Shown here piece after piece: positions 1 through 64,000 of a stretch of DNA of 64,000 nucleotides. The notes under the pieces are model-generated. The model did no database searches. It worked only from the letters and a program-made list of their open reading frames with translations, and was not told the DNA's origin. Source of the stretch: Propioniciclava coleopterorum (GTDB taxonomy: Bacteria > Actinomycetota > Actinomycetes > Propionibacteriales > Propionibacteriaceae); contig NZ_CP049865.1 in NCBI RefSeq assembly GCF_011393335.1, positions 2,374,722-2,438,721 of the forward strand, written 5' to 3'. The position numbers were made by a program, and so were the translations under genes. Each line of letters starts with the position of its first letter. Position 1 is the stretch's first letter.

Positions 1-151
1 CATCAGCCTGGAGGGGCTCGTCGCCTCCACGGGCGTCCCGAAGCGGCGGCTGTGCCGCGCGTGCTTCGACGGGCAGTATCCGTTGCCGGTGCCCGCCGGC
101 GTCGCCGAGGAGATGCGCCTCAACGTGCAGCAGGAGGAGACCGATGAGTGA
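1..151 (+). CDS. purF: Amidophosphoribosyltransferase, C-terminal end (partial)
   Basis: This is the last ~49 codons of a gene entering from the left edge, read from base 2 to the TGA at 149-151. The visible peptide contains the C-terminal signature of actinobacterial PurF (a serine-leucine-glutamate-glycine-leucine stretch followed by a CRACFDGQYP-like segment). PurF transfers ammonia from glutamine to PRPP and commits carbon to purine synthesis. The stop overlaps the purM ATG by 8 bp, so the two are translationally coupled, as in many actinobacteria. Identity rests on the short tail plus the neighbour; catalytic residues lie outside the window. Confidence 0.85.
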   Translation, partial: ISLEGLVASTGVPKRRLCRACFDGQYPLPVPAGVAEEMRLNVQQEETDE

Positions 152-1207
152 GCCCACCAGCGCCTACGCCGCGGCCGGCGTGGACATCGAGGCCGGGGAC
201 CGCGCCGTCGAACTGATGAAGGCCCACGTGGCCCGCACGCGGCGTCCCGAGGTGCTGGGCGGCCTGGGCGGCTTCGCCGGCTTCTTCGACGCCTCCGCCT
301 TCAAGAACTACGACCACCCGGTGCTCGCCACGTCCACCGACGGCGTCGGCACCAAGGTCGCGATCGCGCAGGCGCTCGACAAGCACGACACGATCGGCTT
401 CGACCTCATCGGGATGCTCGTGGACGACCTGGTCGTCGTCGGCGCCGAGCCGCTGTTCGTCACCGACTACATCGCAACCGGCAAGGTCGTCCCCGAGCGG
501 ATCGCCGCGATCGTGCAGGGCATCGCCGCCGCGTGCGAGGCCGCGGGTGCGTCGCTGCTCGGCGGCGAGACCGCCGAACACCCCGGCCTGCTGGACCCCG
601 ACGAGTACGACATCGCCGGCGCCACGACCGGCGTCGTCGAGCGCGACAGGATCCTCGGCCCCGACCGCGTCCGCCCCGGCGACGTGGTGCTGGGCCTGGC
701 GGCGTCCGGGCTGCACTCGAACGGCTACTCGCTGGTGCGGCACGTGCTGCTCGAGCGGGCGGGCTGGGCGCTGGACCGCGACGTCCCCGAACTGGATCGG
801 ACGCTGGGGGAGGAACTCCTGACCCCCACGCGCGTCTACGCCCGCGACATCCTCGCCCTGATCGACACCGCCCCCGTGCACGCGATCAGCCACATCACCG
901 GCGGCGGCCTGGCCAACAACCTCGTGCGGGTGCTGCCCGCGGGCGTCCGCGCGACGCTGCGGCGCGACTCCTGGACGCCGGCCCCGATCTTCTCGCTCGT
1001 GCAGCAGGTCGGAGGGGTCTCGCAGGCCGACATCGAGGCCACCCTGAACATGGGCGTCGGCATGGCGCTCGTCGTCCCGCAGGACTCGGTGGACGCCCTC
1101 GCGCGGGAGGCGTCCGAGCGCGGGCTGGACCCGTGGGTGATGGGGAGGTCTCGGCCGCCGAGGGCGAGGCCACGGTCGCGTTGGTCGGCGAGCACGGCGG
1201 CGCGTAG
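144..1207 (+). CDS. purM: Phosphoribosylformylglycinamidine cyclo-ligase (AIR synthetase), frameshifted near its 3' end
   Basis: PurM closes the imidazole ring of AIR using ATP in the fifth step of purine synthesis. The protein has the family hallmarks in order: DGVGTK near residue 69, the VDDLVVVGAEPLF segment, LLGGETAEHPG, GLHSNGYSLVR and HITGGGLANNL. The ATG at 144 overlaps purF. After codon ~333 (DPWVMG) the frame runs into unrelated Arg/Pro-rich sequence, while the correct ending (EVSAAEGEATVALVGEHGGA, stop 1205-1207) lies in the next frame. Adding one G to the GGGG run at 1142-1145 restores a normal ~354-residue protein. A frameshift in an essential-type biosynthetic gene at a homopolymer is most simply a sequence error. 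Confidence 0.93.
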
Positions 1208-1393
1208 CCGGTCCCACCCGGGTCGGTATCGACCCTGGTCGCGGGTCCGCTCGGCACCGGTTCCTCGCGCAGGTCCGGCGTGTCCATGCCCGCCCGTCGG
1301 CTTTGTCCACGCCTCGAACTCGGGTACCATCGGCGTCACGAACAGAACCTCACGCGGCTAGACCGCCATGAAGCTAAGGGGGTCGACCCGGAC

Positions 1394-1633
1394 ATGGGGC
1401 GCGGCCGTGCAAAGGCGAAGCAGACCAAGGTCGCTCGCGATCTGAAGTACCGTACCTTCGACACCGATTTCTCCTCCCTGGAGCGTGAGCTCCGCGGTGG
1501 CCAGTCGCCGTACGGCGCCTCCGCCGCCGAGGACGACGTCGACGACACCGAGGACGAATACGACGACGATCCGTACGCGGACGACGACGACGAAGCCGAC
1601 GATGACGACGCTGCAGGACGCGGCGGGTACTGA
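1394..1633 (+). CDS. DUF3073 family small acidic-tailed protein
   Basis: A 79-residue protein beginning MGRGRAKAKQTKVARDLKY, the strongly conserved basic N-terminus of the actinobacterial DUF3073 family, followed by an FSSLERELRG segment and a tail made almost wholly of Asp, Glu and Tyr. The open frame extends upstream to 1280, but the conserved family start at 1394 preceded by an AAGGGGG ribosome-binding site at 1376-1382 decides the start. Function is unknown; the family is nearly always found close to purM/purF in actinobacteria, which matches this position. The basic head could bind nucleic acid, but that is inference. Confidence 0.85.
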   Translation: MGRGRAKAKQTKVARDLKYRTFDTDFSSLERELRGGQSPYGASAAEDDVDDTEDEYDDDPYADDDDEADDDDAAGRGGY

Positions 1634-2615
1634 TCGACCACACCCCCAACGGTGGCGACCCGATCCTCTGGAGGGGTTCGAGCACCGCGATCTGCCCCTG
1701 ACCGCGCAGCCGCTTCCGGGTGAGTCCCTCGATCCACTGGTCGGCACGCTGATCCGACGCTCCGATCCGGAGTTGCGGCGCAGCGCGCGGGCCGTGCTGC
1801 ACGTGCACGGGTGGAACGACTACTTCTTCCACCCGCACGTCGCCGAGTTCTACGAGGCGCAGGGTTACGCGTTCTACGCGCTCGACCTGCGCCGCTACGG
1901 CCGCAGCCTGCGCGCGGGGCAGTTCCACGGGTACATCGACGACCTCGACGACTACCGCGAGGAGATTGACGGCGCCGTCGCGGCGATCCGGCGCGAGCAC
2001 TCCCACCTGGTCCTCACGGGCCACTCCACGGGCGGGCTGATCACGACGCTGTGGGCGGGCGACCGCCCGGGGCGGATCGACGCCCTGGTCCTCAACTCGC
2101 CGTGGCTCGACATGTGGGGGCCGGTGGGCATCGGAAGCCTCATGCGCCCGATCGTGGGCCCGATCGGCAAGCGGAACCCGACGTCCCCGCTGAAGATGCC
2201 GGAGGGTGAGGAGCCGATCTACGCGATGGCCACGCACGTCGACTTCGGCGGCGAGTGGAACTACTCCCTGGACTGGAAGTCCGCCGGCTCGGAGGTCGTC
2301 CGCCTCGGCTGGGTGCGGGCCATCCTCAACGGTCACGCCCGCGTCGCCCGCGGCCTGCCGATCGACTGCCCGGTGCTGGTGACGATCTCCGCCCGGACGG
2401 CCTTCCTGCGGCGCTACAGCGAGGAGGCCAGGACCGCCGACGTCGTGCTGAACGTGGACCGGATCGCCGCAGCGTCCTGGCACCTGGGGGACGCCGTGAC
2501 GCTGATCCGCATCGAGGGCGGCATGCACGACCTGAGCCTGTCCCTGCCCGAGCCACGGCAGCGCTGGTTCGACGCCGTGGCGACGTGGCTGCACGCCTAC
2601 GGCCCGAGCGCCTGA
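1602..2615 (+). CDS. Alpha/beta hydrolase (serine aminopeptidase S33-type, lysophospholipase-like)
   Basis: A ~337-residue cytosolic alpha/beta-hydrolase. The oxyanion-hole strand HVHGWNDYFF, the nucleophile elbow GHSTGG and a late GGMHDLSLS segment carrying the probable catalytic His are all present, in normal order and spacing. The substrate cannot be read from sequence; monoacylglycerol lipase/lysophospholipase-like enzymes have this layout. The ATG at 1602 overlaps the DUF3073 gene by 32 bp; the frame is open further upstream, but that part is a Thr/Arg-rich shadow of the DUF3073 acidic tail. There is no signal peptide. Confidence 0.8.
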   Translation: MTTLQDAAGTDRPHPQRWRPDPLEGFEHRDLPLTAQPLPGESLDPLVGTLIRRSDPELRRSARAVLHVHGWNDYFFHPHVAEFYEAQGYAFYALDLRRYGRSLRAGQFHGYIDDLDDYREEIDGAVAAIRREHSHLVLTGHSTGGLITTLWAGDRPGRIDALVLNSPWLDMWGPVGIGSLMRPIVGPIGKRNPTSPLKMPEGEEPIYAMATHVDFGGEWNYSLDWKSAGSEVVRLGWVRAILNGHARVARGLPIDCPVLVTISARTAFLRRYSEEARTADVVLNVDRIAAASWHLGDAVTLIRIEGGMHDLSLSLPEPRQRWFDAVATWLHAYGPSA

Positions 2616-2718
2616 GCGGCGCGGCCCGGAGCTGCCGGCGATCCCGCGCCCGGGACGCCCGCCGCTGGCGGCGGCCGCGCACAGCGTCTGCGGGAAGGCC
2701 CTGATCCGCGGCGGGGAT

Positions 2719-2752
2719 GAAGAAAACCGCCGGCGAGGGACTCGCGCGGCGG
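2719..2752 (-). terminator. Rho-independent terminator of the tRNA-Phe/Asp transcript
   Basis: On the minus strand a GC-rich hairpin (CCGCC...GCGAG, short loop, CTCGC...GGCGG) at about 2727-2752 is followed directly by TTTTCTTC (2719-2726). It lies just downstream of tRNA-Phe, the last gene of the two-tRNA transcript. Confidence 0.7.
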
Positions 2753-2774
2753 TGGTGAAGCAACGGTGGAACGG

Positions 2775-2851
2775 TGGTGGCCAGGACCGGGGTCGAACCG
2801 GTGACCTTCCACTTTTCAGGCGGACGCTCGTACCAACTGAGCTACCTGGCC
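2775..2851 (-). tRNA. tRNA-Phe(GAA)
   Basis: The minus strand folds as a full cloverleaf: acceptor GGCCAGG/CCTGGCC, D-arm GCTC...GAGC, anticodon stem TCCGC/GTGGA with loop CTGAAAA (anticodon GAA), T-arm ACCGG-TTCGACC-CCGGT, discriminator A. The 74-nt body is 2778-2851 and CCA is encoded at 2775-2777. It follows tRNA-Asp by 16 bp and is probably co-transcribed with it. Confidence 0.96.
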
Positions 2852-2867
2852 ATTGCCTCTACGGCAG

Positions 2868-2941
2868 CGACCCCGACGGGACTCGAACCCGCGACCTCCG
2901 CCGTGACAGGGCGGCGCGCTAACCAACTGCGCTACGGGGCC
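2868..2941 (-). tRNA. tRNA-Asp(GTC)
   Basis: Cloverleaf on the minus strand: acceptor GGCCCCG/CGGGGTC, D-arm GCGC...GCGC, anticodon stem CCGCC/GGCGG with loop CTGTCAC (anticodon GTC), T-arm GCGGG-TTCGAGT-CCCGT, discriminator G. It is 74 nt. CCA is not encoded (CTG follows the discriminator), unlike the two neighbouring tRNAs, so its CCA must be added after transcription. Confidence 0.96.
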
Positions 2942-2978
2942 TTACATGAAGGCCGCTGCCCTTTCGGACAGCTTGAGA

Positions 2979-3008
2979 AGCATAACCCAGGTGGGGTCCA
3001 GGTGTGAA
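2979..3008 (-). promoter_or_regulatory. Probable sigma-70-type promoter for tRNA-Asp/tRNA-Phe
   Basis: The minus strand has TTCACA (3003-3008), an 18-bp spacer and TATGCT (2979-2984), ending ~38 nt upstream of the tRNA-Asp 5' end. The -10 hexamer is identical to that in front of tRNA-Glu. The rest of 2942-3230 shows no gene; several open frames there lack any family resemblance. Confidence 0.5.
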
Positions 3009-3230
3009 ATCGGCCTCGCAACCAGCGCCCCGGCGGCGGATTCCTCGTCGCCGCGCTGGTGCGGCGCGTGGCGTGCGCCTCGGGATCGTGGTGCTGGTCG
3101 TTGAGGAGCGTCATGTCCATGGTTCACGAAGCCTCGTCGAGCCCCCACGCGAAGGCCGCCCGCCGTGGCGCCGCGGCAGCAGCACGGGTGCGGGTGGGGC
3201 GTCGCGCTCGAGCGCACACCTGGGGCGGGG

Positions 3231-3276
3231 CACAAAAGTTCGACGGCCCCGCCGGACTCAGTCCGACGGGGCCGTC
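3231..3276 (-). terminator. Strong rho-independent terminator after tRNA-Glu
   Basis: A 16-bp stem (3242-3257 with 3261-3276, one mismatch at 3252/3266, loop TCA) is followed on the minus strand by GAACTTTTG. It sits 3 bp past the encoded CCA of tRNA-Glu. Confidence 0.88.
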
Positions 3277-3279
3277 ACC

Positions 3280-3355
3280 TGGCATCCCCAACGGGATTCG
3301 AACCCGTGTTGCCGCCGTGAAAGGGCGGAGTCCTGGGCCACTAGACGATGGGGAC
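3280..3355 (-). tRNA. tRNA-Glu(TTC)
   Basis: Cloverleaf on the minus strand: acceptor GTCCCCA/TGGGGAT, anticodon stem CCGCC/GGCGG with loop CTTTCAC (anticodon TTC), T-arm with TTCGAATC, discriminator G, encoded CCA at 3280-3282. The body is 73 nt. This tRNA also feeds the C5 heme pathway (hemA, hemL) encoded further along in the window. Confidence 0.96.
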
Positions 3356-3365
3356 AGGCGTGGAC

Positions 3366-3395
3366 AGCATAGGGCACGCCGGGCGCGCGCCCCAA
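3366..3395 (-). promoter_or_regulatory. Probable promoter of tRNA-Glu
   Basis: The minus strand carries TTGGGG (3390-3395), an 18-bp spacer and TATGCT (3366-3371), placing the start site a few bases from the tRNA-Glu 5' end at 3355. The -35 element is weak; the support is the repeated TATGCT and the spacing. Confidence 0.4.
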
Positions 3396-3414
3396 GTCCA
3401 CAGGGGGCGTCCCC

Positions 3415-3633
3415 TCAGGACTCCGGCCGCTCCCGGCGGGCGGCGTCCACGGTCGCGCGGGCGCCGTCGAGCCAGGCCTGGCAGCGGGCCGCGAGCTTCT
3501 CGCCCCGCTCCCACAGCGCCATCGACTCCGACAGCGGAACCTTGCCCGATTCCAGTTGCTGCACCACCTGCACCAACTGCTCGCGGGCGGCCTCGTAGCT
3601 GAGCTCCTGCTCGCCGGTGGGTGCCTGGGTCAT
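3415..3633 (-). CDS. xseB: Exodeoxyribonuclease VII small subunit
   Basis: A 72-residue all-helical protein with the XseB core: LSYEAAREQLVQVVQQLESG, PLSESMALWERGEKLAARC. XseB wraps around the helical arm of XseA in exonuclease VII, which degrades single-stranded DNA from both ends to oligonucleotides during repair. The start ATG overlaps the xseA stop by 4 bp (ATGA), so the two subunits are translationally coupled. Length is normal for the family. Confidence 0.95.
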   Translation of the reverse strand: MTQAPTGEQELSYEAAREQLVQVVQQLESGKVPLSESMALWERGEKLAARCQAWLDGARATVDAARRERPES

Positions 3634-4876
3634 GCGTCCTCCTCGGTGTCGGGATCGTGGTCATGCGGTTCGACGTCGACGACCGCGGCGGCGATGTCGC
3701 CGTCCATCAGCCGGGCGACGATGATCTCGTCGGGCTCCACCTGCTCGATGGAGGTCACGGTGCGGCCGTCGTCGGTGGTCAGGATGGCGTAGCCCCGCTG
3801 CAGCGTGGCCTGCGGCGACAGCGCCCGGATGCGCGCGATGGTGTGGCCCACGGCGTCCTGCTCGCGCTCGAGCGTCCGGGTGATGCCGCGGCGCAGGCGC
3901 CCGGCGAGGTCGTCCAGCCGCTCGGCCTGCAGCGCCAGCGCGCCGCCGGGGTCGCGCAGCACCGGTCGCGAGCGCAGGTCGTCGAGGCGCTGCTGCTCGG
4001 TGAGGACGCGGCGGGTGATCGCGCCGCGCAGCCGGCTGAGCCCGGTCGCGATGACCTGGGCCTCCGCGACGGCGTCCGGGACGACGAGCTTGGCCGCATC
4101 CGTGGGCGTGGACGCGCGGACGTCGGCGACCAGGTCGAGGATCGGGGTGTCGGTCTCGTGCCCGATCGCGGACACGACGGGGGTGCGGCAGTGGAACACC
4201 GCGCGGGCGAGGGTCTCGTCGCTGAAGGGGAGCAGGTCCTCCATGGAGCCTCCGCCGCGGGCGATGATGATCGTCTCGACGTGGTCGAGCCCGTCGAGGT
4301 GGCGCAACGCGGCCATCACCTGCTCGACGGTCTTCGGGCCCTGCACCAGCACGTGCGAGACCTCGACCCGGGCGGCCGGCCAACGCCGGGAGATGTGCTC
4401 GAGGACGTCGCGCTCGGCCGCCGAGTCCTTGCCGGTGATCAGGCCGATCGCGGCGGGCAGGAACGGCAGTCGCCGCTTGCGGTCGGGCTGAACAGCCCCT
4501 CGGCCTGCAGCGCCCGCTTGCGCTGCTCGAGGTGCGCCAGCAGCCGGCCCTCGCCGGAGGGGCGCAGGTCGCGGCACTCGAACGTCAGCGAGCCGCTGCC
4601 CTGGAACACGGTGGCGCGCACGTGGGCGGCGACGAGGGTGCCCTCGGTGAGCGGCCCGGCGGCGTCCAGGGTGGCCGTGGAGACCGACACCTGGACGCTG
4701 ACGTCGGCGAGCTTGTCGCGCAGCGTCAGGAAGTGGACGCTGTGGCCGGCGCGGCGCTTGAGCTGGACGATCTGCCCCTCCACCCAGACCGGCCCGGTGC
4801 GCTCGACCCAGCCCTTGAGGGCGGTGACCACGGCCCTCAGCGGCTGCGGGGATTCGGGAGAGCTGTCCAACGGCAC
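3630..4876 (-). CDS. xseA: Exodeoxyribonuclease VII large subunit, frameshifted
   Basis: XseA is the catalytic subunit of exonuclease VII. The N-terminal OB-fold part (about 135 residues: VWVEGQIVQLKRRAGHSVHF, LQAEGLF) is read from ATG 4876; the catalytic and coiled-coil part (IGLITGKDSAAERDV, HVLVQGPKTVEQV, IIIARGGGSMEDL, SAIGHETDTP, LQRGYAILTTDDG) is in another frame. Adding one base to the GGG run at 4485-4487 (CCC on the coding strand, after GLFSP) joins them into a ~415-residue protein of ordinary length. Catalytic-domain motifs are intact. As both halves are well conserved, a base-calling error is more likely than decay. It is followed by xseB with a 4-bp overlap. Confidence 0.92.
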
Positions 4877-4952
4877 GGCGCCAGCCTAGGGGGCGCGGCG
4901 GACGTTTTCGTCCTCGGGGTGCGTCAGGGGCGGAGAGGGCCGCCCGGCAGGC

Positions 4953-5228
4953 TCAGGGGGCGGGGTCGAAGAGGGCGACGAGCCGGGCCACCGCGGCCGG
5001 ATCGCCCGCGACGTCCACGCCCGCCTCGGCCGGCTCCGCGGCCTCGTACAGCACGCGCGTCCAGGCGGTGGAGTCGGCGACGACCCGGGCGTCCGGCTCG
5101 GGGACCGTGCCGCGGCGCACCGTGAGGCCGGCGGCGTCCACGCGAGCGACGTAGTCGTAGCCGGGGTCACCATCGCGTCGCCAGACTGGCCCTTCGCGCG
5201 TTCTGCGTATCGTCCGCTGGCTGGGCAT
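4953..5228 (-). pseudogene. SCP2-like C-terminal domain remnant, possibly of an HxlR-type regulator
   Basis: A 91-codon frame from ATG 5226-5228. From about residue 15 onward it reads like a sterol-carrier-type domain (DPGYDYVARVDAAGL, PDARVVADSTAWTRVL, GVDVAGDPAAVARLVALF). In actinobacteria this domain often forms the C-terminal half of HxlR-family winged-helix regulators of ~220 residues; here the DNA-binding half is absent. Immediately upstream is the 20-bp repeat array, which suggests truncation. The family assignment is from remembered patterns and moderate; a free-standing SCP2-like protein is the alternative. Confidence 0.4.
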
Positions 5229-5236
5229 GCCCGTCC

Positions 5237-5407
5237 GAGTCGCCCCCGTTTGTGGCAGTTGCCCCCGTAGCAAAGGGGGCGTCTGCCGCGAACGGGGGCG
5301 ACTCGTTGCGAACGGGGGCGACTCGTTGCGAACGGGGGCGACTCGTTGCGAACGGGGGCGACTCGTTGCGAACGGGGGCGGCTGGTTGCGAGCGGGGGCG
5401 ACTGGGT
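5237..5407. repeat. 20-bp G-rich tandem repeat array with an inverted leader copy
   Basis: Six consecutive 20-bp units run from 5288 to 5407. Four are identical (GCGAACGGGGGCGACTCGTT) and the last two have 2-3 substitutions each. Upstream, 5237-5250 is a perfect inverted copy of 14 bases of the unit, and 5261-5280 forms a GCCCCC/GGGGGC hairpin. The array fills the gap between ecfT and the SCP2-like remnant, where no gene is visible (5229-5467). Confidence 0.9.
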
Positions 5408-5467
5408 GTGGACCGGAGGGCTGGCCGCGCCGAGGCGGCTGCCCTGTGTCGGGTCCTCGACGCGGGC

Positions 5468-6271
5468 CTACCCCAGGAAGGCCGGGGGCAGGATGCCCTG
5501 GGAGGCCAGGCCGGCGATGATCGCCGCGGCCACCACGCCGACGAGCACCAGGTCCCCGGCGCCCAGGGGGACGGGGCGCCAGACCGTGCGCGGCCCGTCC
5601 GCCAGCCCGCGGGACTCCAGCGCCAGGGCGATCCGCTCCGCCGAGCGCACCGAGGTCGTCAGCAGCGCGAACGCGCAGCGCCCCCATCCGCGGGCGCCCA
5701 GCCGGGGGCGTCCGTCGCGTCCCAGGGGAGCGCGGACCGCGTGGGCCGCCCGGATCGTCGCCCAGCGCGCGGGCATCGCGCCGAGCATCCGATGGCCGGC
5801 GAGGATCGCGTAGGCGTAGCGCGGGCTCAGACGCACCCGCAGCAGCAGGCTCACCATCAGGTCGCGCGGCGGCGTCGTCGCCAGGAACCCGAGCGTCAGG
5901 ACGCCGATCAGCAGTCCGCGCAGGGCCAGGGCGATCCCGATGCTCAGTCCCTCGTACGTCACCCGGATCGGCGCACCGGGCCAGATCTCCGTCCCCGGGC
6001 GGCTCAGCGCGTTCACCGACACGAGTCCGACCGCGAACAGGACGAACGGCGCCTGCCCGAGCAGCAGGGTCCGCGCCGGCATCCGGGCGGTGGCGAGCAC
6101 GCCGACCAGCGCGAGCAGGTACCAGCCGGCGAGCGGGGCAGGGTCGAACATCACCAGGGTGATCAGGGACACACCCAGCAGGACGCCCACCTTCACGGTC
6201 GGTTCGCGCCGCGCGAGCCACGCGGCCGGCGCGCCGTGGTGGGCCGCGGCCGGAGGCTGTGGGGTGCTCAC
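5468..6271 (-). CDS. ykoC: ECF transporter transmembrane (T) component, YkoC-type
   Basis: A 267-residue multi-spanning membrane protein of the EcfT/CbiQ family. Hydrophobic helices occur at about residues 25-60, 65-90, 100-135 and 240-262, and the coupling-helix region carries the LESRG motif (IALALESRGLADG) that contacts the ATPase. The GTG at 6269-6271 is preceded by GGAGGAGGT and overlaps the stop of the ATPase gene (GTGA). The T subunit couples ATP hydrolysis to toppling of the YkoE substrate-binding subunit. The gene is last in the riboswitch-controlled ykoFEDC-type operon. Confidence 0.88.
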   Translation of the reverse strand: MSTPQPPAAAHHGAPAAWLARREPTVKVGVLLGVSLITLVMFDPAPLAGWYLLALVGVLATARMPARTLLLGQAPFVLFAVGLVSVNALSRPGTEIWPGAPIRVTYEGLSIGIALALRGLLIGVLTLGFLATTPPRDLMVSLLLRVRLSPRYAYAILAGHRMLGAMPARWATIRAAHAVRAPLGRDGRPRLGARGWGRCAFALLTTSVRSAERIALALESRGLADGPRTVWRPVPLGAGDLVLVGVVAAAIIAGLASQGILPPAFLG

Positions 6272-8388
6272 GGGACCTCCTCCCGGACAGTGGTCTGCCC
6301 ACGGGTGCCGTTCTGGACGGTGCGGGGCGCCTCGGTCTGTTCGCCGGGTGGTGCCGCGCGCCCGCGGTCGGCTCCCGCCGTGGTGCGTGCCAGTTCCACG
6401 GTCCTGTCGTCGAGGTCGGCCAGCAGGTCGCGCAGTTCGCGTGGCCCCGCGGACGCCTCCGCGACCCGCAGCAGCAGGTGCGGCGGGCGCAGCCGGGCCC
6501 GGTCGAGGAGGACGCGGTCCCGGAGCAGTTCGTGTGGGGTCGCGGCGGCGAGCAGCGTGCCCTCGCCCACCACGAGGACGCGGTCGGCGTGCGCGGCGAC
6601 CGCGCGCAGGTCGTGGCTCGAGAACAACACCCCCTGGCCGGCGTCGGCTGCCGCCCGCAGCGCGCGCATGGTGGTCAGCGCCGCGAGCCGGTCGAGGCCG
6701 AACGCGGGTTCGTCGGCCAGCAGGTGCGGGCGCCGATGCAGCAGCATCGCCGCGAGGCTGACGCGCCGCTGCTGCCCGCCCGAGAGCCGGAACGGGTTGC
6801 GGTCGGCCAGGCCGAGCAGACCGAACCGGGCCAGCATGGCGTCCACGCGCTCCCGCGTCTCCGGGTCGTCCGGACGCGGCAGGCCGTGCATCAGCTCCGC
6901 GCGCACGCTCGTCGCCGCGAACTGGTGCTCGGGGTTCTGGAACACCAGGCCCGGCCGCGGACCCGCCACGGACCCCGCGGCCGCCGGGATGAGCCCGGCG
7001 AGGCACGCCAGCAGGGTCGACTTGCCGCTGCCGTTGGCGCCGACCAGCGCGACCAGTTCCCCGCCGCGCAGGTCGGCGTCCACGTCGCTGAGCACCGGCC
7101 GTGCGCGCCCGCCCGGGCCGCGCCCCACGGCGAGTCCCCGCGCGACCAGCGGCGCTCCGGCCGGGGACGCGGGCGCCGCGCCCCCCTGCGCTCCGCCCCC
7201 GTGCGCGGGGCCGGTCCCGGCCGGGCGACGCCCGGCCAGCCACCGGTCGAGCAGGGCGTCGACGATTCCCGACGGGCCGCGGGCGGGGGATGCGGCGGCC
7301 GCAGCCGGTCCCCGCGCGGGGATGCTTCCGGCCGGGCGGCGCTCGGTCAGCCGGGGGTCGAGCAGGGTGCCGGTCGGGCCGAGGGCGGGGGACGCCGCGG
7401 CCGCAGGCGCTCCGCGTCCCGGCCCGGTCCCGGACGCGCCGGGCGAGGGCGGCTCCCGCCGCACTCGATGGTCAGTGTGCTGCTGGTCGCGGAGCGTCGC
7501 CCGTCCGGGATCGCGCGTTGGAGCGGGTCGTGCGGCGCCGACCACGGCGTCCGGCACGGGCGCACCCAGGAGCGCGCGCAGTTCCAGTTCGGCGGGTAGC
7601 CAGCAGCCCTGGCCCACCAGGACGCGCAGGTCGGCGTCCGAGAGGGCGCGCGGGTGGACGTCGTGCCGAACCCGACCGCTGCGGTCGAGCACCAGCCAGC
7701 GGGACGGCAGGCCGTCCAGTCCGTCCTCGCCGGCGAGTTCGTCGAGGCGGTGCTCGACCAGCACGTACGCGGCGCCCGTCGCACGCAGCGCCGACGCCAG
7801 GGCGCCGCGCACCGCGTCCACGCCGTCGGCGTCCAGCATGGAGGTGGGCTCGTCCAGCAACAGCAGCGGCGGCTCGGGGGCGATGGCGCCCGCCAGCGCC
7901 ACCCGCTGCAGTTCGCCGCCGGAGAGCTCCCCGGTCGCCCGGCCGGCGAGACCGGACGCGCCCGCCCGGGTCAGCGCGAACCGCACCGCGGGCCAGATGG
8001 CCGGCGCGGGCGCGCCGAGGTTCTCCAGCGGGAAGGCCACGTCGTCGACGACGTCGGGCAGGCACACCCCCGACTCGGGGTCCTGCGCGACCACGCCGAC
8101 CAGGTCGGCCAGCCCGGCCACGGTGCTGTCGGCGACGCTCCGGCCGGCGATCTCGGCCCGCCCGGTGACGTCGGCGTGGATCGCGTGCGGCACCGCGCCG
8201 TGCAGCAACCGCAGCAGCGTCGACTTGCCCGACCCGCTCGGCCCCAGCACCAGGACGCCCTCGCCGGGACCGATGACCAGGTCGAACGGGCCGACGCCGT
8301 CCCCGGAGCCGAAGACCGCCTCGAGCCCCGAGGTGGCGACCAGCGCGGCGCCGGGCACCTCAGCGCTCCCGCCGCTGGGCCGGGACAC
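6268..8388 (-). CDS. ykoD: ECF transporter duplicated ATPase, YkoD-type
   Basis: A 706-residue protein with two ABC domains in one chain. Domain 1 has Walker A GPSGSGKST (49-57), signature LSGGELQR, Walker B LLLLDEPTS and switch His in VLVEHR. Domain 2 has GANGSGKST, signature LSGGQQRR, Walker B with HLLADEPAFG and switch His in FSSHD. Both sites therefore look competent. The ~130-residue Ala/Pro/Arg-rich linker between the domains is unusually long and contains an internal duplication. YkoD powers uptake of thiamine or its HMP precursor with YkoC and YkoE. The GTG start lies 29 bp inside ykoE; the stop overlaps ykoC. Confidence 0.92.
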   Translation of the reverse strand: MSRPSGGSAEVPGAALVATSGLEAVFGSGDGVGPFDLVIGPGEGVLVLGPSGSGKSTLLRLLHGAVPHAIHADVTGRAEIAGRSVADSTVAGLADLVGVVAQDPESGVCLPDVVDDVAFPLENLGAPAPAIWPAVRFALTRAGASGLAGRATGELSGGELQRVALAGAIAPEPPLLLLDEPTSMLDADGVDAVRGALASALRATGAAYVLVEHRLDELAGEDGLDGLPSRWLVLDRSGRVRHDVHPRALSDADLRVLVGQGCWLPAELELRALLGAPVPDAVVGAARPAPTRDPGRATLRDQQHTDHRVRREPPSPGASGTGPGRGAPAAAASPALGPTGTLLDPRLTERRPAGSIPARGPAAAAASPARGPSGIVDALLDRWLAGRRPAGTGPAHGGGAQGGAAPASPAGAPLVARGLAVGRGPGGRARPVLSDVDADLRGGELVALVGANGSGKSTLLACLAGLIPAAAGSVAGPRPGLVFQNPEHQFAATSVRAELMHGLPRPDDPETRERVDAMLARFGLLGLADRNPFRLSGGQQRRVSLAAMLLHRRPHLLADEPAFGLDRLAALTTMRALRAAADAGQGVLFSSHDLRAVAAHADRVLVVGEGTLLAAATPHELLRDRVLLDRARLRPPHLLLRVAEASAGPRELRDLLADLDDRTVELARTTAGADRGRAAPPGEQTEAPRTVQNGTRGQTTVREEVP
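7205..7412. repeat. Imperfect ~105-bp tandem duplication in the YkoD linker
   Basis: Two neighbouring ~100-bp segments (about 7205-7312 and 7315-7412) are alike, sharing blocks such as CGGCCGGGCG, GGTCGAGCAGGG and GGGCGGGGGA. At protein level the unit reads roughly LLDxRLxxRRPAG...GPAAAAASPARGPSG. It lies entirely in the inter-domain linker, in frame, so both ATPase domains stay intact. Boundaries are approximate. Confidence 0.6.
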
Positions 8389-8986
8389 CGACCCCGCCGC
8401 GCGCCGCGGTGAACTGGTCCAGCACGCCGGTGGCCCGCAGCGCGTCCACGACGACCCGGGCCAGCAGGCCGCCCAGCACCACCCCGGACGCCAGTTGCAG
8501 CGCCAGCCGCAGGGGCCAGATGTCCTGGCCGAACCAGTCGAACCGGAACGCGGAGAAGCAGAAGACGAACCCCGCGCCGAGCAGTCCCGACACCGCGAAC
8601 CGCGCCCAGCCGAAGCGCCGGTAGCGTCCCAGCGCGAAGGGCAGCTCGCTGCCCGCGCCCTGGATGGCGGCCGCCACCATGAGCAGCGGACCCACCGGCG
8701 AGCCCAGGAAGACCACCTCGACCACCGAGGCGATCACCTCGGCGATGATGCCCACGAACGGACGCCGGATGATCGCCACGGCGATCGGCGCCACGATCAG
8801 CCACCCCCCGAGCAGCACGTGCTGGGCCAGGTCCCCGGCGGGCCCCATCAGGACGGCGAGCAGATTCCACGCCTGCACCAGCACCCAGTACAGGAAGCCG
8901 AAGACCACCCCGAGCATCACCATCAGCACGATGTCGCGCAGTGGCAGGGCGCGTGTCCCGCGCGCCGCGGGCTCAGGCGTCGACAC
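8360..8986 (-). CDS. ykoE: ECF transporter substrate-binding (S) component, YkoE-type (thiamine/HMP)
   Basis: A 208-residue membrane protein with five or six hydrophobic helices (e.g. [56 protein letters not shown]). The arrangement (short N-tail, [34 protein letters not shown]) matches the YkoE family, which binds thiamine or hydroxymethylpyrimidine in the membrane. It starts at GTG 8984-8986, 14 bp inside ykoF, and runs 29 bp into ykoD, so it is tightly coupled to both. The upstream TPP riboswitch supports the substrate. Confidence 0.88.
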
Positions 8987-9632
8987 GGGCGTGGCTGGGG
9001 CTGTTCACGGACACGGTCAGGTGGCTGGTGACGTGCTGGACGGTGCGCCCGACCATGGTCCAGCCGGCGAAGGCGGTCGCGAGGACGTCGCCGAGGTCGC
9101 CGGTCAGCCGGGTCACGAAGTGCGAGGACCCCTGGAAGGTGCCGTTGCCGCGGGCCAAGTCGATCGCCGCCTCGATGTCGCGCATGTGGTCCGGGGCGTG
9201 GTCGCCCACGGCGATGTCGGCGAGCGGGTACAGCGCCCACTCCGCGGCCGCGAACCGGCCGGTGCGGCGTCCCGCCGGTGGCGCGACGGGACGCGGCCCG
9301 GCGCCGCCGGGCGCCGAGCAGCGGGCCTCGCCGGGGCAGCCGCGCGACAGGTGCACCGACACCGACGCGTGCTCGCCCGTCTCCGCGACCGCCGCGGCCA
9401 GGTCGGTGACCCACCGGAGCAGCGCGTCCTCGGGCCCGCCCACGTAGGTCGACACGTCGCCGGTCTCGACCACCAGGCCCGAGGCGTCCAGGTCGCCCAG
9501 GGCGCCGAGGATCACCTCGGCGTAGCGGTCGCTCATCACGGCCACCGTGACGCGGGCGCCCACGCCGAAGCGCAGCGGGTCCTCCCGCAGGGCGGCGGGC
9601 TCGGCGGAAGGTGGTGCGGTGGGGGTCATCAT
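8973..9632 (-). CDS. ykoF: YkoF-type thiamine/HMP-binding protein
   Basis: About 219 residues with two tandem thiamine-binding-like repeats ([20 protein letters not shown] then [20 protein letters not shown]), the YkoF architecture. A Cys-containing [12 protein letters not shown] stretch separates the halves. The soluble protein binds HMP/thiamine and is thought to assist the YkoEDC importer. Two adjacent ATGs (9630-9632, 9627-9629) follow AAGGAG; the second is at the better distance. It is the first gene after the TPP riboswitch; a longer upstream frame runs through the riboswitch itself and is not credible. Confidence 0.85.
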
Positions 9633-9689
9633 CGTCTCCTTCGTGCGGTTCGTCGCACGAGGAGGATGGACGCCGGATGCGTGTACCTC

Positions 9690-9792
9690 GAGATTCGCTT
9701 CCTTCGCCGGCATGACCCGGATCAGGTTCAACGGTCGGAGTATGAGAACTCCCTCTCAGTCCGGCTTCTCCGGACTCCCGTGCTTCGCGGCC
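9690..9792 (-). promoter_or_regulatory. TPP riboswitch (THI element)
   Basis: The minus strand contains the conserved THI-box parts in order: CACGGGAG stem start, CTGAGAGGG, then GACCGTTGAACCTGATCCGGGTCATGCCGGCGAAGGAAG (given here by position, about 9697-9740). These are the thiamine pyrophosphate pyrimidine- and pyrophosphate-sensing loops. It sits ~60 nt upstream of ykoF, so TPP should shut off the ykoFEDC operon, most likely at translation or by premature termination. Confidence 0.95.
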
Positions 9793-9899
9793 AATCTAGC
9801 AGCGCTCCGCCGGCCGACCCGCGCCCGATCCCGGGTGAGACGCCGGCGGTCGCCGGGCCGGAACCGGCCCGGGGTTGCCCGCCGTCTAGACTGGTCGCC

Positions 9900-10856
9900 A
9901 TGACCAAGAGCGTTGTCGTGGCCGCGCCGCGTGGGTACTGCGCCGGGGTCGACCGTGCCGTCGTCACGGTCGAGAAGGCCCTGGATCTGTACGGCCCGCC
10001 CGTCTACGTCCGCAAGCAGATCGTCCACAACAAGCACGTCGTCGAGGACCTCGAGCAACGCGGCGCCATCTTCGTCGAGGAGCTGTCCGAGGTCCCCGAG
10101 GGGGCCACGGTGGTGTTCTCGGCGCACGGCGTCAGCCCCGCGGTCCACGACGAGGCGAAGAGCCGTCAACTGAAGACCATCGACGCGACCTGCCCGCTCG
10201 TGACCAAGGTGCACCACGAGGCGAAGCGGTTCGCCGGACAGGGGCAGCAGATCCTTCTGATCGGGCACGCCGGCCACGAGGAGGTCGAGGGCACCATGGG
10301 CGAGGCGCCCGACCGCACCATCCTGGTCGAGCACCCCGACGACGTGGATCACGTCGAGGTCGAGGACCCGTCGCGGGTGGCCTGGCTCAGCCAGACGACC
10401 CTCAGCGTGGACGAGACCTGGGAGACCGTCACGCGGCTCCGCGAGAAGTTCCCGCTGCTGATGGACCCGCCGAGCGACGACATCTGTTACGCGACCCAGA
10501 ACCGGCAGTCCGCGGTGAAGCAGATCGCGGCGCACTCCGACCTCGTGATCGTGGTCGGCTCGCAGAACTCGTCCAACTCGGTTCGCCTGGTCGAGGTGGC
10601 GCTGGAGGCCGGCGCGAAGGCGTCCTACCGCGTCGACAACGCCGGCGAGATCGACCCGGCCTGGCTGGAGGGCGTCGAGTCCGTCGGCGTCACCTCGGGC
10701 GCGTCGGTGCCCGACATTCTGGTGCAGGGCGTCCTGGACTACCTCACCGACCGGGGCTTCCCGACCGCCGTCGAGGAGCGTCTCACCGAGGAGAACCTGA
10801 CGTTCGCGCTGCCGCCCGAACTCCGCAAGGACCTCAAGCAGGCCAAGGGCCGCTGA
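9900..10856 (+). CDS. ispH: 4-hydroxy-3-methylbut-2-enyl diphosphate reductase
   Basis: IspH makes IPP and DMAPP in the last step of the MEP isoprenoid pathway. The 318-residue protein keeps all three [4Fe-4S] cysteines (C14 in RGYCAG, C98 in DATCPL, C196 in DICYATQ), the AHGVSP substrate motif and the SQNSSNS loop. The ATG at 9900 is the family start; the frame is open far upstream but carries the antisense of ykoF there. The last 23 bp overlap, on the other strand, the end of the VTC-domain gene. Confidence 0.96.
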
Positions 10857-11685
10857 GCAGGGGATCCAGCTTGCGCAGGACGCGGTGCCAGCGGGGCGCC
10901 CGGCGGCCCGCGGTGATCGCGATCCCGGCGCAGTACTTGCTGATCGAGCCCGGTCGCTGGCCGAGGCGGTGCAGGAGTTGGTCGGCGGTGCTGCGTCCGG
11001 TTGCCGACTTCGTCTCCACCAGGACGCCGCCGCGTCCGACCAGCGCGCCCGCGATCGAGCCGTCGAAGGACAGGTCGATGTCGCACGTCAGCCGGACGCC
11101 GCCCACCGGATCCACGAACGTCGCCCGGCGGTAGCGGCTCACTAGGCTGGGGCGCAGCGTCTCGGCCGGCGGGTCGCCGTTGAGGTGCGCGTCGATGAAC
11201 CCCAGCCCGTCCTGAGAGCCCTGCGGCGCCAGGCGATCCATCGCCTCCGCCGCCCACGGCACCCGGTGCTTGACCGTCTCGCCGCGCGCGCCCTTGGCCT
11301 TGACCTCCAGGACCGTCAGGTCGGTGTCGAGGTAGCTGCGGGTGCGCACCTTGTACCTGATCCGCCGCCCCTGATGGTGATCGCGGAAGAACCGGAGATC
11401 AGGGGTGTCGAAGTAGACCGACAGGTAGTCGAAGACGCGGATGTCGCCGATCTCGAGGACGCGCAGGTCGGGCCCCAGGCCGTCCAGCAGGCGGCTGAGG
11501 ACGCCGAGCGAGACCAGGTACTTCTGGTCGACGCGGGTCTGGAGTTCGGCGACGGCGTTGACCTCGTCGAGCCCGATGGCGTCCCGATGCGCGGCGAGGT
11601 CCTGCAGCAGGATGCGATCGGCCCGGTGCGCGGGCGCGGGCGCAGGCACGAGCCGCCGCCCGACGCGCTCGGGGGCCAGCGTCAC
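10834..11685 (-). CDS. VTC-domain (polyphosphate polymerase-like) protein
   Basis: A 283-residue protein with the triphosphate-tunnel VTC fold motifs: DQKYLVS, a basic strand [11 protein letters not shown], the acidic-basic strand [23 protein letters not shown] and LVETKSATG. In yeast Vtc4 this domain makes polyphosphate from ATP; bacterial stand-alone versions are little studied. It overlaps the DUF4956 gene by 4 bp (ATGA), a pairing seen repeatedly in bacteria, often also with CotH, which is not here. The product is probably cytoplasmic and may work at the membrane with its partner. Activity is inferred from the domain only. Confidence 0.8.
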
Positions 11686-12353
11686 GAGGTGTAGGCGTCA
11701 GCGCGCGAACGCAGCGGCGCGGTGATGGGGGACTGCGGCGTCTCGGGGGCGCGGTGCGGAAGAGCGGGGCTGGGGATGGCGGCGTACCGCGGGCCGACGT
11801 GCCGGATCGGGGCGTACCAGACGTCGAGGACGGTCAGGTCGCGGACGAGGTCCACCTCGTGCACGCTGATGCGGCGCACGGGCGCGCCGAGCCGGATCGA
11901 CACGGTCCGCTCGAGGAGGTCCGGGTCGAGGATGGCCTCGTCCAGCGTCAGCGTGATCGACGTGATCCGGCGGGCGACCTTGGGGTGGTCGGCGATCGTC
12001 ACGACGAGCAGGATCAGCGCGGACAGCGTCGGGGTGACCCACCACGCGAACGGCGCGAGGCCGCCCAGCAGGCCGAGCGCCAGCGCCGAGAAGTAGTAGG
12101 CGATCTCGCCCTGGCTGATCGCGTCGGACCGCAGGCGGATGATCGACAGCACGCCGAACAGGCCCAGCCCCAGGCCGACGCTCGCCTCGGTCGTTCCCAG
12201 AGCGAGCGTGACCGCCATGACCCCGACGTTCAGCGTCAGGAAGGCGAACATCAGATCGCGTCGATGGTGACGGGGGTAGTACAGGGCGACGGCGAGGATC
12301 GTGGCCGCGACGAGATCGGTCCCGACGGCCACCAGGCTGGCGAACGAAAGCAT
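11682..12353 (-). CDS. DUF4956 membrane protein
   Basis: About 223 residues with four or five membrane helices (VGTDLVAATILAVALYY, LMFAFLTLNVGVMAVTLAL, GLGLGLFGVLSIIRLRSD, YFSALALGLLGGLAPFAWWV) and a cytosolic C-terminal domain with SITLTLDEAI and VHEVDLVRD. The IRLRSD-AISQGEIAYYF junction is typical of DUF4956. The chosen ATG (12351-12353) opens the first helix; an upstream ATG would add an Arg/Cys-rich stretch. It is co-transcribed with the VTC-domain gene. Role unknown; an association with polyphosphate or cell-envelope phosphate handling is inference. Confidence 0.75.
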   Translation of the reverse strand: MLSFASLVAVGTDLVAATILAVALYYPRHHRRDLMFAFLTLNVGVMAVTLALGTTEASVGLGLGLFGVLSIIRLRSDAISQGEIAYYFSALALGLLGGLAPFAWWVTPTLSALILLVVTIADHPKVARRITSITLTLDEAILDPDLLERTVSIRLGAPVRRISVHEVDLVRDLTVLDVWYAPIRHVGPRYAAIPSPALPHRAPETPQSPITAPLRSRADAYTS

Positions 12354-12488
12354 CCAAGTCCTAGAGGAGGCAACGCCGACACAGGTGCGTCGGCGGGGTG
12401 TGCACAAACACCGGAAGGTTAACGGAAGGTGAACGATCGCGTCACGGGAGGGGATCCCTCCCCCGGGTGGCGTCGCGGACCCCGCGGG

Positions 12489-14620
12489 CTAGCCCGACAG
12501 GCGCTTGGCCAGCGCTTTCGCCTCCTTCTTCGGTGCCCGGGATCCCCACCAATCTCCTGCGCGGAACTTGGCATCGCCGAGGTCTTCGAGCGCCTGGATC
12601 AGGTCGGCCACCCGTCCGGGATCGGCATCGGCGAGCGGCCGCAGCGCGTCCACGAGGGCCTGGGACGCCGCGAGGATCGCCTTGCGGTCCCCGGACGCCG
12701 ACGCCGCCGCCACCGCCGCGCGCGCCTCCTCCAGCGCGGACGGCCGCTCCGCCGGGCCGTCGGCCGGGACGGGCTCCGCGGGCGTGCGGTCGGGGGCTGC
12801 GGGCTCGGCCGGGAGCGGCGCCGCGGGCTCGGCCGGGCGTGATGCCGCAGGCTCGGCCGGAAGTGACGCCGCTGGCTCGGGTGCGAGCGGGGCCACGGGC
12901 TCGGCCGTGACAGGTCCCGCGGGCTCGGGCGCGACGGGCTCGGGCGCGCGGGGTGCGGGAGCCTCGGCAGGGGCCGCCTCCGCCTGGGCCGGCTCGGCAG
13001 GGGCCGGTGCGGGCGCCGGCGCCGGACGCTGCGGGGGCACGGGCGCCGGTCCCGGACGGGGGACGGGAAGGGCCGGGGCGCGGGGGCCGGGGGCGTCGGC
13101 TCGGGCTCGGCCGGGGCGGCGGGCTCGCGGCCGGGGCCGGGCGCGGCTGGGGTGGGGCTCGTCGCCGCCGGGCTCGAAGCCGCAGCGGCCTCGTCGGGGG
13201 CGGTGGCGACCGGGGCGGCCGCGTCGGCGACGGTGCGGTGCGCGCGGGTGCTCGCGGCCAGGGACTCGTCGTCGGGCAGGTCGTCCCAGTGCGGTGCCGG
13301 CCCGGGGCCGGGCAGAGCGGCGCCGCGGGCCGACGCCAGCGCGTAGGCGGGGTCGGGCACCGACGCGACGGCGGTGCCGCGCGGGTCGGCGGCCCGCAGC
13401 GCCCGGGTCAGCTCGTGGAAGCTCCGCAGCGAGCGTTCGGACGCCTCGGCGTCCCCGGTGGCGCGCTCGGCCTCGGCGCGGGCCAGCGTCGCGACGGCCA
13501 GCCAGGCGGACAGCCCCTCGGGGCGGCGCAGCGACCCGTACCGGTCGAACAGCGAGGCGAGGGCGTCGCGGGCGTCCGCGGCCTCGTCGGAGCGCAGCAG
13601 CGCGTCGGCGAGCGCGGTGACCGCGGCGAACTGGGCGGCCAGCCGGTCCCCGGCGCGGGCCTCGGACGCCGCGAGCGCGGCCGCGGCCTCGGCGGCCAGG
13701 CCCGCCTGCGCGACGGCCTCCTCGAGGTGTCCGGCTCCGGCGAGGTCGCGGGCCAGGTCGGCGCGGGCGTGCGTCTCGGCGTCGAGCGCGGCGTCCCCGA
13801 GCGCGGGCCGGGCCGCGGCCCAGCCGTCGGCCAGGGTGCGCCGCGCCGCGATCGCCTCGGGCAGCGAGCCCGCAACGGGCAGGCGGTCGGCCAGGTCGCG
13901 TCCCGCGTCGGCCAGCGGCGTCACGAACCGGCCCGCCTGACCGTCGGCGGCCCGGCCCCGCGTCACCTGGGCGTCGAGGGACGCGCGGGCGACCTGCGTC
14001 GCCTCCCGGGCGAACGCGGCGGCGTCGGACGGCAGGCCGGCGGCCCAGCGGGCGTCGCCGGCGAGCAGCAGGGCGTCCACCAGGACGCGGTCCTCGGCCG
14101 CGTCCGCGCGGCCCTCGCGGGCGCGCGCCGCCGCGGCGTCGGCGTACGCGTTGGCCAGGGCCAGGTCGCCGTCGGCGAGGGCGCCGCGGGCGCGGGCCTG
14201 CAGCAGCCAGGACGCCGTGCGCCCGGCGAGGTAGGGGACCAGGTCGACGTGCGGGAGCAGCCGCATCCACCCCCGCGCGGCGGCCGCCATCTGGCCGGCG
14301 GCCGACGGCTGCCCGAGCCCGGCCTGCACCGCGGCGAGCTGCGTGGTCGCCGTGACGAACCGGACGCCGTCGTCCACCGGTGTGAAGGGGCCCACCGCCC
14401 CGTGGAGGGCCACCAGGCCGTTGGCGCGCGTGAGCGCGTCCTGGGCGTCGGCGGCGGCCTCGGCGTGGTCGTGGGCCAGCAGCCGCAGCGCGGTCACCTC
14501 GTTGAGGGCGTCCACGAGCGGCTCGGCCACCGACACGTCGCTGGCCGCCCAGCCCCGCAGCTTCTTCACCTGCGAGGCGGCGTCCTTGAGGCGGCGCGGG
14601 TGGGGATCGGACGGGCTCAT
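12489..14620 (-). CDS. Large Ala/Pro-rich protein with helical-repeat (TPR-like) N-domain, frameshifted
   Basis: The first ~460 residues are Ala-rich helices in repeating pairs with TPR-like spacing (EALTRANGLVALHG, RTASWLLQARARGALADGDL, AEERATGDAEASERSLRSF-like). A long Pro/Ala/Glu linker follows, then a compact conserved-looking tail (ALEEARAAVAAASASGDRKA, ADLIQALEDLGDAKFRAGDW). Head and tail lie in different frames; adding one base to the GGGG run at 13075-13078 joins them into ~710 residues. ATG 14618-14620 has a GAGGGAG site. No signal peptide or membrane helix. Function unknown; it sits next to flotillin and NfeD but is separately spaced. Confidence 0.65.
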
Positions 14621-14723
14621 GCGGGCTCCCTCGGACAACACGTGGGGGATGGTCCCCTCAGGTTACGCGACGACGCCGACCCGGGCGGGGAGCCCGGATC
14701 GGCGTCGACGGTGTGACAACGGG

Positions 14724-16250
14724 TTACTCGACGTCGCCCTGCACGACGCGGGTCGGCGTCGCCTCGGTCGAGGACTGCTTGCCCGCCGCGGCGCGATCCA
14801 GCAGGGCGCGCAGGTCGAAACCGGTGGCGTCGGAGACCAGCTGCATGGTCTGCGTCAGCGTGTCGGTCACCTGGCGCGGGAGCTGGCTTGCGCCGTCGGA
14901 GGAGATCACCGTCAGCTTGTCGATGCTGCCCAGCGGCGACGCGACCTTCTCGGCCATCGACGGCAGCACCTCGACCAGCATCTGCAGGACGGCCGCGTCG
15001 TTGTAGTTCTTGAACGCGGCGGCGCGCTTGTCCATGGCCTCGGCCTCGGCCTGGCCGACCGCCAGCGTCGCGGCGGCCTTCGCCTCGCCCTCGGCCCGGA
15101 CGGCCTCGGCCTCGGCGATACGGCGGGCCTTCTCCGACTCACCGCGCTTGGCGCCCTCGATCGCCTCGGCCTCGGCCAGCGCCGAACGGCGGGACTTCTC
15201 GCCCACACCGGTCAGGCGGGCCTTCTCGGCGTCGGCCTCGGCGTTCGCGATGGAGGCGGCCTTGTGGGCCTCGGCCTCGAAGATGGCCGCGTTGCGCTGC
15301 GCCTCGGCGGCGGTCTCCACGCGGTAGCGCTCGGCGTCCGCGGGGCGGCGGACCTCGGTGTCGAGCTGACGCTCCTTCAGGGCGGCCTGCGCGACGGCGA
15401 CCTTCTCCTGCTCCATCAGGATCGCCTGGTCGCGGTCGGCCTGGGCCAGCGGGCCGGACGCGGCGGCCTGCGCGCGGGCGGCGTCCGTCTCGGACTGGAT
15501 CTCGGCCTGCTTCAGCACGAGCGCCCGCTGCGAGATGGCGATCTCCTGCTCGGCGGCGATCTGGGCCTGCTCGGCCTCCCGCCGGGCCTCGGCCTCGGCG
15601 ACCGCGGCGAGGCGTCCGACCTTGGCCGACTCGGGGCGTCCCAGGTCGGAGAGGTAGGTGCCGTCGTCGGTGATGTCCTGGATCTGGAACGTGTCCAGCA
15701 CCAGGCCCTGGCCCGTCAGGGAGGACTCGGACTCGTCGGTGACGCGCTGGGCGAAGGCCGCGCGGTCGCGGATGATCTGCTCGACGGTCAGCGAGCCGAC
15801 GATGGAGCGCAGCGAGCCGGCCAGCGTCTCCTGGGTGAAGGTCTCGATCTCGTCCTGCTGGGACAGGAAGCGCTGCGCGGCGGCGCGGATCGAGTCCTCG
15901 TTGCCGCCGACCTTGACGATGGCGACGCCGTCCACGTTCAGCTTGATGCCCTGGCCGGACACGGCGTTGCGGATGGTCACCATGATGCGGCGCGAGCTGA
16001 GGTCCAGCACGTGGAGGCGCTGGATGAACGGCACCACGAAGATGCCGCCGCCCATCACGACCTTCTGCCCGGACAGGTCGGTGGAGACCAGGCCGGTCTC
16101 GGGGTTGCGCACCTCCTTGCCCTTGCGTCCGGTCAGGATGAACGCCTCGTTGGGTTTGGCGACCTTGTAGCGGCTGGCGACCAGGAGGCCGACCAGCACG
16201 ACGAGGACCACCAGGCCGATGATGGCGATGGTCATGGGGGACAGGGGCAT
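14724..16250 (-). CDS. Flotillin/SPFH-domain membrane scaffold protein
   Basis: 508 residues: an N-terminal membrane anchor (about 7-27), an SPFH/band-7 domain (about 30-210: PNEAFILTGRKGKEV, VPFIQRLHVLDLSSR, NVDGVAIVKVGG), then a long coiled coil of Ala/Glu-rich repeats (EAEAR, EAEAIEGAKRGESEKARR) and a C-terminal hydrophobic tail. This is the YqiK/FloT type that oligomerises in ordered membrane patches. RBS AAGGAA precedes ATG 16250. The NfeD-like gene lies 22 bp upstream; flotillin-NfeD pairing is a known bacterial arrangement. Confidence 0.93.
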   Translation of the reverse strand: MPLSPMTIAIIGLVVLVVLVGLLVASRYKVAKPNEAFILTGRKGKEVRNPETGLVSTDLSGQKVVMGGGIFVVPFIQRLHVLDLSSRRIMVTIRNAVSGQGIKLNVDGVAIVKVGGNEDSIRAAAQRFLSQQDEIETFTQETLAGSLRSIVGSLTVEQIIRDRAAFAQRVTDESESSLTGQGLVLDTFQIQDITDDGTYLSDLGRPESAKVGRLAAVAEAEARREAEQAQIAAEQEIAISQRALVLKQAEIQSETDAARAQAAASGPLAQADRDQAILMEQEKVAVAQAALKERQLDTEVRRPADAERYRVETAAEAQRNAAIFEAEAHKAASIANAEADAEKARLTGVGEKSRRSALAEAEAIEGAKRGESEKARRIAEAEAVRAEGEAKAAATLAVGQAEAEAMDKRAAAFKNYNDAAVLQMLVEVLPSMAEKVASPLGSIDKLTVISSDGASQLPRQVTDTLTQTMQLVSDATGFDLRALLDRAAAGKQSSTEATPTRVVQGDVE

Positions 16251-16272
16251 GGGGCGTTCCTTTCGAGGAGCG

Positions 16273-16803
16273 TCAGGGGATCGGGGGCGGCAGGACGGGG
16301 TCGTCCTCCCGCTTGACGGGGGTGACGGCGACGGCCGTCGGGGAGACCACGGCGGAGACCCACACCTCGGAGCCCTCGGCCACCGGCTGGGCGCAGCGGG
16401 CGGCGTACTTGCGCACGTGGCCGCCGACGTTGAGGCGCACCTCGCCGTAGCCGTCGGCGGGGATCGCGGTGATGACGTAGGCCGGGTGGCCCACGAGGGT
16501 GTCCACCCGGAAGCTCGCGGAGTCGTCGCGGCGCAGCGCGCGGGTCAGCTTCACCGCGCCGAGGGCGGCGAGCGCCCCGACGACCAGGCCCACGACCACG
16601 GCGATCGCGGTGCTGTCGGAGACGGCCAACCCGATGGCGCCGCCGAAGCCGAAGGAGCCCACGAAGGCCGCGATGCTCGAGACCGAGAACAGGTCGTTGT
16701 CGAGCGCGTCAAGGTGGAGCGCGCCGTCCAGCACATCGCCGAGGACGAGCGCCAGCACGACCAACACGATGCCTGCCCCGCCGAGCACGAGGAAGGTGGT
16801 CAC
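16273..16803 (-). CDS. NfeD-like membrane protein with OB-fold tail
   Basis: About 176 residues: three membrane helices (near 3-25, 45-65, 70-95) followed by a soluble beta-rich domain (VDTLVGHPAYVITAIPADG, GEVRLNVGGHVRKYAAR, GSEVWVSAVVSPTAVAV), the C-terminal OB fold of NfeD proteins. The GTG at 16801-16803 has GAGGAG at good distance; a longer frame upstream adds no conserved sequence. It is first in a two-gene operon with flotillin. NfeD-type partners are thought to assist or regulate flotillin assembly; the exact role is open. Confidence 0.8.
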   Translation of the reverse strand: MTTFLVLGGAGIVLVVLALVLGDVLDGALHLDALDNDLFSVSSIAAFVGSFGFGGAIGLAVSDSTAIAVVVGLVVGALAALGAVKLTRALRRDDSASFRVDTLVGHPAYVITAIPADGYGEVRLNVGGHVRKYAARCAQPVAEGSEVWVSAVVSPTAVAVTPVKREDDPVLPPPIP

Positions 16804-16987
16804 GTCGGTCTCCTCACGCGAATCGGGACGGGGATCTCCGGTCCCGGGTGTTCCGATTTCCACTCTATCGGTAGGACCGGACAACCCGTGGGAGACCGGT
16901 TGTTCTGGTCGGCCCTGCTGGTCGGGACGCCGGGCGCGATCCGGCGGTCGGCCGGGCCGGTGGGTTCCTCGTCGCGCCCCGGACGCG

Positions 16988-18115
16988 TCAGGCGGCCACC
17001 GCGAACTCGGCGGCGTCGTGGCCGGCGCGCCGGGCGAGGGCGTCGGCAGCGGCGCGGAACGCCGGCTCGGCGCCGCGGGGCAGCGGACGGTCGGGCCGCA
17101 GCTCGACGCGGAACCGCCCGGGCCGCTCGGTGCGCTTCCACGCCCCGACCCGCCGCAGGTCCCAGATCGCAGGGCCGCCGCCGGACTCGCCGTACTTGGC
17201 GACCGAGTCCGCGGCGCCGGGCAGCGGCAGCACCGAATGGGTCAGGACGGCCTCGTCGAAGGTGGACAGCAGCCACGCCCCCGCGGCGCCGGTCTCCCCG
17301 GTCGGCCCGCTCGAGCGCGCGGACGGACGCCGCTCGTCGAGGGCGCGGGTGCCGGCCAACAGCTCGACGTCGTCCACGACCACGCGGGTGACGCCGTCGC
17401 CGAGCTCGCCGATCGCGGCCGCGATCTCGGTCCGGGTCAGGCGGGTCCAGCGCTGCAGGTCGGCGACCGCGACCGGCCCGTGCGAGGCGAAGAACCGCCC
17501 GACCAGCTCGGTGACCGCCTCCGCGCGGGGCCGCGGCGCGGCGGGCGGGAGGACGCTGTCGGCGAGGACGTAGGTGTGGCCGTTGAGGCCCGCGGGGTCC
17601 ACCGGCCCCGAACAGACGAGGCCCTCCAACTCGGCGATCAGGCACACGTGCGACACCTGCGCCCAGAACTCCGGGTGCGACCGGTCCAGGACGCCGGCGC
17701 CGACGAACGCCGCGCCCAGCTCCGCCCGGGTCCGCGGCCCCTCGGCGACCTGGGCGAGCAGGAAGTCCAGCCGCGGCGTCCGATCGGCGGGCTCGGCCAG
17801 CCCGAGCCTCCGGTGCCGCGCCGCCATCCCCGACAGCACCTTCGGGGAGGTGAGCGCGAGCAGCCAGCGGACGTCCTCGGCGGCGACGTGGTGCCAGGTC
17901 GGGCGCAGCACGTGGGTGCGCACGACGCGGCCGGCGTGCAGCGCGGCGGTCGCCTCGGCGGCGGTGGCCCGGGTGCGCTGCGCGAGCGAGTCGTGGGCCA
18001 GCGGCACGTCCTGGGACTGCACGGCCAGCGACTCCCGGACCGCGCTCACGGGGTCCGGCGCCGGCGTCCCGGTGAGGCGCTGCAGCGCGAACCGGATCTC
18101 CCACAGCTCGCGCAC
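16988..18115 (-). CDS. Winged-helix DNA glycosylase, AlkZ/YcaQ-like
   Basis: About 375 residues with three winged-helix segments of the AlkZ/YcaQ family: AVQSQDVPLAHDSLAQR near the start (the QSQ-type catalytic motif), THVLRPTWHHVAAEDVRWLL, then the later domains (VCSGPVDPAGLNGHTYVLAD, DLQRWTRLTRTEIAAAIGEL). Such enzymes unhook interstrand crosslinks or remove bulky alkyl bases; many actinobacterial members are self-resistance or general repair proteins. The start is uncertain: GTG 18113-18115 (VRELWEIRFAL) is chosen as the frame continues upstream without conserved sequence. It is divergent from the HAD gene. Confidence 0.8.
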   Translation of the reverse strand: MRELWEIRFALQRLTGTPAPDPVSAVRESLAVQSQDVPLAHDSLAQRTRATAAEATAALHAGRVVRTHVLRPTWHHVAAEDVRWLLALTSPKVLSGMAARHRRLGLAEPADRTPRLDFLLAQVAEGPRTRAELGAAFVGAGVLDRSHPEFWAQVSHVCLIAELEGLVCSGPVDPAGLNGHTYVLADSVLPPAAPRPRAEAVTELVGRFFASHGPVAVADLQRWTRLTRTEIAAAIGELGDGVTRVVVDDVELLAGTRALDERRPSARSSGPTGETGAAGAWLLSTFDEAVLTHSVLPLPGAADSVAKYGESGGGPAIWDLRRVGAWKRTERPGRFRVELRPDRPLPRGAEPAFRAAADALARRAGHDAAEFAVAA

Positions 18116-18202
18116 ATCCCTGACCCGCAGCCTAGGAGACGCCGGGGGAGGGGCGGGCACGGCCCCCTCCGGCGGCGCGCCGGCGGCCGCTAGCGTGGGG
18201 GT

Positions 18203-18853
18203 GTGAGCCAGACCTTCACCACCCGCGCCCTGCTGTTCGACATGGACTCGACCCTGGTGGACTCCACCGCCGTCGTGGAACGCGTCTGGACGCAATGGGC
18301 CGCCGAGCACGACCTGGCCGCGGCTGACGTCCTCGCGGTCATCCACGGGCGTCAGGGGCACCTCAGCATGGCCGAACTGCTGCCCCACCGCTCGCAGGAG
18401 GAGAACCTCGCCGACAACGCGGTGATGCTCGCCCGCGAGCTCGACGAACTCGACGGGGTGGTCGAGATCCCCGGCGCCGCCACACTGCTGGCGTCGCTGG
18501 GGGACGCGTCGCACGCGCTGGTCACGTCGGCGACCCTCGAGTTGGCCACCGCCCGGATGCGGGCGGCGGGGCTCGCGATGCCGACCGCGGTGGTGACCGC
18601 CGAGTCGGTGACGCGGAGCAAGCCGCACCCGGAGGGCTTCCTGCGCGCCGCCGAACTCCTGGGCGTCGGGCCGACCGACTGCGTGGTCTTCGAGGACTCC
18701 GCGTTCGGGATCGAGGCCGGGCTGGCCGCCGGGATGCGCGTCGTGGGCGTCGGCCCGACCGCCGCCCGCCACAACCCGACCTGGGCGGTCGACGACCTCA
18801 CCGGCACGCGCGTCGTGCCGGTGCCCGACGGGCTGCGCGTCACCCTGGGCTGA
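18203..18853 (+). CDS. HAD-family sugar-phosphatase-like hydrolase
   Basis: 216 residues with HAD motif I DMDSTLVDS, motif II in HALVTSATLE, motif III Lys in SKPHPEGF and motif IV FEDSAFGIEAG, plus an alpha-helical cap between I and II. The pattern fits small-sugar or polyol phosphate phosphatases. The GTG at 18203 starts the conserved domain. Substrate not predictable. It lies alone between the AlkZ-like gene and hemL. Confidence 0.85.
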   Translation: MSQTFTTRALLFDMDSTLVDSTAVVERVWTQWAAEHDLAAADVLAVIHGRQGHLSMAELLPHRSQEENLADNAVMLARELDELDGVVEIPGAATLLASLGDASHALVTSATLELATARMRAAGLAMPTAVVTAESVTRSKPHPEGFLRAAELLGVGPTDCVVFEDSAFGIEAGLAAGMRVVGVGPTAARHNPTWAVDDLTGTRVVPVPDGLRVTLG

Positions 18854-18895
18854 GCCGATCCCAGCGGGCGGCCGGTGCCGGCGGGGCAGCCGGTC

Positions 18896-20224
18896 TCAGC
18901 GGGTCGCGGACGCGGCGGCGCGGGCCGCGGAGGGGAGCGCCTCGGCGATCCGGTTCAGGGCGGCGTCGTCGTGCGCCGCCGAGAGGAACCAGGCCTCGAA
19001 CACGCTCGGCGGGAGCGCCACGCCGGCGTCCAGCATCGCGTGGAAGAACGGCGGGTACCGGAACGTGTCGGCGGCCTTGGCGTCGGAGTAGGTCGCCACG
19101 CCGCGGGCCGCGGCGTCCTCGCCGAAGAACACGCTGAACAGGTTGCCGGCGGTCTGGATCCGGTGCGGCACACCCACCGCGTCCAGCGCGTCGGCGAGCG
19201 CCCGCTGCACCGTCAGCGAGGCGGCGTCCACCTGGGCGTAGGCCGCGGCGTCCGCGAGGGTGAGCGTGGCGATGCCGGCGGCGGTCGCCAGCGGGTTCCC
19301 CGACAGGGTGCCCGCCTGGTAGACGGGTCCGACCGGGGCGAGCAGGTCCATCAGCGCGGCGGGGCCGCCCAGGCCTGCCAGCGGCATGCCGCCGCCGACG
19401 ACCTTGCCGAACGCGAACAGGTCGGGGGTGTAGGTCGGGTTCTGGACGCCGGCCTCCAGCCCCCACCAGCCGGACGGGCCGACGCGGAAGCCGGTCAGCA
19501 CCTCGTCCAGGATCATCAGGGCGCCGTGCGCGGCGGTGATCCGGCGGATCGCCTCGTTGAAGCCCGGCAGCGGCGTGACGATGCCCATGTTCGCCGGGGC
19601 GGCCTCGGAGATCACGCACGCGATCTCGGAGCCGCGCTCGGCGAAGACCGCCTCCAGCGCCGCGACGTCGTTGTACGGCAGGACGATCGTGTCCCCGGCG
19701 GACGCCTTCGTGACGCCCGCCGACCCGGGCAGCCCGGCGGTCGCGACGCCCGAACCCGCCTCGGCGAGCAGCGCGTCGGAGTGGCCGTGGTAGCAGCCGG
19801 CGAACTTCACGATGACGTCGCGCCCGGTGGCGCCGCGGGCGATCCGCAGCGCGGTCATGGTGGCCTCGGTGCCCGTCGAGACGAACCGCACCTTCTCGGC
19901 AGCGGGGACGCGCCCGCGGATCAGTTCGGCCAACTGCACCTCGGCGGTGGTGGGGGCGCCGAAGCTCAGGCCGCGGGTCGCGGCGTCCTGCACGGCGGCG
20001 ACCACCTCGGGGTGCGCGTGCCCGAGCAGCGCCGGGCCCCACGAGCACACCAGGTCGACGTACTCGCGGCCCTCGATGTCCACCACGTGCGGGCCGGACG
20101 CCGACGCCAGGAACACCGGCGTCCCGCCGACCGAGCCGAACGCCCGGACCGGGGAGTTCACCCCGCCGGGGATCACCTCGCAGGCGTGGCGGTAGACCTC
20201 TTCCATCGACAGGTGCCCGGGCAT
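18896..20224 (-). CDS. hemL: Glutamate-1-semialdehyde 2,1-aminomutase
   Basis: 442 residues. HemL isomerises glutamate-1-semialdehyde, the HemA product, to 5-aminolevulinate. The PLP lysine is K274 in [11 protein letters not shown], and the family segments [35 protein letters not shown] and CYHGHSD are intact. The ATG at 20222-20224 has AAGGAC upstream. It is the most downstream minus-strand heme gene, separated from hemB by a putP-like symporter. Confidence 0.97.
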
Positions 20225-20305
20225 GATGTCCTTCCGGTTGGTGGAGCGGGGAGGGGCCGCGCGGGCGCGGCCGACCCGTCCATCCTCGCACGCCGGCCCG
20301 GTGGC

Positions 20306-21793
20306 TCAGCCCGCGTGCTCGATCTCCAGCGCCTCGTCGAACTCGCGTTCCACGGCCGGGTTCGGGCGGTGGGTCGCCAGCGAGACGGCGACGGCCACCA
20401 GCAGGTTCAGCGCGAAGGCGGGCAGGATCTCGTACAGCTCGAAGACGCCGCCCAGCGGGTTGAGCACGAGCTTCCACACGAACACGGTGACCGCGCCGAC
20501 GACCATGCCGGCAGCGGCGCCGGCCGCGGTCAGGCGCCGCCAGTACAGGCTCAGCACGATCGTCGGGCCGAAGCCGGCGCCGAAGCCGGCCCAGGCGAAC
20601 GCCACCAGCCCGAGGATGGTGTCGTTGCGCTGGGCGGCCAGGGCGGCGGCGACGACCGCCACGATCAGGACGCCGATGCGGCCCAGCCATACACCGCCGG
20701 ACGGGGTGAGGGGCTTGGTGGAGAAGGCGCGGTAGATGTCCTCCACCAGCGCCGACGACGTCACGAGCAGCTGCGAGGAGACCGTCGACATGATCGCGGC
20801 CAGGATCGCCGCCAGCAGGAAGCCGGCCGCGAGCGGGTGGAACAGCAGCTGCCCCAGCGCGATGAAGACGCCCTCGGGGTCGGGCAGCGCGGCCTGGTCG
20901 TGCCGGAAGATCGCGATGCCGACGAACGCCGTCAGGGTGGCGCCGAGTGTGGCGGTGAGCATCCAGCCGATGCCGATGCGGCGTCCGGCCTTGGCCTCGG
21001 CGGGCGACGTCAGCGCCATGAAGCGGACCAGCACGTGCGGCATGCCGACGTAGCCCAGCCCCCACGCGATCGCGGAGATGATGCCGATCGGGGTGCCGCC
21101 CTCGAACCAGGTCAGGAGCTTGGGGTCGACGGCGTTGATCGCCTCCACCATGGCGCCCGGGCCGCCCAGGTGGATGATGCCCACGATCGGCAGGATGACC
21201 AGGGCGACGACCATCATCATCCCCTGCACCACGTCGGTCCACGAGACGGCCAGGAACCCGCCGACCAGGGTGTACAGGACGGTGACGACGGCCACCAGCC
21301 CCATCCCCACGAAGTAGTTCATGCCGAACGACGTCTCGAAGAAGGTGCCGCCGGCGACCATGCCGGAGGACACGTAGAGGGTGAAGAAGATCAGGATGAT
21401 GGCGCCCGAGATCAGGCGCAGGAGGTTGGAGTCGTCCTTGAGGCGCGAGCCGAGGAACGAGGGGATGGTGATCGAGTCGCCGGACACCTGGGTGTAGGCG
21501 CGCAGCCGCGGCGCGACGAACTTCCAGTTCGCCCAGGCGCCGACGAGCAGGCCGATCGCGATCCAGCCCTCGACCAGGCCGCTGACGTACAGCGCGCCGG
21601 GCAGGCCCATCAGCAGCCAGCCGGACATGTCGGCGGCGCCGGCGGACAGCGCCGAGACGAAGGGGCCCAGCGAGCGGCCGCCGAGCATGTAGTCGCCGAA
21701 GTCGGTGGTGCGTTTGTGGGCCATGAAGCCGATGACGACCATCGCCACCAGGTAGATGGCCATGGACACGATCTGCCAGAACTGATCGTTCAT
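20306..21793 (-). CDS. putP: Sodium/solute symporter, PutP (proline)-like
   Basis: 495 residues with about thirteen membrane helices of the SSS family. The early FGDYMLGGRSLGPFVSALSA and SAGAADMSGWLLMGLPG segments match the Na+-binding helices of PutP, and RRLTAAGAAAGMVVGA is typical of the late part. It probably imports proline with Na+. GGAGGT precedes ATG 21793. It is inserted between hemB and hemL on the same strand, with 82- and 104-bp gaps, so it may be co-transcribed, though no metabolic link is evident. Confidence 0.88.
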   Translation of the reverse strand: MNDQFWQIVSMAIYLVAMVVIGFMAHKRTTDFGDYMLGGRSLGPFVSALSAGAADMSGWLLMGLPGALYVSGLVEGWIAIGLLVGAWANWKFVAPRLRAYTQVSGDSITIPSFLGSRLKDDSNLLRLISGAIILIFFTLYVSSGMVAGGTFFETSFGMNYFVGMGLVAVVTVLYTLVGGFLAVSWTDVVQGMMMVVALVILPIVGIIHLGGPGAMVEAINAVDPKLLTWFEGGTPIGIISAIAWGLGYVGMPHVLVRFMALTSPAEAKAGRRIGIGWMLTATLGATLTAFVGIAIFRHDQAALPDPEGVFIALGQLLFHPLAAGFLLAAILAAIMSTVSSQLLVTSSALVEDIYRAFSTKPLTPSGGVWLGRIGVLIVAVVAAALAAQRNDTILGLVAFAWAGFGAGFGPTIVLSLYWRRLTAAGAAAGMVVGAVTVFVWKLVLNPLGGVFELYEILPAFALNLLVAVAVSLATHRPNPAVEREFDEALEIEHAG

Positions 21794-21896
21794 GGGGGCG
21801 ACCTCCGGGGTGTGAGGCAGGGGGTGGGGTCACCCTAACCCGGCGGGACGCCGCCCGTCCGCCCCCGCGGCGATCGGCCCGCGGCCCGCCCCGGGC

Positions 21897-22868
21897 TCAG
21901 CGGGCGGCGAGTTCCAGCGCCGCGTAGGTCAGCACGATGTCGGCGCCGGCCCGGACGATGCTGGTGACGGTCTCGGCCAGCATGGCGTCCCGGTCGAGCC
22001 AGCCGCGCTCGGCGGCGGCGCAGATCATGGCGTACTCGCCCGAGACCTGGTAGGCCGCGACCGGCACGTCGGACGCCGCGGCGACGTCGGCGAGCACGTC
22101 CAGGTAGGACATCGCGGGCTTCACCATCACCATGTCGGCGCCCTCGGCCAGGTCGAGCAGCGCCTCGCGCAGCCCCTCGCGGCGGTTCGCCGGATCCTGC
22201 TGGTAGGTGCGTCGGTCGCCCTGCAGCGAGCTGCCGACGGCCTCGCGGAAGGGGCCGTAGAACGCGGAGGCGTACTTGGCCGAGTAGGCCAGGATCGCCA
22301 CCTCGGCGTGCCCGGCGGCGTCCAGACTGTCGCGGATCGCGGCGACCTGGCCGTCCATCATCCCCGACGGCCCGACGACGTGCGCGCCGGCCTCGGCCTG
22401 CGCGACGGCCAGCCGGACGTAGGCGTCCAGGGTGGCGTCGTTGTCGACCCGACCTGCCGCGTCCAGGACGCCGCAGTGGCCGTGGTCGGTGAACTCGTCC
22501 AGGCAGGTGTCGGCCATGACGACGGTCGCGTCGCCGACCTCGGCGCGCACCGCGCGCAGCCCGCGGTTCAGGATGCCGTCGGCCCGCGCGCCGGCCGAGC
22601 CGGCGGCGTCCTTGTCGGCCTCGTCCGGGACGCCGAACAGCATGATGCCGCCCAGCCCGGCCTCGGCGACCGCGGCGGCCTCCCTGCGCAGCGAGTCGAG
22701 TGTGTGCTGCCGGACGCCGGGCAGCGAGGAGATCGGCGCGGGCTCGGTGAGCCCGTCGCGCACGAACACCGGCAGCACCAGCTGGCTGGGGTGGACGCGC
22801 GCCTCGCGCACCAGGTCGCGCAGCGCGGGCGTGGCGCGCAGCCGGCGGGGGCGGATCACGGGGGTCAT
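21897..22868 (-). CDS. hemB: Delta-aminolevulinic acid dehydratase (porphobilinogen synthase)
   Basis: 323 residues. HemB condenses two aminolevulinates into porphobilinogen. The Schiff-base lysines are K198 (YSAKYASAFYG) and K250 (VMVKPAMSY). The metal site reads DTCLDEFTDHGHCG (C122, D124, C132), that is, two of the three cysteines of zinc enzymes with Asp in the middle position. The ATG overlaps the hemCD stop by 4 bp. Confidence 0.97.
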   Translation of the reverse strand: MTPVIRPRRLRATPALRDLVREARVHPSQLVLPVFVRDGLTEPAPISSLPGVRQHTLDSLRREAAAVAEAGLGGIMLFGVPDEADKDAAGSAGARADGILNRGLRAVRAEVGDATVVMADTCLDEFTDHGHCGVLDAAGRVDNDATLDAYVRLAVAQAEAGAHVVGPSGMMDGQVAAIRDSLDAAGHAEVAILAYSAKYASAFYGPFREAVGSSLQGDRRTYQQDPANRREGLREALLDLAEGADMVMVKPAMSYLDVLADVAAASDVPVAAYQVSGEYAMICAAAERGWLDRDAMLAETVTSIVRAGADIVLTYAALELAAR

Positions 22869-24541
22869 GCGGGCTCCTTCGGCAGGACGGCGGTCAGGGC
22901 GCCCAGCACGCCCGCGGCGTCCTGGGTGGCGGCGGTCGCGGTGACGGTCCAGCCGGACGCCGCGGCGGCCCGGGCGGTCGGCTCGCCGAACGCGATCACG
23001 GCGACCCCGGCCGGAGCGATGCCGAGCAGGGCCGCGGCGGCCTCGGCGATCGACCCCGCGGTGAGGACGACCGCGTCGTAGTCGGCCCACGGCCGGGTCG
23101 CGGGCGGTTCGTCCACCGGGACGGTGGTGTAGGTGGCGACGGTCTCGACGTCCCAGCCCGCCTCGGCGAGGCCGTCGGCCAGCACCGGACGCGCCAGCGC
23201 CGAGCCCGGGATCGCCGCGGACGCGCCTTCGGGCTCGGCCGCCAGCAGGGCGGCGAGCAGGGCCTCGGCGTCCGAGCGCCCGCTCGGAACCAGGTCGACC
23301 TGGTACCCCAGCTCGGTGATCGCGGCCGCGGTGGCGGACCCGACCGCGGCGATCGCGTCGCCCAGCATGTCGAGCTCGACGTCGGCCTCGGCGAGCACCG
23401 CGACGGCGGTCGGCGAGGTGAGCACCACCCAGTCGCAGGTGCCGGGCAGCGCGAAGGGGAGGTCCTCGGTGCGGGTGACGGGGACGGCGTCCACGTCGGC
23501 GCCCGCGGCGCGGAGCGCGTCGGCCAGGGCCCCGTCGGCCCGCGGCAGCAGCACGCGGCGGCCGACCAGTTCGGGGCGGGTCGCGGGCGACCACAGCGCG
23601 GTGTCGGTGTGGAAGTCGGCCAGCTCCGAGGGCCGGTCGGCGCCCAGCGGCGTCACCTCGGCCGCGCCGCGCGCCAGCAGGGCCTCGGCCACTCGGACGC
23701 CGAGCGCCGCGTCGGGCGCGTGGGAGTCGGCCGACGCGGACGCCTCGACGAAGCGGGTGCCATCGGCGCTGAACACTGCGGCCCGCAGGGTCAGGACGCC
23801 GCCGGCGACGGACGCGGACGCGCCGACCGGGGCGGCGCAGCCGGCGCCCAGCCGGGCGAGCACGGCGCGCTCGGCCTCGACGGCGGCGCGGGTGTCGGGG
23901 TCGTCCAGGGACGCCAGCGCGGCCAGCACGGCGGCGTCCTCGCTGCGGCACTCCACGGCCAGCGCACCCTGCCCTGGCGCGGGCAGCAGCGGCAGGAGAT
24001 CGCTGATCGCGTCGCCGCGGCCCAGGCGCTCCAGGCCGGCGGCGGCCAGCACGACGGCGTCCAGGTCGGCGTCCGGGCCGAGCGCGCGGGCCAGGCGGGT
24101 GCCGACGTTGCCGCGGATCTCGACCACGCCGAGGTCGGGGCGCAGCGCGCGCACCTGGGCGGCCCGGCGCGGCGACCCGGTGCCGACCCTCGCCCCTGCG
24201 GGCAGGTCGGCCAGCCGCAGCCCGTCGCGGGCGCACAGGGCGTCGGCGTGCGGCGCGCGGGCCGGGATGGCGCCGATCGCCAGACCCGGGACGGCGGCGG
24301 TGGGGAGGTCCTTCAGCGAGTGCACCACCAGGTCGACGCGGCCCTCCAGCAGGGCGACCCGCAGGGCGGCGGCGAACAGGCCCAGGCCGCCGGCGTCCAG
24401 CAGCGAGCCGGTGGTGACGTCGCCCTCGGAGCGGATGGTGACCAGCTCGACGTCGTGCCCGGCGGCGCGCAGCGCGTCGGCGACGTGCCCGGACTGGGTG
24501 CGGGCCAGTTCCGAGCCGCGGGTGCCCAGCTTCCACGTCAT
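22865..24541 (-). CDS. hemCD: Fused porphobilinogen deaminase / uroporphyrinogen-III synthase
   Basis: One 558-residue chain carries both enzymes. Residues ~1-305 are HemC (WKLGTRGSELARTQS, LVVHSLKDLPT, RVGTGSPRRAAQVRALRPD, dipyrromethane Cys C235 in LGAGCAAPVG). Residues ~320-558 are HemD (GRRVLLPRADGA, CDWVVLTSPTAV, DAVVLTAGSIAEAAAAL, IAFGEPTARAA). Channelling of the unstable hydroxymethylbilane between domains is a plausible benefit but inferred. The ATG overlaps the cgoX stop and the TGA overlaps hemB, both by 4 bp, giving a coupled hemE-cgoX-hemCD-hemB operon. Confidence 0.95.
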   Translation of the reverse strand: MTWKLGTRGSELARTQSGHVADALRAAGHDVELVTIRSEGDVTTGSLLDAGGLGLFAAALRVALLEGRVDLVVHSLKDLPTAAVPGLAIGAIPARAPHADALCARDGLRLADLPAGARVGTGSPRRAAQVRALRPDLGVVEIRGNVGTRLARALGPDADLDAVVLAAAGLERLGRGDAISDLLPLLPAPGQGALAVECRSEDAAVLAALASLDDPDTRAAVEAERAVLARLGAGCAAPVGASASVAGGVLTLRAAVFSADGTRFVEASASADSHAPDAALGVRVAEALLARGAAEVTPLGADRPSELADFHTDTALWSPATRPELVGRRVLLPRADGALADALRAAGADVDAVPVTRTEDLPFALPGTCDWVVLTSPTAVAVLAEADVELDMLGDAIAAVGSATAAAITELGYQVDLVPSGRSDAEALLAALLAAEPEGASAAIPGSALARPVLADGLAEAGWDVETVATYTTVPVDEPPATRPWADYDAVVLTAGSIAEAAAALLGIAPAGVAVIAFGEPTARAAAASGWTVTATAATQDAAGVLGALTAVLPKEPA

Positions 24542-25983
24542 GACAGCTCCTGTGCGACGGCGGTGGCGTGCGGGATGACGGCGGCCAGCCCGGTGCCGGC
24601 GAACCAGGCGCCGGTGACGGCCAGGCCGGGATGATCGGCCAGGGACGCGGCGAGCGCGGCGACGCGGGCGCGGTGCTCGGGGGTCTGCGGCGGCAGCGAG
24701 TTGGGGAAGTGCACGACCGCGTGCCCCGCGACGTCCTGCTCGCGCAGGTCCACGCCCAGCAGCACGGACGCATCGGCGAGGGCGTCGGCCAGCGTCGGCT
24801 CGGGCGTCGGGACGCCCGCGCGGCCGTAGCTGACGCGCAGGACGTGCAGCCCCGACCCGGCGACGACCGCGGGCCATTTGAGCGAGTAGTGGGTGATGGC
24901 CTTGCAGGCGACCCGGCGGGTCTCGCCCTCGGCGAGCGGGGTGACGAGCAGGCCCGAGCCGCGCGGCCCGGCGTCGAGGCGGGGCTCGGCCAGGCTGATG
25001 CAGACCTGGGCCAGGTCGGCGCCGCGGGGGAGTTCCCAGTCGCCGATGTCCAGGCCCTCGACGGTGCGGAGGAGGTCGAGCGCCGCGCGGCCGTCCAGCG
25101 CGATGACGAGGCGGGACGTGGTGTCGACGGTGGTCTCGCCGGTGGCGACCGGCGGCGCGGCGGGGTCGGCGGCGCGGCCGGCGGCGTGGTGCGTCACGCG
25201 CCACCGGTCCCCGTCGCGGGCGATCGCGGTCACGACGCGCCGGGTGGCGACCTCGCCGCCCAGCTCGCCGATCCGGGTCGCCAGGGCGCGGGGCAGGGTG
25301 AACATGCCGCCGGAGGCGGCCGACACGACGGCGCCGGCGGGCGCGGCGGCGCGAACCGCGGCGGCCGCGCGCACCAGCGAGCCCTCCCGGGCCAGCGCCG
25401 CGCGCAGCCCGGGAGAGACGACGTCGACCGCGAGCCGGGAGGGGTGGGCCGAGTGGACGCCGCCCGCGATCGGGTCGACGAGCCGGTCCAGCACCTCCTC
25501 GCCCAACCGGGCCGTGACCAGCGCCGCGAGGTCCTCGGCGTCCGCGCCCGGCTCGGGGCCCATCGTCAGGTCCTGGCGGGCGCGGGCGAGCCCGGCCGGC
25601 GACAGCAGCGCGGCGACGATGGGGTCGTCCAGGTCGGTCGGGATCCCCAGCACGCCGTGCGGGATCGCGATGGCGTGCCCCGCCGGTTCGCTCGGGTCCG
25701 CGCCCGGACGCCGCCGGTGCGACCAGACCCACGAGCCGCCGGCCGGGTCGACCACCTCGAGGCCGAGGTCGGCGCAGAGGCCGGCGACCTCGCGGGAGCG
25801 CTTGGCGAACGATTCGGCACCCAGGTCGACCCACACCCCGCCGACGGGGGCACCGAAGACCAGCCCGCCGGGCGTGCCGCGGGACTCCAGCAGCAGGGGA
25901 GCCAGCCCGGCCCGGGCGAACGTGTGGGCCGCCTGCAGGCCCCCCACGCCGCCGCCGACGACGATGGCCTCGCGGTGCGTCAT
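24538..25983 (-). CDS. cgoX: Coproporphyrinogen III oxidase (HemY-type, FAD)
   Basis: 481 residues with an N-terminal FAD-binding GGGVGGLQAAHTFARAG motif (about 9-25), the VDLGAESFAKR flavin contact, and the C-terminal VTGAWFAGTGLAAVI segment of the HemY/protoporphyrinogen oxidase fold. In Gram-positives that also carry ChdC this enzyme oxidises coproporphyrinogen III to coproporphyrin III, and chdC is present here. ATG overlaps hemE by 4 bp, and its stop overlaps hemCD. It was historically named hemY or hemG. Confidence 0.93.
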   Translation of the reverse strand: MTHREAIVVGGGVGGLQAAHTFARAGLAPLLLESRGTPGGLVFGAPVGGVWVDLGAESFAKRSREVAGLCADLGLEVVDPAGGSWVWSHRRRPGADPSEPAGHAIAIPHGVLGIPTDLDDPIVAALLSPAGLARARQDLTMGPEPGADAEDLAALVTARLGEEVLDRLVDPIAGGVHSAHPSRLAVDVVSPGLRAALAREGSLVRAAAAVRAAAPAGAVVSAASGGMFTLPRALATRIGELGGEVATRRVVTAIARDGDRWRVTHHAAGRAADPAAPPVATGETTVDTTSRLVIALDGRAALDLLRTVEGLDIGDWELPRGADLAQVCISLAEPRLDAGPRGSGLLVTPLAEGETRRVACKAITHYSLKWPAVVAGSGLHVLRVSYGRAGVPTPEPTLADALADASVLLGVDLREQDVAGHAVVHFPNSLPPQTPEHRARVAALAASLADHPGLAVTGAWFAGTGLAAVIPHATAVAQELS

Positions 25984-27023
25984 GCCTGGTGGATCCGTTC
26001 CACCAGCGCCGTCAGGACGCCGGGGTCGGTGGTCGGGGGGACGCCGTGGCCGAGGTTGACCACGTGGCCGGGCGCGTGCGCGCCGCGGGCCAGCACGTCC
26101 AGGGTGTGCGCCTCCAGCGGGGCCCAGCCGGCGGCCAGGAAGGCGGGGTCGATGTTGCCCTGCAGCGGGACGCCGGGCAGGCGGCGGGCGGCCTCGTCCA
26201 GCGGGGTGCGGTAGTCGATGCCCACCGCGTCGGCGCCGACGGCGAGTTCCTCGAGCAGATGGCCGGTGCCGGTGCCGAAGTGGATGCGCGGCACGCGGCC
26301 CGCCACGGCGTCCAGCGCCCGGCGGGACCAGGGCGCCACGGAGGCGGTGTAGTCGGCCAGCGACAGCGAGCCGGCCCAGGAGTCGAACAGCTGGATCGCC
26401 GAGGCGCCGGCGTCCACCTGGACGGTGAGGAACTCCCCGGAGATCCGCGCGCACCAGGCGAGCAGGTCGGACCAGGCGTCCGGGTCGGCGTGCATCATGG
26501 CGCGGGCGGCGAGGTGGTCGCGGCTCGGCCGGCCCTCGACGAGGTAGGCCGCGAGGGTGAACGGGGCGCCGGCGAAGCCGATCAGCGGCGTCCAGGAGGC
26601 GTCGCCCGACGGCGTCCCGGCGAGCTCGTCGCGGATGATCCCGATCGCCGCCGCGATGGCGGGGGTGTCGCCCAGGTCGCGCTCGGCCAGGCGCCGCACG
26701 TCGGCGGCCGACCGCACCGGGGAGTCGATGACGGGCCCGACGCCGGGCGCGATCTCGACGTCCACCCCGGCCAGCTTGAGCGGGACCATGATGTCGGAGA
26801 AGAAGATCGCCGCGTCCACGCGGTGGCGGCGCACCGGCTGCAGCGTGATCTCGGCGGCGAGCTCGGGGATCAGGCACGACTCGAGCATCGTCGTGCCCTC
26901 GCGGACGCGCTTGTACTCCGGAAGGGACCGGCCCGCCTGCCGCATGAACCACACCGGCGGGGTGTCGGGGCGCTCCCCGTTCAGGGCGCGCAGGAGCGGG
27001 GGCGTCGAGGAGGAGGAGGTCAC
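25980..27023 (-). CDS. hemE: Uroporphyrinogen decarboxylase
   Basis: 347 residues. HemE removes four carboxyls from uroporphyrinogen III to give coproporphyrinogen III. The signatures PPVWFMRQAGRSLPEY, FFSDIMVPLKLAGV, GFAGAPFTLAAYLVEG and HFGTGTGHLLEEL are intact, with the substrate-binding Asp in SDIMVP. The start is GTG 27021-27023, preceded by a short GA-rich leader. It is the first gene of the hemE-cgoX-hemCD-hemB operon. Confidence 0.97.
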   Translation of the reverse strand: MTSSSSTPPLLRALNGERPDTPPVWFMRQAGRSLPEYKRVREGTTMLESCLIPELAAEITLQPVRRHRVDAAIFFSDIMVPLKLAGVDVEIAPGVGPVIDSPVRSAADVRRLAERDLGDTPAIAAAIGIIRDELAGTPSGDASWTPLIGFAGAPFTLAAYLVEGRPSRDHLAARAMMHADPDAWSDLLAWCARISGEFLTVQVDAGASAIQLFDSWAGSLSLADYTASVAPWSRRALDAVAGRVPRIHFGTGTGHLLEELAVGADAVGIDYRTPLDEAARRLPGVPLQGNIDPAFLAAGWAPLEAHTLDVLARGAHAPGHVVNLGHGVPPTTDPGVLTALVERIHQA

Positions 27024-27062
27024 CCCCTGATTCTAGGGCGTGCGCTGGGCGGCGGAGTCCGC

Positions 27063-27611
27063 TCAGCGGGTCAGCCGCAGCCCGGCGGCGGCCGCCACCG
27101 CGGCGACGACGGCGGGCAGGTCGGCCGAGGCGTCGACGCGCGGCACGGTGGGGAACGCGAGGTCGAGCCGCTCCCGGTAGGCGCGCACCGTGCGGGCGTC
27201 CAGGGCGTCCGGGTCGCCCTCGACCGCGTCGGCGGCGCGCACGGACGCCCGCGCGCTGCCCAGGGCTGGGGCGACGTCGAGCACCACATGGACGAAGCGG
27301 GCGCGGGCCGACTCCGCCGCCCACGCCAACCCGTCGGGGAACGTGCGCTCGGCCGCGAGCTGGGAGATCACGGTGGAACGCCCGGCGGCCGCGCGCTCCA
27401 GCACGGTCGCCGTGACCAGCGCGCGTGCCCGCAGCCCCGCCGCACCCGGATCCTCCCGCCAGCCGGGCACGTGCGAGCGCACCTCGTCCACGTCGAGGTG
27501 GAGCATGCCGGGGACGCCCCGGGCCAGCACAGCCGCCACCGTCGTCTTGCCCGAACCGGGCGCGCCGTTCAGCAGGACCACGACGGGGCCCCTCCACGCG
27601 TCCGGTGCCAT
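27063..27611 (-). CDS. P-loop kinase/AAA-type small ATPase of unknown substrate
   Basis: About 182 residues. A Walker A GAPGSGKTTVAAV near residue 17, an Asp-rich LHLDVDEVRSHVPGW acceptor-like segment, and a C-terminal Arg-rich lid (YRERLDLAF) resemble nucleoside/gluconate-kinase-like or zeta-toxin-like P-loop enzymes. ATG 27609-27611 has a GGGTGGGGG site; an upstream extension lacks conservation. It ends 39 bp before the hemE start region on the same strand and diverges from hemA. Function is not recognisable. Confidence 0.65.
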   Translation of the reverse strand: MAPDAWRGPVVVLLNGAPGSGKTTVAAVLARGVPGMLHLDVDEVRSHVPGWREDPGAAGLRARALVTATVLERAAAGRSTVISQLAAERTFPDGLAWAAESARARFVHVVLDVAPALGSARASVRAADAVEGDPDALDARTVRAYRERLDLAFPTVPRVDASADLPAVVAAVAAAAGLRLTR

Positions 27612-27828
27612 CCCCCACCCCCTTCGTCGGTGTCGCCGCCCGACCGCGCCGACCCCACGATCCCGCTGCCGCGCCGGGCCTGTGCGCGGTGATCCCGGCA
27701 GGTTACGCCCGGCCCGGGCGTGGCGGCCTGTCCCGGCGCCGGGGCGACCGCGAACAGCGTCCGGCGATGTTCCGGCGGGTGGCTGGGATTCGGCCGGTGA
27801 CGGCCGCGGATGGTTGAATGGGACCGTC

Positions 27829-29193
27829 ATGACGTTGCACCTGATCTCCGTCCATCACGCCGAGCACGGCCTGGCCGCGGTCGAGGCGGTCACCCCGCAG
27901 GTCGCCGGCCTCGGGCGCAGGCTGCTCGCCGACGACGCGGTCCGCGGGGCGGTCGTCCTGGCCACCTGCAACCGCGTCGAGGTCTACGTGGACGCCGACG
28001 CGCCGGCCGATCACGTGGCCGGCCGCGTCCGCGCCGCCCTGGGGGACGCCGAGCCGCACGAGGGCCCGCTCGCCGTCCGCGAGGACGCCGACGCGCTGCG
28101 CCACCTGTTCGACGTCGGCGCCGGCCTGGATTCGATGGTTGTGGGCGAGCGCGAGATCGCCGGCCAGTTGCGGCGCGCGCTGAAGGCCGCGCACCGCGAC
28201 GGCACCTCCTCGGGGCTGCTCACCGAGACGATCGAGCAGGCACTGCGCACCTCCCGCAAGGTGGCCCACCTGACGCGGCTGGCCACCACCGGCCGCTCGG
28301 TCGTCGCCGTGGGCCTCGACATGATCGCGCGCGAGTGGCCCGCGACCCGCGTTCTGCTGGTCGGGACGGGCGCCTACGCCGGGGCGGTCGTCGCCGCGCT
28401 GCGCGAGCGGGGCTGCGCCGACATCGCCGTGCACTCCTCCTCCGGACGCGCCGCCGCGTTCGCGGCCTCCCACCCCGGCACCCGCGCCGCGTCGGCGTCC
28501 CTGGTCGAGGCCCTGCGCGACACCGACGTGGTGCTCACCTGCCGCGGGCTGGGGCGTCCGGTGCTGACCGCGCCGCTGCTCGCCGAGGCGACCGACGGCC
28601 GCGCCGCCCCGCTCGCGGTGCTCGACCTGGCCGTCGCCCGCGACGTCGACCCCGCCGCCGGACGGCTGCCCGGCGTCCTGTTGGTCGATCTGCCCACCAT
28701 CCAGCGCCACGTCCCCGAGGCGTCCCGCCGCGAGGTCGGCCGGGCGCGCAACCTGGTGGACGAGGGCGTCAAGGACCTGGTCACCCGCCTGAAGGGACGC
28801 GAGATGGACCCCGCCGTCATCGCCCTGCGCGACACCGTGAACGCGATGGTGGCCGACGAGGTCGCCCGCCTGCCCCAGGGCCGACCCGTCACCGGCGAGG
28901 AGGCGGCACACGCCCTGCGGCGGCTGGCCGCCCGCCTGGTCCACGTGCCCAGCGTCCGGGCCCGCAAGGCCGCCCAGGAGGGGCGCGCCGAGGAGTACCT
29001 GTCGGCGCTGTCGGAGCTGTGGGGCATCGAGCCGGCCGTCCAGCCCCTGCTGGCGAACCTCGAGGTCGGCGGCGCCGACGAGCGCGACGTGGACGCGGCC
29101 GTGCCGCCCGACACCCTCGACTGCGACACCTGTCCGATCACCGGCCTGCGCCTGTCCGACCTCGGCGCACGCCCCGAGCTGGAGGCGATGTGA
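27829..29193 (+). CDS. hemA: Glutamyl-tRNA reductase
   Basis: 454 residues. HemA reduces Glu-tRNA(Glu) with NADPH to glutamate-1-semialdehyde, the first step of the C5 pathway. The catalytic Cys is C47 in VVLATCNRVEVY. The substrate helix (LDSMVVGEREIAGQLRRAL), NADPH-binding strand (RVLLVGTGAYAG) and C-terminal dimerisation domain are present. The normally conserved glycine motif GAGEMG reads GTGAYA, a modest variation. The ATG overlaps nothing upstream. The stop overlaps the GTG of cpfC. Confidence 0.95.
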   Translation: MTLHLISVHHAEHGLAAVEAVTPQVAGLGRRLLADDAVRGAVVLATCNRVEVYVDADAPADHVAGRVRAALGDAEPHEGPLAVREDADALRHLFDVGAGLDSMVVGEREIAGQLRRALKAAHRDGTSSGLLTETIEQALRTSRKVAHLTRLATTGRSVVAVGLDMIAREWPATRVLLVGTGAYAGAVVAALRERGCADIAVHSSSGRAAAFAASHPGTRAASASLVEALRDTDVVLTCRGLGRPVLTAPLLAEATDGRAAPLAVLDLAVARDVDPAAGRLPGVLLVDLPTIQRHVPEASRREVGRARNLVDEGVKDLVTRLKGREMDPAVIALRDTVNAMVADEVARLPQGRPVTGEEAAHALRRLAARLVHVPSVRARKAAQEGRAEEYLSALSELWGIEPAVQPLLANLEVGGADERDVDAAVPPDTLDCDTCPITGLRLSDLGARPELEAM

Positions 29194-30224
29194 GCTTCGA
29201 CCACGACGCGATCTGCGTGTTGTCCTACGGCGGCCCGCGGGGGCCGGAGGACGTGCTGCCGTTCATGCGGAACGCGACGCGCGGCCGCGGCATCCCGGAC
29301 GAACGGCTCGTCGAGGTGTCGGGTCACTACGCCCTGTTCGGCGGGGCGTCGCCGATCAACGGCCAGAACGAGGCCCTCGTCGAGGCGCTGCGGGCCGCCC
29401 TGGCCGAGCGCGGCATCGACGTCCCGATCGTGATCGGCAACCGGAACTGGACGCCGTACGTCGCCGACACCTTCACCGAGCTGGCCGCCGGCGGCGCCCG
29501 CCGCGTCCTGGCGCTGGCGACCTCGGCGTACGCGTCCTACTCCTCGTGCCGGCAGTACCGCGAGGACATCGCCGCCGCCCTCGCCGCGACCGGGGTGGAA
29601 CTCGAGCTGGACAAGATCGGGCCGTTCGCCGAGACCGACGGCTTCGTCACCGCCAACGCCGACGCGCTGCGCGCCGCGCTCGCGCAGGCCCAGGGCGAGC
29701 CGCGCGTCATCTTCGTGACGCACTCGATCCCCACCGCGATGAACGCGGCGTCCGGCCCGGGTGAGGGCAACACCTACGAACGGCAGCACCAGCGCGTCGC
29801 GGCCGCGATCGCCGCCGCGGTGGGCCTGCCCGAGGACCGGTGGGAGATCGCCTACTGCAGCCGCTCGGGCGCCCCGCACATCCCGTGGCTCGAGCCGGAC
29901 GTCAACGACCGCATGGAGGAACTCGCCGCGGCGGGCACCACGTCGGTGGTCACCGTCCCCTTCGGCTTCATCAGCGACCACATGGAGGTCGCCTACGACC
30001 TGGACACCCAGGCCGCCGAGACCGCGCAGCGCGTCGGGCAGTCCTACGTCCGCGCCGCCACCGCGGGCACGCACCCCGCGTTCGTCGCGATGCTGGCCGA
30101 CGCGATCGCCGACCCGCGCCCCGGGCAGGTCGGCGGGCTGCCGTCCTGCGGCGCCACCTGCTGCCTGTCGGGACGCCCCGGGGAGGCCAAGCCGGCCGCC
30201 TGCGGCGCCGACGCCACCGCCTGA
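29190..30224 (+). CDS. cpfC: Coproporphyrin ferrochelatase with probable [2Fe-2S] cluster
   Basis: 344 residues. It inserts Fe(II) into coproporphyrin III in the Gram-positive route. The catalytic His lies in IFVTHSIPTAMN and the metal-loading segment is HIPWLEPDVNDRMEEL. Cysteines expected for the actinobacterial [2Fe-2S] cluster are visible: one in IAYCSRSGAP and a C-terminal set in LPSCGATCCLSG, as in mycobacterial ferrochelatase. GTG 29190-29192 overlaps the hemA stop (ATGTGA). Also known as hemH. Confidence 0.95.
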   Translation: MSFDHDAICVLSYGGPRGPEDVLPFMRNATRGRGIPDERLVEVSGHYALFGGASPINGQNEALVEALRAALAERGIDVPIVIGNRNWTPYVADTFTELAAGGARRVLALATSAYASYSSCRQYREDIAAALAATGVELELDKIGPFAETDGFVTANADALRAALAQAQGEPRVIFVTHSIPTAMNAASGPGEGNTYERQHQRVAAAIAAAVGLPEDRWEIAYCSRSGAPHIPWLEPDVNDRMEELAAAGTTSVVTVPFGFISDHMEVAYDLDTQAAETAQRVGQSYVRAATAGTHPAFVAMLADAIADPRPGQVGGLPSCGATCCLSGRPGEAKPAACGADATA

Positions 30225-30248
30225 CCCGACCTCACCACAGGAGGAAGC

Positions 30249-31025
30249 ATGACCGATCGCCCCACCGCCCAGCCCGCCGGGCAGCCGCCCGCCAAGGTGC
30301 AGGGGGCGCCGTTCAGCGGCGACCCGCGCGACACCTACGTCGCGCCCGAGGAGGTCAACGCCGGCTCCCACTACGTGATGTACGCCGTGTTCTCGACGCT
30401 GGTGCCGCTGCCGGCCTCCGACGAGGAGCGCGGCGACGAGGTCGCGGCCGCCCTGCAGGCCGTCGAGGCCGCCGGCGTCACGGTGCGCGGCTGGTACGAC
30501 GTCGGCGGGTTCCGCGCGGACGCCGACCTGATGGGCTGGTTCCTCGCCGACGACCCCACCCGCATCCAGGCCGCCTACCACGCGCTGCGGAACTCCGATC
30601 TCGGCGGACGCCTCGACCCGGTGTGGTCGGCGGTCGGCGTCCACCGCGGCGCCGAGTTCAACAACGCCCACACGCCGTCGTGCTTCTCCGGGATCGCGCC
30701 GCGGCCGTGGCTGACGGTGTACCCGTTCGTCCGCAGCTACGAGTGGTACTACATGGACCCGGCCAAGCGCTCCCACATGCTGCGCACGCACGGCATGGCC
30801 GCCCGCGAGTTCCCCGACGTGCTGGGCTCCACCACCTCGGCGTTCGCGCTGGGCGACTACGAGTGGCTGCTGGCCTTCGAGGCCGACGAACTGCACCGGC
30901 TCGTCGACGCGATGCGCGCCCAGCGCGCCGTCGAGGCCCGGCTCCACGTCCGCGAGGAGACCCCGTTCTTCACCGGGCCCCGCGTCGAGTTGGCGGACTG
31001 GGCCACGCGCCAGCCCCTCGCCTGA
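30249..31025 (+). CDS. chdC: Coproheme decarboxylase (chlorite-dismutase family)
   Basis: 258 residues. ChdC (HemQ) oxidatively removes two propionate carboxyls of coproheme to give heme b. The core VRSYEWYYMDPAKR holds the conserved catalytic Tyr, and MLRTHGMAARE carries the proximal His. An N-terminal Pro/Gln-rich arm precedes the ferredoxin-like repeats. AGGAGG lies 6 bp before ATG 30249, after a 24-bp gap from cpfC. Its presence assigns the whole cluster to the coproporphyrin-dependent pathway. Confidence 0.96.
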   Translation: MTDRPTAQPAGQPPAKVQGAPFSGDPRDTYVAPEEVNAGSHYVMYAVFSTLVPLPASDEERGDEVAAALQAVEAAGVTVRGWYDVGGFRADADLMGWFLADDPTRIQAAYHALRNSDLGGRLDPVWSAVGVHRGAEFNNAHTPSCFSGIAPRPWLTVYPFVRSYEWYYMDPAKRSHMLRTHGMAAREFPDVLGSTTSAFALGDYEWLLAFEADELHRLVDAMRAQRAVEARLHVREETPFFTGPRVELADWATRQPLA

Positions 31026-31708
31026 TGGCCGCCTTCGAGGCGGTCCTGTTCGACTGCGACGGCGTCCTGGTCGACTCGGAGCCGATCACCAACCGCGTCC
31101 AGCGCGAGGTGCTGGCCGAACTCGGCTGGGAGCTGACCGAGGCCGAGGGCATCGCCCGCTTCGTCGGGCACGCCTTCGCCGACTTCGCCCCCGACATCCA
31201 CGAGGCGACCGGGGTCTGGATCGACGAGGCGTGGCTCGAGGGCTTCCGGGCCCGCCGGGACGCCGCCCTGCGCGCCGAACTGCGTCCGGTCCCCGGCGCC
31301 GCCGACGCGGTGAGGGCGATCGCGGACGCCCTGGGCGGACGCGTGGCGTGCGCCTCGGGGGCCGACCGCGCCAAGACGCAGATGCAGGTCGACATCGCCG
31401 GCCTGTCCGACGTGTTCGGGGACCGGATCTTCAGCGGCATGGAGTGCGTGCTGACCAAGCCCGCGCCCGACGTCTACCTGGCCGCCGCGGCGGCGCTCGG
31501 GGTCGACCCGGCCGCGTGCGCCGTGATCGAGGACTCGGCCGCCGGGGTGTCGGCGGGGCTGGCCGCCGGCGCCACCGTGTTCGGCTTCGCGCCGCAGGGC
31601 CCCACGCACCAGCTCCCCGAGGCCTTGTTGGCCCAGGGCGCGGCGGCGACCTTCTCGGCCATGGCGGACCTGCCCGCCCTGGTCCTCGGCGGGCGGCCGC
31701 GAGCGTGA
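31025..31708 (+). CDS. HAD-family phosphatase (beta-phosphoglucomutase-like)
   Basis: 227 residues. Motif I FDCDGVLVDSEP, motif II in ACASGADR, motif III TKPAPDVYLAAA and motif IV VIEDSAAGVSAG are all present with an alpha-helical cap. Sugar-phosphatase or phosphoglucomutase-like. The ATG overlaps the chdC stop (TGATG), so it is the fourth gene of the hemA-cpfC-chdC transcript, although no heme role is implied. Downstream, a GTGA overlap leads to a small membrane protein. Confidence 0.88.
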   Translation: MAAFEAVLFDCDGVLVDSEPITNRVQREVLAELGWELTEAEGIARFVGHAFADFAPDIHEATGVWIDEAWLEGFRARRDAALRAELRPVPGAADAVRAIADALGGRVACASGADRAKTQMQVDIAGLSDVFGDRIFSGMECVLTKPAPDVYLAAAAALGVDPAACAVIEDSAAGVSAGLAAGATVFGFAPQGPTHQLPEALLAQGAAATFSAMADLPALVLGGRPRA

Positions 31709-31914
31709 CAGCGCCCGAGCCGCCGCGATCCCCGCAGCCGCCCCGGCGCCACCCGCTCAGCCTGTGGCTGCTGGTCGCGGCGTTCGTGCTCGTGCTGGTG
31801 ATCAGCCTGCCCGGGGTGGCCGAGTCGGCCTCGGACCGGGCGCTGTCGATCGGCGCGGGCGTCGGCCTGGCCGGGGTGGCCTGGAGCCTTCTGCGGGAGT
31901 ACCGGCGCCGCTAG
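31705..31914 (+). CDS. Small two-helix membrane protein, unknown
   Basis: 69 residues from GTG 31705-31707, which overlaps the preceding HAD stop (GTGA). A Pro/Arg-rich cytosolic head of ~17 residues is followed by helices LWLLVAAFVLVLVISLPGV and ALSIGAGVGLAGVAWSLL and a short basic tail (REYRRR). The overlap and clean two-helix layout support a real gene. No family recognised. Confidence 0.55.
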   Translation: MTAPEPPRSPQPPRRHPLSLWLLVAAFVLVLVISLPGVAESASDRALSIGAGVGLAGVAWSLLREYRRR

Positions 31915-31924
31915 CGTGGGCGTC

Positions 31925-32658
31925 ATGTCCACCGAGGAGATGCGGCGCCGCGCGGCGGCCTTCGCCGGCACCGGCGCCGAGTACCACCGGCTGCGCCCGT
32001 CCTACCCGGGGCCCACCGTCGACTGGATGGTGCCCGCCGACGCGCGCGTCGTCCTCGACCTCGGCGCCGGCACCGGACGCCTCACCGACGCCCTGGTCGC
32101 GCGCGGCCTCGACGTCGTGGCGGTCGACCCGTCGGCGTCCATGCTCGCCGTCCTGGCCGCCCGGCTGCCCGGGGTGGTCGCCGTCGCCGGTACCGCGGAG
32201 GCCACAGGGTTGCCCGACGCGTCGGTGGACGCGATCGTCGTGGGGCAGGCCTGGCACTGGATGGATCCGGACGCCGCCTCGGCGGAGGCCGCCCGGGTGC
32301 TGCGTCCCGGCGGCACCCTGGCCATGGCGTGGAACCAGTTCGTCCCCGCCCCGGCTGGCAGACCGAGTTCGACGCGATCCAGCACTCCGCCCGCGGGATC
32401 GACCTGGCCGACGAGCAGGACGCCGCCGCCCGGGCGCCCTTCACCGACCGGGCCGAGGAGCGCTGGACGTGGACGCGGGAGGTGCCCGCGGAGGACTTCC
32501 TGCAGCGCTACACCACGCACTCGCCGTTCCTCGTGCAGGACGCGCAGGAGCAGCAGCGCCGGCTGTCGGGTTGGCGCGCCCTCCTCGACGCGCACGCCGG
32601 CGCCCACGTCACCGAGCACTACGAGACGCGGGCCTGGCGGTTCCGGCTGCCCGCGTGA
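31925..32658 (+). CDS. SAM-dependent methyltransferase (class I), frameshifted
   Basis: The SAM-binding part runs VVLDLGAGTGRLTDALVARG, VVAVDPSASMLAVL, GQAWHWMDPDAASAEAARVL, RPGGTLAMAWNQF, then the frame changes; the C-terminal part (GWQTEFDAIQHSARG, FLQRYTTHSPFLVQD, AWRFRLPA) is in another frame. Restoring one C in the CCCC run at 32349-32352 joins them into ~244 residues, the usual length. The HWMD motif is typical of the UbiE/YcgJ-like group with unknown small-molecule substrates. ATG 31925 is 11 bp after the small membrane protein gene. Confidence 0.85.
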
Positions 32659-32685
32659 GGACCACCCCCGGCGAGCCGGCGGGCC

Positions 32686-33432
32686 TCAGCGCACCTGGGC
32701 GAAGAACCGCACCAGTTCGGCGGTGATCTGCGCCTCGGCGGTGGCGCGATCCACGTCGGGGACGCCGTCGCCGGCCTGCGGGCCGTAGCGCCCGAAGAAG
32801 CTGTGGACCGCGCCGGGCACCGTCACCAGCCGTGTCCCGGCGGGCAGGCTGCCCACCCCGGCGCGCACCCGATCGGGATCGGCCACCCCGTCGTTGCCGG
32901 CCAGCAGCGACACGGCCGGGAACGGGGCGTCGACGAGGTCGGCATTGTCGGGCGGGTAGGCCGCCAGCAGGACCAGGCCCGCGACGGCGTCCGGGTGCGC
33001 GGCGGCGTAGGAGGCCGCCATCGCCCCGCCGAGCGAATGCCCGCCCACCACCACCGGCAGCCCGCCGGCCAACTCGGACGCCAACCGCTCGGCCCGGTCG
33101 GTGCCCAGGACCGCGAGGTCGAGCGGCATCTCGGGGATGAGCGTCCGGACGCCGTGGGCCGCGAGCGCGTGCCCGATCCACTCGTAGGCCTGCGGCCGGA
33201 CCAGCCCGCCCGGGTAGAGCACGAACGCGACCCGCGCGTCGCCCTGGGCCGGGTCGACGACCAGCACGCGGCCGCCCGCCTCCGCGAGCCGGACGCGCGC
33301 CGGGGCGTCGGGGACGGCGGCGTCCTGCCCGACGACGAGCGGCGTGCGCAGCACGTACGGCTGGGCCAGGCCGACGCCGTAGCCCAGCAGCCCGAGGATC
33401 ACGGCCAACAGGAGTCCCGTGCGCTTCTTCAC
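32686..33432 (-). CDS. Membrane-anchored or exported alpha/beta hydrolase
   Basis: About 248 residues from GTG 33430-33432. A basic-hydrophobic start (KKRTGLLLAVILGLLGYGVG) looks like a signal anchor. The rest is an alpha/beta hydrolase: LYPGGLVRPQAYEWIG, nucleophile elbow GGHSLGGAMAASY, acid in SLLAGNDGVAD and catalytic His in PGAVHSFFGRY. It resembles the exported hydrolase group of actinobacteria (dienelactone-hydrolase-like). Substrate unknown. Its end is convergent with the methyltransferase gene. Confidence 0.75.
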   Translation of the reverse strand: MKKRTGLLLAVILGLLGYGVGLAQPYVLRTPLVVGQDAAVPDAPARVRLAEAGGRVLVVDPAQGDARVAFVLYPGGLVRPQAYEWIGHALAAHGVRTLIPEMPLDLAVLGTDRAERLASELAGGLPVVVGGHSLGGAMAASYAAAHPDAVAGLVLLAAYPPDNADLVDAPFPAVSLLAGNDGVADPDRVRAGVGSLPAGTRLVTVPGAVHSFFGRYGPQAGDGVPDVDRATAEAQITAELVRFFAQVR

Positions 33433-33587
33433 CCCGCCATTGTCCCGGCACCCGCGCGTCGCCCGCGTCATCGCCCGCCGCGGGGGCTCCCGCCCCGAGG
33501 GGGATCGCGGCGGAGAAGCGCGCGGCGCGCCGCCTGACCCGCTCCGAGTGATCGCCCTGACAACGCCTGAGGCGCTAGATTCCCGGG

Positions 33588-34229
33588 ATGGACGTCCTGA
33601 TTCTGGGTGGCCACGGAAAGGTGGCCCTGCTTCTCGCACCGCTGCTCGTCGCGCGCGGTGACACCGTCGACTCGGTCATCCGCAACCCGGAACAGGCCGA
33701 TGCGGTCCGGGCCTCGGGTGCCAACCCGATCGTCGCCGACATCGAGTCGCTCAGCACCGATGCCCTGGCCGACCTGATCCACGGCCACCACGCGGTGGTG
33801 TGGTCCGCGGGAGCCGGGGGCGGCGACCCGCAGCGCACCTACGCGGTGGACAAGGACGCGGCCATCCGCTCGATCGACGCCGCCGAGCACGCCGGCGTGC
33901 GGCGCTACGTGATGGTGTCCTACTTCGGATCCGACCTGAACCACGGCGTCGAAGCGGGCAGCGGGTTCTTCCCGTACGCCGAGGCCAAGGCGGCCGCGGA
34001 CACCTACCTGCGCGCCAGCGACCTGTCGTGGACGGTCGTCAGCCCGAGCACGCTGACCCTGGAGGCGCCCACGGGCAGGATCGACGCGGCGGCGTCCACC
34101 TCGGGCAGCGTGAGCCGGGCCGACGTGGCGGGCGTGATCGCCGCCGTTCTCGCCAACCCGACCACGGCCGGGCGCACGATCCGGTTCAACTCCGGGGAGA
34201 CGGAGATCGCGGCCGCGGTCGCCCGCTGA
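33588..34229 (+). CDS. NAD(P)-binding SDR/NmrA-like epimerase
   Basis: 213 residues of the atypical short-chain dehydrogenase family (YwnB/NmrA-like). N-terminal GGHGKVALLLAP is the dinucleotide-binding loop; VWSAGAGGGDPQRTY, YVMVSYFGSD and the YAEAKAAADTYLRAS helix (with Tyr/Lys pair) follow. Small stand-alone members may be NAD(P)H sensors or oxidoreductases. It lies alone, divergent from the preceding hydrolase. Confidence 0.85.
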   Translation: MDVLILGGHGKVALLLAPLLVARGDTVDSVIRNPEQADAVRASGANPIVADIESLSTDALADLIHGHHAVVWSAGAGGGDPQRTYAVDKDAAIRSIDAAEHAGVRRYVMVSYFGSDLNHGVEAGSGFFPYAEAKAAADTYLRASDLSWTVVSPSTLTLEAPTGRIDAAASTSGSVSRADVAGVIAAVLANPTTAGRTIRFNSGETEIAAAVAR

Positions 34230-34236
34230 GGGCGGC

Positions 34237-34872
34237 TCAGACGGGGCGCGTCACGGCGGCGCGGGGTCGGCGGCGCCGCCGCACGCCCGCCCGGACGAGC
34301 TCGAGTTCGGCCAGGGCGGCCATCGCGTGCGGGTCGCCCGCGCGCCAGGCGGCCACCGGGTCGGCGCCGATGCTGCGCAGTTCGTCGATGGGCTGGGTGG
34401 CCAGCGCGCGCAGCGCCAGCAGGTCGGTGCCGTCGGCGGTGTCCACCAGCGCCCGCACCTCGGCGGCCCGGCGGGCGAACGCCAGCCGGCGGGGGACCCA
34501 GAGGATCAGGATGATCGCGACGGGGATCACGAAGGCCAGCGCGCCCGCGACGGTGGCGGTCTGCTCGATCGCCGCCACCTGCCCGGACGCGGAGGCGGCC
34601 AGGTCGCCCAGGGTGCCGGCCATCCCGTCGAGCGGTTGCCGCAGACCGTCCCCGACCAGGGGGATGCCGGCGGCCTGGTTCGCCGCGTCCGCGGCCTGCC
34701 GGCGCAGGTCCTCGGCGAGCCCGGCGGCCTGCCGCGACGGCTCCGCCACGGCGCGGATCACGCCGTCGGTCAGCCGGCCCGCGAACCACCAGGCCACGCA
34801 CCACAGCAGCACGAAGGCGTCGGCCGCGATCTGCCGGGCCAGGCGCCACGACGGGCGGGCGTAGAACTGCAT
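34237..34872 (-). CDS. Two-helix membrane protein, unknown
   Basis: 211 residues. Helix 1 at about 18-35 (DAFVLLWCVAWWFAG) and helix 2 at about 108-130 (VAGALAFVIPVAIILILWVP) flank a ~70-residue outward-facing Ala/Gln-rich helical segment; a cytosolic Arg-rich tail ends the protein. ATG 34870-34872 overlaps the ilvA stop (TGATG). This architecture recurs in actinobacteria next to ilvA, but no function is known to me. Confidence 0.6.
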   Translation of the reverse strand: MQFYARPSWRLARQIAADAFVLLWCVAWWFAGRLTDGVIRAVAEPSRQAAGLAEDLRRQAADAANQAAGIPLVGDGLRQPLDGMAGTLGDLAASASGQVAAIEQTATVAGALAFVIPVAIILILWVPRRLAFARRAAEVRALVDTADGTDLLALRALATQPIDELRSIGADPVAAWRAGDPHAMAALAELELVRAGVRRRRRPRAAVTRPV

Positions 34873-36149
34873 CAGAGCATGAACCGGTAGAAGGGGCTGT
34901 CGGGGTCGACGGGCTCCGCCTTGATCGGGCTCCGCTCGATCCGGACGAGCAGCTCGGGCAGGCTGGCGGGGTCGCCCAGTTCGATGCCGACCAGGGCGGG
35001 GCCGACGTCGCGGTTGCTGCGCTTGACGTACTCGAAGTGCGTGATGTCGTCCTCGGGGCCCAGCACCTCGTCGAGGAAGCGGCGCAGCGCCCCCGGCTCC
35101 TGGGGGAAGCTGACCAGGAAGTAGTGCTTGCGGCCCTCGTACAGCAGCGACCGCTCCACGATCTCCGCGTACCGCGACACGTCGTTGTTGCCGCCGGAGA
35201 TCACCGCGACGACGAGTTCGCCGCGGCGCGGCGGGTCCAGCCGCAGCGACGCGGTCGCCAGGGCGCCCGCCGGCTCGGCGATGATGCCGTCGGACTGGTA
35301 CAGCGACAGCATCTCCGAGCAGATGGCGCCCTCGGGGACCGACAGCAGCCGCGGCGCGTGCCGCGACGCGATGGCGAACGTGACGTCGCCGGCCCGGCGC
35401 ACCGCGGCGCCGTCCACGAACGTGTCGATGCGGCCCAGGCTGGTGGGCCTGCCGGCGTCCATCGCGGCGGCCATGCAGGCGGCGCCGGTGGGCTCGACGG
35501 CGGTGATCGCGGTGTGGGGTGAGCGCGCGGCGAGCCACACCAGGCTGCCGGCCAGCAGGCCGCCCCCGCCGACGGGCAGGATCATCCGGTCGGGCTCGCG
35601 GCCCAGTTGCTCGACGGTCTCCTTCGCGACGGTGCCCTGGCCCGCGATGGTGCGGGCGTCGTCGAAGGCGGGCACGATCGTCGACCCGGACGCCGCCGCG
35701 GCCTCCTCCGCGGCCGCCGAGGACTCGTCGTAGGAGTCGCCCACGACGACGAGCTCCACGAACTCGCGCCCGAAGTGCCGCATCCGGTCGCGCTTCTGCC
35801 GCGGCGTGGTGGACGGCACGAAGATCCGGCCCGCGATGCCGAGGGCGGCGCACGCCATGGCGACGCCCTGGCCGTGGTTCCCGGCGGAGGCCGCGATGAC
35901 GCCGGCGGCGCGCTCGGCGTCGCTGAGCTGCGCGATCAGGTTGTAGGCGCCCCGGATCTTGTAGGAGCGGACCGGTTGCAGGTCCTCCCGCTTGAGCCAG
36001 ATCTCCGCGCCGGTGGCGGCCGACAGCCGTTCGTTGTACTGCAGCGGCGTCTCCGAGATGACGCCGGCCAGCCGGACGCTCGCAGCGTCGACGTCCGCGA
36101 CGGTGACGGGCAACGGGTCGCGGCTGGTGCCCGCGGGAAGGTGGCTCAC
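34872..36149 (-). CDS. ilvA: Threonine ammonia-lyase (threonine deaminase)
   Basis: 425 residues. IlvA deaminates threonine to 2-oxobutyrate, the first step of isoleucine synthesis. The PLP lysine sits in RSYKIRGAYN, the phosphate-binding loop is SAGNHGQGVA, and GGGGLLAGS follows. A C-terminal ACT-like regulatory domain (HYFLVSFPQEPGALRRFL, HFEYVKRSNRDVG) suggests allosteric control by isoleucine. GTG 36147-36149 overlaps the rmuC stop by 4 bp. Confidence 0.94.
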   Translation of the reverse strand: MSHLPAGTSRDPLPVTVADVDAASVRLAGVISETPLQYNERLSAATGAEIWLKREDLQPVRSYKIRGAYNLIAQLSDAERAAGVIAASAGNHGQGVAMACAALGIAGRIFVPSTTPRQKRDRMRHFGREFVELVVVGDSYDESSAAAEEAAAASGSTIVPAFDDARTIAGQGTVAKETVEQLGREPDRMILPVGGGGLLAGSLVWLAARSPHTAITAVEPTGAACMAAAMDAGRPTSLGRIDTFVDGAAVRRAGDVTFAIASRHAPRLLSVPEGAICSEMLSLYQSDGIIAEPAGALATASLRLDPPRRGELVVAVISGGNNDVSRYAEIVERSLLYEGRKHYFLVSFPQEPGALRRFLDEVLGPEDDITHFEYVKRSNRDVGPALVGIELGDPASLPELLVRIERSPIKAEPVDPDSPFYRFML

Positions 36150-37758
36150 CCGGCCATTGTGCCCCGGTCGCGGCCTGGATCGTCGGGGGCGTCGTCGATG
36201 AGATCCAGCAGGGCCGGCTCGTGGCGCCGCAGTTCGTCGGCCTCGGGGAGGGCGGGCTTGCGCGGGCGCCCGAGCGCGGAGGGCACGTCGGTCGCGTCCG
36301 CGACGAGCTCGGGGGCGGCGATCTGGCGCAGCGGCTCCTCCACGGACCCCAGCGGGGCCAGCTCGGCCTGGGTGACGTCGAGGTCGCGGAACCGCCGGGC
36401 GGTGACCAGGACGCGGTTCTCCAGCGAGCCCACCGACGCGTTGTAGGCCTTGACCGCGGTGCCCAGCGCCCGGCCCAGCTTGTCGACGTTGTGCCCCATG
36501 GTGCCGAGCCGGTCGTACAGCTCGCGGCCGAGCTGGGACACCTCCGCCGCGGACGCCGCCAGCTTGGCTTGCTTCCAGCCGTACGCGACCGAGCGGAGCA
36601 GCCCGATCAGCGTGGTCGGGGTGGCCACCACGATGTCGCGCGCGCTGGCGTACTCGTGCAGGTCGGGGATGAGCCGCAGCGCCTCGAACCCGAGCGCCTC
36701 GTTGGGCACGAACATCACGACGAACTCGGGCGTGCCGGGGTCGGCCTTCCAGTAGTTCTTGCCCGACAGCGCGTCGACGTGACCCTTCACGTTGCGGGCG
36801 AACAGCCCGAGGTAGCGCTCGCGCTCGCGCTCGTCGTCGGTCTCCTGCGCGTCCAGGAACGCCGACAGCGGCACCTTGGAGTCGACGTAGACGAACTTGC
36901 CCTCGGTCAGCATCACCTTCAGGTCGGGGCGGATCACGCGGTCCTCGCTGGTGGAGGACGTCTCCTGCTGGACGAAGTCGCAGTGCTCGAGCATGCCCGC
37001 GAGCTCGGCGACCCGCTGGAGTTGCAGCTCGCCCCACGCGCCGCGGACCTGCGGCTTGCGCAGCGCCGTCGACAGCGCGTTGGTCTCGCGGCGCAACTGC
37101 TCGCCGGTGAACTGCACCGCGCGGACCTGCCCGGCGAGCTCGGTCGCCATCGCGACCCGCGCCTGCTCGACCTCGGCCAGCCGGGTGTTGAACGCGGCGA
37201 GGCTCTCCTTGATCGGCGCCATCAGCTGCTCGGTGGCCTTGAGGCGCTGCTCGGCGGTCACGTCGGCGCGCCGGCCCTGCTCGTCGAGCGCCTGCCCGCT
37301 CAGCAGCTTGAACTCCTTGATCAGCACGTCGCGGTCGGCGGCGACCTCGGCCGCGCGAGCGACGGCAGCGTCCCGCTCCGCGACGGCGGCGACGATCCTG
37401 GCCTCGGCCCCCGCCAGGCGCGCCCGGGCCTCGGACGCCAGCGCCGCGGCGGCGTGCGCGTCCGCCCGGGCCTCGGCGACCTCCTGCCGGGCCAGCGCCG
37501 CCTCGGCCTTCGCCTCCTGGACGCGGACCTGCGCCTGCGCGGCCGAGGTGCCGGCGTCGGCCAGCTCCGTGCGGGTCTGCGCGGCCTCGGCGCGGGCGCG
37601 TTCGGCGTCCGAGCGGGCCTGGGCGGCGTCGGCCCGCAACCGCTCGACTCCCGCCCCGTCGCCGGAGTCGGAGGCCGACTGCCGCAGCCACAGCCACGCC
37701 CCAGCGCGCCGAGGGCGACGCCGAGGAGCAGGGCCAGCAGCACCGTCAACGTGTCCAT
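36146..37758 (-). CDS. rmuC: DNA recombination protein RmuC, frameshifted after the membrane anchor
   Basis: RmuC has an N-terminal membrane anchor (MDTLTVLLALLLGVALGALG), a long coiled coil (residues ~40-190) and a nuclease-like core (RGAWGELQLQRVAELAGM, LPGGKFVYVDSKVPLSAF-like, VMFVPNEALGFEAL, VATPTTLIGLLRSVAYGW). The anchor is in one frame and the rest in another; adding one base to the CCCC run at 37698-37701 reads through as GALGAWLWLRQ, giving ~538 residues. RmuC limits inversions and recombination at short inverted repeats. It is translationally coupled to ilvA. Confidence 0.92.
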
Positions 37759-37845
37759 GCACCGATCCTCACAGGTGCTCCCGACAGTTTCCGCCGCGAC
37801 CCGCCCCCTCACCCCGTAGTGGTGGGCGCACCGCCGCGGCGGGCG

Positions 37846-40380
37846 TCACCGCCGGAGACTCGGTGGCGGCGTCTCGAGCGACGCGGCGGCCAGGCGCGCC
37901 GCCTCGGCCGCGAGCGGGGTGCCGCGCGGCGGCTCCGCGGCCAGCGCGCGCAGGGCCAGGGCCGCCGCGGACGTGCCGCGCGCCCGCCGCGCGAGCTCCG
38001 CGGGCGTCGGCACGGGGCTGCCGTAGGCGCGCGCGAGCTCCGCCCCCGCCTCGTACAGCGTGCCCGCGCCCCTGACCTCGGCGGTCGCGGGCAGCAGCGC
38101 GGCGATGACCTGCAGCACCCGGTGGCCGGCCAGCGCGCCGATCGATGCGGCGTCGGTGAGCGCGGCGGCCACCCGGCCGGCGTAGATGGCGTGGTCGGCC
38201 AGCAGGGCGGCGAGCTCGTCTGCCAGGACGTCCGGGGCCAGCAGGTTCGCCTCGGCGAGCGCGGCCAGCGCCTCGGCCGTGGCGGCGCGGTGGCCGGCTT
38301 CCTTGGCCGACAACCCCAGCGCGAGCGCGAACGCCGTCGGGCCGCCGACGAGCCGCCGGGATGCGCCCAGCGCCGCGAACACCTCGGGGACGCCCCGCAC
38401 GTTCACCACCGCCACGGCGGCGGACAGCGCCGGGGAGAAGTGGGCGGCCAGGACGTCGGGGTTGTTCGCGTACAGCACCCCCGCCCACTGGGCGAGCTGC
38501 GCGTAGCCGTCCTGCTCGCGCGCCTCCTCGACGCGGTGGCCGTACTCCTGCGGCACGCGGGTCGTGTCCAGCGCCCGGTCGGCGTAGGACGCGCGCGGCC
38601 CGGCGCCCGAGCCCGGGGCCGTGTACAGCAGCCGCGGCGGCGTCGGGTCGCCCGAGCCGAAGGTGCCCTCGCCGACGGCGTGCCGCCCGCGCACCCAGTC
38701 CAGGGCGGTGGCCGGCAGCGGCGCCAGCGCGACCTGCTCGACGACGCCGGGTCGCAGCGCCTCCACCAGCAGCGCCCCGGGGCCGTGGGTCGCGATCATC
38801 CGGTAGCCGGCGCGGAACGTGTGGATCTCGACGACCTCCTCGGTGCCGTCGGCCCCGAGCCGGTGCGTCGTCGCGGTCCGCTCGCTCACCTCGGCGTCCG
38901 GCGGGACGGGCGCGTCGTCGGCGAGGAACACGTGGCGGCGGAAACCCCGGAAGTCGAGGTGGGGGACCGGGAGTCCCAGCCAGGCGCGCAGCCGCACGGC
39001 GAGGTGGCGCCGCGGCGAGGACCGGGAGGCGTCGAGGTCGCCCTCGGCCACCGCCAGGGCCCGGTCGGCCAGGCTGCGCCACGCCGGGGCGACGGCGAGG
39101 GAGGCCGGGGCGGCGTCCAGGCCGTCGAGCGCCGCCATCATGCCGGGCAGCAGGGTGCCGTCGCCGACGCCCTCCAGGAACGACGCCACCGCGTCGCGCA
39201 GGGCCTCGCCCTCCAGCGGAGGCGGGTCCCACGGCAGCGGCGGCAGGTCGGCGCGGCGCGGCCCCGGCACGTCGACCGGCGGCGTCGAGGCGCGGGGCGG
39301 CTCGGGAGCGGCCACGGCGGCCGGGAGCAGCGCGGACGCCCGGCGCGCCACGTCCGCGGGCAGCCGTCCGACGACCGACGCCACGACCTCCCCGACCGGC
39401 CCGGACGCCTCGGGCGCGGCGGCGACCACGTCGGCCAGGAGCGCGACCTGGCCGGCGAGCAGCTTCTTCTCGGTGCGTTCGAACACCGGCGCGTCCAGCA
39501 GCGCGGCGACCTGCTCGGTCGAGGGGCGGGCACCCCCGGCCAGGGCGGCGCGCAGGGTGTCCTGCGCCAGCCCCACCGCCACGCTGGGGGCGGCGGCCAG
39601 CACGGCCACGTGCGTCCCCCAGCGCGCCATCGTCTCGGCCGGGGTCGGTTCCAGGCCGCGGTGGACGCGGGGGTACCAGGTCACGGCCCGCGGCGCGAAG
39701 TCGCGCAGCAGGGCCGCGAGGCTCTCGTCCAGCAGCCGCGCGCGCACCGCCGGGTCGGCGGCGAGCTCCGCGACCGCGGCCGCCCAGTCCGGCGCCTGCC
39801 GCTCGTCGACGAGCCGCCAGTCGCCGCCCAGCGGCTCGACCCGGAACAGCGCCCAGAACTCGTGCCACTGCTCGGGGTGGGCGCGCAGGTGCCCGGGCAG
39901 GGCGTCGGGTGCCGGGACCTCGGCGTACAGCCACCACTCCAGGTAGTCCGCGGACTCCGGGCGCAGGTCGTGCGCGGCCTTCACGGCGCGCGCCGTCGCG
40001 ACGGCCATGCGCGGCTCGCCGCCGGCCTGCGCGAGTTGGTCGAGGAACCGGGCACCCCAGTCCGCGTCGCGCCCGGCCAGCGCGCCGGCCAGCACGTCGG
40101 CGAGCGCCTGGGACCGGGCGTCGGGGAACTGGCGGACCTCCCAGCTCGCCATCGCCTCGGCGACGGCCCTGGGCGCCCCCAGCGCGGCCAGGACGAGCGC
40201 GGCCCGCGGCGTCCAGCCTTCGGCGCGCAGCAGGCGGCTCGCCGGGACCGTGCGCGCCAGGGCGGCGCGCTCCGCCTCGTCGGCGCCGTCGAACGCGGCG
40301 TCCAGCGCGGGGAGGGTGTCGGGGCCGGTGCCGGTGGCGCCGCGCTTGAGCAGCGAGCGGCGGGCGGCGAGATCGGTCAT
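37846..40380 (-). CDS. DUF6493-like large helical protein, partner of SWIM protein
   Basis: 844 residues, Ala/Leu/Arg-rich and mainly helical, without signal peptide or membrane helix. Its N-terminal half has HEAT-like repeats (DEAERAALARTVPASRL, RAALVLAALGAPRAV); segments FRVEPLGGDWRLVDER and RVPQEYGHRVEEARE look like the DUF6493/DUF7824-type proteins encoded next to SWIM zinc-finger genes in actinobacteria. ATG 40378-40380 overlaps the SWIM stop by 4 bp. Role unknown. Confidence 0.65.
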   Translation of the reverse strand: MTDLAARRSLLKRGATGTGPDTLPALDAAFDGADEAERAALARTVPASRLLRAEGWTPRAALVLAALGAPRAVAEAMASWEVRQFPDARSQALADVLAGALAGRDADWGARFLDQLAQAGGEPRMAVATARAVKAAHDLRPESADYLEWWLYAEVPAPDALPGHLRAHPEQWHEFWALFRVEPLGGDWRLVDERQAPDWAAAVAELAADPAVRARLLDESLAALLRDFAPRAVTWYPRVHRGLEPTPAETMARWGTHVAVLAAAPSVAVGLAQDTLRAALAGGARPSTEQVAALLDAPVFERTEKKLLAGQVALLADVVAAAPEASGPVGEVVASVVGRLPADVARRASALLPAAVAAPEPPRASTPPVDVPGPRRADLPPLPWDPPPLEGEALRDAVASFLEGVGDGTLLPGMMAALDGLDAAPASLAVAPAWRSLADRALAVAEGDLDASRSSPRRHLAVRLRAWLGLPVPHLDFRGFRRHVFLADDAPVPPDAEVSERTATTHRLGADGTEEVVEIHTFRAGYRMIATHGPGALLVEALRPGVVEQVALAPLPATALDWVRGRHAVGEGTFGSGDPTPPRLLYTAPGSGAGPRASYADRALDTTRVPQEYGHRVEEAREQDGYAQLAQWAGVLYANNPDVLAAHFSPALSAAVAVVNVRGVPEVFAALGASRRLVGGPTAFALALGLSAKEAGHRAATAEALAALAEANLLAPDVLADELAALLADHAIYAGRVAAALTDAASIGALAGHRVLQVIAALLPATAEVRGAGTLYEAGAELARAYGSPVPTPAELARRARGTSAAALALRALAAEPPRGTPLAAEAARLAAASLETPPPSLRR

Positions 40381-41717
40381 GGTGCCTCCGCGGCGAGGTG
40401 GGCGACGAGGACGTGCTTGCAGGGGCCCCGGGTGCCGCGGTACTGCGCGTACCACGGGCAGGTGCAGCGGTCGTCGGCCAGGCGCACCTCGTGGGTCGCG
40501 GCGCCGGAGCGGACCAGCGCGATCCCGTCTGTCACCTCGACCGCGCCCGCCTCCGCGAGGGCGTGGGCGTCCGCCAGGCGGGGGTGCAGCGCCGTGAGGG
40601 CGGTGGGGAGGTAGGGCAGCGGCCGGTGGAACCAGGCGCCTGCGTCCAGGTCGTAGCCGACCTGCCCCGAGGTGGCGAGCAGCGCCAGCGCCCCCGCCAC
40701 GCGCTCGGCGGGCAGCCCCGACCCGGCGCCGAGCTTGGCGGGGTCGATGCGCGGGTCGAACGCGAGCAGCGCCGAGACCAGGTCGGCGTCGTGCTCGGTG
40801 TGCGGCCCGGCGAGCGCGGACAGCACCGCCCCCTCGCCGGAGAACCCGCGCGTCTTCTCGGGGCTCAGCCCGATCGTCAGCGTCGCGCCCGGCAGCCCCA
40901 GGACCCACCCGGACGCCGAGGGCGGCGAGCCGGCCGACACGTCGGGGGCGAAGGCGCGCAGCCCGGTCGCGTGCCGCAGGATCGGCTCCAGGACGCGCAG
41001 CCGCTCGGGGCCCGCCACCGCGACGGCGCCGGCCGTGGGCCGCGACGCCAGCCGCAGCCCGCGGGACGCGCGCGTCGCCCACAGGACGGTGCGCGTCGTC
41101 GAGGAGCGGGGCAGCCCGCGCACGAACGCCCGTGCCGCGTCGGCGTCCAGCTCGTGGCGCAGCGCCATGCCGGCGCTCAGCGCCTGGGTCTCGGCGAAGC
41201 CCTTGAGCCAGCGCGTCGGCAGCGGCACCCTCTCCTCGACCACCGCGCCGTCGAGGGTCGTGGCCCGCAGCCCGTCGGTGCCCACGTCCAGGTGGAGCGG
41301 TTCGCGGGCGCGCAGCCCGGCCAGCGCCTGGCGCAGCGGCGGGTTCACGTCGACGTTGGTGACGCCCGCGGCCACGCGCTCGGCGTCGAGCGCGGACGCC
41401 GCCACGTCGAGCCGCGCGTACACGCCGCAGCAGGCGCTGAACGACTCCAGTCGCAGCCCCTCCGGGGTCGAGGTGACCACGGGGTCGGCGGCCCGCAGCA
41501 CCGCGGCCTGGGCGTTCGGGGGCACGTAGAACCGGGTCCGGGCGACCCGCGCCAGCGCCAGCAACCCGGCGGCCACCACGTCGGGACGGGCCACGAAACC
41601 CGAGAAGAAGTGCGGGTGTTCGGCCGGGCCGTCGGCGTCGCTGCCGCCGCTCGTCGCGAGCGTGAGGGCGTCCCCGTCCAGCTCCGACGGCCACAGGTAG
41701 CGGTAGGTCGCGGTCAC
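40377..41717 (-). CDS. SWIM zinc-finger domain protein
   Basis: 446 residues. The C-terminus holds a SWIM zinc finger: CTCPWY...GPCKHVLVAH (CxCx(n)CxH pattern, about 418-440), a fold that binds DNA or protein. Upstream regions have a TRWLKGFAETQALSAGM segment and a winged-helix-like part (LPAERVAGALALLATSGQVG). The GTG at 41715-41717 overlaps the GH35 stop, and the stop overlaps the DUF6493 start. The SWIM-DUF6493 pair is widespread in actinobacteria with no defined function. Confidence 0.85.
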   Translation of the reverse strand: MTATYRYLWPSELDGDALTLATSGGSDADGPAEHPHFFSGFVARPDVVAAGLLALARVARTRFYVPPNAQAAVLRAADPVVTSTPEGLRLESFSACCGVYARLDVAASALDAERVAAGVTNVDVNPPLRQALAGLRAREPLHLDVGTDGLRATTLDGAVVEERVPLPTRWLKGFAETQALSAGMALRHELDADAARAFVRGLPRSSTTRTVLWATRASRGLRLASRPTAGAVAVAGPERLRVLEPILRHATGLRAFAPDVSAGSPPSASGWVLGLPGATLTIGLSPEKTRGFSGEGAVLSALAGPHTEHDADLVSALLAFDPRIDPAKLGAGSGLPAERVAGALALLATSGQVGYDLDAGAWFHRPLPYLPTALTALHPRLADAHALAEAGAVEVTDGIALVRSGAATHEVRLADDRCTCPWYAQYRGTRGPCKHVLVAHLAAEAP

Positions 41718-44095
41718 GGCGCCACCCGGAGTTCGGTCCGGGTGACGGTGACCAGGTCGATCGCGGCGACCCGGACGCCGTCGGGCACCCCGCGGACGCT
41801 CGGGTCGACCCAGACGCCCGTCGCGGCGCGCCAGGGCAGCAACTCCAGGGTGAGGCCGTCGCGGCGGGCGGCGTCCAGGTGGTCGCTCAGGTCGACGTCC
41901 CAGACCCGGCCGTGCCAGAAGTGGTCGCTGAGCACCTCCTCGCCGAGTAGGGCGCGCCCGACGTCGCCGCTCCACCTCACCCGCAGCAGCACCCGGTCCG
42001 CCCCCGGCGCGACGTCGGGGACAGCCACCGGGACGCGGGCGGCGCCCGAGGCGTCCGTCGGGGCGCTCAGCCGGGCGGCCGGCCCGCCGACCCGGGGGAG
42101 CGGGGCGCGGGCGTCCGGTGCCAGGTCGGCGGCCAGGCGTCGCGTCCCGGCGGCGGTGGCGAGTTCCCCGCTCCACCACCCGGCGGGGCCGGTCGCGGCG
42201 CGCAGGCCCGGGCCCTGCAGGCGCCGGCCGCCCCACACCGACAGCCGCGTCGTCGGGGCCTCGGTGCGCACGACGAGCGCGCCGTCGCGCACCGAGAGGG
42301 CGGCGTCGGCCAGCAGCAGCGTCGGCGCGCCGGCGAGCGGCAGCAGCCAGAGCCGGTCCGCCGAGGCCTGGTCCAGCACGAGCACACGCACCCCGGGCAG
42401 GCCGAGCAGGCACGCGGGGCCGGGCTCGGGCTCCACGACGGTCGCGCCGTCGGCGGGCCGGGACGCCGCCCCCTGCACGGGCACGTCGCCCTCGAGCACC
42501 ACCTCCACCGGGACGCCGTCGGTCGCCCCCAGGACGACCAGGTCGCCCTCGGCGTCGCTCACCCGGGCCAGCAGCTGCGCCGTAGCGCTGCGCAGCGTCA
42601 CGCCCGGGGCGAGCGGCAGCCGCAGCGGCCACGCGACCGCCACGCCCGCGGGCAGGTGGAGGGGGCGGCTCGGCACGGCGATGACGGCGTCGTCGAAGGC
42701 CACCTGCACCTGGGCGACGGGCACCCCCGGCAGGGCGTGCCGGGCGGGCTGGTGCGTGGTCCAGAACAGGTGGCCGCGCCGCCCGTCCGAGCGCACCGAC
42801 CAGCGCAGGTCGGCGCCCTCGTCCGGCCCGATCGTGGCCGGCATGGCGGCGAGGTCGGGGTCGGCCGCCAGGAACAGGTGCTGGCGCCGCAGCAGGTGGA
42901 AGTGGGGCCGGAGCTGTCCGAACTCGCCGATCGGGGCGTGGAAGTCGTAGCTGCGGGTCGGGACGTCGTTGGGGTAGCCCGTGGCCTGCGACTCCTGCTC
43001 GGTGCCGTGCGGCCCGACGCGCTGCGTGCCGCCGGCGTACATGTAGTAGCCCTGCCACGCCGAGCCGGAGGCGATCTTCGCCAGCGTCAGCGCGGCCACG
43101 TCCTCGGGGGTGACGAGCGGGCGCCGGTGGTAGGCGACGTGCATGCCGCCGCCGAGCTCGCAGGTCGCGAAGGGCACCGCGTCCGCCTTCTGCAGCCGGA
43201 CGCCGTCCCGCCCGGCGGGCCCGTCGCCGAGGGCGGCGCGGACGTCCGCGCCGACGCCCAGGTCGTCGCGCACCGCGCTGGGCCGGAAGTGCACCGCCGC
43301 CCAGTCGGGCCAGTCGGTGTCCGCCTCCTCCCAGAACCCGTCGGCGTAGCCGCCGAACACGGGCAGCAGCGTGTCGGGCACCTGGGCGCCGCCCCAGCCG
43401 GTCGCGGTCCACAGCGGGACGCGCAGCCCGGCGTCCTCGGCCAGCGCGCGCAGGGTGGCGAGGTGCCCGGGCTGGTCGTACAGCTCGTTGTCCACCTGGA
43501 CGCCGACGACCGGCCCACCCTCGGCGTGGTTCAGCCCGGTCAGCTGCGCGGCGATCTCGCCGTAGAGCCGGCGCACGAGCCGCAGGTAGCCGGGGTCGTC
43601 GGTGCGGGTGACCACGTCGGCGGCCCCCAGCCAGTCGGGGAACCCGCCCAGGCGGGCCTCACCGTGCGCCCAGGGGCCGAGCCGCACGACGACGTCGAGC
43701 CCGTGCGCGGCGGCCCGCTCCACGAACGCGCGCAGGTCCAGGTTCCCCTCCCAGCGGAATCGCCCGGGCTCGGGCTCGTGCGCCTGCCAGAACACGTAGC
43801 AGGCCACCGCGTTCAGGCCGCCGGCGCGGGCGTGGGCCAGCACCTCGTCCCAGCGGTGCCGGGGCAGCCGCGCGTAGTGCACCTCGCCGGAGACCGGGAA
43901 CCAGGGCCGCCCGCCGCGCTCCAGGTGCGTCGCGGTCACCGCGATCCGGTCGGGCGCACCGGGCGGCTCGCCCAGCGGCAGGTGGTCGCGGCGCGGCGGC
44001 GCGGGGCGGGGGACGCTCAGCGCCGCCAGGGGCGCCGAGGAGGGTGGGGGCGGCGTGGACGCCGGCGGCGGGGACGGCTTGGACGGGGCGGGCAC
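41714..44095 (-). CDS. Glycoside hydrolase family 35-type beta-galactosidase
   Basis: 793 residues. The TIM-barrel part shows GEVHYARLPRHRWDEVL, FWQAHEPEPGRFRWEG, VVRLGPWAHGEARLGG and VQVDNELYDQPG (acid/base Glu), with the likely nucleophile Glu in ATCELGGGMHVAY. A beta-rich C-terminal half (jelly-roll-like) ends SDHFWHGRVWDVDLS. It has no signal peptide, so it is cytosolic. GTG 44093-44095 is chosen because of AGGAAGG upstream and coupling downstream. Coupling to SWIM/DUF6493 is unusual. Confidence 0.82.
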   Translation of the reverse strand: MPAPSKPSPPPASTPPPPSSAPLAALSVPRPAPPRRDHLPLGEPPGAPDRIAVTATHLERGGRPWFPVSGEVHYARLPRHRWDEVLAHARAGGLNAVACYVFWQAHEPEPGRFRWEGNLDLRAFVERAAAHGLDVVVRLGPWAHGEARLGGFPDWLGAADVVTRTDDPGYLRLVRRLYGEIAAQLTGLNHAEGGPVVGVQVDNELYDQPGHLATLRALAEDAGLRVPLWTATGWGGAQVPDTLLPVFGGYADGFWEEADTDWPDWAAVHFRPSAVRDDLGVGADVRAALGDGPAGRDGVRLQKADAVPFATCELGGGMHVAYHRRPLVTPEDVAALTLAKIASGSAWQGYYMYAGGTQRVGPHGTEQESQATGYPNDVPTRSYDFHAPIGEFGQLRPHFHLLRRQHLFLAADPDLAAMPATIGPDEGADLRWSVRSDGRRGHLFWTTHQPARHALPGVPVAQVQVAFDDAVIAVPSRPLHLPAGVAVAWPLRLPLAPGVTLRSATAQLLARVSDAEGDLVVLGATDGVPVEVVLEGDVPVQGAASRPADGATVVEPEPGPACLLGLPGVRVLVLDQASADRLWLLPLAGAPTLLLADAALSVRDGALVVRTEAPTTRLSVWGGRRLQGPGLRAATGPAGWWSGELATAAGTRRLAADLAPDARAPLPRVGGPAARLSAPTDASGAARVPVAVPDVAPGADRVLLRVRWSGDVGRALLGEEVLSDHFWHGRVWDVDLSDHLDAARRDGLTLELLPWRAATGVWVDPSVRGVPDGVRVAAIDLVTVTRTELRVAP

Positions 44096-44220
44096 GGGAG
44101 ACCTTCCTGTGGCGGGTCGGCACGACTCTACGAGGCCGGCGCGGCGCCCGGGCGGCGTCTTGGTCCGCGAGGTCGCGGGCGCGGCCGACGCGCCTGCCGG
44201 ACTGCGGCACAATGGCGGCC

Positions 44221-45483
44221 ATGGCTTCGGAGTACATCGACGATCTCGCCTCGTTCGTCACCGCGTCCCCCTCCTCCTTCCACGCCGCCGCCGAGCTGGC
44301 GCAGCGGCTGGACGCCGAGGGCTTCGCCGTGCAGGACGAGACGCAACCCTTCGACGCGAACCCCGGCGGGCACTACGCGGTCCGCGACGGCGCGGTGATC
44401 GCCTGGTGGCTGCCGGAGGGCTTCGACCCGGCGCGCGCGGGCTTCCGGATCGTCGGCGCGCACACCGACAGCCCCAGCCTGAAACTCAAGCCGCAGCCCA
44501 CGGCGTCCGCCTTCGGGTGGCAGCAGGCCGCGGTCGAGATCTACGGCGGGCCGCTGCCCAACGCCTGGCTCGACCGCGAGCTGGGGCTGGCGGGCCGGGT
44601 CGTGACCCGCGACGGCGAGCAGGTGCTGGTCGCGACGCCCGCCTGGCTGCGCGTGCCGCAGGTCGCCCCGCACCTGGACCGCTCGGTGAACGAGTCGCTG
44701 TCGCTGAACCGGCAGCGCCACCTGAAGCCGATCTTCGCGGTCGGGCACCCCGAGCTCGACCTGCTCGACCTGATCGCCGACGTGGCCGGGCTCGACGTCG
44801 CCGACGTCGCCAGCCACGACCTGTACGCCTACCCGACCGAGGCGCCGGCGGTGTTCGGGCCGACGGAGGAGTTCTTCGCCAGCTCCCGGCTGGACAACCT
44901 CTCCTCGGTGCACGCCGGGCTGCGCGCGCTGCTGGACGCCCCCGAGGGCTCCGACGTGACGGTGCTGGCCTGCTTCGATCACGAGGAGGTCGGGTCGGCG
45001 TCCCGCTCGGGCGCCGCGGGCCCGTTCCTGGAGCAGGTGCTGCGTCGGGTGGCCGGCGCGGTCGGCGTCCGGGGGTCGGGGTGGGAGGAACTGCTGGCGC
45101 GCTCGTCCTGCATCTCCGCGGACGCCGGGCACGCGATCCATCCGAACTACCCGGAGCTGCACGATCCGGACCACCAGCCGCTGCTCAACGGCGGGCCGCT
45201 GCTGAAGTTCAACGCCAACCTGCGCTACACCACGGACGCCGCGAGCGCGTCGCTGTGGCGCCGGGCGTGCGCGGCCGCCGGCGTCCCCACGCAGGACTTC
45301 GTGTCCAACAACGCGGTGTCGTGCGGGTCGACGATCGGACCGATGACCGCCGAACGCTTCGGCATCGTGATGTGCGACGTCGGGATCCCGCTGCTGAGCA
45401 TGCACTCGACGCGCGAACTGGCCGGGGTGCACGATCCCGGCTACCTCGCCGGCGCCCTGACCGCGTACTACGCCGGGGCCTGA
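44221..45483 (+). CDS. apeB: M18-family aspartyl-type aminopeptidase
   Basis: 420 residues. The dinuclear-zinc ligands are visible: GAHTDSPSLKLKP, DNLSSVHAGL, DHEEVGSASRSGA, DAGHAIHPNYP and MHSTRE. M18 enzymes remove N-terminal acidic residues and form large dodecamers. Start ATG 44221; an in-frame ATG at 44212 is an alternative. It diverges from the GH35 operon and precedes the ZIP gene. Confidence 0.93.
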   Translation: MASEYIDDLASFVTASPSSFHAAAELAQRLDAEGFAVQDETQPFDANPGGHYAVRDGAVIAWWLPEGFDPARAGFRIVGAHTDSPSLKLKPQPTASAFGWQQAAVEIYGGPLPNAWLDRELGLAGRVVTRDGEQVLVATPAWLRVPQVAPHLDRSVNESLSLNRQRHLKPIFAVGHPELDLLDLIADVAGLDVADVASHDLYAYPTEAPAVFGPTEEFFASSRLDNLSSVHAGLRALLDAPEGSDVTVLACFDHEEVGSASRSGAAGPFLEQVLRRVAGAVGVRGSGWEELLARSSCISADAGHAIHPNYPELHDPDHQPLLNGGPLLKFNANLRYTTDAASASLWRRACAAAGVPTQDFVSNNAVSCGSTIGPMTAERFGIVMCDVGIPLLSMHSTRELAGVHDPGYLAGALTAYYAGA

Positions 45484-45524
45484 GGGCCGGTGCCCGACCC
45501 GTCCCCGCGCACGGCTGAGGCCGC

Positions 45525-46325
45525 ATGATCCTCGCGCTGGCCGTCTCGCTGCTGGCGGGGCTGGCCACGTCCGTCGGCGGCGCGCTCGCGCTCGGCCGCC
45601 GCACGCTGGAGCGGGCCTGGTTGGCGGTCGCCCTGGCGTTCGCGTCCGGGGCGATGCTGCTGGTGAGCCTCGTGGAACTGCTCCCGCTGGGGATCGCGTC
45701 GCTGGGGGAGCAGTTCGGCCCGAAGACGGCCGCCGGCGTCGGCTACCTGGTGTTCTTCGTGGGCATCGGCCTGGTGCTCGCGATCGACCGCTTCCTGCCC
45801 CAGCCGCTCAACCCGAACGAGACCGAGGGCCGCGAGCACGAGGTGGCCGCGGGCGAGGTGCCGCACACGCAGCGGCTGCTGCGCTCGGGGCTCCTGGTCG
45901 CGTTGGTGCTGGGACTGCACAACTTCCCCGAGGGGATGGCGACCTTCCTCTCGACCTACTCCGACGTCGGCGTGGGGATCCCGCTGGCGGTCGCGATCGC
46001 GATCCACAATGTGCCCGAGGGGATCGCGGTGGCCGCGCCGGTGTACGCCGCGACCGGGTCGCGCTCGAAGGCGTTCTGGTGGGCGACGATCTCGGGCCTC
46101 ACCGAGCCGGTCGGCGGGCTGATCGCCGCCGGCCTGGTCACGTGGGTGATCCCGCCGGCGTTCTTCGGCGTCTTCTACGCGCTGGTGGCCGGGATGATGG
46201 TCTTCCTGGCGCTCGACGAACTCCTGCCGGGCGCCTGGCGCTACCAGACCGACAAGCACCAGACCGTCTACGGGATGCTGGCCGGCATGGCCGTGGTCGC
46301 CCTCAGCCTGATGCTGTTCGCCTGA
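45525..46325 (+). CDS. zupT: ZIP-family divalent metal transporter
   Basis: 266 residues with eight predicted helices. The paired metal motifs of bacterial ZupT are present: HNFPEGMATF and HNVPEGIAVAAP, and a cytosolic His-containing loop (EHEVAAGEVPHTQR). It probably imports Zn2+ or Fe2+. The gene starts 41 bp after the M18 aminopeptidase, itself a metalloenzyme, and may be co-transcribed with it. Confidence 0.92.
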   Translation: MILALAVSLLAGLATSVGGALALGRRTLERAWLAVALAFASGAMLLVSLVELLPLGIASLGEQFGPKTAAGVGYLVFFVGIGLVLAIDRFLPQPLNPNETEGREHEVAAGEVPHTQRLLRSGLLVALVLGLHNFPEGMATFLSTYSDVGVGIPLAVAIAIHNVPEGIAVAAPVYAATGSRSKAFWWATISGLTEPVGGLIAAGLVTWVIPPAFFGVFYALVAGMMVFLALDELLPGAWRYQTDKHQTVYGMLAGMAVVALSLMLFA

Positions 46326-46410
46326 CCGCCCCCGGACGCGGCGGGTCGCCGCGCCCGGGCCGGGGTGCCGCCGACCCGCGGGTCGGCCGGGCGATCGGGC
46401 GGGGGAGCGG

Positions 46411-47529
46411 TCAGGCCAGCGGGAAGCGGAGCCCCGCCATGGCCGTCCCGTTCCAGCCGGGCGCGGTGATCTCGCCCGGGCGGACGGCGAACACGTCGCC
46501 GCCCTGGGCCAGCACCTGCACCACGATCATGGAGGACAGGTCGTAGCCGTCCTTGTCGTAGGCGATCGCGCCGGACGCGGTGTCCAGTGAGCCGCGGATC
46601 TCGGCGGTGAAGTCGTACACCATCGTGGAGACCGCCCCGGACGCCGTGGCGCGGGCGATGTCGGCCAGGTCGTGCGCCACCAGGCCGCCCGAGGTGCCGT
46701 CCATCAGCCGGGTGGCGAGGGCGTCCACCTGCGCGGCGTTGTGCCCGGGCAGCCGGACGCGGATGGCCTCGTCGATCTCGTGGCCCGCCAGCGCGTCGGG
46801 GGAGCCCTGCACGGTGACGAGCGGGTGGCCCGAGGCGTGGGCGTTGCGGTACAGGTCGAGCAGCGGCTGCGCGGCGAACAGGAACAGCGGGATGTCGCGG
46901 TCGACGCCGCGCAGTTCGGCCGTCACCGCGTCGGAGACCCGGCGGATGTAGGTGCTGAGCAGCACCTTCAGCCCCTCGTCGCCCACCAGGCGGCGGACGT
47001 GGTCCCGGTCGCGCACCGTGGCCCGGTTGGTGGCCTCGGCGACGTCGGCGATGCCGGTGCGCTCGATCTCGAGCTCGACCGCGCGGGTGGTCGCGGTGGC
47101 GTGCCACAGGTTCCAGCCGTCCGCCGACAGCGTGAGCGCGTAGGCCTCCTGCGGGGTGGTGACGGCGCGCACGAGTTGCCCGATGTCGTAGCGCGTCCCG
47201 ACCTGCACCTGGGGCTGCAGGATGTTGGGCAGCACGTAGGCCTCGTACCCGTCCTCGGCGAGGAACAGGGCGATCGACCCGGCCAGCTCCGACCACACGT
47301 CGCTCGCGGCGAAGGCGTCCCACTGCGCGCGCAGCGCGTCCTCGACGGCGGGGCGGACCCCGGTCTCCCGCACCTGGCGCAGCGCGTCGTCGACGGCGCT
47401 CTTCAGGGCGAGGCGGCTCGCCGGCCGGTCGGCGGGGTCGGTCGGCGCGTAGATCGTGAGGGCGCGCTCGTGGGGCTTGCCCAGCCGGGTCAGGTCGTCG
47501 AGGTCGGGTAGCCGGTAGCGGGTTGGCAT
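46411..47529 (-). CDS. baeRF-family (archaeo-eukaryotic release-factor-like) protein
   Basis: 372 residues. The layout resembles bacterial archaeo-eukaryotic RF1-like (baeRF) proteins, probably the baeRF11 group: RALTIYAPTDPADRPASRL near the start, an Ile/Val-rich core (GSIALFLAEDGYEAYVLPN), AYALTLSADGWNLWHATATTRAVEL, and a C-terminal domain ending GLRFPLA. Such proteins are proposed to act at ribosomes or on tRNA-linked peptides; no biochemical role here. A strong AAGGAGTT lies before ATG 47529. It diverges from the sugar operon. Confidence 0.7.
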   Translation of the reverse strand: MPTRYRLPDLDDLTRLGKPHERALTIYAPTDPADRPASRLALKSAVDDALRQVRETGVRPAVEDALRAQWDAFAASDVWSELAGSIALFLAEDGYEAYVLPNILQPQVQVGTRYDIGQLVRAVTTPQEAYALTLSADGWNLWHATATTRAVELEIERTGIADVAEATNRATVRDRDHVRRLVGDEGLKVLLSTYIRRVSDAVTAELRGVDRDIPLFLFAAQPLLDLYRNAHASGHPLVTVQGSPDALAGHEIDEAIRVRLPGHNAAQVDALATRLMDGTSGGLVAHDLADIARATASGAVSTMVYDFTAEIRGSLDTASGAIAYDKDGYDLSSMIVVQVLAQGGDVFAVRPGEITAPGWNGTAMAGLRFPLA

Positions 47530-47756
47530 CTGGGTAACTCCTTCGATTTTGGCCCCTCAAGACTAAAAGTTTCGTTGAGGTTTCTCCTAATCAACGATGA
47601 ATAACTTGCCTCGACGTCGACACAATGAACACCGTTGTGAATCACGGAATGATTGGTAAGCCTTGCCTCACGCTGAGGCGCAATTCCTCCGATAACGGCG
47701 AAATCAGGATGGACGCATCCTCCCGATCATGTTATCAAACCGTTACCCGGGCCGGC

Positions 47757-47785
47757 TTGACGGACGCCCCGCGCTGAGGTGGACT
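47757..47785 (+). promoter_or_regulatory. Possible promoter of the sugar operon
   Basis: TTGACG at 47757-47762 is followed after 17 bp by TGGACT (47780-47785), a weak -10. Its start site would fall near 47791, just before the first operator, an arrangement that would allow repression by a LacI protein. Confidence 0.35.
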
Positions 47786-47797
47786 CTTCCCAACCAC

Positions 47798-47844
47798 TGA
47801 GAGCGCTCTCACCTCTCGTGAACCATCGGGTGAGAGCGCTCCCA
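47798..47844. promoter_or_regulatory. Two LacI-family operators
   Basis: TGAGAGCGCTCTCA (47798-47811) is a perfect 14-bp palindrome with central CG, as expected for LacI/GalR-type binding. TGAGAGCGCTCCCA (47831-47844) is a second copy with one mismatch. Their centres are 33 bp apart, about three helical turns, so both face the same side of the DNA. They lie 46-92 bp upstream of the binding-protein gene. Confidence 0.85.
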
Positions 47845-47889
47845 GCAGGCCAGGCGGGGGGCCCGCCGCACACTGACGAAGGAGTTACA

Positions 47890-49197
47890 GTGCGCAAGCA
47901 ACGCAAGGCGGCCATCGCAACGATCAGTGCGTTGGCGCTCGCCCTGACCGCCTGTGCCGGCGGAGGCGCGGGAACCACCCCGACCGCCGCGTCCACGGCG
48001 ACCGGCGGCGGCGAGCAGAAGATCACGCTCACCGTGGCGACGTTCAACGAGTTCGGCTACGAGGACCTCGTGAAGGAGTACACCAAGCTCCACCCGAACA
48101 TCACCGTCGAGCACAAGAAGGCCGCGACCGCCGACGAGGCGCGCGAGAACCTCAACACCCGCCTGGCGGCCGGCTCCGGCCTGTCCGACGTCGAGGCGAT
48201 CGAGGTCGACTGGGTGCCCGAGATGATGCAGTACGCCGACAAGTTCGTCGACCTGAAGGATCCCGCGCTCAAGGGCCGCTGGATCGGCTGGAAGGAGGCC
48301 TCGGCCACCACCAAGGACGGCAAGCTGATCGGCTACGGCACCGACATCGGACCGGAGGGCATCTGCTACCGCTCCGACCTGTTCGCCAAGGCGGGGCTCC
48401 CGACCGACCGCGCCGAGGTGGCCAAGCTGCTCGCCGGCGACTGGGACACCTACTTCTCGGTCGGCAAGCAGTTCGTCACCAAGACGAACATCCCGTGGTA
48501 CGACGCCTCCGACGGCGTCTTCCAGGGCATGATCAACCAGATCGACAACCCGTTCGAGACCTCCGACGGCAAGCCGATCCCGCTGGGCGACAACGCCAAG
48601 ATGAAGGCGACCTACGACAAGCTCATGAAGGCGTCGGTGGACGACAACCTGTCGGCCAACCTCGCCCAGTGGAGCCCCGACTGGGTCAACGCCTTCCAGA
48701 AGGACGGTTTCGCGACGATGCTGTGCCCGGGCTGGATGCTGGGCGTCATCGAGGGCAACGCCAAGGGCGTCACCGGCTGGGACATCGCCGACGTATTCCC
48801 CGGCGGCGGCGGCAACTGGGGCGGCTCGTTCCTGACCGTCCCGGCCCAGGGCAAGCACCAGGCCGAGGCGAAGGCGCTGGCCAACTGGCTGACGGCCCCC
48901 GAGCAGCAGCTCAAGGCCTTCAAGTCCAAGGGCACGTTCCCGAGCCAGGTGGAGGCCATGAAGTCCGACACCCTGCTCAGCTCGACGAACACCTTCTTCA
49001 ACAACGCGCCGACCGGCAAGATCCTCACCAGCCGCGCCAACGCGATCACGGTGACGCCGTTCAAGGGACCGAACTACTTCTCGATCCGCGCGCTGACCTC
49101 GGACGCCATCAACCGCGTCGACGTGGACGCCACCGACGATCGCGAGGCCTCCTGGGCCAAGGCGGTCGCCGCGTACAAGGACCTCGGCCTCGGCTGA
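47890..49197 (+). CDS. Sugar ABC transporter substrate-binding lipoprotein
   Basis: 435 residues, GTG start at 47890 with GAAGGAG. A lipoprotein signal (KQRKAAIATISALALALTAC) ends at the lipobox Cys. The mature protein is a family-1 extracellular solute-binding protein: TLTVATFNEFGYEDLVKEY, VEAIEVDWVPEMM, GYGTDIGPEGICYRSDLF, PGGGGNWGGSFLTVPAQG. It captures a saccharide outside the membrane for the two permeases downstream; the GH1 gene suggests a beta-glucoside. Repressed, presumably, by LacI acting at the two operators. Confidence 0.92.
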   Translation: MRKQRKAAIATISALALALTACAGGGAGTTPTAASTATGGGEQKITLTVATFNEFGYEDLVKEYTKLHPNITVEHKKAATADEARENLNTRLAAGSGLSDVEAIEVDWVPEMMQYADKFVDLKDPALKGRWIGWKEASATTKDGKLIGYGTDIGPEGICYRSDLFAKAGLPTDRAEVAKLLAGDWDTYFSVGKQFVTKTNIPWYDASDGVFQGMINQIDNPFETSDGKPIPLGDNAKMKATYDKLMKASVDDNLSANLAQWSPDWVNAFQKDGFATMLCPGWMLGVIEGNAKGVTGWDIADVFPGGGGNWGGSFLTVPAQGKHQAEAKALANWLTAPEQQLKAFKSKGTFPSQVEAMKSDTLLSSTNTFFNNAPTGKILTSRANAITVTPFKGPNYFSIRALTSDAINRVDVDATDDREASWAKAVAAYKDLGLG

Positions 49198-49278
49198 TCC
49201 TCCTGGGGTGCCGGCGTTCCACGGGGCGCCGGCACCCGCCATGTCCAGCCCGTCCGTCACCGACCGCAGGAGGTCATC

Positions 49279-50261
49279 ATGGCTGCCCACGGCACCGCCC
49301 AGGGGCGACGCTCACCTGGCGACAGCGGCTCTCGCGGATCGACGTCCGCTGGTCGCCCTACCTCTACATCGCCCCCTTCTTCATCGTCTTCGCGATCGTG
49401 GGGCTCTACCCGCTGCTCTACACCGCCTACGTCTCAATGCACCAGTGGCACCTCATCGGCGGCCAGGGCGACTTCGTCGGCCTGCAGAACTACGTCGACG
49501 TCGTGCAGCAGGAGCGCTTCACCCGCGCCCTGGTCAACACGTTCTCGATCTTCCTGCTCAGCTCGGTGCCGCAGGTGATCGCCGCGATCGTCATCGCCGC
49601 CATCCTGGACGCCAACCTGCGCGCCAAGACCTTCTGGCGGATGGGCGTCCTGGTGCCCTACGTCGTGGCCCCGGTGGCGGTCTCGCTGATCTTCTCCAAG
49701 ATCTTCGCCGACCAGTCGGGCCTCATCAACACGCTCCTGACGGGGTGGGGGCTCGACCCGATCGGCTTCCACTCCGACCGCTGGGCCTCCCACGTCGCCA
49801 TCGCCGCCATGGTCAACTTCCGCTGGACCGGGTACAACGCCCTGATCTTCCTCGCCGCCATGCAGGCGGTGCCGCGCGACCTCTACGAGGCCGCCATCGT
49901 CGACGGGGCGAGCCGCGTCCGGCAGTTCTTCAGCGTGACCGTGCCGATGCTGCGGCCCACCATCATCTTCGTCATCATCACCTCGACCATCGGCGGGCTG
50001 CAGATCTTCGATGAGCCGCGCATGTACGACACGCTCGGCCTGGGCGGCGCCGACCGGCAGTGGATGACGATGACGATGTTCCTCTACGAGCTCGGCTGGG
50101 GCGCCCAGAAGAGCTTCGGCCGCGCCGCAGCCGTCGCGTGGATCCTGTTCTTCATCATCGTCGCCATCGGCATGGTCAACTTCGCCCTGACCAGGCGCAT
50201 CGCCTCCGGGGACGCCCCGCGCGTCCGCCGGCGGCGTCCCCGGAAGGAGGTCGTGCGATGA
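49279..50261 (+). CDS. Sugar ABC transporter permease 1, frameshifted near the N-terminus
   Basis: The ATG at 49279 (AGGAGG upstream) starts MAAHGTAQG, after which the frame must shift; adding one G to the GGGG run at 49302-49305 continues with ATLTWRQRLSRIDVRWSPYL. The rest is a six-helix MalF/UgpA-type permease (YIAPFFIVFAIVGLYPLLYT, FWRMGVLVPYVVAPVAVSLI) with the EAA loop EAAIVDGASRVRQFFSVTVP. About 328 residues after correction. The stop overlaps the permease 2 ATG by 4 bp. Confidence 0.9.
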
Positions 50262-51190
50262 ACTCCGTCGCCGCCGTCGAACAGACCGCCGGCAAGGCGG
50301 CCGCCCGCGCCGCCAAGCGCCGCCGCGAGGCCGCGTCCGGACGCCGCCCCCAGCGCGGCTACGGCGCCGAGCGCCGGCCGCCGTGGATCACCTACGCGCT
50401 GCTGGTCGTGGTGCTCCTGATCTCGGCGTACCCGCTGTACTTCGCGTTCCTGCTGGCGTCCTCCGACGTCGCCACGATCGCGCGCAACCCGATCCCGTCG
50501 CTGCTGCCCGAGCCGCACCTGTGGGAGAACCTCGGCCGGGTGCTGTCCTCCGACATCAACTTCTGGCCCGCCGTGGTGAACTCGATCCTGGTCGCCGTCA
50601 TCACCGCCTTCTCGGTGGTGCTGTTCTCGACGCTGGCCGGGTTCTCGTTCGCGAAGCTGAACTTCCGCGGACGCGGGCCGCTGCTGGTGTTCGTGATCGC
50701 CACCATGGCCGCCCCGACGCAGCTGGGCATCGTGCCCCTGTTCATCGTGATGTCGAAGCTCGGCTGGGTCGGGCAGTTGCAGGCCGTCATCGTCCCCGGG
50801 ATGGTCACCGCGTTCGGCGTGTTCTGGATGACCCAGTACCTGCAGGAGGCGCTGCCGTACGAACTCGTCGAGGCCGCGCGCGTCGACGGGTGCTCGATGA
50901 TCCGGACGTTCTGGCACGTCGCGCTCCCCGCGGCGCGGCCGGCGGCGGCGATGCTCGCCCTGTTCACGTTCGTCGGGTCCTGGACCAACTTCTTCTGGCC
51001 GTTCGTCGTCCTGGGGTCGAGCAACCCCACCCTGCCCGTCGCGCTGCAACTGCTGCAGGCGACCTACTTCAAGGACTACTCGCTCATCATGGCCGGCGTC
51101 GTCATCGCGACCCTGCCGCTGCTGCTGGTCTTCGTCGTCGCCGGACGCCAACTCGTGTCCGGCATCATGCAAGGAGCCGTGAAGGGATGA
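50258..51190 (+). CDS. Sugar ABC transporter permease 2
   Basis: 310 residues, MalG/UgpE type. A ~45-residue basic cytosolic tail precedes six helices (ITYALLVVVLLISAYPLYFA, VFVIATMAAPTQLGIVPLFI, PAAAMLALFTFVGSWTNFFW). The EAA loop is ELVEAARVDGCSMIRTFWHV. ATG 50258 has GGAAGGAGG. It pairs with permease 1; no ATP-binding subunit is encoded in the operon. The stop overlaps the GH1 start. Confidence 0.93.
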   Translation: MNSVAAVEQTAGKAAARAAKRRREAASGRRPQRGYGAERRPPWITYALLVVVLLISAYPLYFAFLLASSDVATIARNPIPSLLPEPHLWENLGRVLSSDINFWPAVVNSILVAVITAFSVVLFSTLAGFSFAKLNFRGRGPLLVFVIATMAAPTQLGIVPLFIVMSKLGWVGQLQAVIVPGMVTAFGVFWMTQYLQEALPYELVEAARVDGCSMIRTFWHVALPAARPAAAMLALFTFVGSWTNFFWPFVVLGSSNPTLPVALQLLQATYFKDYSLIMAGVVIATLPLLLVFVVAGRQLVSGIMQGAVKG

Positions 51191-52632
51191 CCTCCACCAC
51201 CGACCTCACCACGTCCGAGCTGACGTTCCCCGCCGGGTTCTCGTTCGGGACGGCCACCGCGGCCTACCAGATCGAGGGCGCCGCCGCCGAGGACGGCCGC
51301 CGCGACTCGATCTGGGACGCCTTCTGCCGCGTCCCCGGGGCGGTGATCGGCGGGGACAGCGGCGAGGTGGTGTGCGACCACTACCACCGGATGCCCGCGG
51401 ACGTCGACCTCATCGCCGACCTCGGCCTGGACACCTACCGGTTCTCGACGTCGTGGGCGCGGGTGTGCCCCGACGGCGGGCCGGCCAACCCCGCCGGGGT
51501 CGACTTCTACTCCCGGCTGGTGGACGAACTGCTCGACCGCGGCGTCCGGCCGTGGCTGACGCTGTACCACTGGGACCTGCCCCAGGCGCTGCAGGAGGCC
51601 GGCGGCTGGGTGAACCGCGACACCGCCCATCGGTTCGCCGACTACGCGCAGGTGATGGTGGACGCCCTCGGCGACCGCGTCGACGTCTGGACCACGCTGA
51701 ACGAGCCGTGGTGCTCGTCGTTCCTGTCGTACGCGGCCGGCGAGCACGCGCCGGGGCACACGTCGCCGTCCGAGGCCGTGGACGCCGCCCACCACCTGTT
51801 GCTCGCCCACGGCCTGGGCGTCCAGGTGCTGCGCGGGCACGGCCGCGACCTCACCGTGGGCATCACCACCAACCACACCGTCGCCGACCCGGCCGACCCG
51901 GACGATCCCGGCGACGTGGACGCCGCCCGCCGGATCGACGGTGCTTTCAACCGGGTGTTCCTCGACCCGATCTTCCGGGGCGACTACCCGGCCGACGTGC
52001 TGGAGGACATGTCCTGGGCCGGTCTCGGGCGCGTGGCGCGCGAGGGCGACATGGCGCTCATCAGCGCCCCGATCGACGTGCTGGGCGTCAACTACTACAA
52101 CGGCGGCGCCTTCGCCGCGCCCGACCCCCGCGTGCACGAGCCGCTCACGCACCCCGGACCCGGGGGCCTGCTGCGCCGCAGCCCCTACGTCGGGTCCGAG
52201 CGGGTCCGCGGGGTGTCGCGCGGCCTGCCCGTGACCGACATGGGCTGGGAGATCCAGCCCGACGGGCTCACGCGGCTGCTGCTGCGGCTGCAGCGCGAGT
52301 ACACCGGGCCGGCCGGGATCCCCATGGTCATCACCGAGAACGGGGCCGCGTTCCCCGACGTCGCGGACGCCGGAGGGTTCGTCCAGGACCACGACCGGAT
52401 CGCCTACCTGCGCGACCACCTCGCCGCCGTGCACGCCGCGCTCGAGCAGGGCGCCGACGTGCGCGGCTACCTGGTCTGGTCGCTGCTGGACAACTTCGAA
52501 TGGGCCTGGGGCTGCGGCAAACGGTTCGGGATCGTCCACGTGGACTTCGACACCCTGGAACGGACGCCCAAGGCGTCCGCGCAGTGGTATTCCGGAGTCG
52601 CGCGGACCGGACGTGTCACGCTCGTGTCCTGA
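51187..52632 (+). CDS. bglA: Beta-glucosidase, glycoside hydrolase family 1
   Basis: 481 residues. The acid/base Glu is E173 in TLNEPW and the nucleophile is E384 in VITENGAAF; FGTATAAYQIEGA near the start and DNFEWAWGCGKRFGIVHVD near the end are classical GH1 segments. It is cytosolic (no signal peptide), so it hydrolyses imported beta-glucosides such as cellobiose. The ATG overlaps the permease 2 stop (ATGA) and its stop overlaps the lacI start (TGATG). Confidence 0.95.
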   Translation: MTSTTDLTTSELTFPAGFSFGTATAAYQIEGAAAEDGRRDSIWDAFCRVPGAVIGGDSGEVVCDHYHRMPADVDLIADLGLDTYRFSTSWARVCPDGGPANPAGVDFYSRLVDELLDRGVRPWLTLYHWDLPQALQEAGGWVNRDTAHRFADYAQVMVDALGDRVDVWTTLNEPWCSSFLSYAAGEHAPGHTSPSEAVDAAHHLLLAHGLGVQVLRGHGRDLTVGITTNHTVADPADPDDPGDVDAARRIDGAFNRVFLDPIFRGDYPADVLEDMSWAGLGRVAREGDMALISAPIDVLGVNYYNGGAFAAPDPRVHEPLTHPGPGGLLRRSPYVGSERVRGVSRGLPVTDMGWEIQPDGLTRLLLRLQREYTGPAGIPMVITENGAAFPDVADAGGFVQDHDRIAYLRDHLAAVHAALEQGADVRGYLVWSLLDNFEWAWGCGKRFGIVHVDFDTLERTPKASAQWYSGVARTGRVTLVS

Positions 52633-53657
52633 TGAAGGAACACGATCACGCGGGCCGCCCCCGGGCCACGCTGGAGGATGTCGCACGCGAAGCGGGGGTG
52701 TCGCGGGCGACGGCGTCCCGCGCGATCCGCGGCGGCGACCTCGTCAGCAGCGCCAACCGCGAGGCCGTCCAGGAGGCCGTGGAGCGGCTCGGCTACGTGC
52801 CGAACCCCGCCGCCCGCAGCCTCGTCACCCGGCAGACCGACACCATCGCGGTGGTCGTGCCCGAGCACGACGACCGGATCTTCTCCGACCCGTTCATCGG
52901 GCGCACGATCGCCGGCGTCGGCGAGGCGCTGGCGGACACGCCGCAGCAGGTCGTGCTGCTGATGCGCAGCCGCAGCCGCGGCAACGAGCAACTGGCCGCC
53001 TACCTGCGCGGCGGCCACGTCGACGGCATCGTCGTCGTCTCGCACCACCGCGACGACCACCTGGCGCGCGAGATCGCCCGCTCCCAGCTGCCGACGGCGT
53101 TCATCGGTCGTCCCCTGGAGGACGGCATCGACCTGCCCTACGTCGACCTCGACAACGTGGCGGGCGGACGCCTGGCCGCCGAGCGGCTCCTCGCGTCCGG
53201 GATGCGGCACCCCGCGACCGTCACCGGCCCGCAGGACATGGTGGCCGCGATCGACCGGCTCGCCGGCTGGGGCGAGGCGCTGCGCGCGGCCGGGCTCGAC
53301 GACTCGGTCCGCTACGAGGGCGACTTCACCATGCTGCCCGCCCAGGAACTCGGGCGGCGGCTGTTCGAGGAGCATCCCGAGGTCGACGGCGTGTTCGCGG
53401 CCAACGACCTCATCGCCGTCGGCGTGATGAACGCCGCGCGCGAGCGGGGGCTGCGGGTCCCCGGCGACGTGCGGATCGTCGGCTTCGACGACACGCCCCT
53501 GGGGATGTCGACGCACCCGCAGCTCACGAGCATCACCAACCCGGCCGGCGAGCTGGCGCGGATCGCGACCCAGCTCGTCCTGGACCAGTTGGCGGGGGAG
53601 CGGCCCGCCTGGCCGGTCATCCTGACGCCCGAGCTCGTGGCGCGCGAGAGCGCCTGA
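52632..53657 (+). CDS. LacI-family transcriptional repressor of the sugar operon
   Basis: 341 residues. The N-terminal HTH (LEDVAREAGVSRATASRAIR) and hinge (LGYVPNPAARSL) are typical; the periplasmic-binding-like core follows (DTIAVVVPEHDDRIFSDPF, DGIVVVSHH, VDGVFAANDLIAVGVMNAA, VGFDDTP). It is last in the operon it probably controls and should bind the palindromes at 47798 and 47831. The effector is presumably the imported sugar or a breakdown product. Confidence 0.94.
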   Translation: MKEHDHAGRPRATLEDVAREAGVSRATASRAIRGGDLVSSANREAVQEAVERLGYVPNPAARSLVTRQTDTIAVVVPEHDDRIFSDPFIGRTIAGVGEALADTPQQVVLLMRSRSRGNEQLAAYLRGGHVDGIVVVSHHRDDHLAREIARSQLPTAFIGRPLEDGIDLPYVDLDNVAGGRLAAERLLASGMRHPATVTGPQDMVAAIDRLAGWGEALRAAGLDDSVRYEGDFTMLPAQELGRRLFEEHPEVDGVFAANDLIAVGVMNAARERGLRVPGDVRIVGFDDTPLGMSTHPQLTSITNPAGELARIATQLVLDQLAGERPAWPVILTPELVARESA

Positions 53658-53674
53658 CCGCCCCCTGGGCCGTG

Positions 53675-54139
53675 TCAGCCGACGACGGCGGTCGGCTCGA
53701 TGCGGACCGGGAAGTTCACCGAGGCGGCGATGAAGCACCAGTCGTGCGCGTCCGCGTGGGCCGCCGCGGCGGCGTCCAGCATGCTCGCGTCGGTCACCGT
53801 GACCCGGGGACGCAGCACCGCCTCGACGAACCGGCCCCCGTTGCCCTCGGTCGTCAGCGTCCCGGTCGCCTCGTCGGCGTAGCCGGTGACGACGACGCCG
53901 CGGGTCACGGCCGCGTGCAGGTAGCTGAGCAGGTGGCACTCGGACAGGGCGGCGAGCAGCAGTTCCTCGGGGTTCCAGCGGGACGCGTCCCCGCGGAAGT
54001 GCGGGTCCGCCGAGGCGGCCACGTCCGGCTTGCCGGACGCCGCCAGGGTGACCGCGCGGTCGTAGTCGCGGTAGCCGGACGTCCCCGTGCCCCGGTCGCC
54101 GGTCCAGGTGGTGCTGACGGTGTAGCGGTGATCGGCCAT
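53675..54139 (-). CDS. OsmC-family peroxiredoxin-like protein
   Basis: 154 residues. OsmC hallmarks: GKPDVAASADPHFRGD, WNPEELLLAALSECHLLSYLH (first redox Cys) and AHDWCFIAASVNFPV (second Cys). These proteins reduce organic hydroperoxides. It is convergent with the LacI gene and divergent from ychF. Confidence 0.9.
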   Translation of the reverse strand: MADHRYTVSTTWTGDRGTGTSGYRDYDRAVTLAASGKPDVAASADPHFRGDASRWNPEELLLAALSECHLLSYLHAAVTRGVVVTGYADEATGTLTTEGNGGRFVEAVLRPRVTVTDASMLDAAAAAHADAHDWCFIAASVNFPVRIEPTAVVG

Positions 54140-54271
54140 GCGTCGAGTCTGCGGAACGGGTGCCCGTCGGTCAACGGCGCGGGCCGGTCGGCCGGTGGGG
54201 CGGCCGGGGCGGTTGCCCGGGAGGACCACCCGAATCGGCCCGCGGCGTCCGGGGCCATAAGATGGACGATC

Positions 54272-55345
54272 GTGGCACTCACCATCGGAATCGTCGGGCT
54301 CCCCAACGCGGGCAAGTCCACCCTGTTCAACGCGCTGACGCGCAACGACGTGCTCGCCGCGAACTACCCGTTCGCGACGATCGAGCCGAACGTGGGGGTG
54401 GTCGGAGTCCCCGACCCGCGCCTGGCGGGGCTGGCGAAGGTGTACGGCTCGGAGAAGATCATCCCCGCGACGGTCAGCTTCGTCGACATCGCCGGCATCG
54501 TGAAGGGCGCCTCCCAGGGCGAGGGCATGGGCAACGCGTTCCTGGCCAACATCCGCGAGGCGGACGCCATCTGCCAGGTCACGCGCGTCTTCGAGGACGC
54601 CGACGTGACGCACGTCGACGGCTCGGTGAACCCCGGCAACGACATCGACACCGTGACGACCGAGCTGATCCTGGCCGACCTGCAGACGCTGGAGAAGTCC
54701 ATCGTCCGGGTCGAGAAGGAGGCGCGCATCAAGAAGGAGGCGCGCCCCAAGCTCGAGGCGATGCAGGCCGCGATCGAGGTGCTGAACTCCGGCCGGACGG
54801 TGTTCGCCTCCGGCATGGACATCGCCGAGCTGAAGGACCTGTTCCTGCTGACGGCCAAGCCGTTCATCTACGTGTTCAACTGCGACCAGGACGAGCTGGC
54901 CAACGAGGCCCTGCAGGAGCGGATGAGCGAGCTGGTCGCCCCCGCCGAGGCGGTGTTCCTGGACGCCAAGTTCGAGTCCGAGCTGGTCGAGATGGACGAG
55001 GACGAGGCACGCGACTTCCTGGCGGAGATGGGCGTCGAGGAGCCCGGCCTGGACAAGCTGGCCCGCGCCGGTTACGAGACGCTGGGCCTGCAGAGCTACC
55101 TGACCGGCGGCCCCAAGGAGGCCCGCGCCTGGACGATCCGCAAGGGCGCCACCGCCCCCGAGGCCGCCGGCGTCATCCACACCGACTTCCAGAAGGGCTT
55201 CATCAAGGCCCAGATCGTCTCGTTCGACGACCTGATCTCGCTGGGCTCGGAGGCCGCGGTGAAGTCCGCGGGGAAGATGCGCCTGGAGGGCAAGGACTAC
55301 GTGATGGCCGACGGTGACGTGGTGGAGTTTAGATTCAACGTCTGA
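54272..55345 (+). CDS. ychF: Redox-regulated ribosome-binding ATPase YchF (Obg family)
   Basis: 357 residues. G1 GLPNAGKSTLFNAL, DIAGIVKGASQGEGMGN (G3) and the atypical FNCDQDEL instead of NKxD mark YchF, which prefers ATP. A TGS-type C-terminal domain ends VVEFRFNV. GTG 54272-54274 opens the conserved IGIVGLPNAG. The final codons (TTT AGA) are AT-rich and rare here, unlike the rest of the gene, and a GC-rich second copy of the same 3' end lies at 55663-55688. Confidence 0.96.
   Translation: MALTIGIVGLPNAGKSTLFNALTRNDVLAANYPFATIEPNVGVVGVPDPRLAGLAKVYGSEKIIPATVSFVDIAGIVKGASQGEGMGNAFLANIREADAICQVTRVFEDADVTHVDGSVNPGNDIDTVTTELILADLQTLEKSIVRVEKEARIKKEARPKLEAMQAAIEVLNSGRTVFASGMDIAELKDLFLLTAKPFIYVFNCDQDELANEALQERMSELVAPAEAVFLDAKFESELVEMDEDEARDFLAEMGVEEPGLDKLARAGYETLGLQSYLTGGPKEARAWTIRKGATAPEAAGVIHTDFQKGFIKAQIVSFDDLISLGSEAAVKSAGKMRLEGKDYVMADGDVVEFRFNV
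55317..55344 (+). other. Putative attachment-site copy A (3' end of ychF)
   Basis: The last codons of ychF plus stop, ACGTGGTGGAGTTTAGATTC and following. It matches 55663-55688 at about 21 of 26 positions, and the mismatches are confined to codon-silent or rare-codon changes such as TTTAGA against TTCCGG. Confidence 0.5.
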
Positions 55346-55361
55346 CCTCGATCAGGTCAGA
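55341..55361 (+). terminator. Weak hairpin after ychF
   Basis: TCTGACCT (55341-55348) pairs with AGGTCAGA (55354-55361) over a five-base loop, followed by ATAGATTT. It may end the ychF transcript, or be part of an integrase-binding dyad. Confidence 0.35.
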
Positions 55362-55802
55362 ATAGATTTCTGACCCACAGTGTTGATGCTGTAGCCTTTC
55401 GTTTCAACGTCTGTGTTTGCGTTCGAGATGCGCTTCTCAGTTCGGAGCTGCACTTTGTGCGGCGTGAACATCGAGTCGGCTGAAACCAGGAGAAGCACAT
55501 GCAAGCGCGAGTAATCGGTTCCGAGCAGTCGATGGAACGGTGGCCTCCTGGTATCGCAATGCTGACCGCGTGCGTGGACTTGTTCGGTTGATCCGTTCCA
55601 GGACGCTCTCCGGTGTCGCCGAGAGTGAGTCCTCGCCGCCGCTGATGGTTCTCCGTTCCGGAACGTGGTCGAGTTCCGGTTCAACGTCCAGCGTTTGTTG
55701 ACGCAGCGCGTACACGTCTTCTCGTGATCAGATTACTCGGGAGCGGATTCCGATGAGACTGAACTGATCGAGCCCATCCACCCGGAGAGACCTTGATCGA
55801 TC
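55346..55802. other. Low-GC intergenic island segment with no convincing gene
   Basis: 457 bp, distinctly lower in GC than flanking DNA. Short open frames exist on both strands, including one with AGGAGAAGC before ATG 55499, but none shows a family pattern. It contains a short copy of the ychF-end motif (TTCAACGTCTG, 55403-55413) and the longer copy at 55663-55688. Confidence 0.6.
55663..55688 (+). other. Putative attachment-site copy B (displaced original ychF 3' end)
   Basis: ACGTGGTCGAGTTCCGGTTC... encodes VVEFRFNV with the GC-rich codons expected for this genome (TTC CGG TTC AAC GTC), but it is not attached to any gene and has no stop directly after it. This is what is left behind when an element recombines into the end of a gene and supplies its own copy of the end. 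Confidence 0.6.
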
Positions 55803-56336
55803 TCAATAGGGATAGCCGTACCGAATGAGGAGAACGATCGCCGACGCCAGTGAATAGATCAAGAACGTGACGCCGAGCCAGCAGCAAGCCAATCGACTTG
55901 TCTCATACTCGGCTCGCTTCAGGCGCGGAACCATGAGCGCGAGGCCAGTCACTTGGACCGCGGCGAGTCCCAAGTACGACCAATCCTTGAACACCCACGC
56001 CAGGGGCGCAAAATGCACAGCGACACACAGTGCGATCCACCAGCCAAACCACCTGTATCGATGTCGGATCTTCAAGAAGATTGCGCCGGCGCCGATGAAG
56101 ACGCTCATGACGATGAAGATGGCTCCAAAGACCCACCAGTTGCCGTCGTCCAGGGCGCTTGGCGTGTTCCAGTTGCGGCCGACGAGGACTCCAAATGTCG
56201 CGGCAATGATCAACCCGACCGAAGCTCCGACCCACTGTGGAAGTCGAGATTTGGGCGCAGAGTCCTCCTGCGCCATAGCGAACCACACGCACGCCATGAC
56301 TCCGAACAGGGTAATTGCAAATGCCTGATCTCGCAT
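55803..56336 (-). CDS. Multi-helix membrane protein of unknown family in the lower-GC segment
   Basis: About 177 residues from ATG 56334-56336 (a longer start at 56429 is possible). Five hydrophobic helices: FAITLFGVMACVWFAMA, VGASVGLIIAATFGVLV, VFGAIFIVMSVFIGAGAIFL, YRWFGWWIALCVAVHFAPLA and a last one near SLASAIVLLIRYGY. Base composition and codons are less GC-rich than in neighbouring genes, which suggests recent acquisition. No family recognised. Confidence 0.55.
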   Translation of the reverse strand: MRDQAFAITLFGVMACVWFAMAQEDSAPKSRLPQWVGASVGLIIAATFGVLVGRNWNTPSALDDGNWWVFGAIFIVMSVFIGAGAIFLKIRHRYRWFGWWIALCVAVHFAPLAWVFKDWSYLGLAAVQVTGLALMVPRLKRAEYETSRLACCWLGVTFLIYSLASAIVLLIRYGYPY

Positions 56337-56771
56337 GAATTCGGTGATCAACGTTCTCTGTCCGTTCGTCGGTGCGCCTGTACCACATGGCTGGGTTCCA
56401 CGAGGGTGCGGTGAGCAACAGATACTCACGACACACTACCGGCCGTAGCGTGGCCGGTTCCCTGTCAACGCTGGCGCTCATCCTCTGCAGTGCAGTCCCC
56501 TCGCGCCGGCGCTCGAAGGCTGGTCGCCTCGTACCGATATCTGTCTTGGCGCTCTCCGTCGATGAGGTTCCGCGTGCCCTGTGAGCAGAGCGTGGTCGGC
56601 GTCACTCTGGACGAGCTCGACGCGGTTGCGCGCGGTACCTCGATGCCGTCAGCGGTTTCTCTGCGCTCCGGTAGTGCCGGGCGCTCGGTGCGGTGACCGG
56701 CGTCGCGCCCGTCGGGGGCGCGGGACTTGGTTGGCGCTGCCGCAGTGGTCGCCACCATGCACCGTCCGAAG
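56337..56771. other. Non-coding stretch between the membrane protein gene and the iron box
   Basis: No supportable gene. An inverted repeat ACCGGCC/GGCCGGT lies at about 56443-56460. GC rises back towards the genome level after ~56480. Small open frames here overlap on both strands and look like noise. Confidence 0.5.
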
Positions 56772-56790
56772 TAAGGATAGGCTTACCTTA
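56772..56790 (+). promoter_or_regulatory. DtxR/IdeR-type iron box
   Basis: TAAGGATAGGCTTACCTTA, a 19-bp near-palindrome matching the DtxR/IdeR consensus TTAGGTTAGGCTAACCTAA at most positions. Its last base is the A of the start codon at 56790, so iron-loaded repressor would cover the start codon. Confidence 0.88.
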
Positions 56791-57611
56791 TGAGTCGGAA
56801 GAAGAACACGCCGCCCGACCGGCGGTTCATGGTGGCGCACGTCGTTCGCGTCGAGCGGGTGAGCCCGAACTTCGTCCGGGTGACCCTGGGTGGCCTGGAC
56901 GGGCTCGAAGCCTGGGGCGCCGACCACTGGTGCTGACTGTTCTTCACGCGCGACGGGCAGGACGCGCTGAAGCTGCCCACGAGCACCACCGAGCTGGGCT
57001 GGTACCTGCAGTATCTGGCGACGCCGAAGGCGAAGCGACCCTGGGTGCGCGCGTACACGCTGCGGGACTGCAGGCCCGAGGTCGGGGAGGTGGACATCGA
57101 CTTCGTCATCCACGGGCATGACGGTGGGCCCATCGGGCCGGGGACGCGGTTCGCGCTCAGTGCGCGCCCGGGCGATCGGGTCGGGTTCCTCGACCAGGGG
57201 TCCGCTTTCACCCCCGATCACCCCCACGACTGGACGCTGCTGGTGGGCGACGAGACCGCTCTGCCGGCGATCGCGGGCATCTGCCGCGCGCTCCCCGAGG
57301 ACGCACGGGGGATCGCGGTCGTCGAGGTCCCCGCCGCCGAGGATCGCCAGGACTTCCCGGCGCCCGCCGACATGCAGGTCGTCTGGGTGGTGCGAGACGA
57401 GTCGGGCCGACCCGACGAGCGGCCGGGCGAGCTCGCGCTCCGGACGCTGACCTCGGCGGCCCTGCCCGACGGTGACGTGCACGCCCACGCCATCGGCGAG
57501 TCCGCGCTGGCGACGGGAGCGCGCCGCCACCTGGTGCAGGAACGAGGGGTGCCGAAGCGCAACGTCGACTTCGTCGGGTACTGGCGGCACGGCCGGCCGG
57601 CGACCGGCTGA
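56790..57611 (+). pseudogene. Siderophore-interacting protein (ferric-siderophore reductase), interrupted by in-frame TGA
   Basis: Reading from ATG 56790 gives a SIP-family flavin reductase of ~273 codons: RFMVAHVVRVERVSPNFVRV, then DHWC, a TGA at 56934-56936 (codon 49), LFFTRDGQDALK, PWVRAYTLRDC (the RxYT FAD motif), HGHDGGPIGPG, LLVGDETALPAIAGI and YWRHG at the end. Everything past the TGA stays in the same frame and is conserved, so a single CGA-to-TGA change would explain it. A later GTG (57045) could give a truncated product lacking the first beta-barrel strands. Family role: iron release from siderophores. The iron box fits that. Confidence 0.88.
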
Positions 57612-57729
57612 GCCGGCCCAGCGCGGGGCGTCCGCGTGGCCGGTGACCTCCTGAGGGCAGAATGCGCCCGGAGGGCAAGGGTCACGTATTGCCCCGCTAC
57701 GCTCCAGAGGGGGAGCCTGAGGGGGACGC

Positions 57730-58266
57730 ATGAAGCCTTGCCGGTTGCACATCACCGGCGCGAGTGGAGCCGGCACCACCACGCTTGGGCGCGCCCTCGC
57801 GACTGCCTGGTCAGTCCCGCACGCGGACACCGACGACTACTTCTGGGTGCCCACGGCGCCTCCCTACACCACCAAGCGGGCAGCGTCCGGACGACTGCGG
57901 CTCATGGAGGAGCTGTTCCTCCCCCGGGACGCCTGGGTGCTCTCCGGGTCACTGGTCGGCTGGGGCGACCAGCTGGTCGATCGCTTCGACGCCGTCGTGT
58001 TCCTGTCGGTCGACCAGGCTGTCCGAATCGATCGGCTGCACCGGCGCGAGCGGGCCCGCTACGGCGCCGACATCGAGGCCGGGGGCGCGAGCGAGAGGTC
58101 CTATCGGGAGTTCATCGAGTGGGCGAGCGGCTACGAGGATCCCGACTTCGACGGCCGCAGTCGCGTCGAGCACGAAGCATGGCTGGACTCGCTTCCCTGC
58201 CCGGTGCTCCGCCTGGACAGCGCACGTCCGACCGACGAGTTGGTCGCCGCGATCCTGGACGCCTGA
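57730..58266 (+). CDS. Small P-loop kinase (adenylate/shikimate kinase-like fold), unknown substrate
   Basis: 178 residues. The P-loop is GASGAGTTTLGRAL (near residue 10), followed by PHADTDDYFWVPTAPPY, a receptor-like segment typical of the AAA_18/adenylate-kinase-like group. VVFLSVDQAVRIDRLHRRER is the base-binding/lid Arg part. GAGTTTL in place of GSGKST puts a Thr where most kinases have Lys, as in TopJ-like atypical P-loops; many actinobacterial homologues share GTTT. Isolated gene. Confidence 0.75.
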   Translation: MKPCRLHITGASGAGTTTLGRALATAWSVPHADTDDYFWVPTAPPYTTKRAASGRLRLMEELFLPRDAWVLSGSLVGWGDQLVDRFDAVVFLSVDQAVRIDRLHRRERARYGADIEAGGASERSYREFIEWASGYEDPDFDGRSRVEHEAWLDSLPCPVLRLDSARPTDELVAAILDA

Positions 58267-58310
58267 TGACCTGATTCACCGCAGAGCGAACCTCACCGCA
58301 GTGGGAAACA

Positions 58311-58898
58311 TCACCGCAGAGCGAGGGCGTTCTGGATGTAGGCGTCCTCGATGCCCTGCGACGCGGCGAGGTCGCGGAAGAGCGCGATCGAGGCCGGATG
58401 AAGCTCGTAGGTGTCGTCGTAGAGCTCGTCGCCGCGTTGCTCCGACACCTCGAGCCACGCGATCGACAGCTTCAGCAAGCCGCTGATGTCACGCGCGATC
58501 GGCTGCGGGTCCCAGTAGCCCATCCCCTGCACGGCGAAGAACACCTCGCCGTCGACCGACGACGGATCCAGCATGATCGGGTCGCCGCCGCTGTCAGCGA
58601 TGACCAGCATGTTCGGCGGCCAGTCCGCGGCGGGGTCGCCCGTGCGTCCGTCGGTCGCGTAGCCGACCTGCTGACCATCCAAACCGGCGAAGGGATAGAA
58701 GGTGATGTCCTGCCAGATGCTCTCCACAACCGCATCGGCCGGGTTGTGCCGGGTGTAGAACTCACGGGCGTCCGCGCGAGCGAAGCGCCTCTCGACCTGA
58801 TCCGGATCGGTGTCCGCAAGGAACTGAGGAAGCCCGTGGAACTCGACGGCGGTGGTGTTCGCCGTCAGTTCCACGAGGCGCGTGATCAGTTGTTCCAC
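58311..58898 (-). CDS. SMI1/KNR4 (SUKH)-like protein, possible immunity protein
   Basis: About 195 residues from GTG 58896-58898 (AGGAA six bases upstream). The core (WPPNMLVIADSGGDPIMLDP, GEVFFAVQGMGYWDP, ARDISGLLKLSIAWLEVSE) has the layout of SUKH-type proteins, which often neutralise toxins of contact-dependent or polymorphic systems. No toxin gene is adjacent. Family assignment by pattern only. Confidence 0.55.
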   Translation of the reverse strand: MEQLITRLVELTANTTAVEFHGLPQFLADTDPDQVERRFARADAREFYTRHNPADAVVESIWQDITFYPFAGLDGQQVGYATDGRTGDPAADWPPNMLVIADSGGDPIMLDPSSVDGEVFFAVQGMGYWDPQPIARDISGLLKLSIAWLEVSEQRGDELYDDTYELHPASIALFRDLAASQGIEDAYIQNALALR

Positions 58899-59154
58899 GA
58901 GGGTTCCTGTCTGTGAGGGGGGCTGCCCACGGTACGGGGCTCCCGGCTGTGGTCTGGTGATGGTCATTATCGCGTGCCGAAGATCTGCGGACCGGAGCCG
59001 ACCCGTGTGCGCCGGAGCGGCTGGTGGCCGCCGCCGACGGATGCCCACGCTGGGCGCGTCCGGGATGCGGACGCGTCGTGTCGGGTGGTCGTCGGAGACC
59101 GCGAGGATGACGGCAGGCGCGGGCACCCCCGCTCCGCCGCCTGAGAGGAGCACC

Positions 59155-59535
59155 ATGTCCGACGCCACCACCGATCTGATCGGTGCCATCGCCGCCGCGC
59201 TGGCCGAGGACACCGCCGAGGAGGGGTGGGACGCCTTCGCGCTGGTCCTCGTCTTCGGCGACGGCTACCGCAGCACCCACGGCTACGCCTACCCCGCCGA
59301 CGGCTCCATCACGCCGGTCTCGGTCGACTGGGACGACATCGAGGAGCCGCTGCACACCTACCTGGGCGGGTACCTCAAGCCCGGCGACCTGCTGCCCGCC
59401 ACCATGCTGGTCCAGTTCGACCGCACCTCGGGCCAGTACGAGGTGACGTTCGAGGACAAGGACGAGGACCGCTGGCACGCGGGCCCGTCCAACTTCCAGG
59501 AACTGCGCGAGCAACTGCGCCCGAACTTCGCCTAG
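59155..59535 (+). CDS. Small acidic protein, possibly YezG-like immunity family
   Basis: 126 residues, strongly acidic. The segment WDAFALVLVFGDGYRSTHGY followed by SVDWDDIEEPLHTYLG is reminiscent of YezG/DUF600-type immunity proteins. GAGAGGAG precedes ATG 59155. It is followed within a few bases by the AlkD-like gene. Assignment tentative. Confidence 0.45.
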   Translation: MSDATTDLIGAIAAALAEDTAEEGWDAFALVLVFGDGYRSTHGYAYPADGSITPVSVDWDDIEEPLHTYLGGYLKPGDLLPATMLVQFDRTSGQYEVTFEDKDEDRWHAGPSNFQELREQLRPNFA

Positions 59536-59538
59536 CGC

Positions 59539-60276
59539 GTGGCCATGGCCAAGCCCGCTGACCCGGCTGTTCAGGCGGGGCTGGCCGAGGCGGGCACGCT
59601 CGCGCAGATCCTGGCGCTCGACCACGCGGCGCTGCTCGACGCCGTCCTTCCCGAGGCGCCGGAGCCGCTCCGGGCCGCCGTCCGGGACGCCGGCTCGCTG
59701 GGCATCCTCGCGCGGATGCAGGCCGTCGGGGCGGCGCTGCACCACCACCTCGGCCCCGACGCCTGCGCAGGCCTGGCGCGTCATCGGTCCGACACGGTGC
59801 GGGGCTGGGGCTGGTTCGCCCTGGTGGCCGGCCGGCCGTCGGCGTCCGCACCAGATCTGATCGACCTGGTCGTTCCGGCGGCCGACGACGCCCACTTCGG
59901 CGTCCGGGAGTGGGCGTGGCTCTGCGTCCGGGAGCGGCTCGCGGGCGATCTGGACGCCGGCATCCCCGCGCTCGCGGCCCTGACGTCGGACCCGTCCGAG
60001 CGGATCCGCCGGTTCGCCTGCGAGGCGCTGCGGCCCCGTGGGGTGTGGGCCAGGCACATCGCGGCGCTCAAGACCCGCCCGGAGTCGGCGGCGCCGATCC
60101 TCGAGCCGCTCCGGGCCGACGGTTCGCGCTACGTGCAGGACTCGGTCGGCAACTGGATCAACGACGCCGCCAAGACCAGCCCGGAGTGGGCGACGGCGCT
60201 GGCCGCGCGCTGGGCGCAGGAGAGCCCGACGCCGGCGACGCAGCGGATCCTGCGGCGAGGGCTGCGCTCGTTGTGA
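59539..60276 (+). CDS. DNA alkylation repair (AlkD-like) HEAT-repeat protein
   Basis: 245 residues, helical repeats. HFGVREWAWLCVRERLAGDL, DPSERIRRFACEALRPRGVWA and SRYVQDSVGNWINDAAKTSP are the AlkD-type repeat signatures, including the Trp/Asn pair. AlkD excises bulky alkylated bases without base flipping. Start GTG 59539 or ATG 59545 are both possible. It ends in a convergent overlap with a broken minus-strand gene. Confidence 0.82.
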   Translation: MAMAKPADPAVQAGLAEAGTLAQILALDHAALLDAVLPEAPEPLRAAVRDAGSLGILARMQAVGAALHHHLGPDACAGLARHRSDTVRGWGWFALVAGRPSASAPDLIDLVVPAADDAHFGVREWAWLCVRERLAGDLDAGIPALAALTSDPSERIRRFACEALRPRGVWARHIAALKTRPESAAPILEPLRADGSRYVQDSVGNWINDAAKTSPEWATALAARWAQESPTPATQRILRRGLRSL

Positions 60277-61119
60277 GGGGTGCCTCGCGGCGACCCCCGC
60301 GTCTGGAAGCGGTGGCCGGCGCCCAGGGCGATTCGCCCTGCTCGGCCAGCCAGCTGCGGTTCGCGAAGGCGGCCATCACGGCGTCGCGCAGGCGGCGTCC
60401 ACCCTCGGCCCGGTACAGATCCCGATCCTGGAACGGCGAGGCCGGCCGGAAGGGGGCGCTGGCGTGGATACGCTCGGCCAGCCGGTCAGGTACGCGTGGC
60501 CGCCGTCGCGGTGGCCGGCCATCTCGGCGGCGTCCAGCCTGATCAGGACGCTGTCGTCGATCGCCGCGCTGGAGGTGTAGCGGGCGTCCAGGAACAGGGC
60601 GCCCTCCTGCTCGACCAGGAACCAGCGGCCCGGCTCGTGGTCGACGTAGCGCACGCCGGACGCCTCCCGGCGCGCCTGCCCGGGGCCTGCCCACCGCTCG
60701 ACCGGCGGGATCGGCTCCCGCGGACGCCGGCGCGCCTGGTCGGGGGTGTAGTAGGTCAGCAGGGGCTCGCCGCCGCGGACGACGGTGAGGCACGTGACGC
60801 GGCCGCAGTCGGTGCAGGCGGCCTGGCTCTCGGCACGCTCCATCAACCCGGACGCCCCAGCGGCAGCAGGTCGGCCAGCCGCCCGCGGCGAACGCGAACC
60901 GGACGAATCCGCCCTCGACCGGGACGTACGGCGCCCGCAGCCCGGCGAAGTGCGCCGGGTGGCCGAACGCCCGCTCGAGGTCGCCGATCTTGGCGTCGCT
61001 CCCGGCATCCACCCAGGCGCGCAGGTCGGCGTCCGGGAGGCGCAGGACGACCGCGGCGACCGCGCCGTCGTGCGTGACGACCTCGACCCGTGCCGCACGG
61101 GTGGCGTCCGAACCGCCAC
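60158..61119 (-). CDS. Unknown protein broken by at least two frameshifts
   Basis: Three consecutive coding-like segments lie in different frames on the minus strand: LERAFGHPAHFAGLRAPYVP-VEGGFVRFAFAAGG (about 61000-60860); AACTDCGRVTCLTVVRGGEP and GRWFLVEQEGALFLDARYTS (60855-60490); and ERIHASAPFRPASPFQDRDL, NRSWLAEQGE (60485-60330). One added base at the CCCC run 60855-60858 and one at GG 60484-60485 join them. The start lies near 61119 but is not resolved, and the true stop is unclear as the last frame runs into the AlkD-like gene. Two CxxC-type cysteines are visible; no family recognised. Confidence 0.5.
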
Positions 61120-61161
61120 CGCCCCACGAGACTGTCCGCCGACGCCGTTATGCTCGCGGTC

Positions 61162-61746
61162 ATGTCGCGCATGGCCTCAGAACTGACCCGCGTCCGCCCC
61201 GACTGGCCCGCCCTCCCCGACGACCTCGAGCGCGCGTTCGCGTGGCTGGAGGAGCACGGGCACGGACGCGACGCGCCCGCCGGCTTCGTGCTCAGCCCGT
61301 CCCCGGACGCGGCGTGGGCCCCGGCGTTCGTCTCGGGACTGTCGCTGGAGGGCTACTTCGAGCCCGGCACCCCCGGGTACGCGCGGCTGCTGCCGATCGC
61401 CGAGGCGGCCGGGGACGGCTCGCAGGTGCTGCTGTGGCGCGACCCCGAGGACGGGCAGCGCGTCGTCGTGCTGGACTCCGAGGGCTCCGGCCACCTCATC
61501 GCCGACGATGCCCGCGACCTGCTCGTGCTGCTGGGCGTCGGCTACGACGAACTGACCGAGTACAGCCTCGGCGAGCCGCCGGCCGACCCCGTCCCGGAGG
61601 AGGCGCTGGCCGCCTACCGTGCGTGGCTGACCGAGGCGTTCGGCGTCGAGGTGCCCGACGAATGGCCGGCGGTCGGCGACGACGCCTTCACGGCGTGGCT
61701 GGACGCCGAACTCGGCAACGCGCCGGAGCCCGCCCCGAACCCGTAG
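61162..61746 (+). CDS. SMI1/KNR4 (SUKH)-like protein
   Basis: 194 residues. The middle (PIAEAAGDGSQVLLWRDPED, VVVLDSEGSGHLIADDARDL, LLVLLGVGYDELTEY) matches the SMI1/KNR4 pattern of a Gly/Asp turn, central strands and a Leu-rich helix. Start ATG 61162 is chosen; 61150 is an alternative. It is followed after 14 bp by another small gene that may be its partner. Confidence 0.6.
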   Translation: MSRMASELTRVRPDWPALPDDLERAFAWLEEHGHGRDAPAGFVLSPSPDAAWAPAFVSGLSLEGYFEPGTPGYARLLPIAEAAGDGSQVLLWRDPEDGQRVVVLDSEGSGHLIADDARDLLVLLGVGYDELTEYSLGEPPADPVPEEALAAYRAWLTEAFGVEVPDEWPAVGDDAFTAWLDAELGNAPEPAPNP

Positions 61747-61760
61747 CCGGGGGGACCGTC

Positions 61761-62188
61761 ATGCCCGGCGAGGTCAACGACCTGCTGGCGCTGCTGGGAA
61801 CCCCGACGGACCGGACGCGGCGGCGCGGGTGGCGTCCCTGACGGGCGCGTCGATGAAGGCCAAGCTGGCCTCCTCGCGCGTCCCGCTGCGCAAGGTCGGC
61901 ATCGAGGCCGAGTCGGATCGGCACGGCATCTCGACGTTCTGGATCCGGATGACCGACCGCCCGTTCGGCTCCATCGTGCGGACGGCCGGGCCGGCCTACC
62001 CGCGTCCGGACGCGCTGATCGAGGGCCTGGACGCCACCTCGACCCCCGAGGACGCGGTCGCGCTGTTCGGCGAGCCCGAGGCGCAGGGCGCGCTGTTCGT
62101 CTCCTACGTCGTCGGCGGTCGCCACGTGAACCTCGGCTTCGAGGATGGCGTCCTCACGCTCGTCACCCTGATGACGAGGCTGCCCTGA
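61761..62188 (+). CDS. Small unknown protein, frameshifted; possible partner of the SUKH-like gene
   Basis: ATG 61761 starts MPGEVNDLLALLGTP; adding one C at the CCCC run 61801-61804 continues in the frame DAAARVASLTGASMKAKLAS ... PLRKVGIEAESDRHGISTFW, FVSYVVGGRHVNLGFEDGVL, ending at 62188. The corrected protein is ~142 residues. Function unknown; proximity to the SUKH-like gene suggests an immunity-type role, but that is inference. Confidence 0.5.
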
Positions 62189-62366
62189 GCGTCGGCACCA
62201 CCGTGGCCCGAGCCCCGGTCCCCGCGTCCGACCCTGGTGACCTCGCGCACGCCGCACCGTCGCGGTACCGGCGGCGCGCGGACCGGGGGCGGGCGATGAG
62301 CGATGAGCCCTGGCTGACGGGGCGGATCCCCGGCGCCTGGACGCCCCCGGCCGCTAGGCTCCCGGC

Positions 62367-62621
62367 ATGGCTCTTTCGCGTGACGTGATGATCGAGATCC
62401 TGGCCGAGGCGGACCCGGTCGGCCTCATCGCCACGGGCGCGCCGCGCGACGAGTACGCCCGCGAGGCGGACGCCATCCTGGAGCTCACCGGGGTGCCCAC
62501 GCTCACCGAGATCACCGGCATCTTCGGGGTCAGCTTCGGCGACCCCGGCGCCTGCCAGCGCGAGACCGCCCGCTGGATCGTCGACGAGATGGTCGACCGC
62601 GGGGCGGACTTCTCCGCCTGA
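62367..62621 (+). CDS. Small DUF1871-like protein
   Basis: 84 residues. IEILAEADPVGLIATGAPRDEYAREADAIL resembles the DUF1871 pattern (a DPxGL ... GAPxDEYxxEA core), a family of small cytosolic proteins found near immunity genes. ATG 62367 is the first of the conserved frame. Upstream 62189-62366 shows nothing else. Confidence 0.5.
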   Translation: MALSRDVMIEILAEADPVGLIATGAPRDEYAREADAILELTGVPTLTEITGIFGVSFGDPGACQRETARWIVDEMVDRGADFSA

Positions 62622-62696
62622 GGCGCGCGTCGGGCTTCGTCCCCACGGCGCGCCGTTGACGCATCGGCGGCGCCCTGCTTTCCTTCACAAGGGGAA

Positions 62697-64000
62697 ATGC
62701 CCGGCGAGCGATCGATGGGGGAGTCCGTGACGACGAACACGCAGGCGCGAACAGGGGCGTGGACGCCGCTGCGGCACCGGGTCTTCCTCGCGCTGTGGCT
62801 GGCTCAGCTCGGCTCCAACATCGGCTCCTGGATGCAGACCGTGGGGGGCCAGTGGTTCCTCGTCGAACGCGAGGCCAGCCCCCTGGTGGTCTCCCTGATG
62901 CAGACGGCGAACCTGGGCCCGGCCCTGCTTCTGTCGCTGGTGGCCGGGGTGCTGGCGGACGCCTGGGACCGACGCCGCCTGCTCATCCTCACCAACGTGC
63001 TCGCGGCCGCCGCGTCCATCGGGCTGACCGTCGTCGCCGCGCTCGGGATGCTCGGGGCCGGCGGCCTGCTCGCCTTCACCGTCCTGATCGGCGCGGCGGT
63101 CGCGCTCGGCGCGCCCGCCTGGCAGGCGATCCAGCCGGACCTGGTCCCGCGCGAAGAGATCCCCGCCGCCGCAGCGCTGGGCGGCGTGGGCGTGAACGTG
63201 GCGCGGGCGGTGGGACCCGCGCTGGCCGGCGTTCTCCTGGCGCTGACCACCCCGCGGTCGTGTTCGGCGTCAACGCGGCCAGCTTCGTCGCCACCGCGAT
63301 CGTGCTGCTGCTCTGGCGCTCGTCCCCGGCCGCGCCGCTCCATCCGCAGCCGTTCTGGGCGGCCGTCCGTTCGGGTGGCCGGTACGTGCTTTCGGCCCCG
63401 CGCGTCCAGCGCCTGCTGCTGCGGGCGGCGGTGTTCCTAGTGCCCGCGAGCGCCCTGTGGGCGCTGCTTCCGCTCGTCGCGTCCGGCCGGCTCGGCCTCG
63501 GGGCGAGCGGCTACGGCGTCCTGCTCGGCGTCCTCGGGGTCGGGGCGCTCGCGGGTGTGGCGCTGCTGCCGTGGCTGCGGACGCACCTGTCGCTGGGGGC
63601 GGTGCTCGCGGCGTCTTCCCTCGTGTTCGGGATCGCCACGGCCGGGTCGGCCGTCCTCGGCTACCTCGCGCTGGCGCCGCTGCTCGCTCTCGCCGGCGTC
63701 GCCTGGATCATGACCCTCTCGACGGTCAACGCCGCGTTGCAGCTCACCCTGCCCGCGTGGGTGCGGGCGCGGGGGTTGTCGGTGTACCTGCTCGTCATGA
63801 GCGGATCGCAGGCGGTCGGCGCCGCCGCGTGGGGATGGGTGGCGACGGTCTGGGGCGTCGCGACGACGTTGTACGTGGCCGCTGCGGCGCTGCTGCTGGC
63901 GGCCCTGAGCCTGTGGTGGTGGCCGGTGCTGCCCGGCACGGCCCAACTGCGGCGCGGCATCTCCGAGCGGCTGGTGGACGAGCCGCCCGCCTGGGCCGCA
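62697..64000 (+). CDS. MFS transporter (EntS-like exporter), frameshifted and cut by the window edge
   Basis: The N-terminal part (VFLALWLAQLGSNIGSWMQT, NLGPALLLSLVAGVLADAWD, DRRRLLILTNVLAA) is the EntS/MFS-3-like group, often exporters of siderophores or small molecules. At the CCCC run 63250-63253 one base must be added (expected CCCCC) to continue as PAVVFGVNAASFVATAIVLL ... FLVPASALWALLPLVASGRL. About 430 residues are visible and it runs off the right edge. Start is uncertain among ATG 62697, ATG 62715 and GTG 62727. Confidence 0.85.

Follow-up and report, generated by a model that had tools for sequence, protein, structure and literature searches.

The end of ychF in the DNA studied here is best explained as carrying what erosion has left of at least three mobile units that large serine recombinases inserted in turn into the 3' end of the gene, approximately seven codons before the stop. 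We give this reading a probability of roughly 0.87. The sites behind ychF all face in the same direction, both empty and occupied sites are found within one genus, a recombinase lies beside ychF, and homology between cassettes of different genera starts at the site.

The ychF terminus and the DNA behind it

The window, meaning the whole 64 kb stretch that was analyzed, comes from a 3.67 Mb single-contig genome (G000:C1:2374722-2438721; G numbers denote genomes throughout). In it, ychF terminates with GTG GAG TTT AGA TTC AAC GTC TGA (55322-55345). A first-pass annotation of this DNA had remarked that TTT AGA is foreign to the codon usage of ychF, and codon counts agree. Outside the tail, phenylalanine is always encoded by TTC (15/15) and arginine by CGC or CGG (14/14). 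Because the rest of the gene uses only these codons, TTT and AGA are restricted to its tail. The annotation had also described a second copy of the gene end 346 bp further on. Both the distance between the two starts and the G+C-rich character of this copy, GTC GAG TTC CGG TTC AAC GTC (GTCGAGTTCCGGTTCAACGTC, 55668-55688), were confirmed, but a third, weaker copy, TTTCGTTTCAACGTCTG, within 55391-55413 had been missed. There are thus three copies of the ychF 3' end in one direction within 366 bp, starting at 55322, 55391, and 55668. The features of this region are as follows.

54272..55345, plus strand: ychF, 357 aa, the target gene; last codons TTT AGA TTC AAC GTC TGA read as element-derived
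55322..55341, plus strand: site 1, ychF/element junction (attL-like), from the pattern and site models
55346..55390, no strand: remnant of 45 bp between sites 1 and 2, assigned by position
55391..55410, plus strand: site 2, degenerate copy of the ychF end, weak (model E=0.1)
55411..55657, no strand: remnant separating sites 2 and 3, with final bases similar to the right end of an element in G057
55668..55687, plus strand: site 3, element-element junction, with left arm ccggaacgtg and right arm of the higBA-cassette type
55688..55723, plus strand: promoter-like arm of a higBA cassette (ccagcgtttgttgacgc...), by sequence comparison with higBA cassettes
55724..55756, plus strand: remnant of a higB start; GTG at 55724, VIRLLGSGFR and then a stop, matching HigB starts VIRSFG...
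55754..55800, plus strand: remnant of a higA start; reads TELIEPIHPE, like HigA starts (D)LIEPIHPGE; an internal deletion connects it to higB
55803..56429, minus strand: ORF of 208 aa with hydrophobic stretches, no Pfam match, relatives in G065 and G027

A pattern of 17 bases that allowed up to two mismatches was expected 0.01 times in the window (the maximum of 100 shuffles was 1) and was observed four times, three of these behind ychF. We take the fourth match (27832, minus strand, two mismatches) to be due to chance. A strict junction pattern gave 23 matches in 20 of the 391 genomes of the order and none in a backward control. On the ychF contig and the same strand, 0-27.4 kb downstream of the gene, lay 21 of the 23; the remaining two, in G016 and G022, fall on different contigs of draft genomes. 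The core is short, as would suit copies that arose by chance or that belong to a dispersed short repeat unrelated to ychF, but with so low an expected number and with the strict matches gathered in the neighborhood of ychF we consider such an origin extremely improbable.

The G+C content is 0.57-0.59 in 500-base windows over 55250-56499 versus approximately 0.66-0.76 around them. The first-pass description of a small, low-G+C remnant without an integrase holds for base composition and for the absence of a ychF-type recombinase, but not for extent, since foreign DNA continues past 55668 as a decayed higBA cassette. The scar is accordingly a remnant of more than one insertion. What is elsewhere a gene for a HigB-like toxin beside one for an HTH antitoxin is reduced in the window to traces of the two starts. 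BLAST against a cassette of G057 gave two colinear blocks, 3021-3133 (E=1.7e-11, with the core) and 3381-3428 (E=4.6e-6, without the core), and 247 bases of G057 (3134-3380) are therefore absent from the window. A higBA profile search of the window gave nothing significant (best E=0.27); the evidence for homology of the putative higBA relic comes from pairwise BLAST and the relic peptides. The end of the preceding remnant together with site 3 resembles G057 4189-4253 (66 bases at 84.8%).

The idea that elements insert at the ychF 3' end and restore the gene with a copy of their own was already in the first-pass annotation, and this core of it stands. It had taken the copy at 55668, however, for the displaced old end of ychF, as would be the case if one element had inserted and then shrunk. 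The G+C-rich composition of that copy, its VVEFRFNV-like residues, and its distance of 346 bp are what such a history would leave. Against it, the copy is flanked on the right by promoter DNA and the opening codons of a higBA cassette, a start present at many other junctions, its left arm ccggaacgtg is of the element type and not of the ychF type cggtgacgtg, and a third copy sits between it and the end of ychF. We regard a single shrunken element as quite unlikely and favor successive insertion of several units.

At E<=1e-60, neither the window nor the rest of its genome yielded a ychF-type recombinase. Over 29 kb downstream of ychF, the site models recognized no further ychF-end site, and a native right end was therefore not found in the window genome. 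The 208-aa ORF has relatives in G065 (39.6% alike), directly after ychF, and in G027 (37.3% alike), 14 kb downstream; because of these it may be cargo.

Two further observations concern the DNA beyond this ORF. A siderophore-interaction-like ORF (56791-57611) has an in-frame TGA near its start (56934-56936), where the relative in G021 is open, and the gene looks broken in the window genome. The stretches 56771-57611 (84.6%) and 58311-59003 (90.8%) are like DNA downstream of ychF in G021, which belongs to another genus, and occur there in the same order. This reflects either a shared neighborhood or a shared transfer.

Empty and occupied sites in congeners

Among the congeners, G001, G004, G007, G008, G010, and G011 have altered ychF ends, and G003, G005, and G012 end ychF directly with the G+C-rich GAGTTCCGCTTCAACGT. 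That relatives without the segment would end the gene in this way, that the interval after ychF would vary in size among relatives, and that integrases would adjoin ychF in some of them had all been anticipated by the first-pass annotation, and all were observed. The DNA after ychF in G003 matches G007 only beyond the displaced copy at 11986 (82.6% over 828 bases), and relative to the empty site of G003 the insert in G007 is 10.9 kb. The distance from ychF to a block common to several congeners ranges from approximately 0.9 kb (G003) through 6.3 kb (G011), 13.6 kb (G007), and 17.7 kb (G004) to 24.1 kb in the window genome, where the block that follows ychF in G003 begins at C1:2454209.

We rejected the possibility that the whole 24.1 kb in the window genome is an insertion. 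Most of the DNA between resembles ordinary chromosome and includes recQ-like, BCCT-like, and UvrA-like genes (named by eye). Thus, not all of it is inserted, and rearrangement is as likely.

Arrays of sites across the family

We matched ychF in 180 of 198 family genomes and analyzed the regions of 59 relatives and the window genome. These were a non-random draw comprising all usable congeners followed by other complete or high-scoring genomes; G006, in which ychF runs off the contig, was dropped, and G009 gave no match. The site models recognized 112 sites in the 60 regions, with at least two sites in 29 regions, at least three in 11, and eight in G058; the remaining 31 had fewer than two recognized sites. 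These counts are partly circular because the model seeds came from the same regions, and they are low estimates because the models miss tails that do not encode RFNV. Strand, reversed sequence, and pattern searches served as controls. At E<0.01 the core model gave 99 matches and the longer model 93, with none on the minus strand and none in reversed sequence. The 29 regions with two or more sites thus hold direct-repeat att sites, including multiple right-end sites, with no inverted copy at this threshold. At E<=1 the longer model matched the minus strand six times and the core model once, the strongest of these (E=0.01) overlapping a site on the plus strand; in reversed sequence the core model matched once.

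Most units between sites are small. Forty-nine of the 53 inter-site intervals (median 1476 bases, or ~1.5 kb) contained no relative of the ychF-type recombinases in a search based on the seven members of alignment A1. A displaced site was present within the stretch in 26 of 45 genomes with altered tails versus 3 of 15 with native-type tails (Fisher one-sided p=0.011), leaving 19 of the 45 altered tails with no displaced site in the stretch. When uncut regions were compared, homology started no more than 14 bases from the start of the site in all seven pairs (from different genera, plus G003/G007), and in most of these the site adjoins ychF in one genome and lies deep in an array in the other. 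For example, G002 and G082, which belong to different genera, are 96.4% identical over 532 bases from the site, versus 81.0% for their ychF genes.

The C-terminus of the protein itself also varies. The conserved FRFNV gives way to other residues after VEF(R) in G026, G029, G030, G032, G038, G043, G082, G084, G100, and others.

A large serine recombinase at the site

A 551-aa large serine recombinase adjoins ychF in G008 and has relatives in G007 (462 aa) and G100 (518 aa); a Resolvase N-terminal domain and a Recombinase domain were found in all three relatives scanned. Relatives at E<=1e-60 occur in 11 of 195 family genomes. Ten of these recombinases lie downstream of ychF at distances of up to approximately 11 kb; the eleventh (G027) is a fragment of 124 residues on another contig. 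In G002, the oriented positions 17036-18139, beside a site at 18181, begin like a recombinase (MSAEPRRAAVYMRISQDRE) and soon depart from the family; this is probably a broken copy at a right end.

The set of named recombinase loci comprises the best 80 of 129 that were confirmed, two of which (L158 and L159) share one contig. In 51 of these best 80, ychF is in the same stretch: the recombinase gene (int) lies 8-118 bases after ychF in 22, 1.1-8.7 kb after it in 20, and in the opposite sense 5.0-9.2 kb downstream in 9. A ychF-end-like site lies within 200 bases of the recombinase in 14 of the other 29 and farther away in 4, so that 11 of the best 80 have neither, several of them at contig ends. 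The genera include Corynebacterium, Kocuria, Cutibacterium, Actinotignum, Varibaculum, Schaalia, Rothia, Gordonia, and Nocardia. Recombinases that are 92-96% identical over matched residues (L119, L120, L118, L121, L122, L123, L177) span Corynebacterium, Cutibacterium, Kocuria, Dietzia, and Ornithinimicrobium, and this identity across genera suggests recent transfer between families.

On viral contigs, 9 of 12 recombinase loci at >=36% identity had an adjacent ychF-type core, versus 0 of 46 below this (model matches up to E=0.5), a count that leaves out 22 of 80 loci in which fewer than 200 bases separate the recombinase start from the stretch end. A plain text test gave 8 of 12 and 0 of 46, and control stretches gave 0 of 10 and 0 of 45. 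The target therefore follows recombinase relatedness. A DNA scan of the viral contigs for the strict junction pattern gave no matches. Judged by these comparisons, the ychF 3' end is a predicted docking site common to related phages and mobile islands in many other actinobacteria.

Homologous recombination or natural gene conversion between copies of the ychF end might instead have moved the array, with the serine recombinases only as passengers. The absence of a recombinase from most units (49 of 53 intervals) and from all but 11 of 195 genomes is in line with this. However, recombinases are at the site in 51 of the best 80 named loci, the core on viral contigs adjoins a recombinase only among close relatives, and the common cores of approximately 20 bases are short for homologous recombination. 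We thus hold recombination between copies to be very unlikely as the driving process and retain insertion by serine recombinases.

Cargo

A higBA module lies approximately 56 bases after the site start at 22 of the 112 sites; 21 of these modules are distinct and several are broken. Cargo was named with Pfam or PADLOC in the few elements that were annotated. In one cassette of G026, Pfam recognized the HigBA pair (PF05015, E=2.2e-14; HTH_3, E=6.6e-8), and this genome also carries a protein matching Aminoglyc_resit and a DDE transposase. Other cargo comprises Abi_2/AbiD in G025, GmrSD_N/HEC-05 in G041, a heavy-metal-type P-ATPase in G041 and L120, a TIR protein and a caspase-like protease in G008, type I restriction-modification with ArdA in L119, and a type III methylase, a ThsB-type TIR protein, and a relaxase in L120. 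The last of these loci, from Cutibacterium namnetense, combines int with the relaxase (PF03432, E=1.2e-11), the pairing by which integrative and mobilizable elements are recognized; a relaxase was seen in this one annotated element only. Neither the 208-aa ORF nor six other scanned proteins had a Pfam match.

Proposed course of insertion and decay

We propose that large serine recombinases of phages and integrative islands recognize a core of approximately (ACGTG)GTSGAGTTC(CG) in the last codons of ychF. Insertion most likely takes place within GTSGAGTTC(CG), because bases to the left are constant and bases to the right vary between genomes. A circle would insert at the core in one direction and ychF would receive a 3' end supplied by the element, a new tail that would often restore FRFNV and sometimes replace it. 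Later elements could insert at either junction, since both keep the core, and head-to-tail arrays would result. Units with no recombinase of their own would presumably have been moved by one supplied in trans or have been stranded, and deletions would then wear the array down. Catalysis, mobilization in trans, and the exact crossover point are inferred. In scar-free strains of the window species, ychF would be expected to end with GAGTTCCGSTTCAACGT followed by the native flank.

A locus of this kind would provide a precise address at which mobile defense genes and other cargo gather, in a phylum that includes bacteria of skin, gut, and soil, and its short core can be searched for in any genome. 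The arrays allow a direct test of whether small cassettes without recombinases are moved in trans. The integrase family, with its predictable target, could serve genetics in those actinobacteria for which tools are scarce. The altered YchF tails, in which FRFNV is replaced in many relatives, raise the question of an effect on the protein.

Comparison with known systems

The first-pass annotation had suggested that the site is under-described, and this appears to be so. Searches of an open-access library, which leaves out subscription papers and most supplements, gave no ychF 3'-end site in actinobacteria; this is no proof of absence. None is named in passages of PMC1796617, PMC12884075, PMC3218068, and PMC10654092. 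The only site near ychF that these searches gave is in pneumococcus, where, according to PMC8637289 and PMC10383233, prophages adjoin ychF at an upstream, intergenic site and not at the 3' coding end used by the arrays described here.

The large serine integrases of actinobacteriophages are like the ychF type in having Resolvase and Recombinase domains. Phage relatives occur in Microbacterium, Mycobacterium, and Streptomyces phages (Percival, 33.7% over 93%; UtzChips, 43.1% over 85%), but among viral relatives only the closer ones had a ychF-type core next to them.

SCC elements of staphylococci and ECC elements of enterococci, which insert at rlmH, resemble the ychF arrays in their use of large serine recombinases and of the 3' region of a conserved housekeeping gene. 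As described in PMC6222049, they also share att repeats in one direction, several attR copies with remnants, and variable cargo. In contrast, the target here is ychF, the hosts are Actinomycetota, and the units are mostly ~1.5 kb, many of them starting with higBA. The ychF recombinases, compared with each other and with phages only, are one-gene integrases of the phage type instead of a ccrAB pair. Because insertion is in ychF and not rlmH, we do not file the system as SCC or ECC.

The ychF arrays also resemble chromosomal integrons in that small units, many with toxin-antitoxin modules, are arranged head to tail in one direction. Chromosomal integrons contain many units with such modules and use folded attC sites and a tyrosine integrase. 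A crude scan of 21 stretches gave no match to a tyrosine-recombinase motif. Unlike integrons, the ychF arrays have serine recombinases and, at the end of a gene, a double-strand-like core. We tentatively suggest, at somewhat less than even odds, that the ychF 3' end serves as a cassette-chromosome locus throughout the Actinomycetota. One core would be common to phages, mobilizable defense islands, and recombinase-less cassettes of one to a few genes headed by toxin-antitoxin modules, and a serine recombinase acting in trans would gather the cassettes into arrays, while the last residues of an essential-type translation ATPase are swapped. Such a locus would be the serine-recombinase counterpart of the integron.
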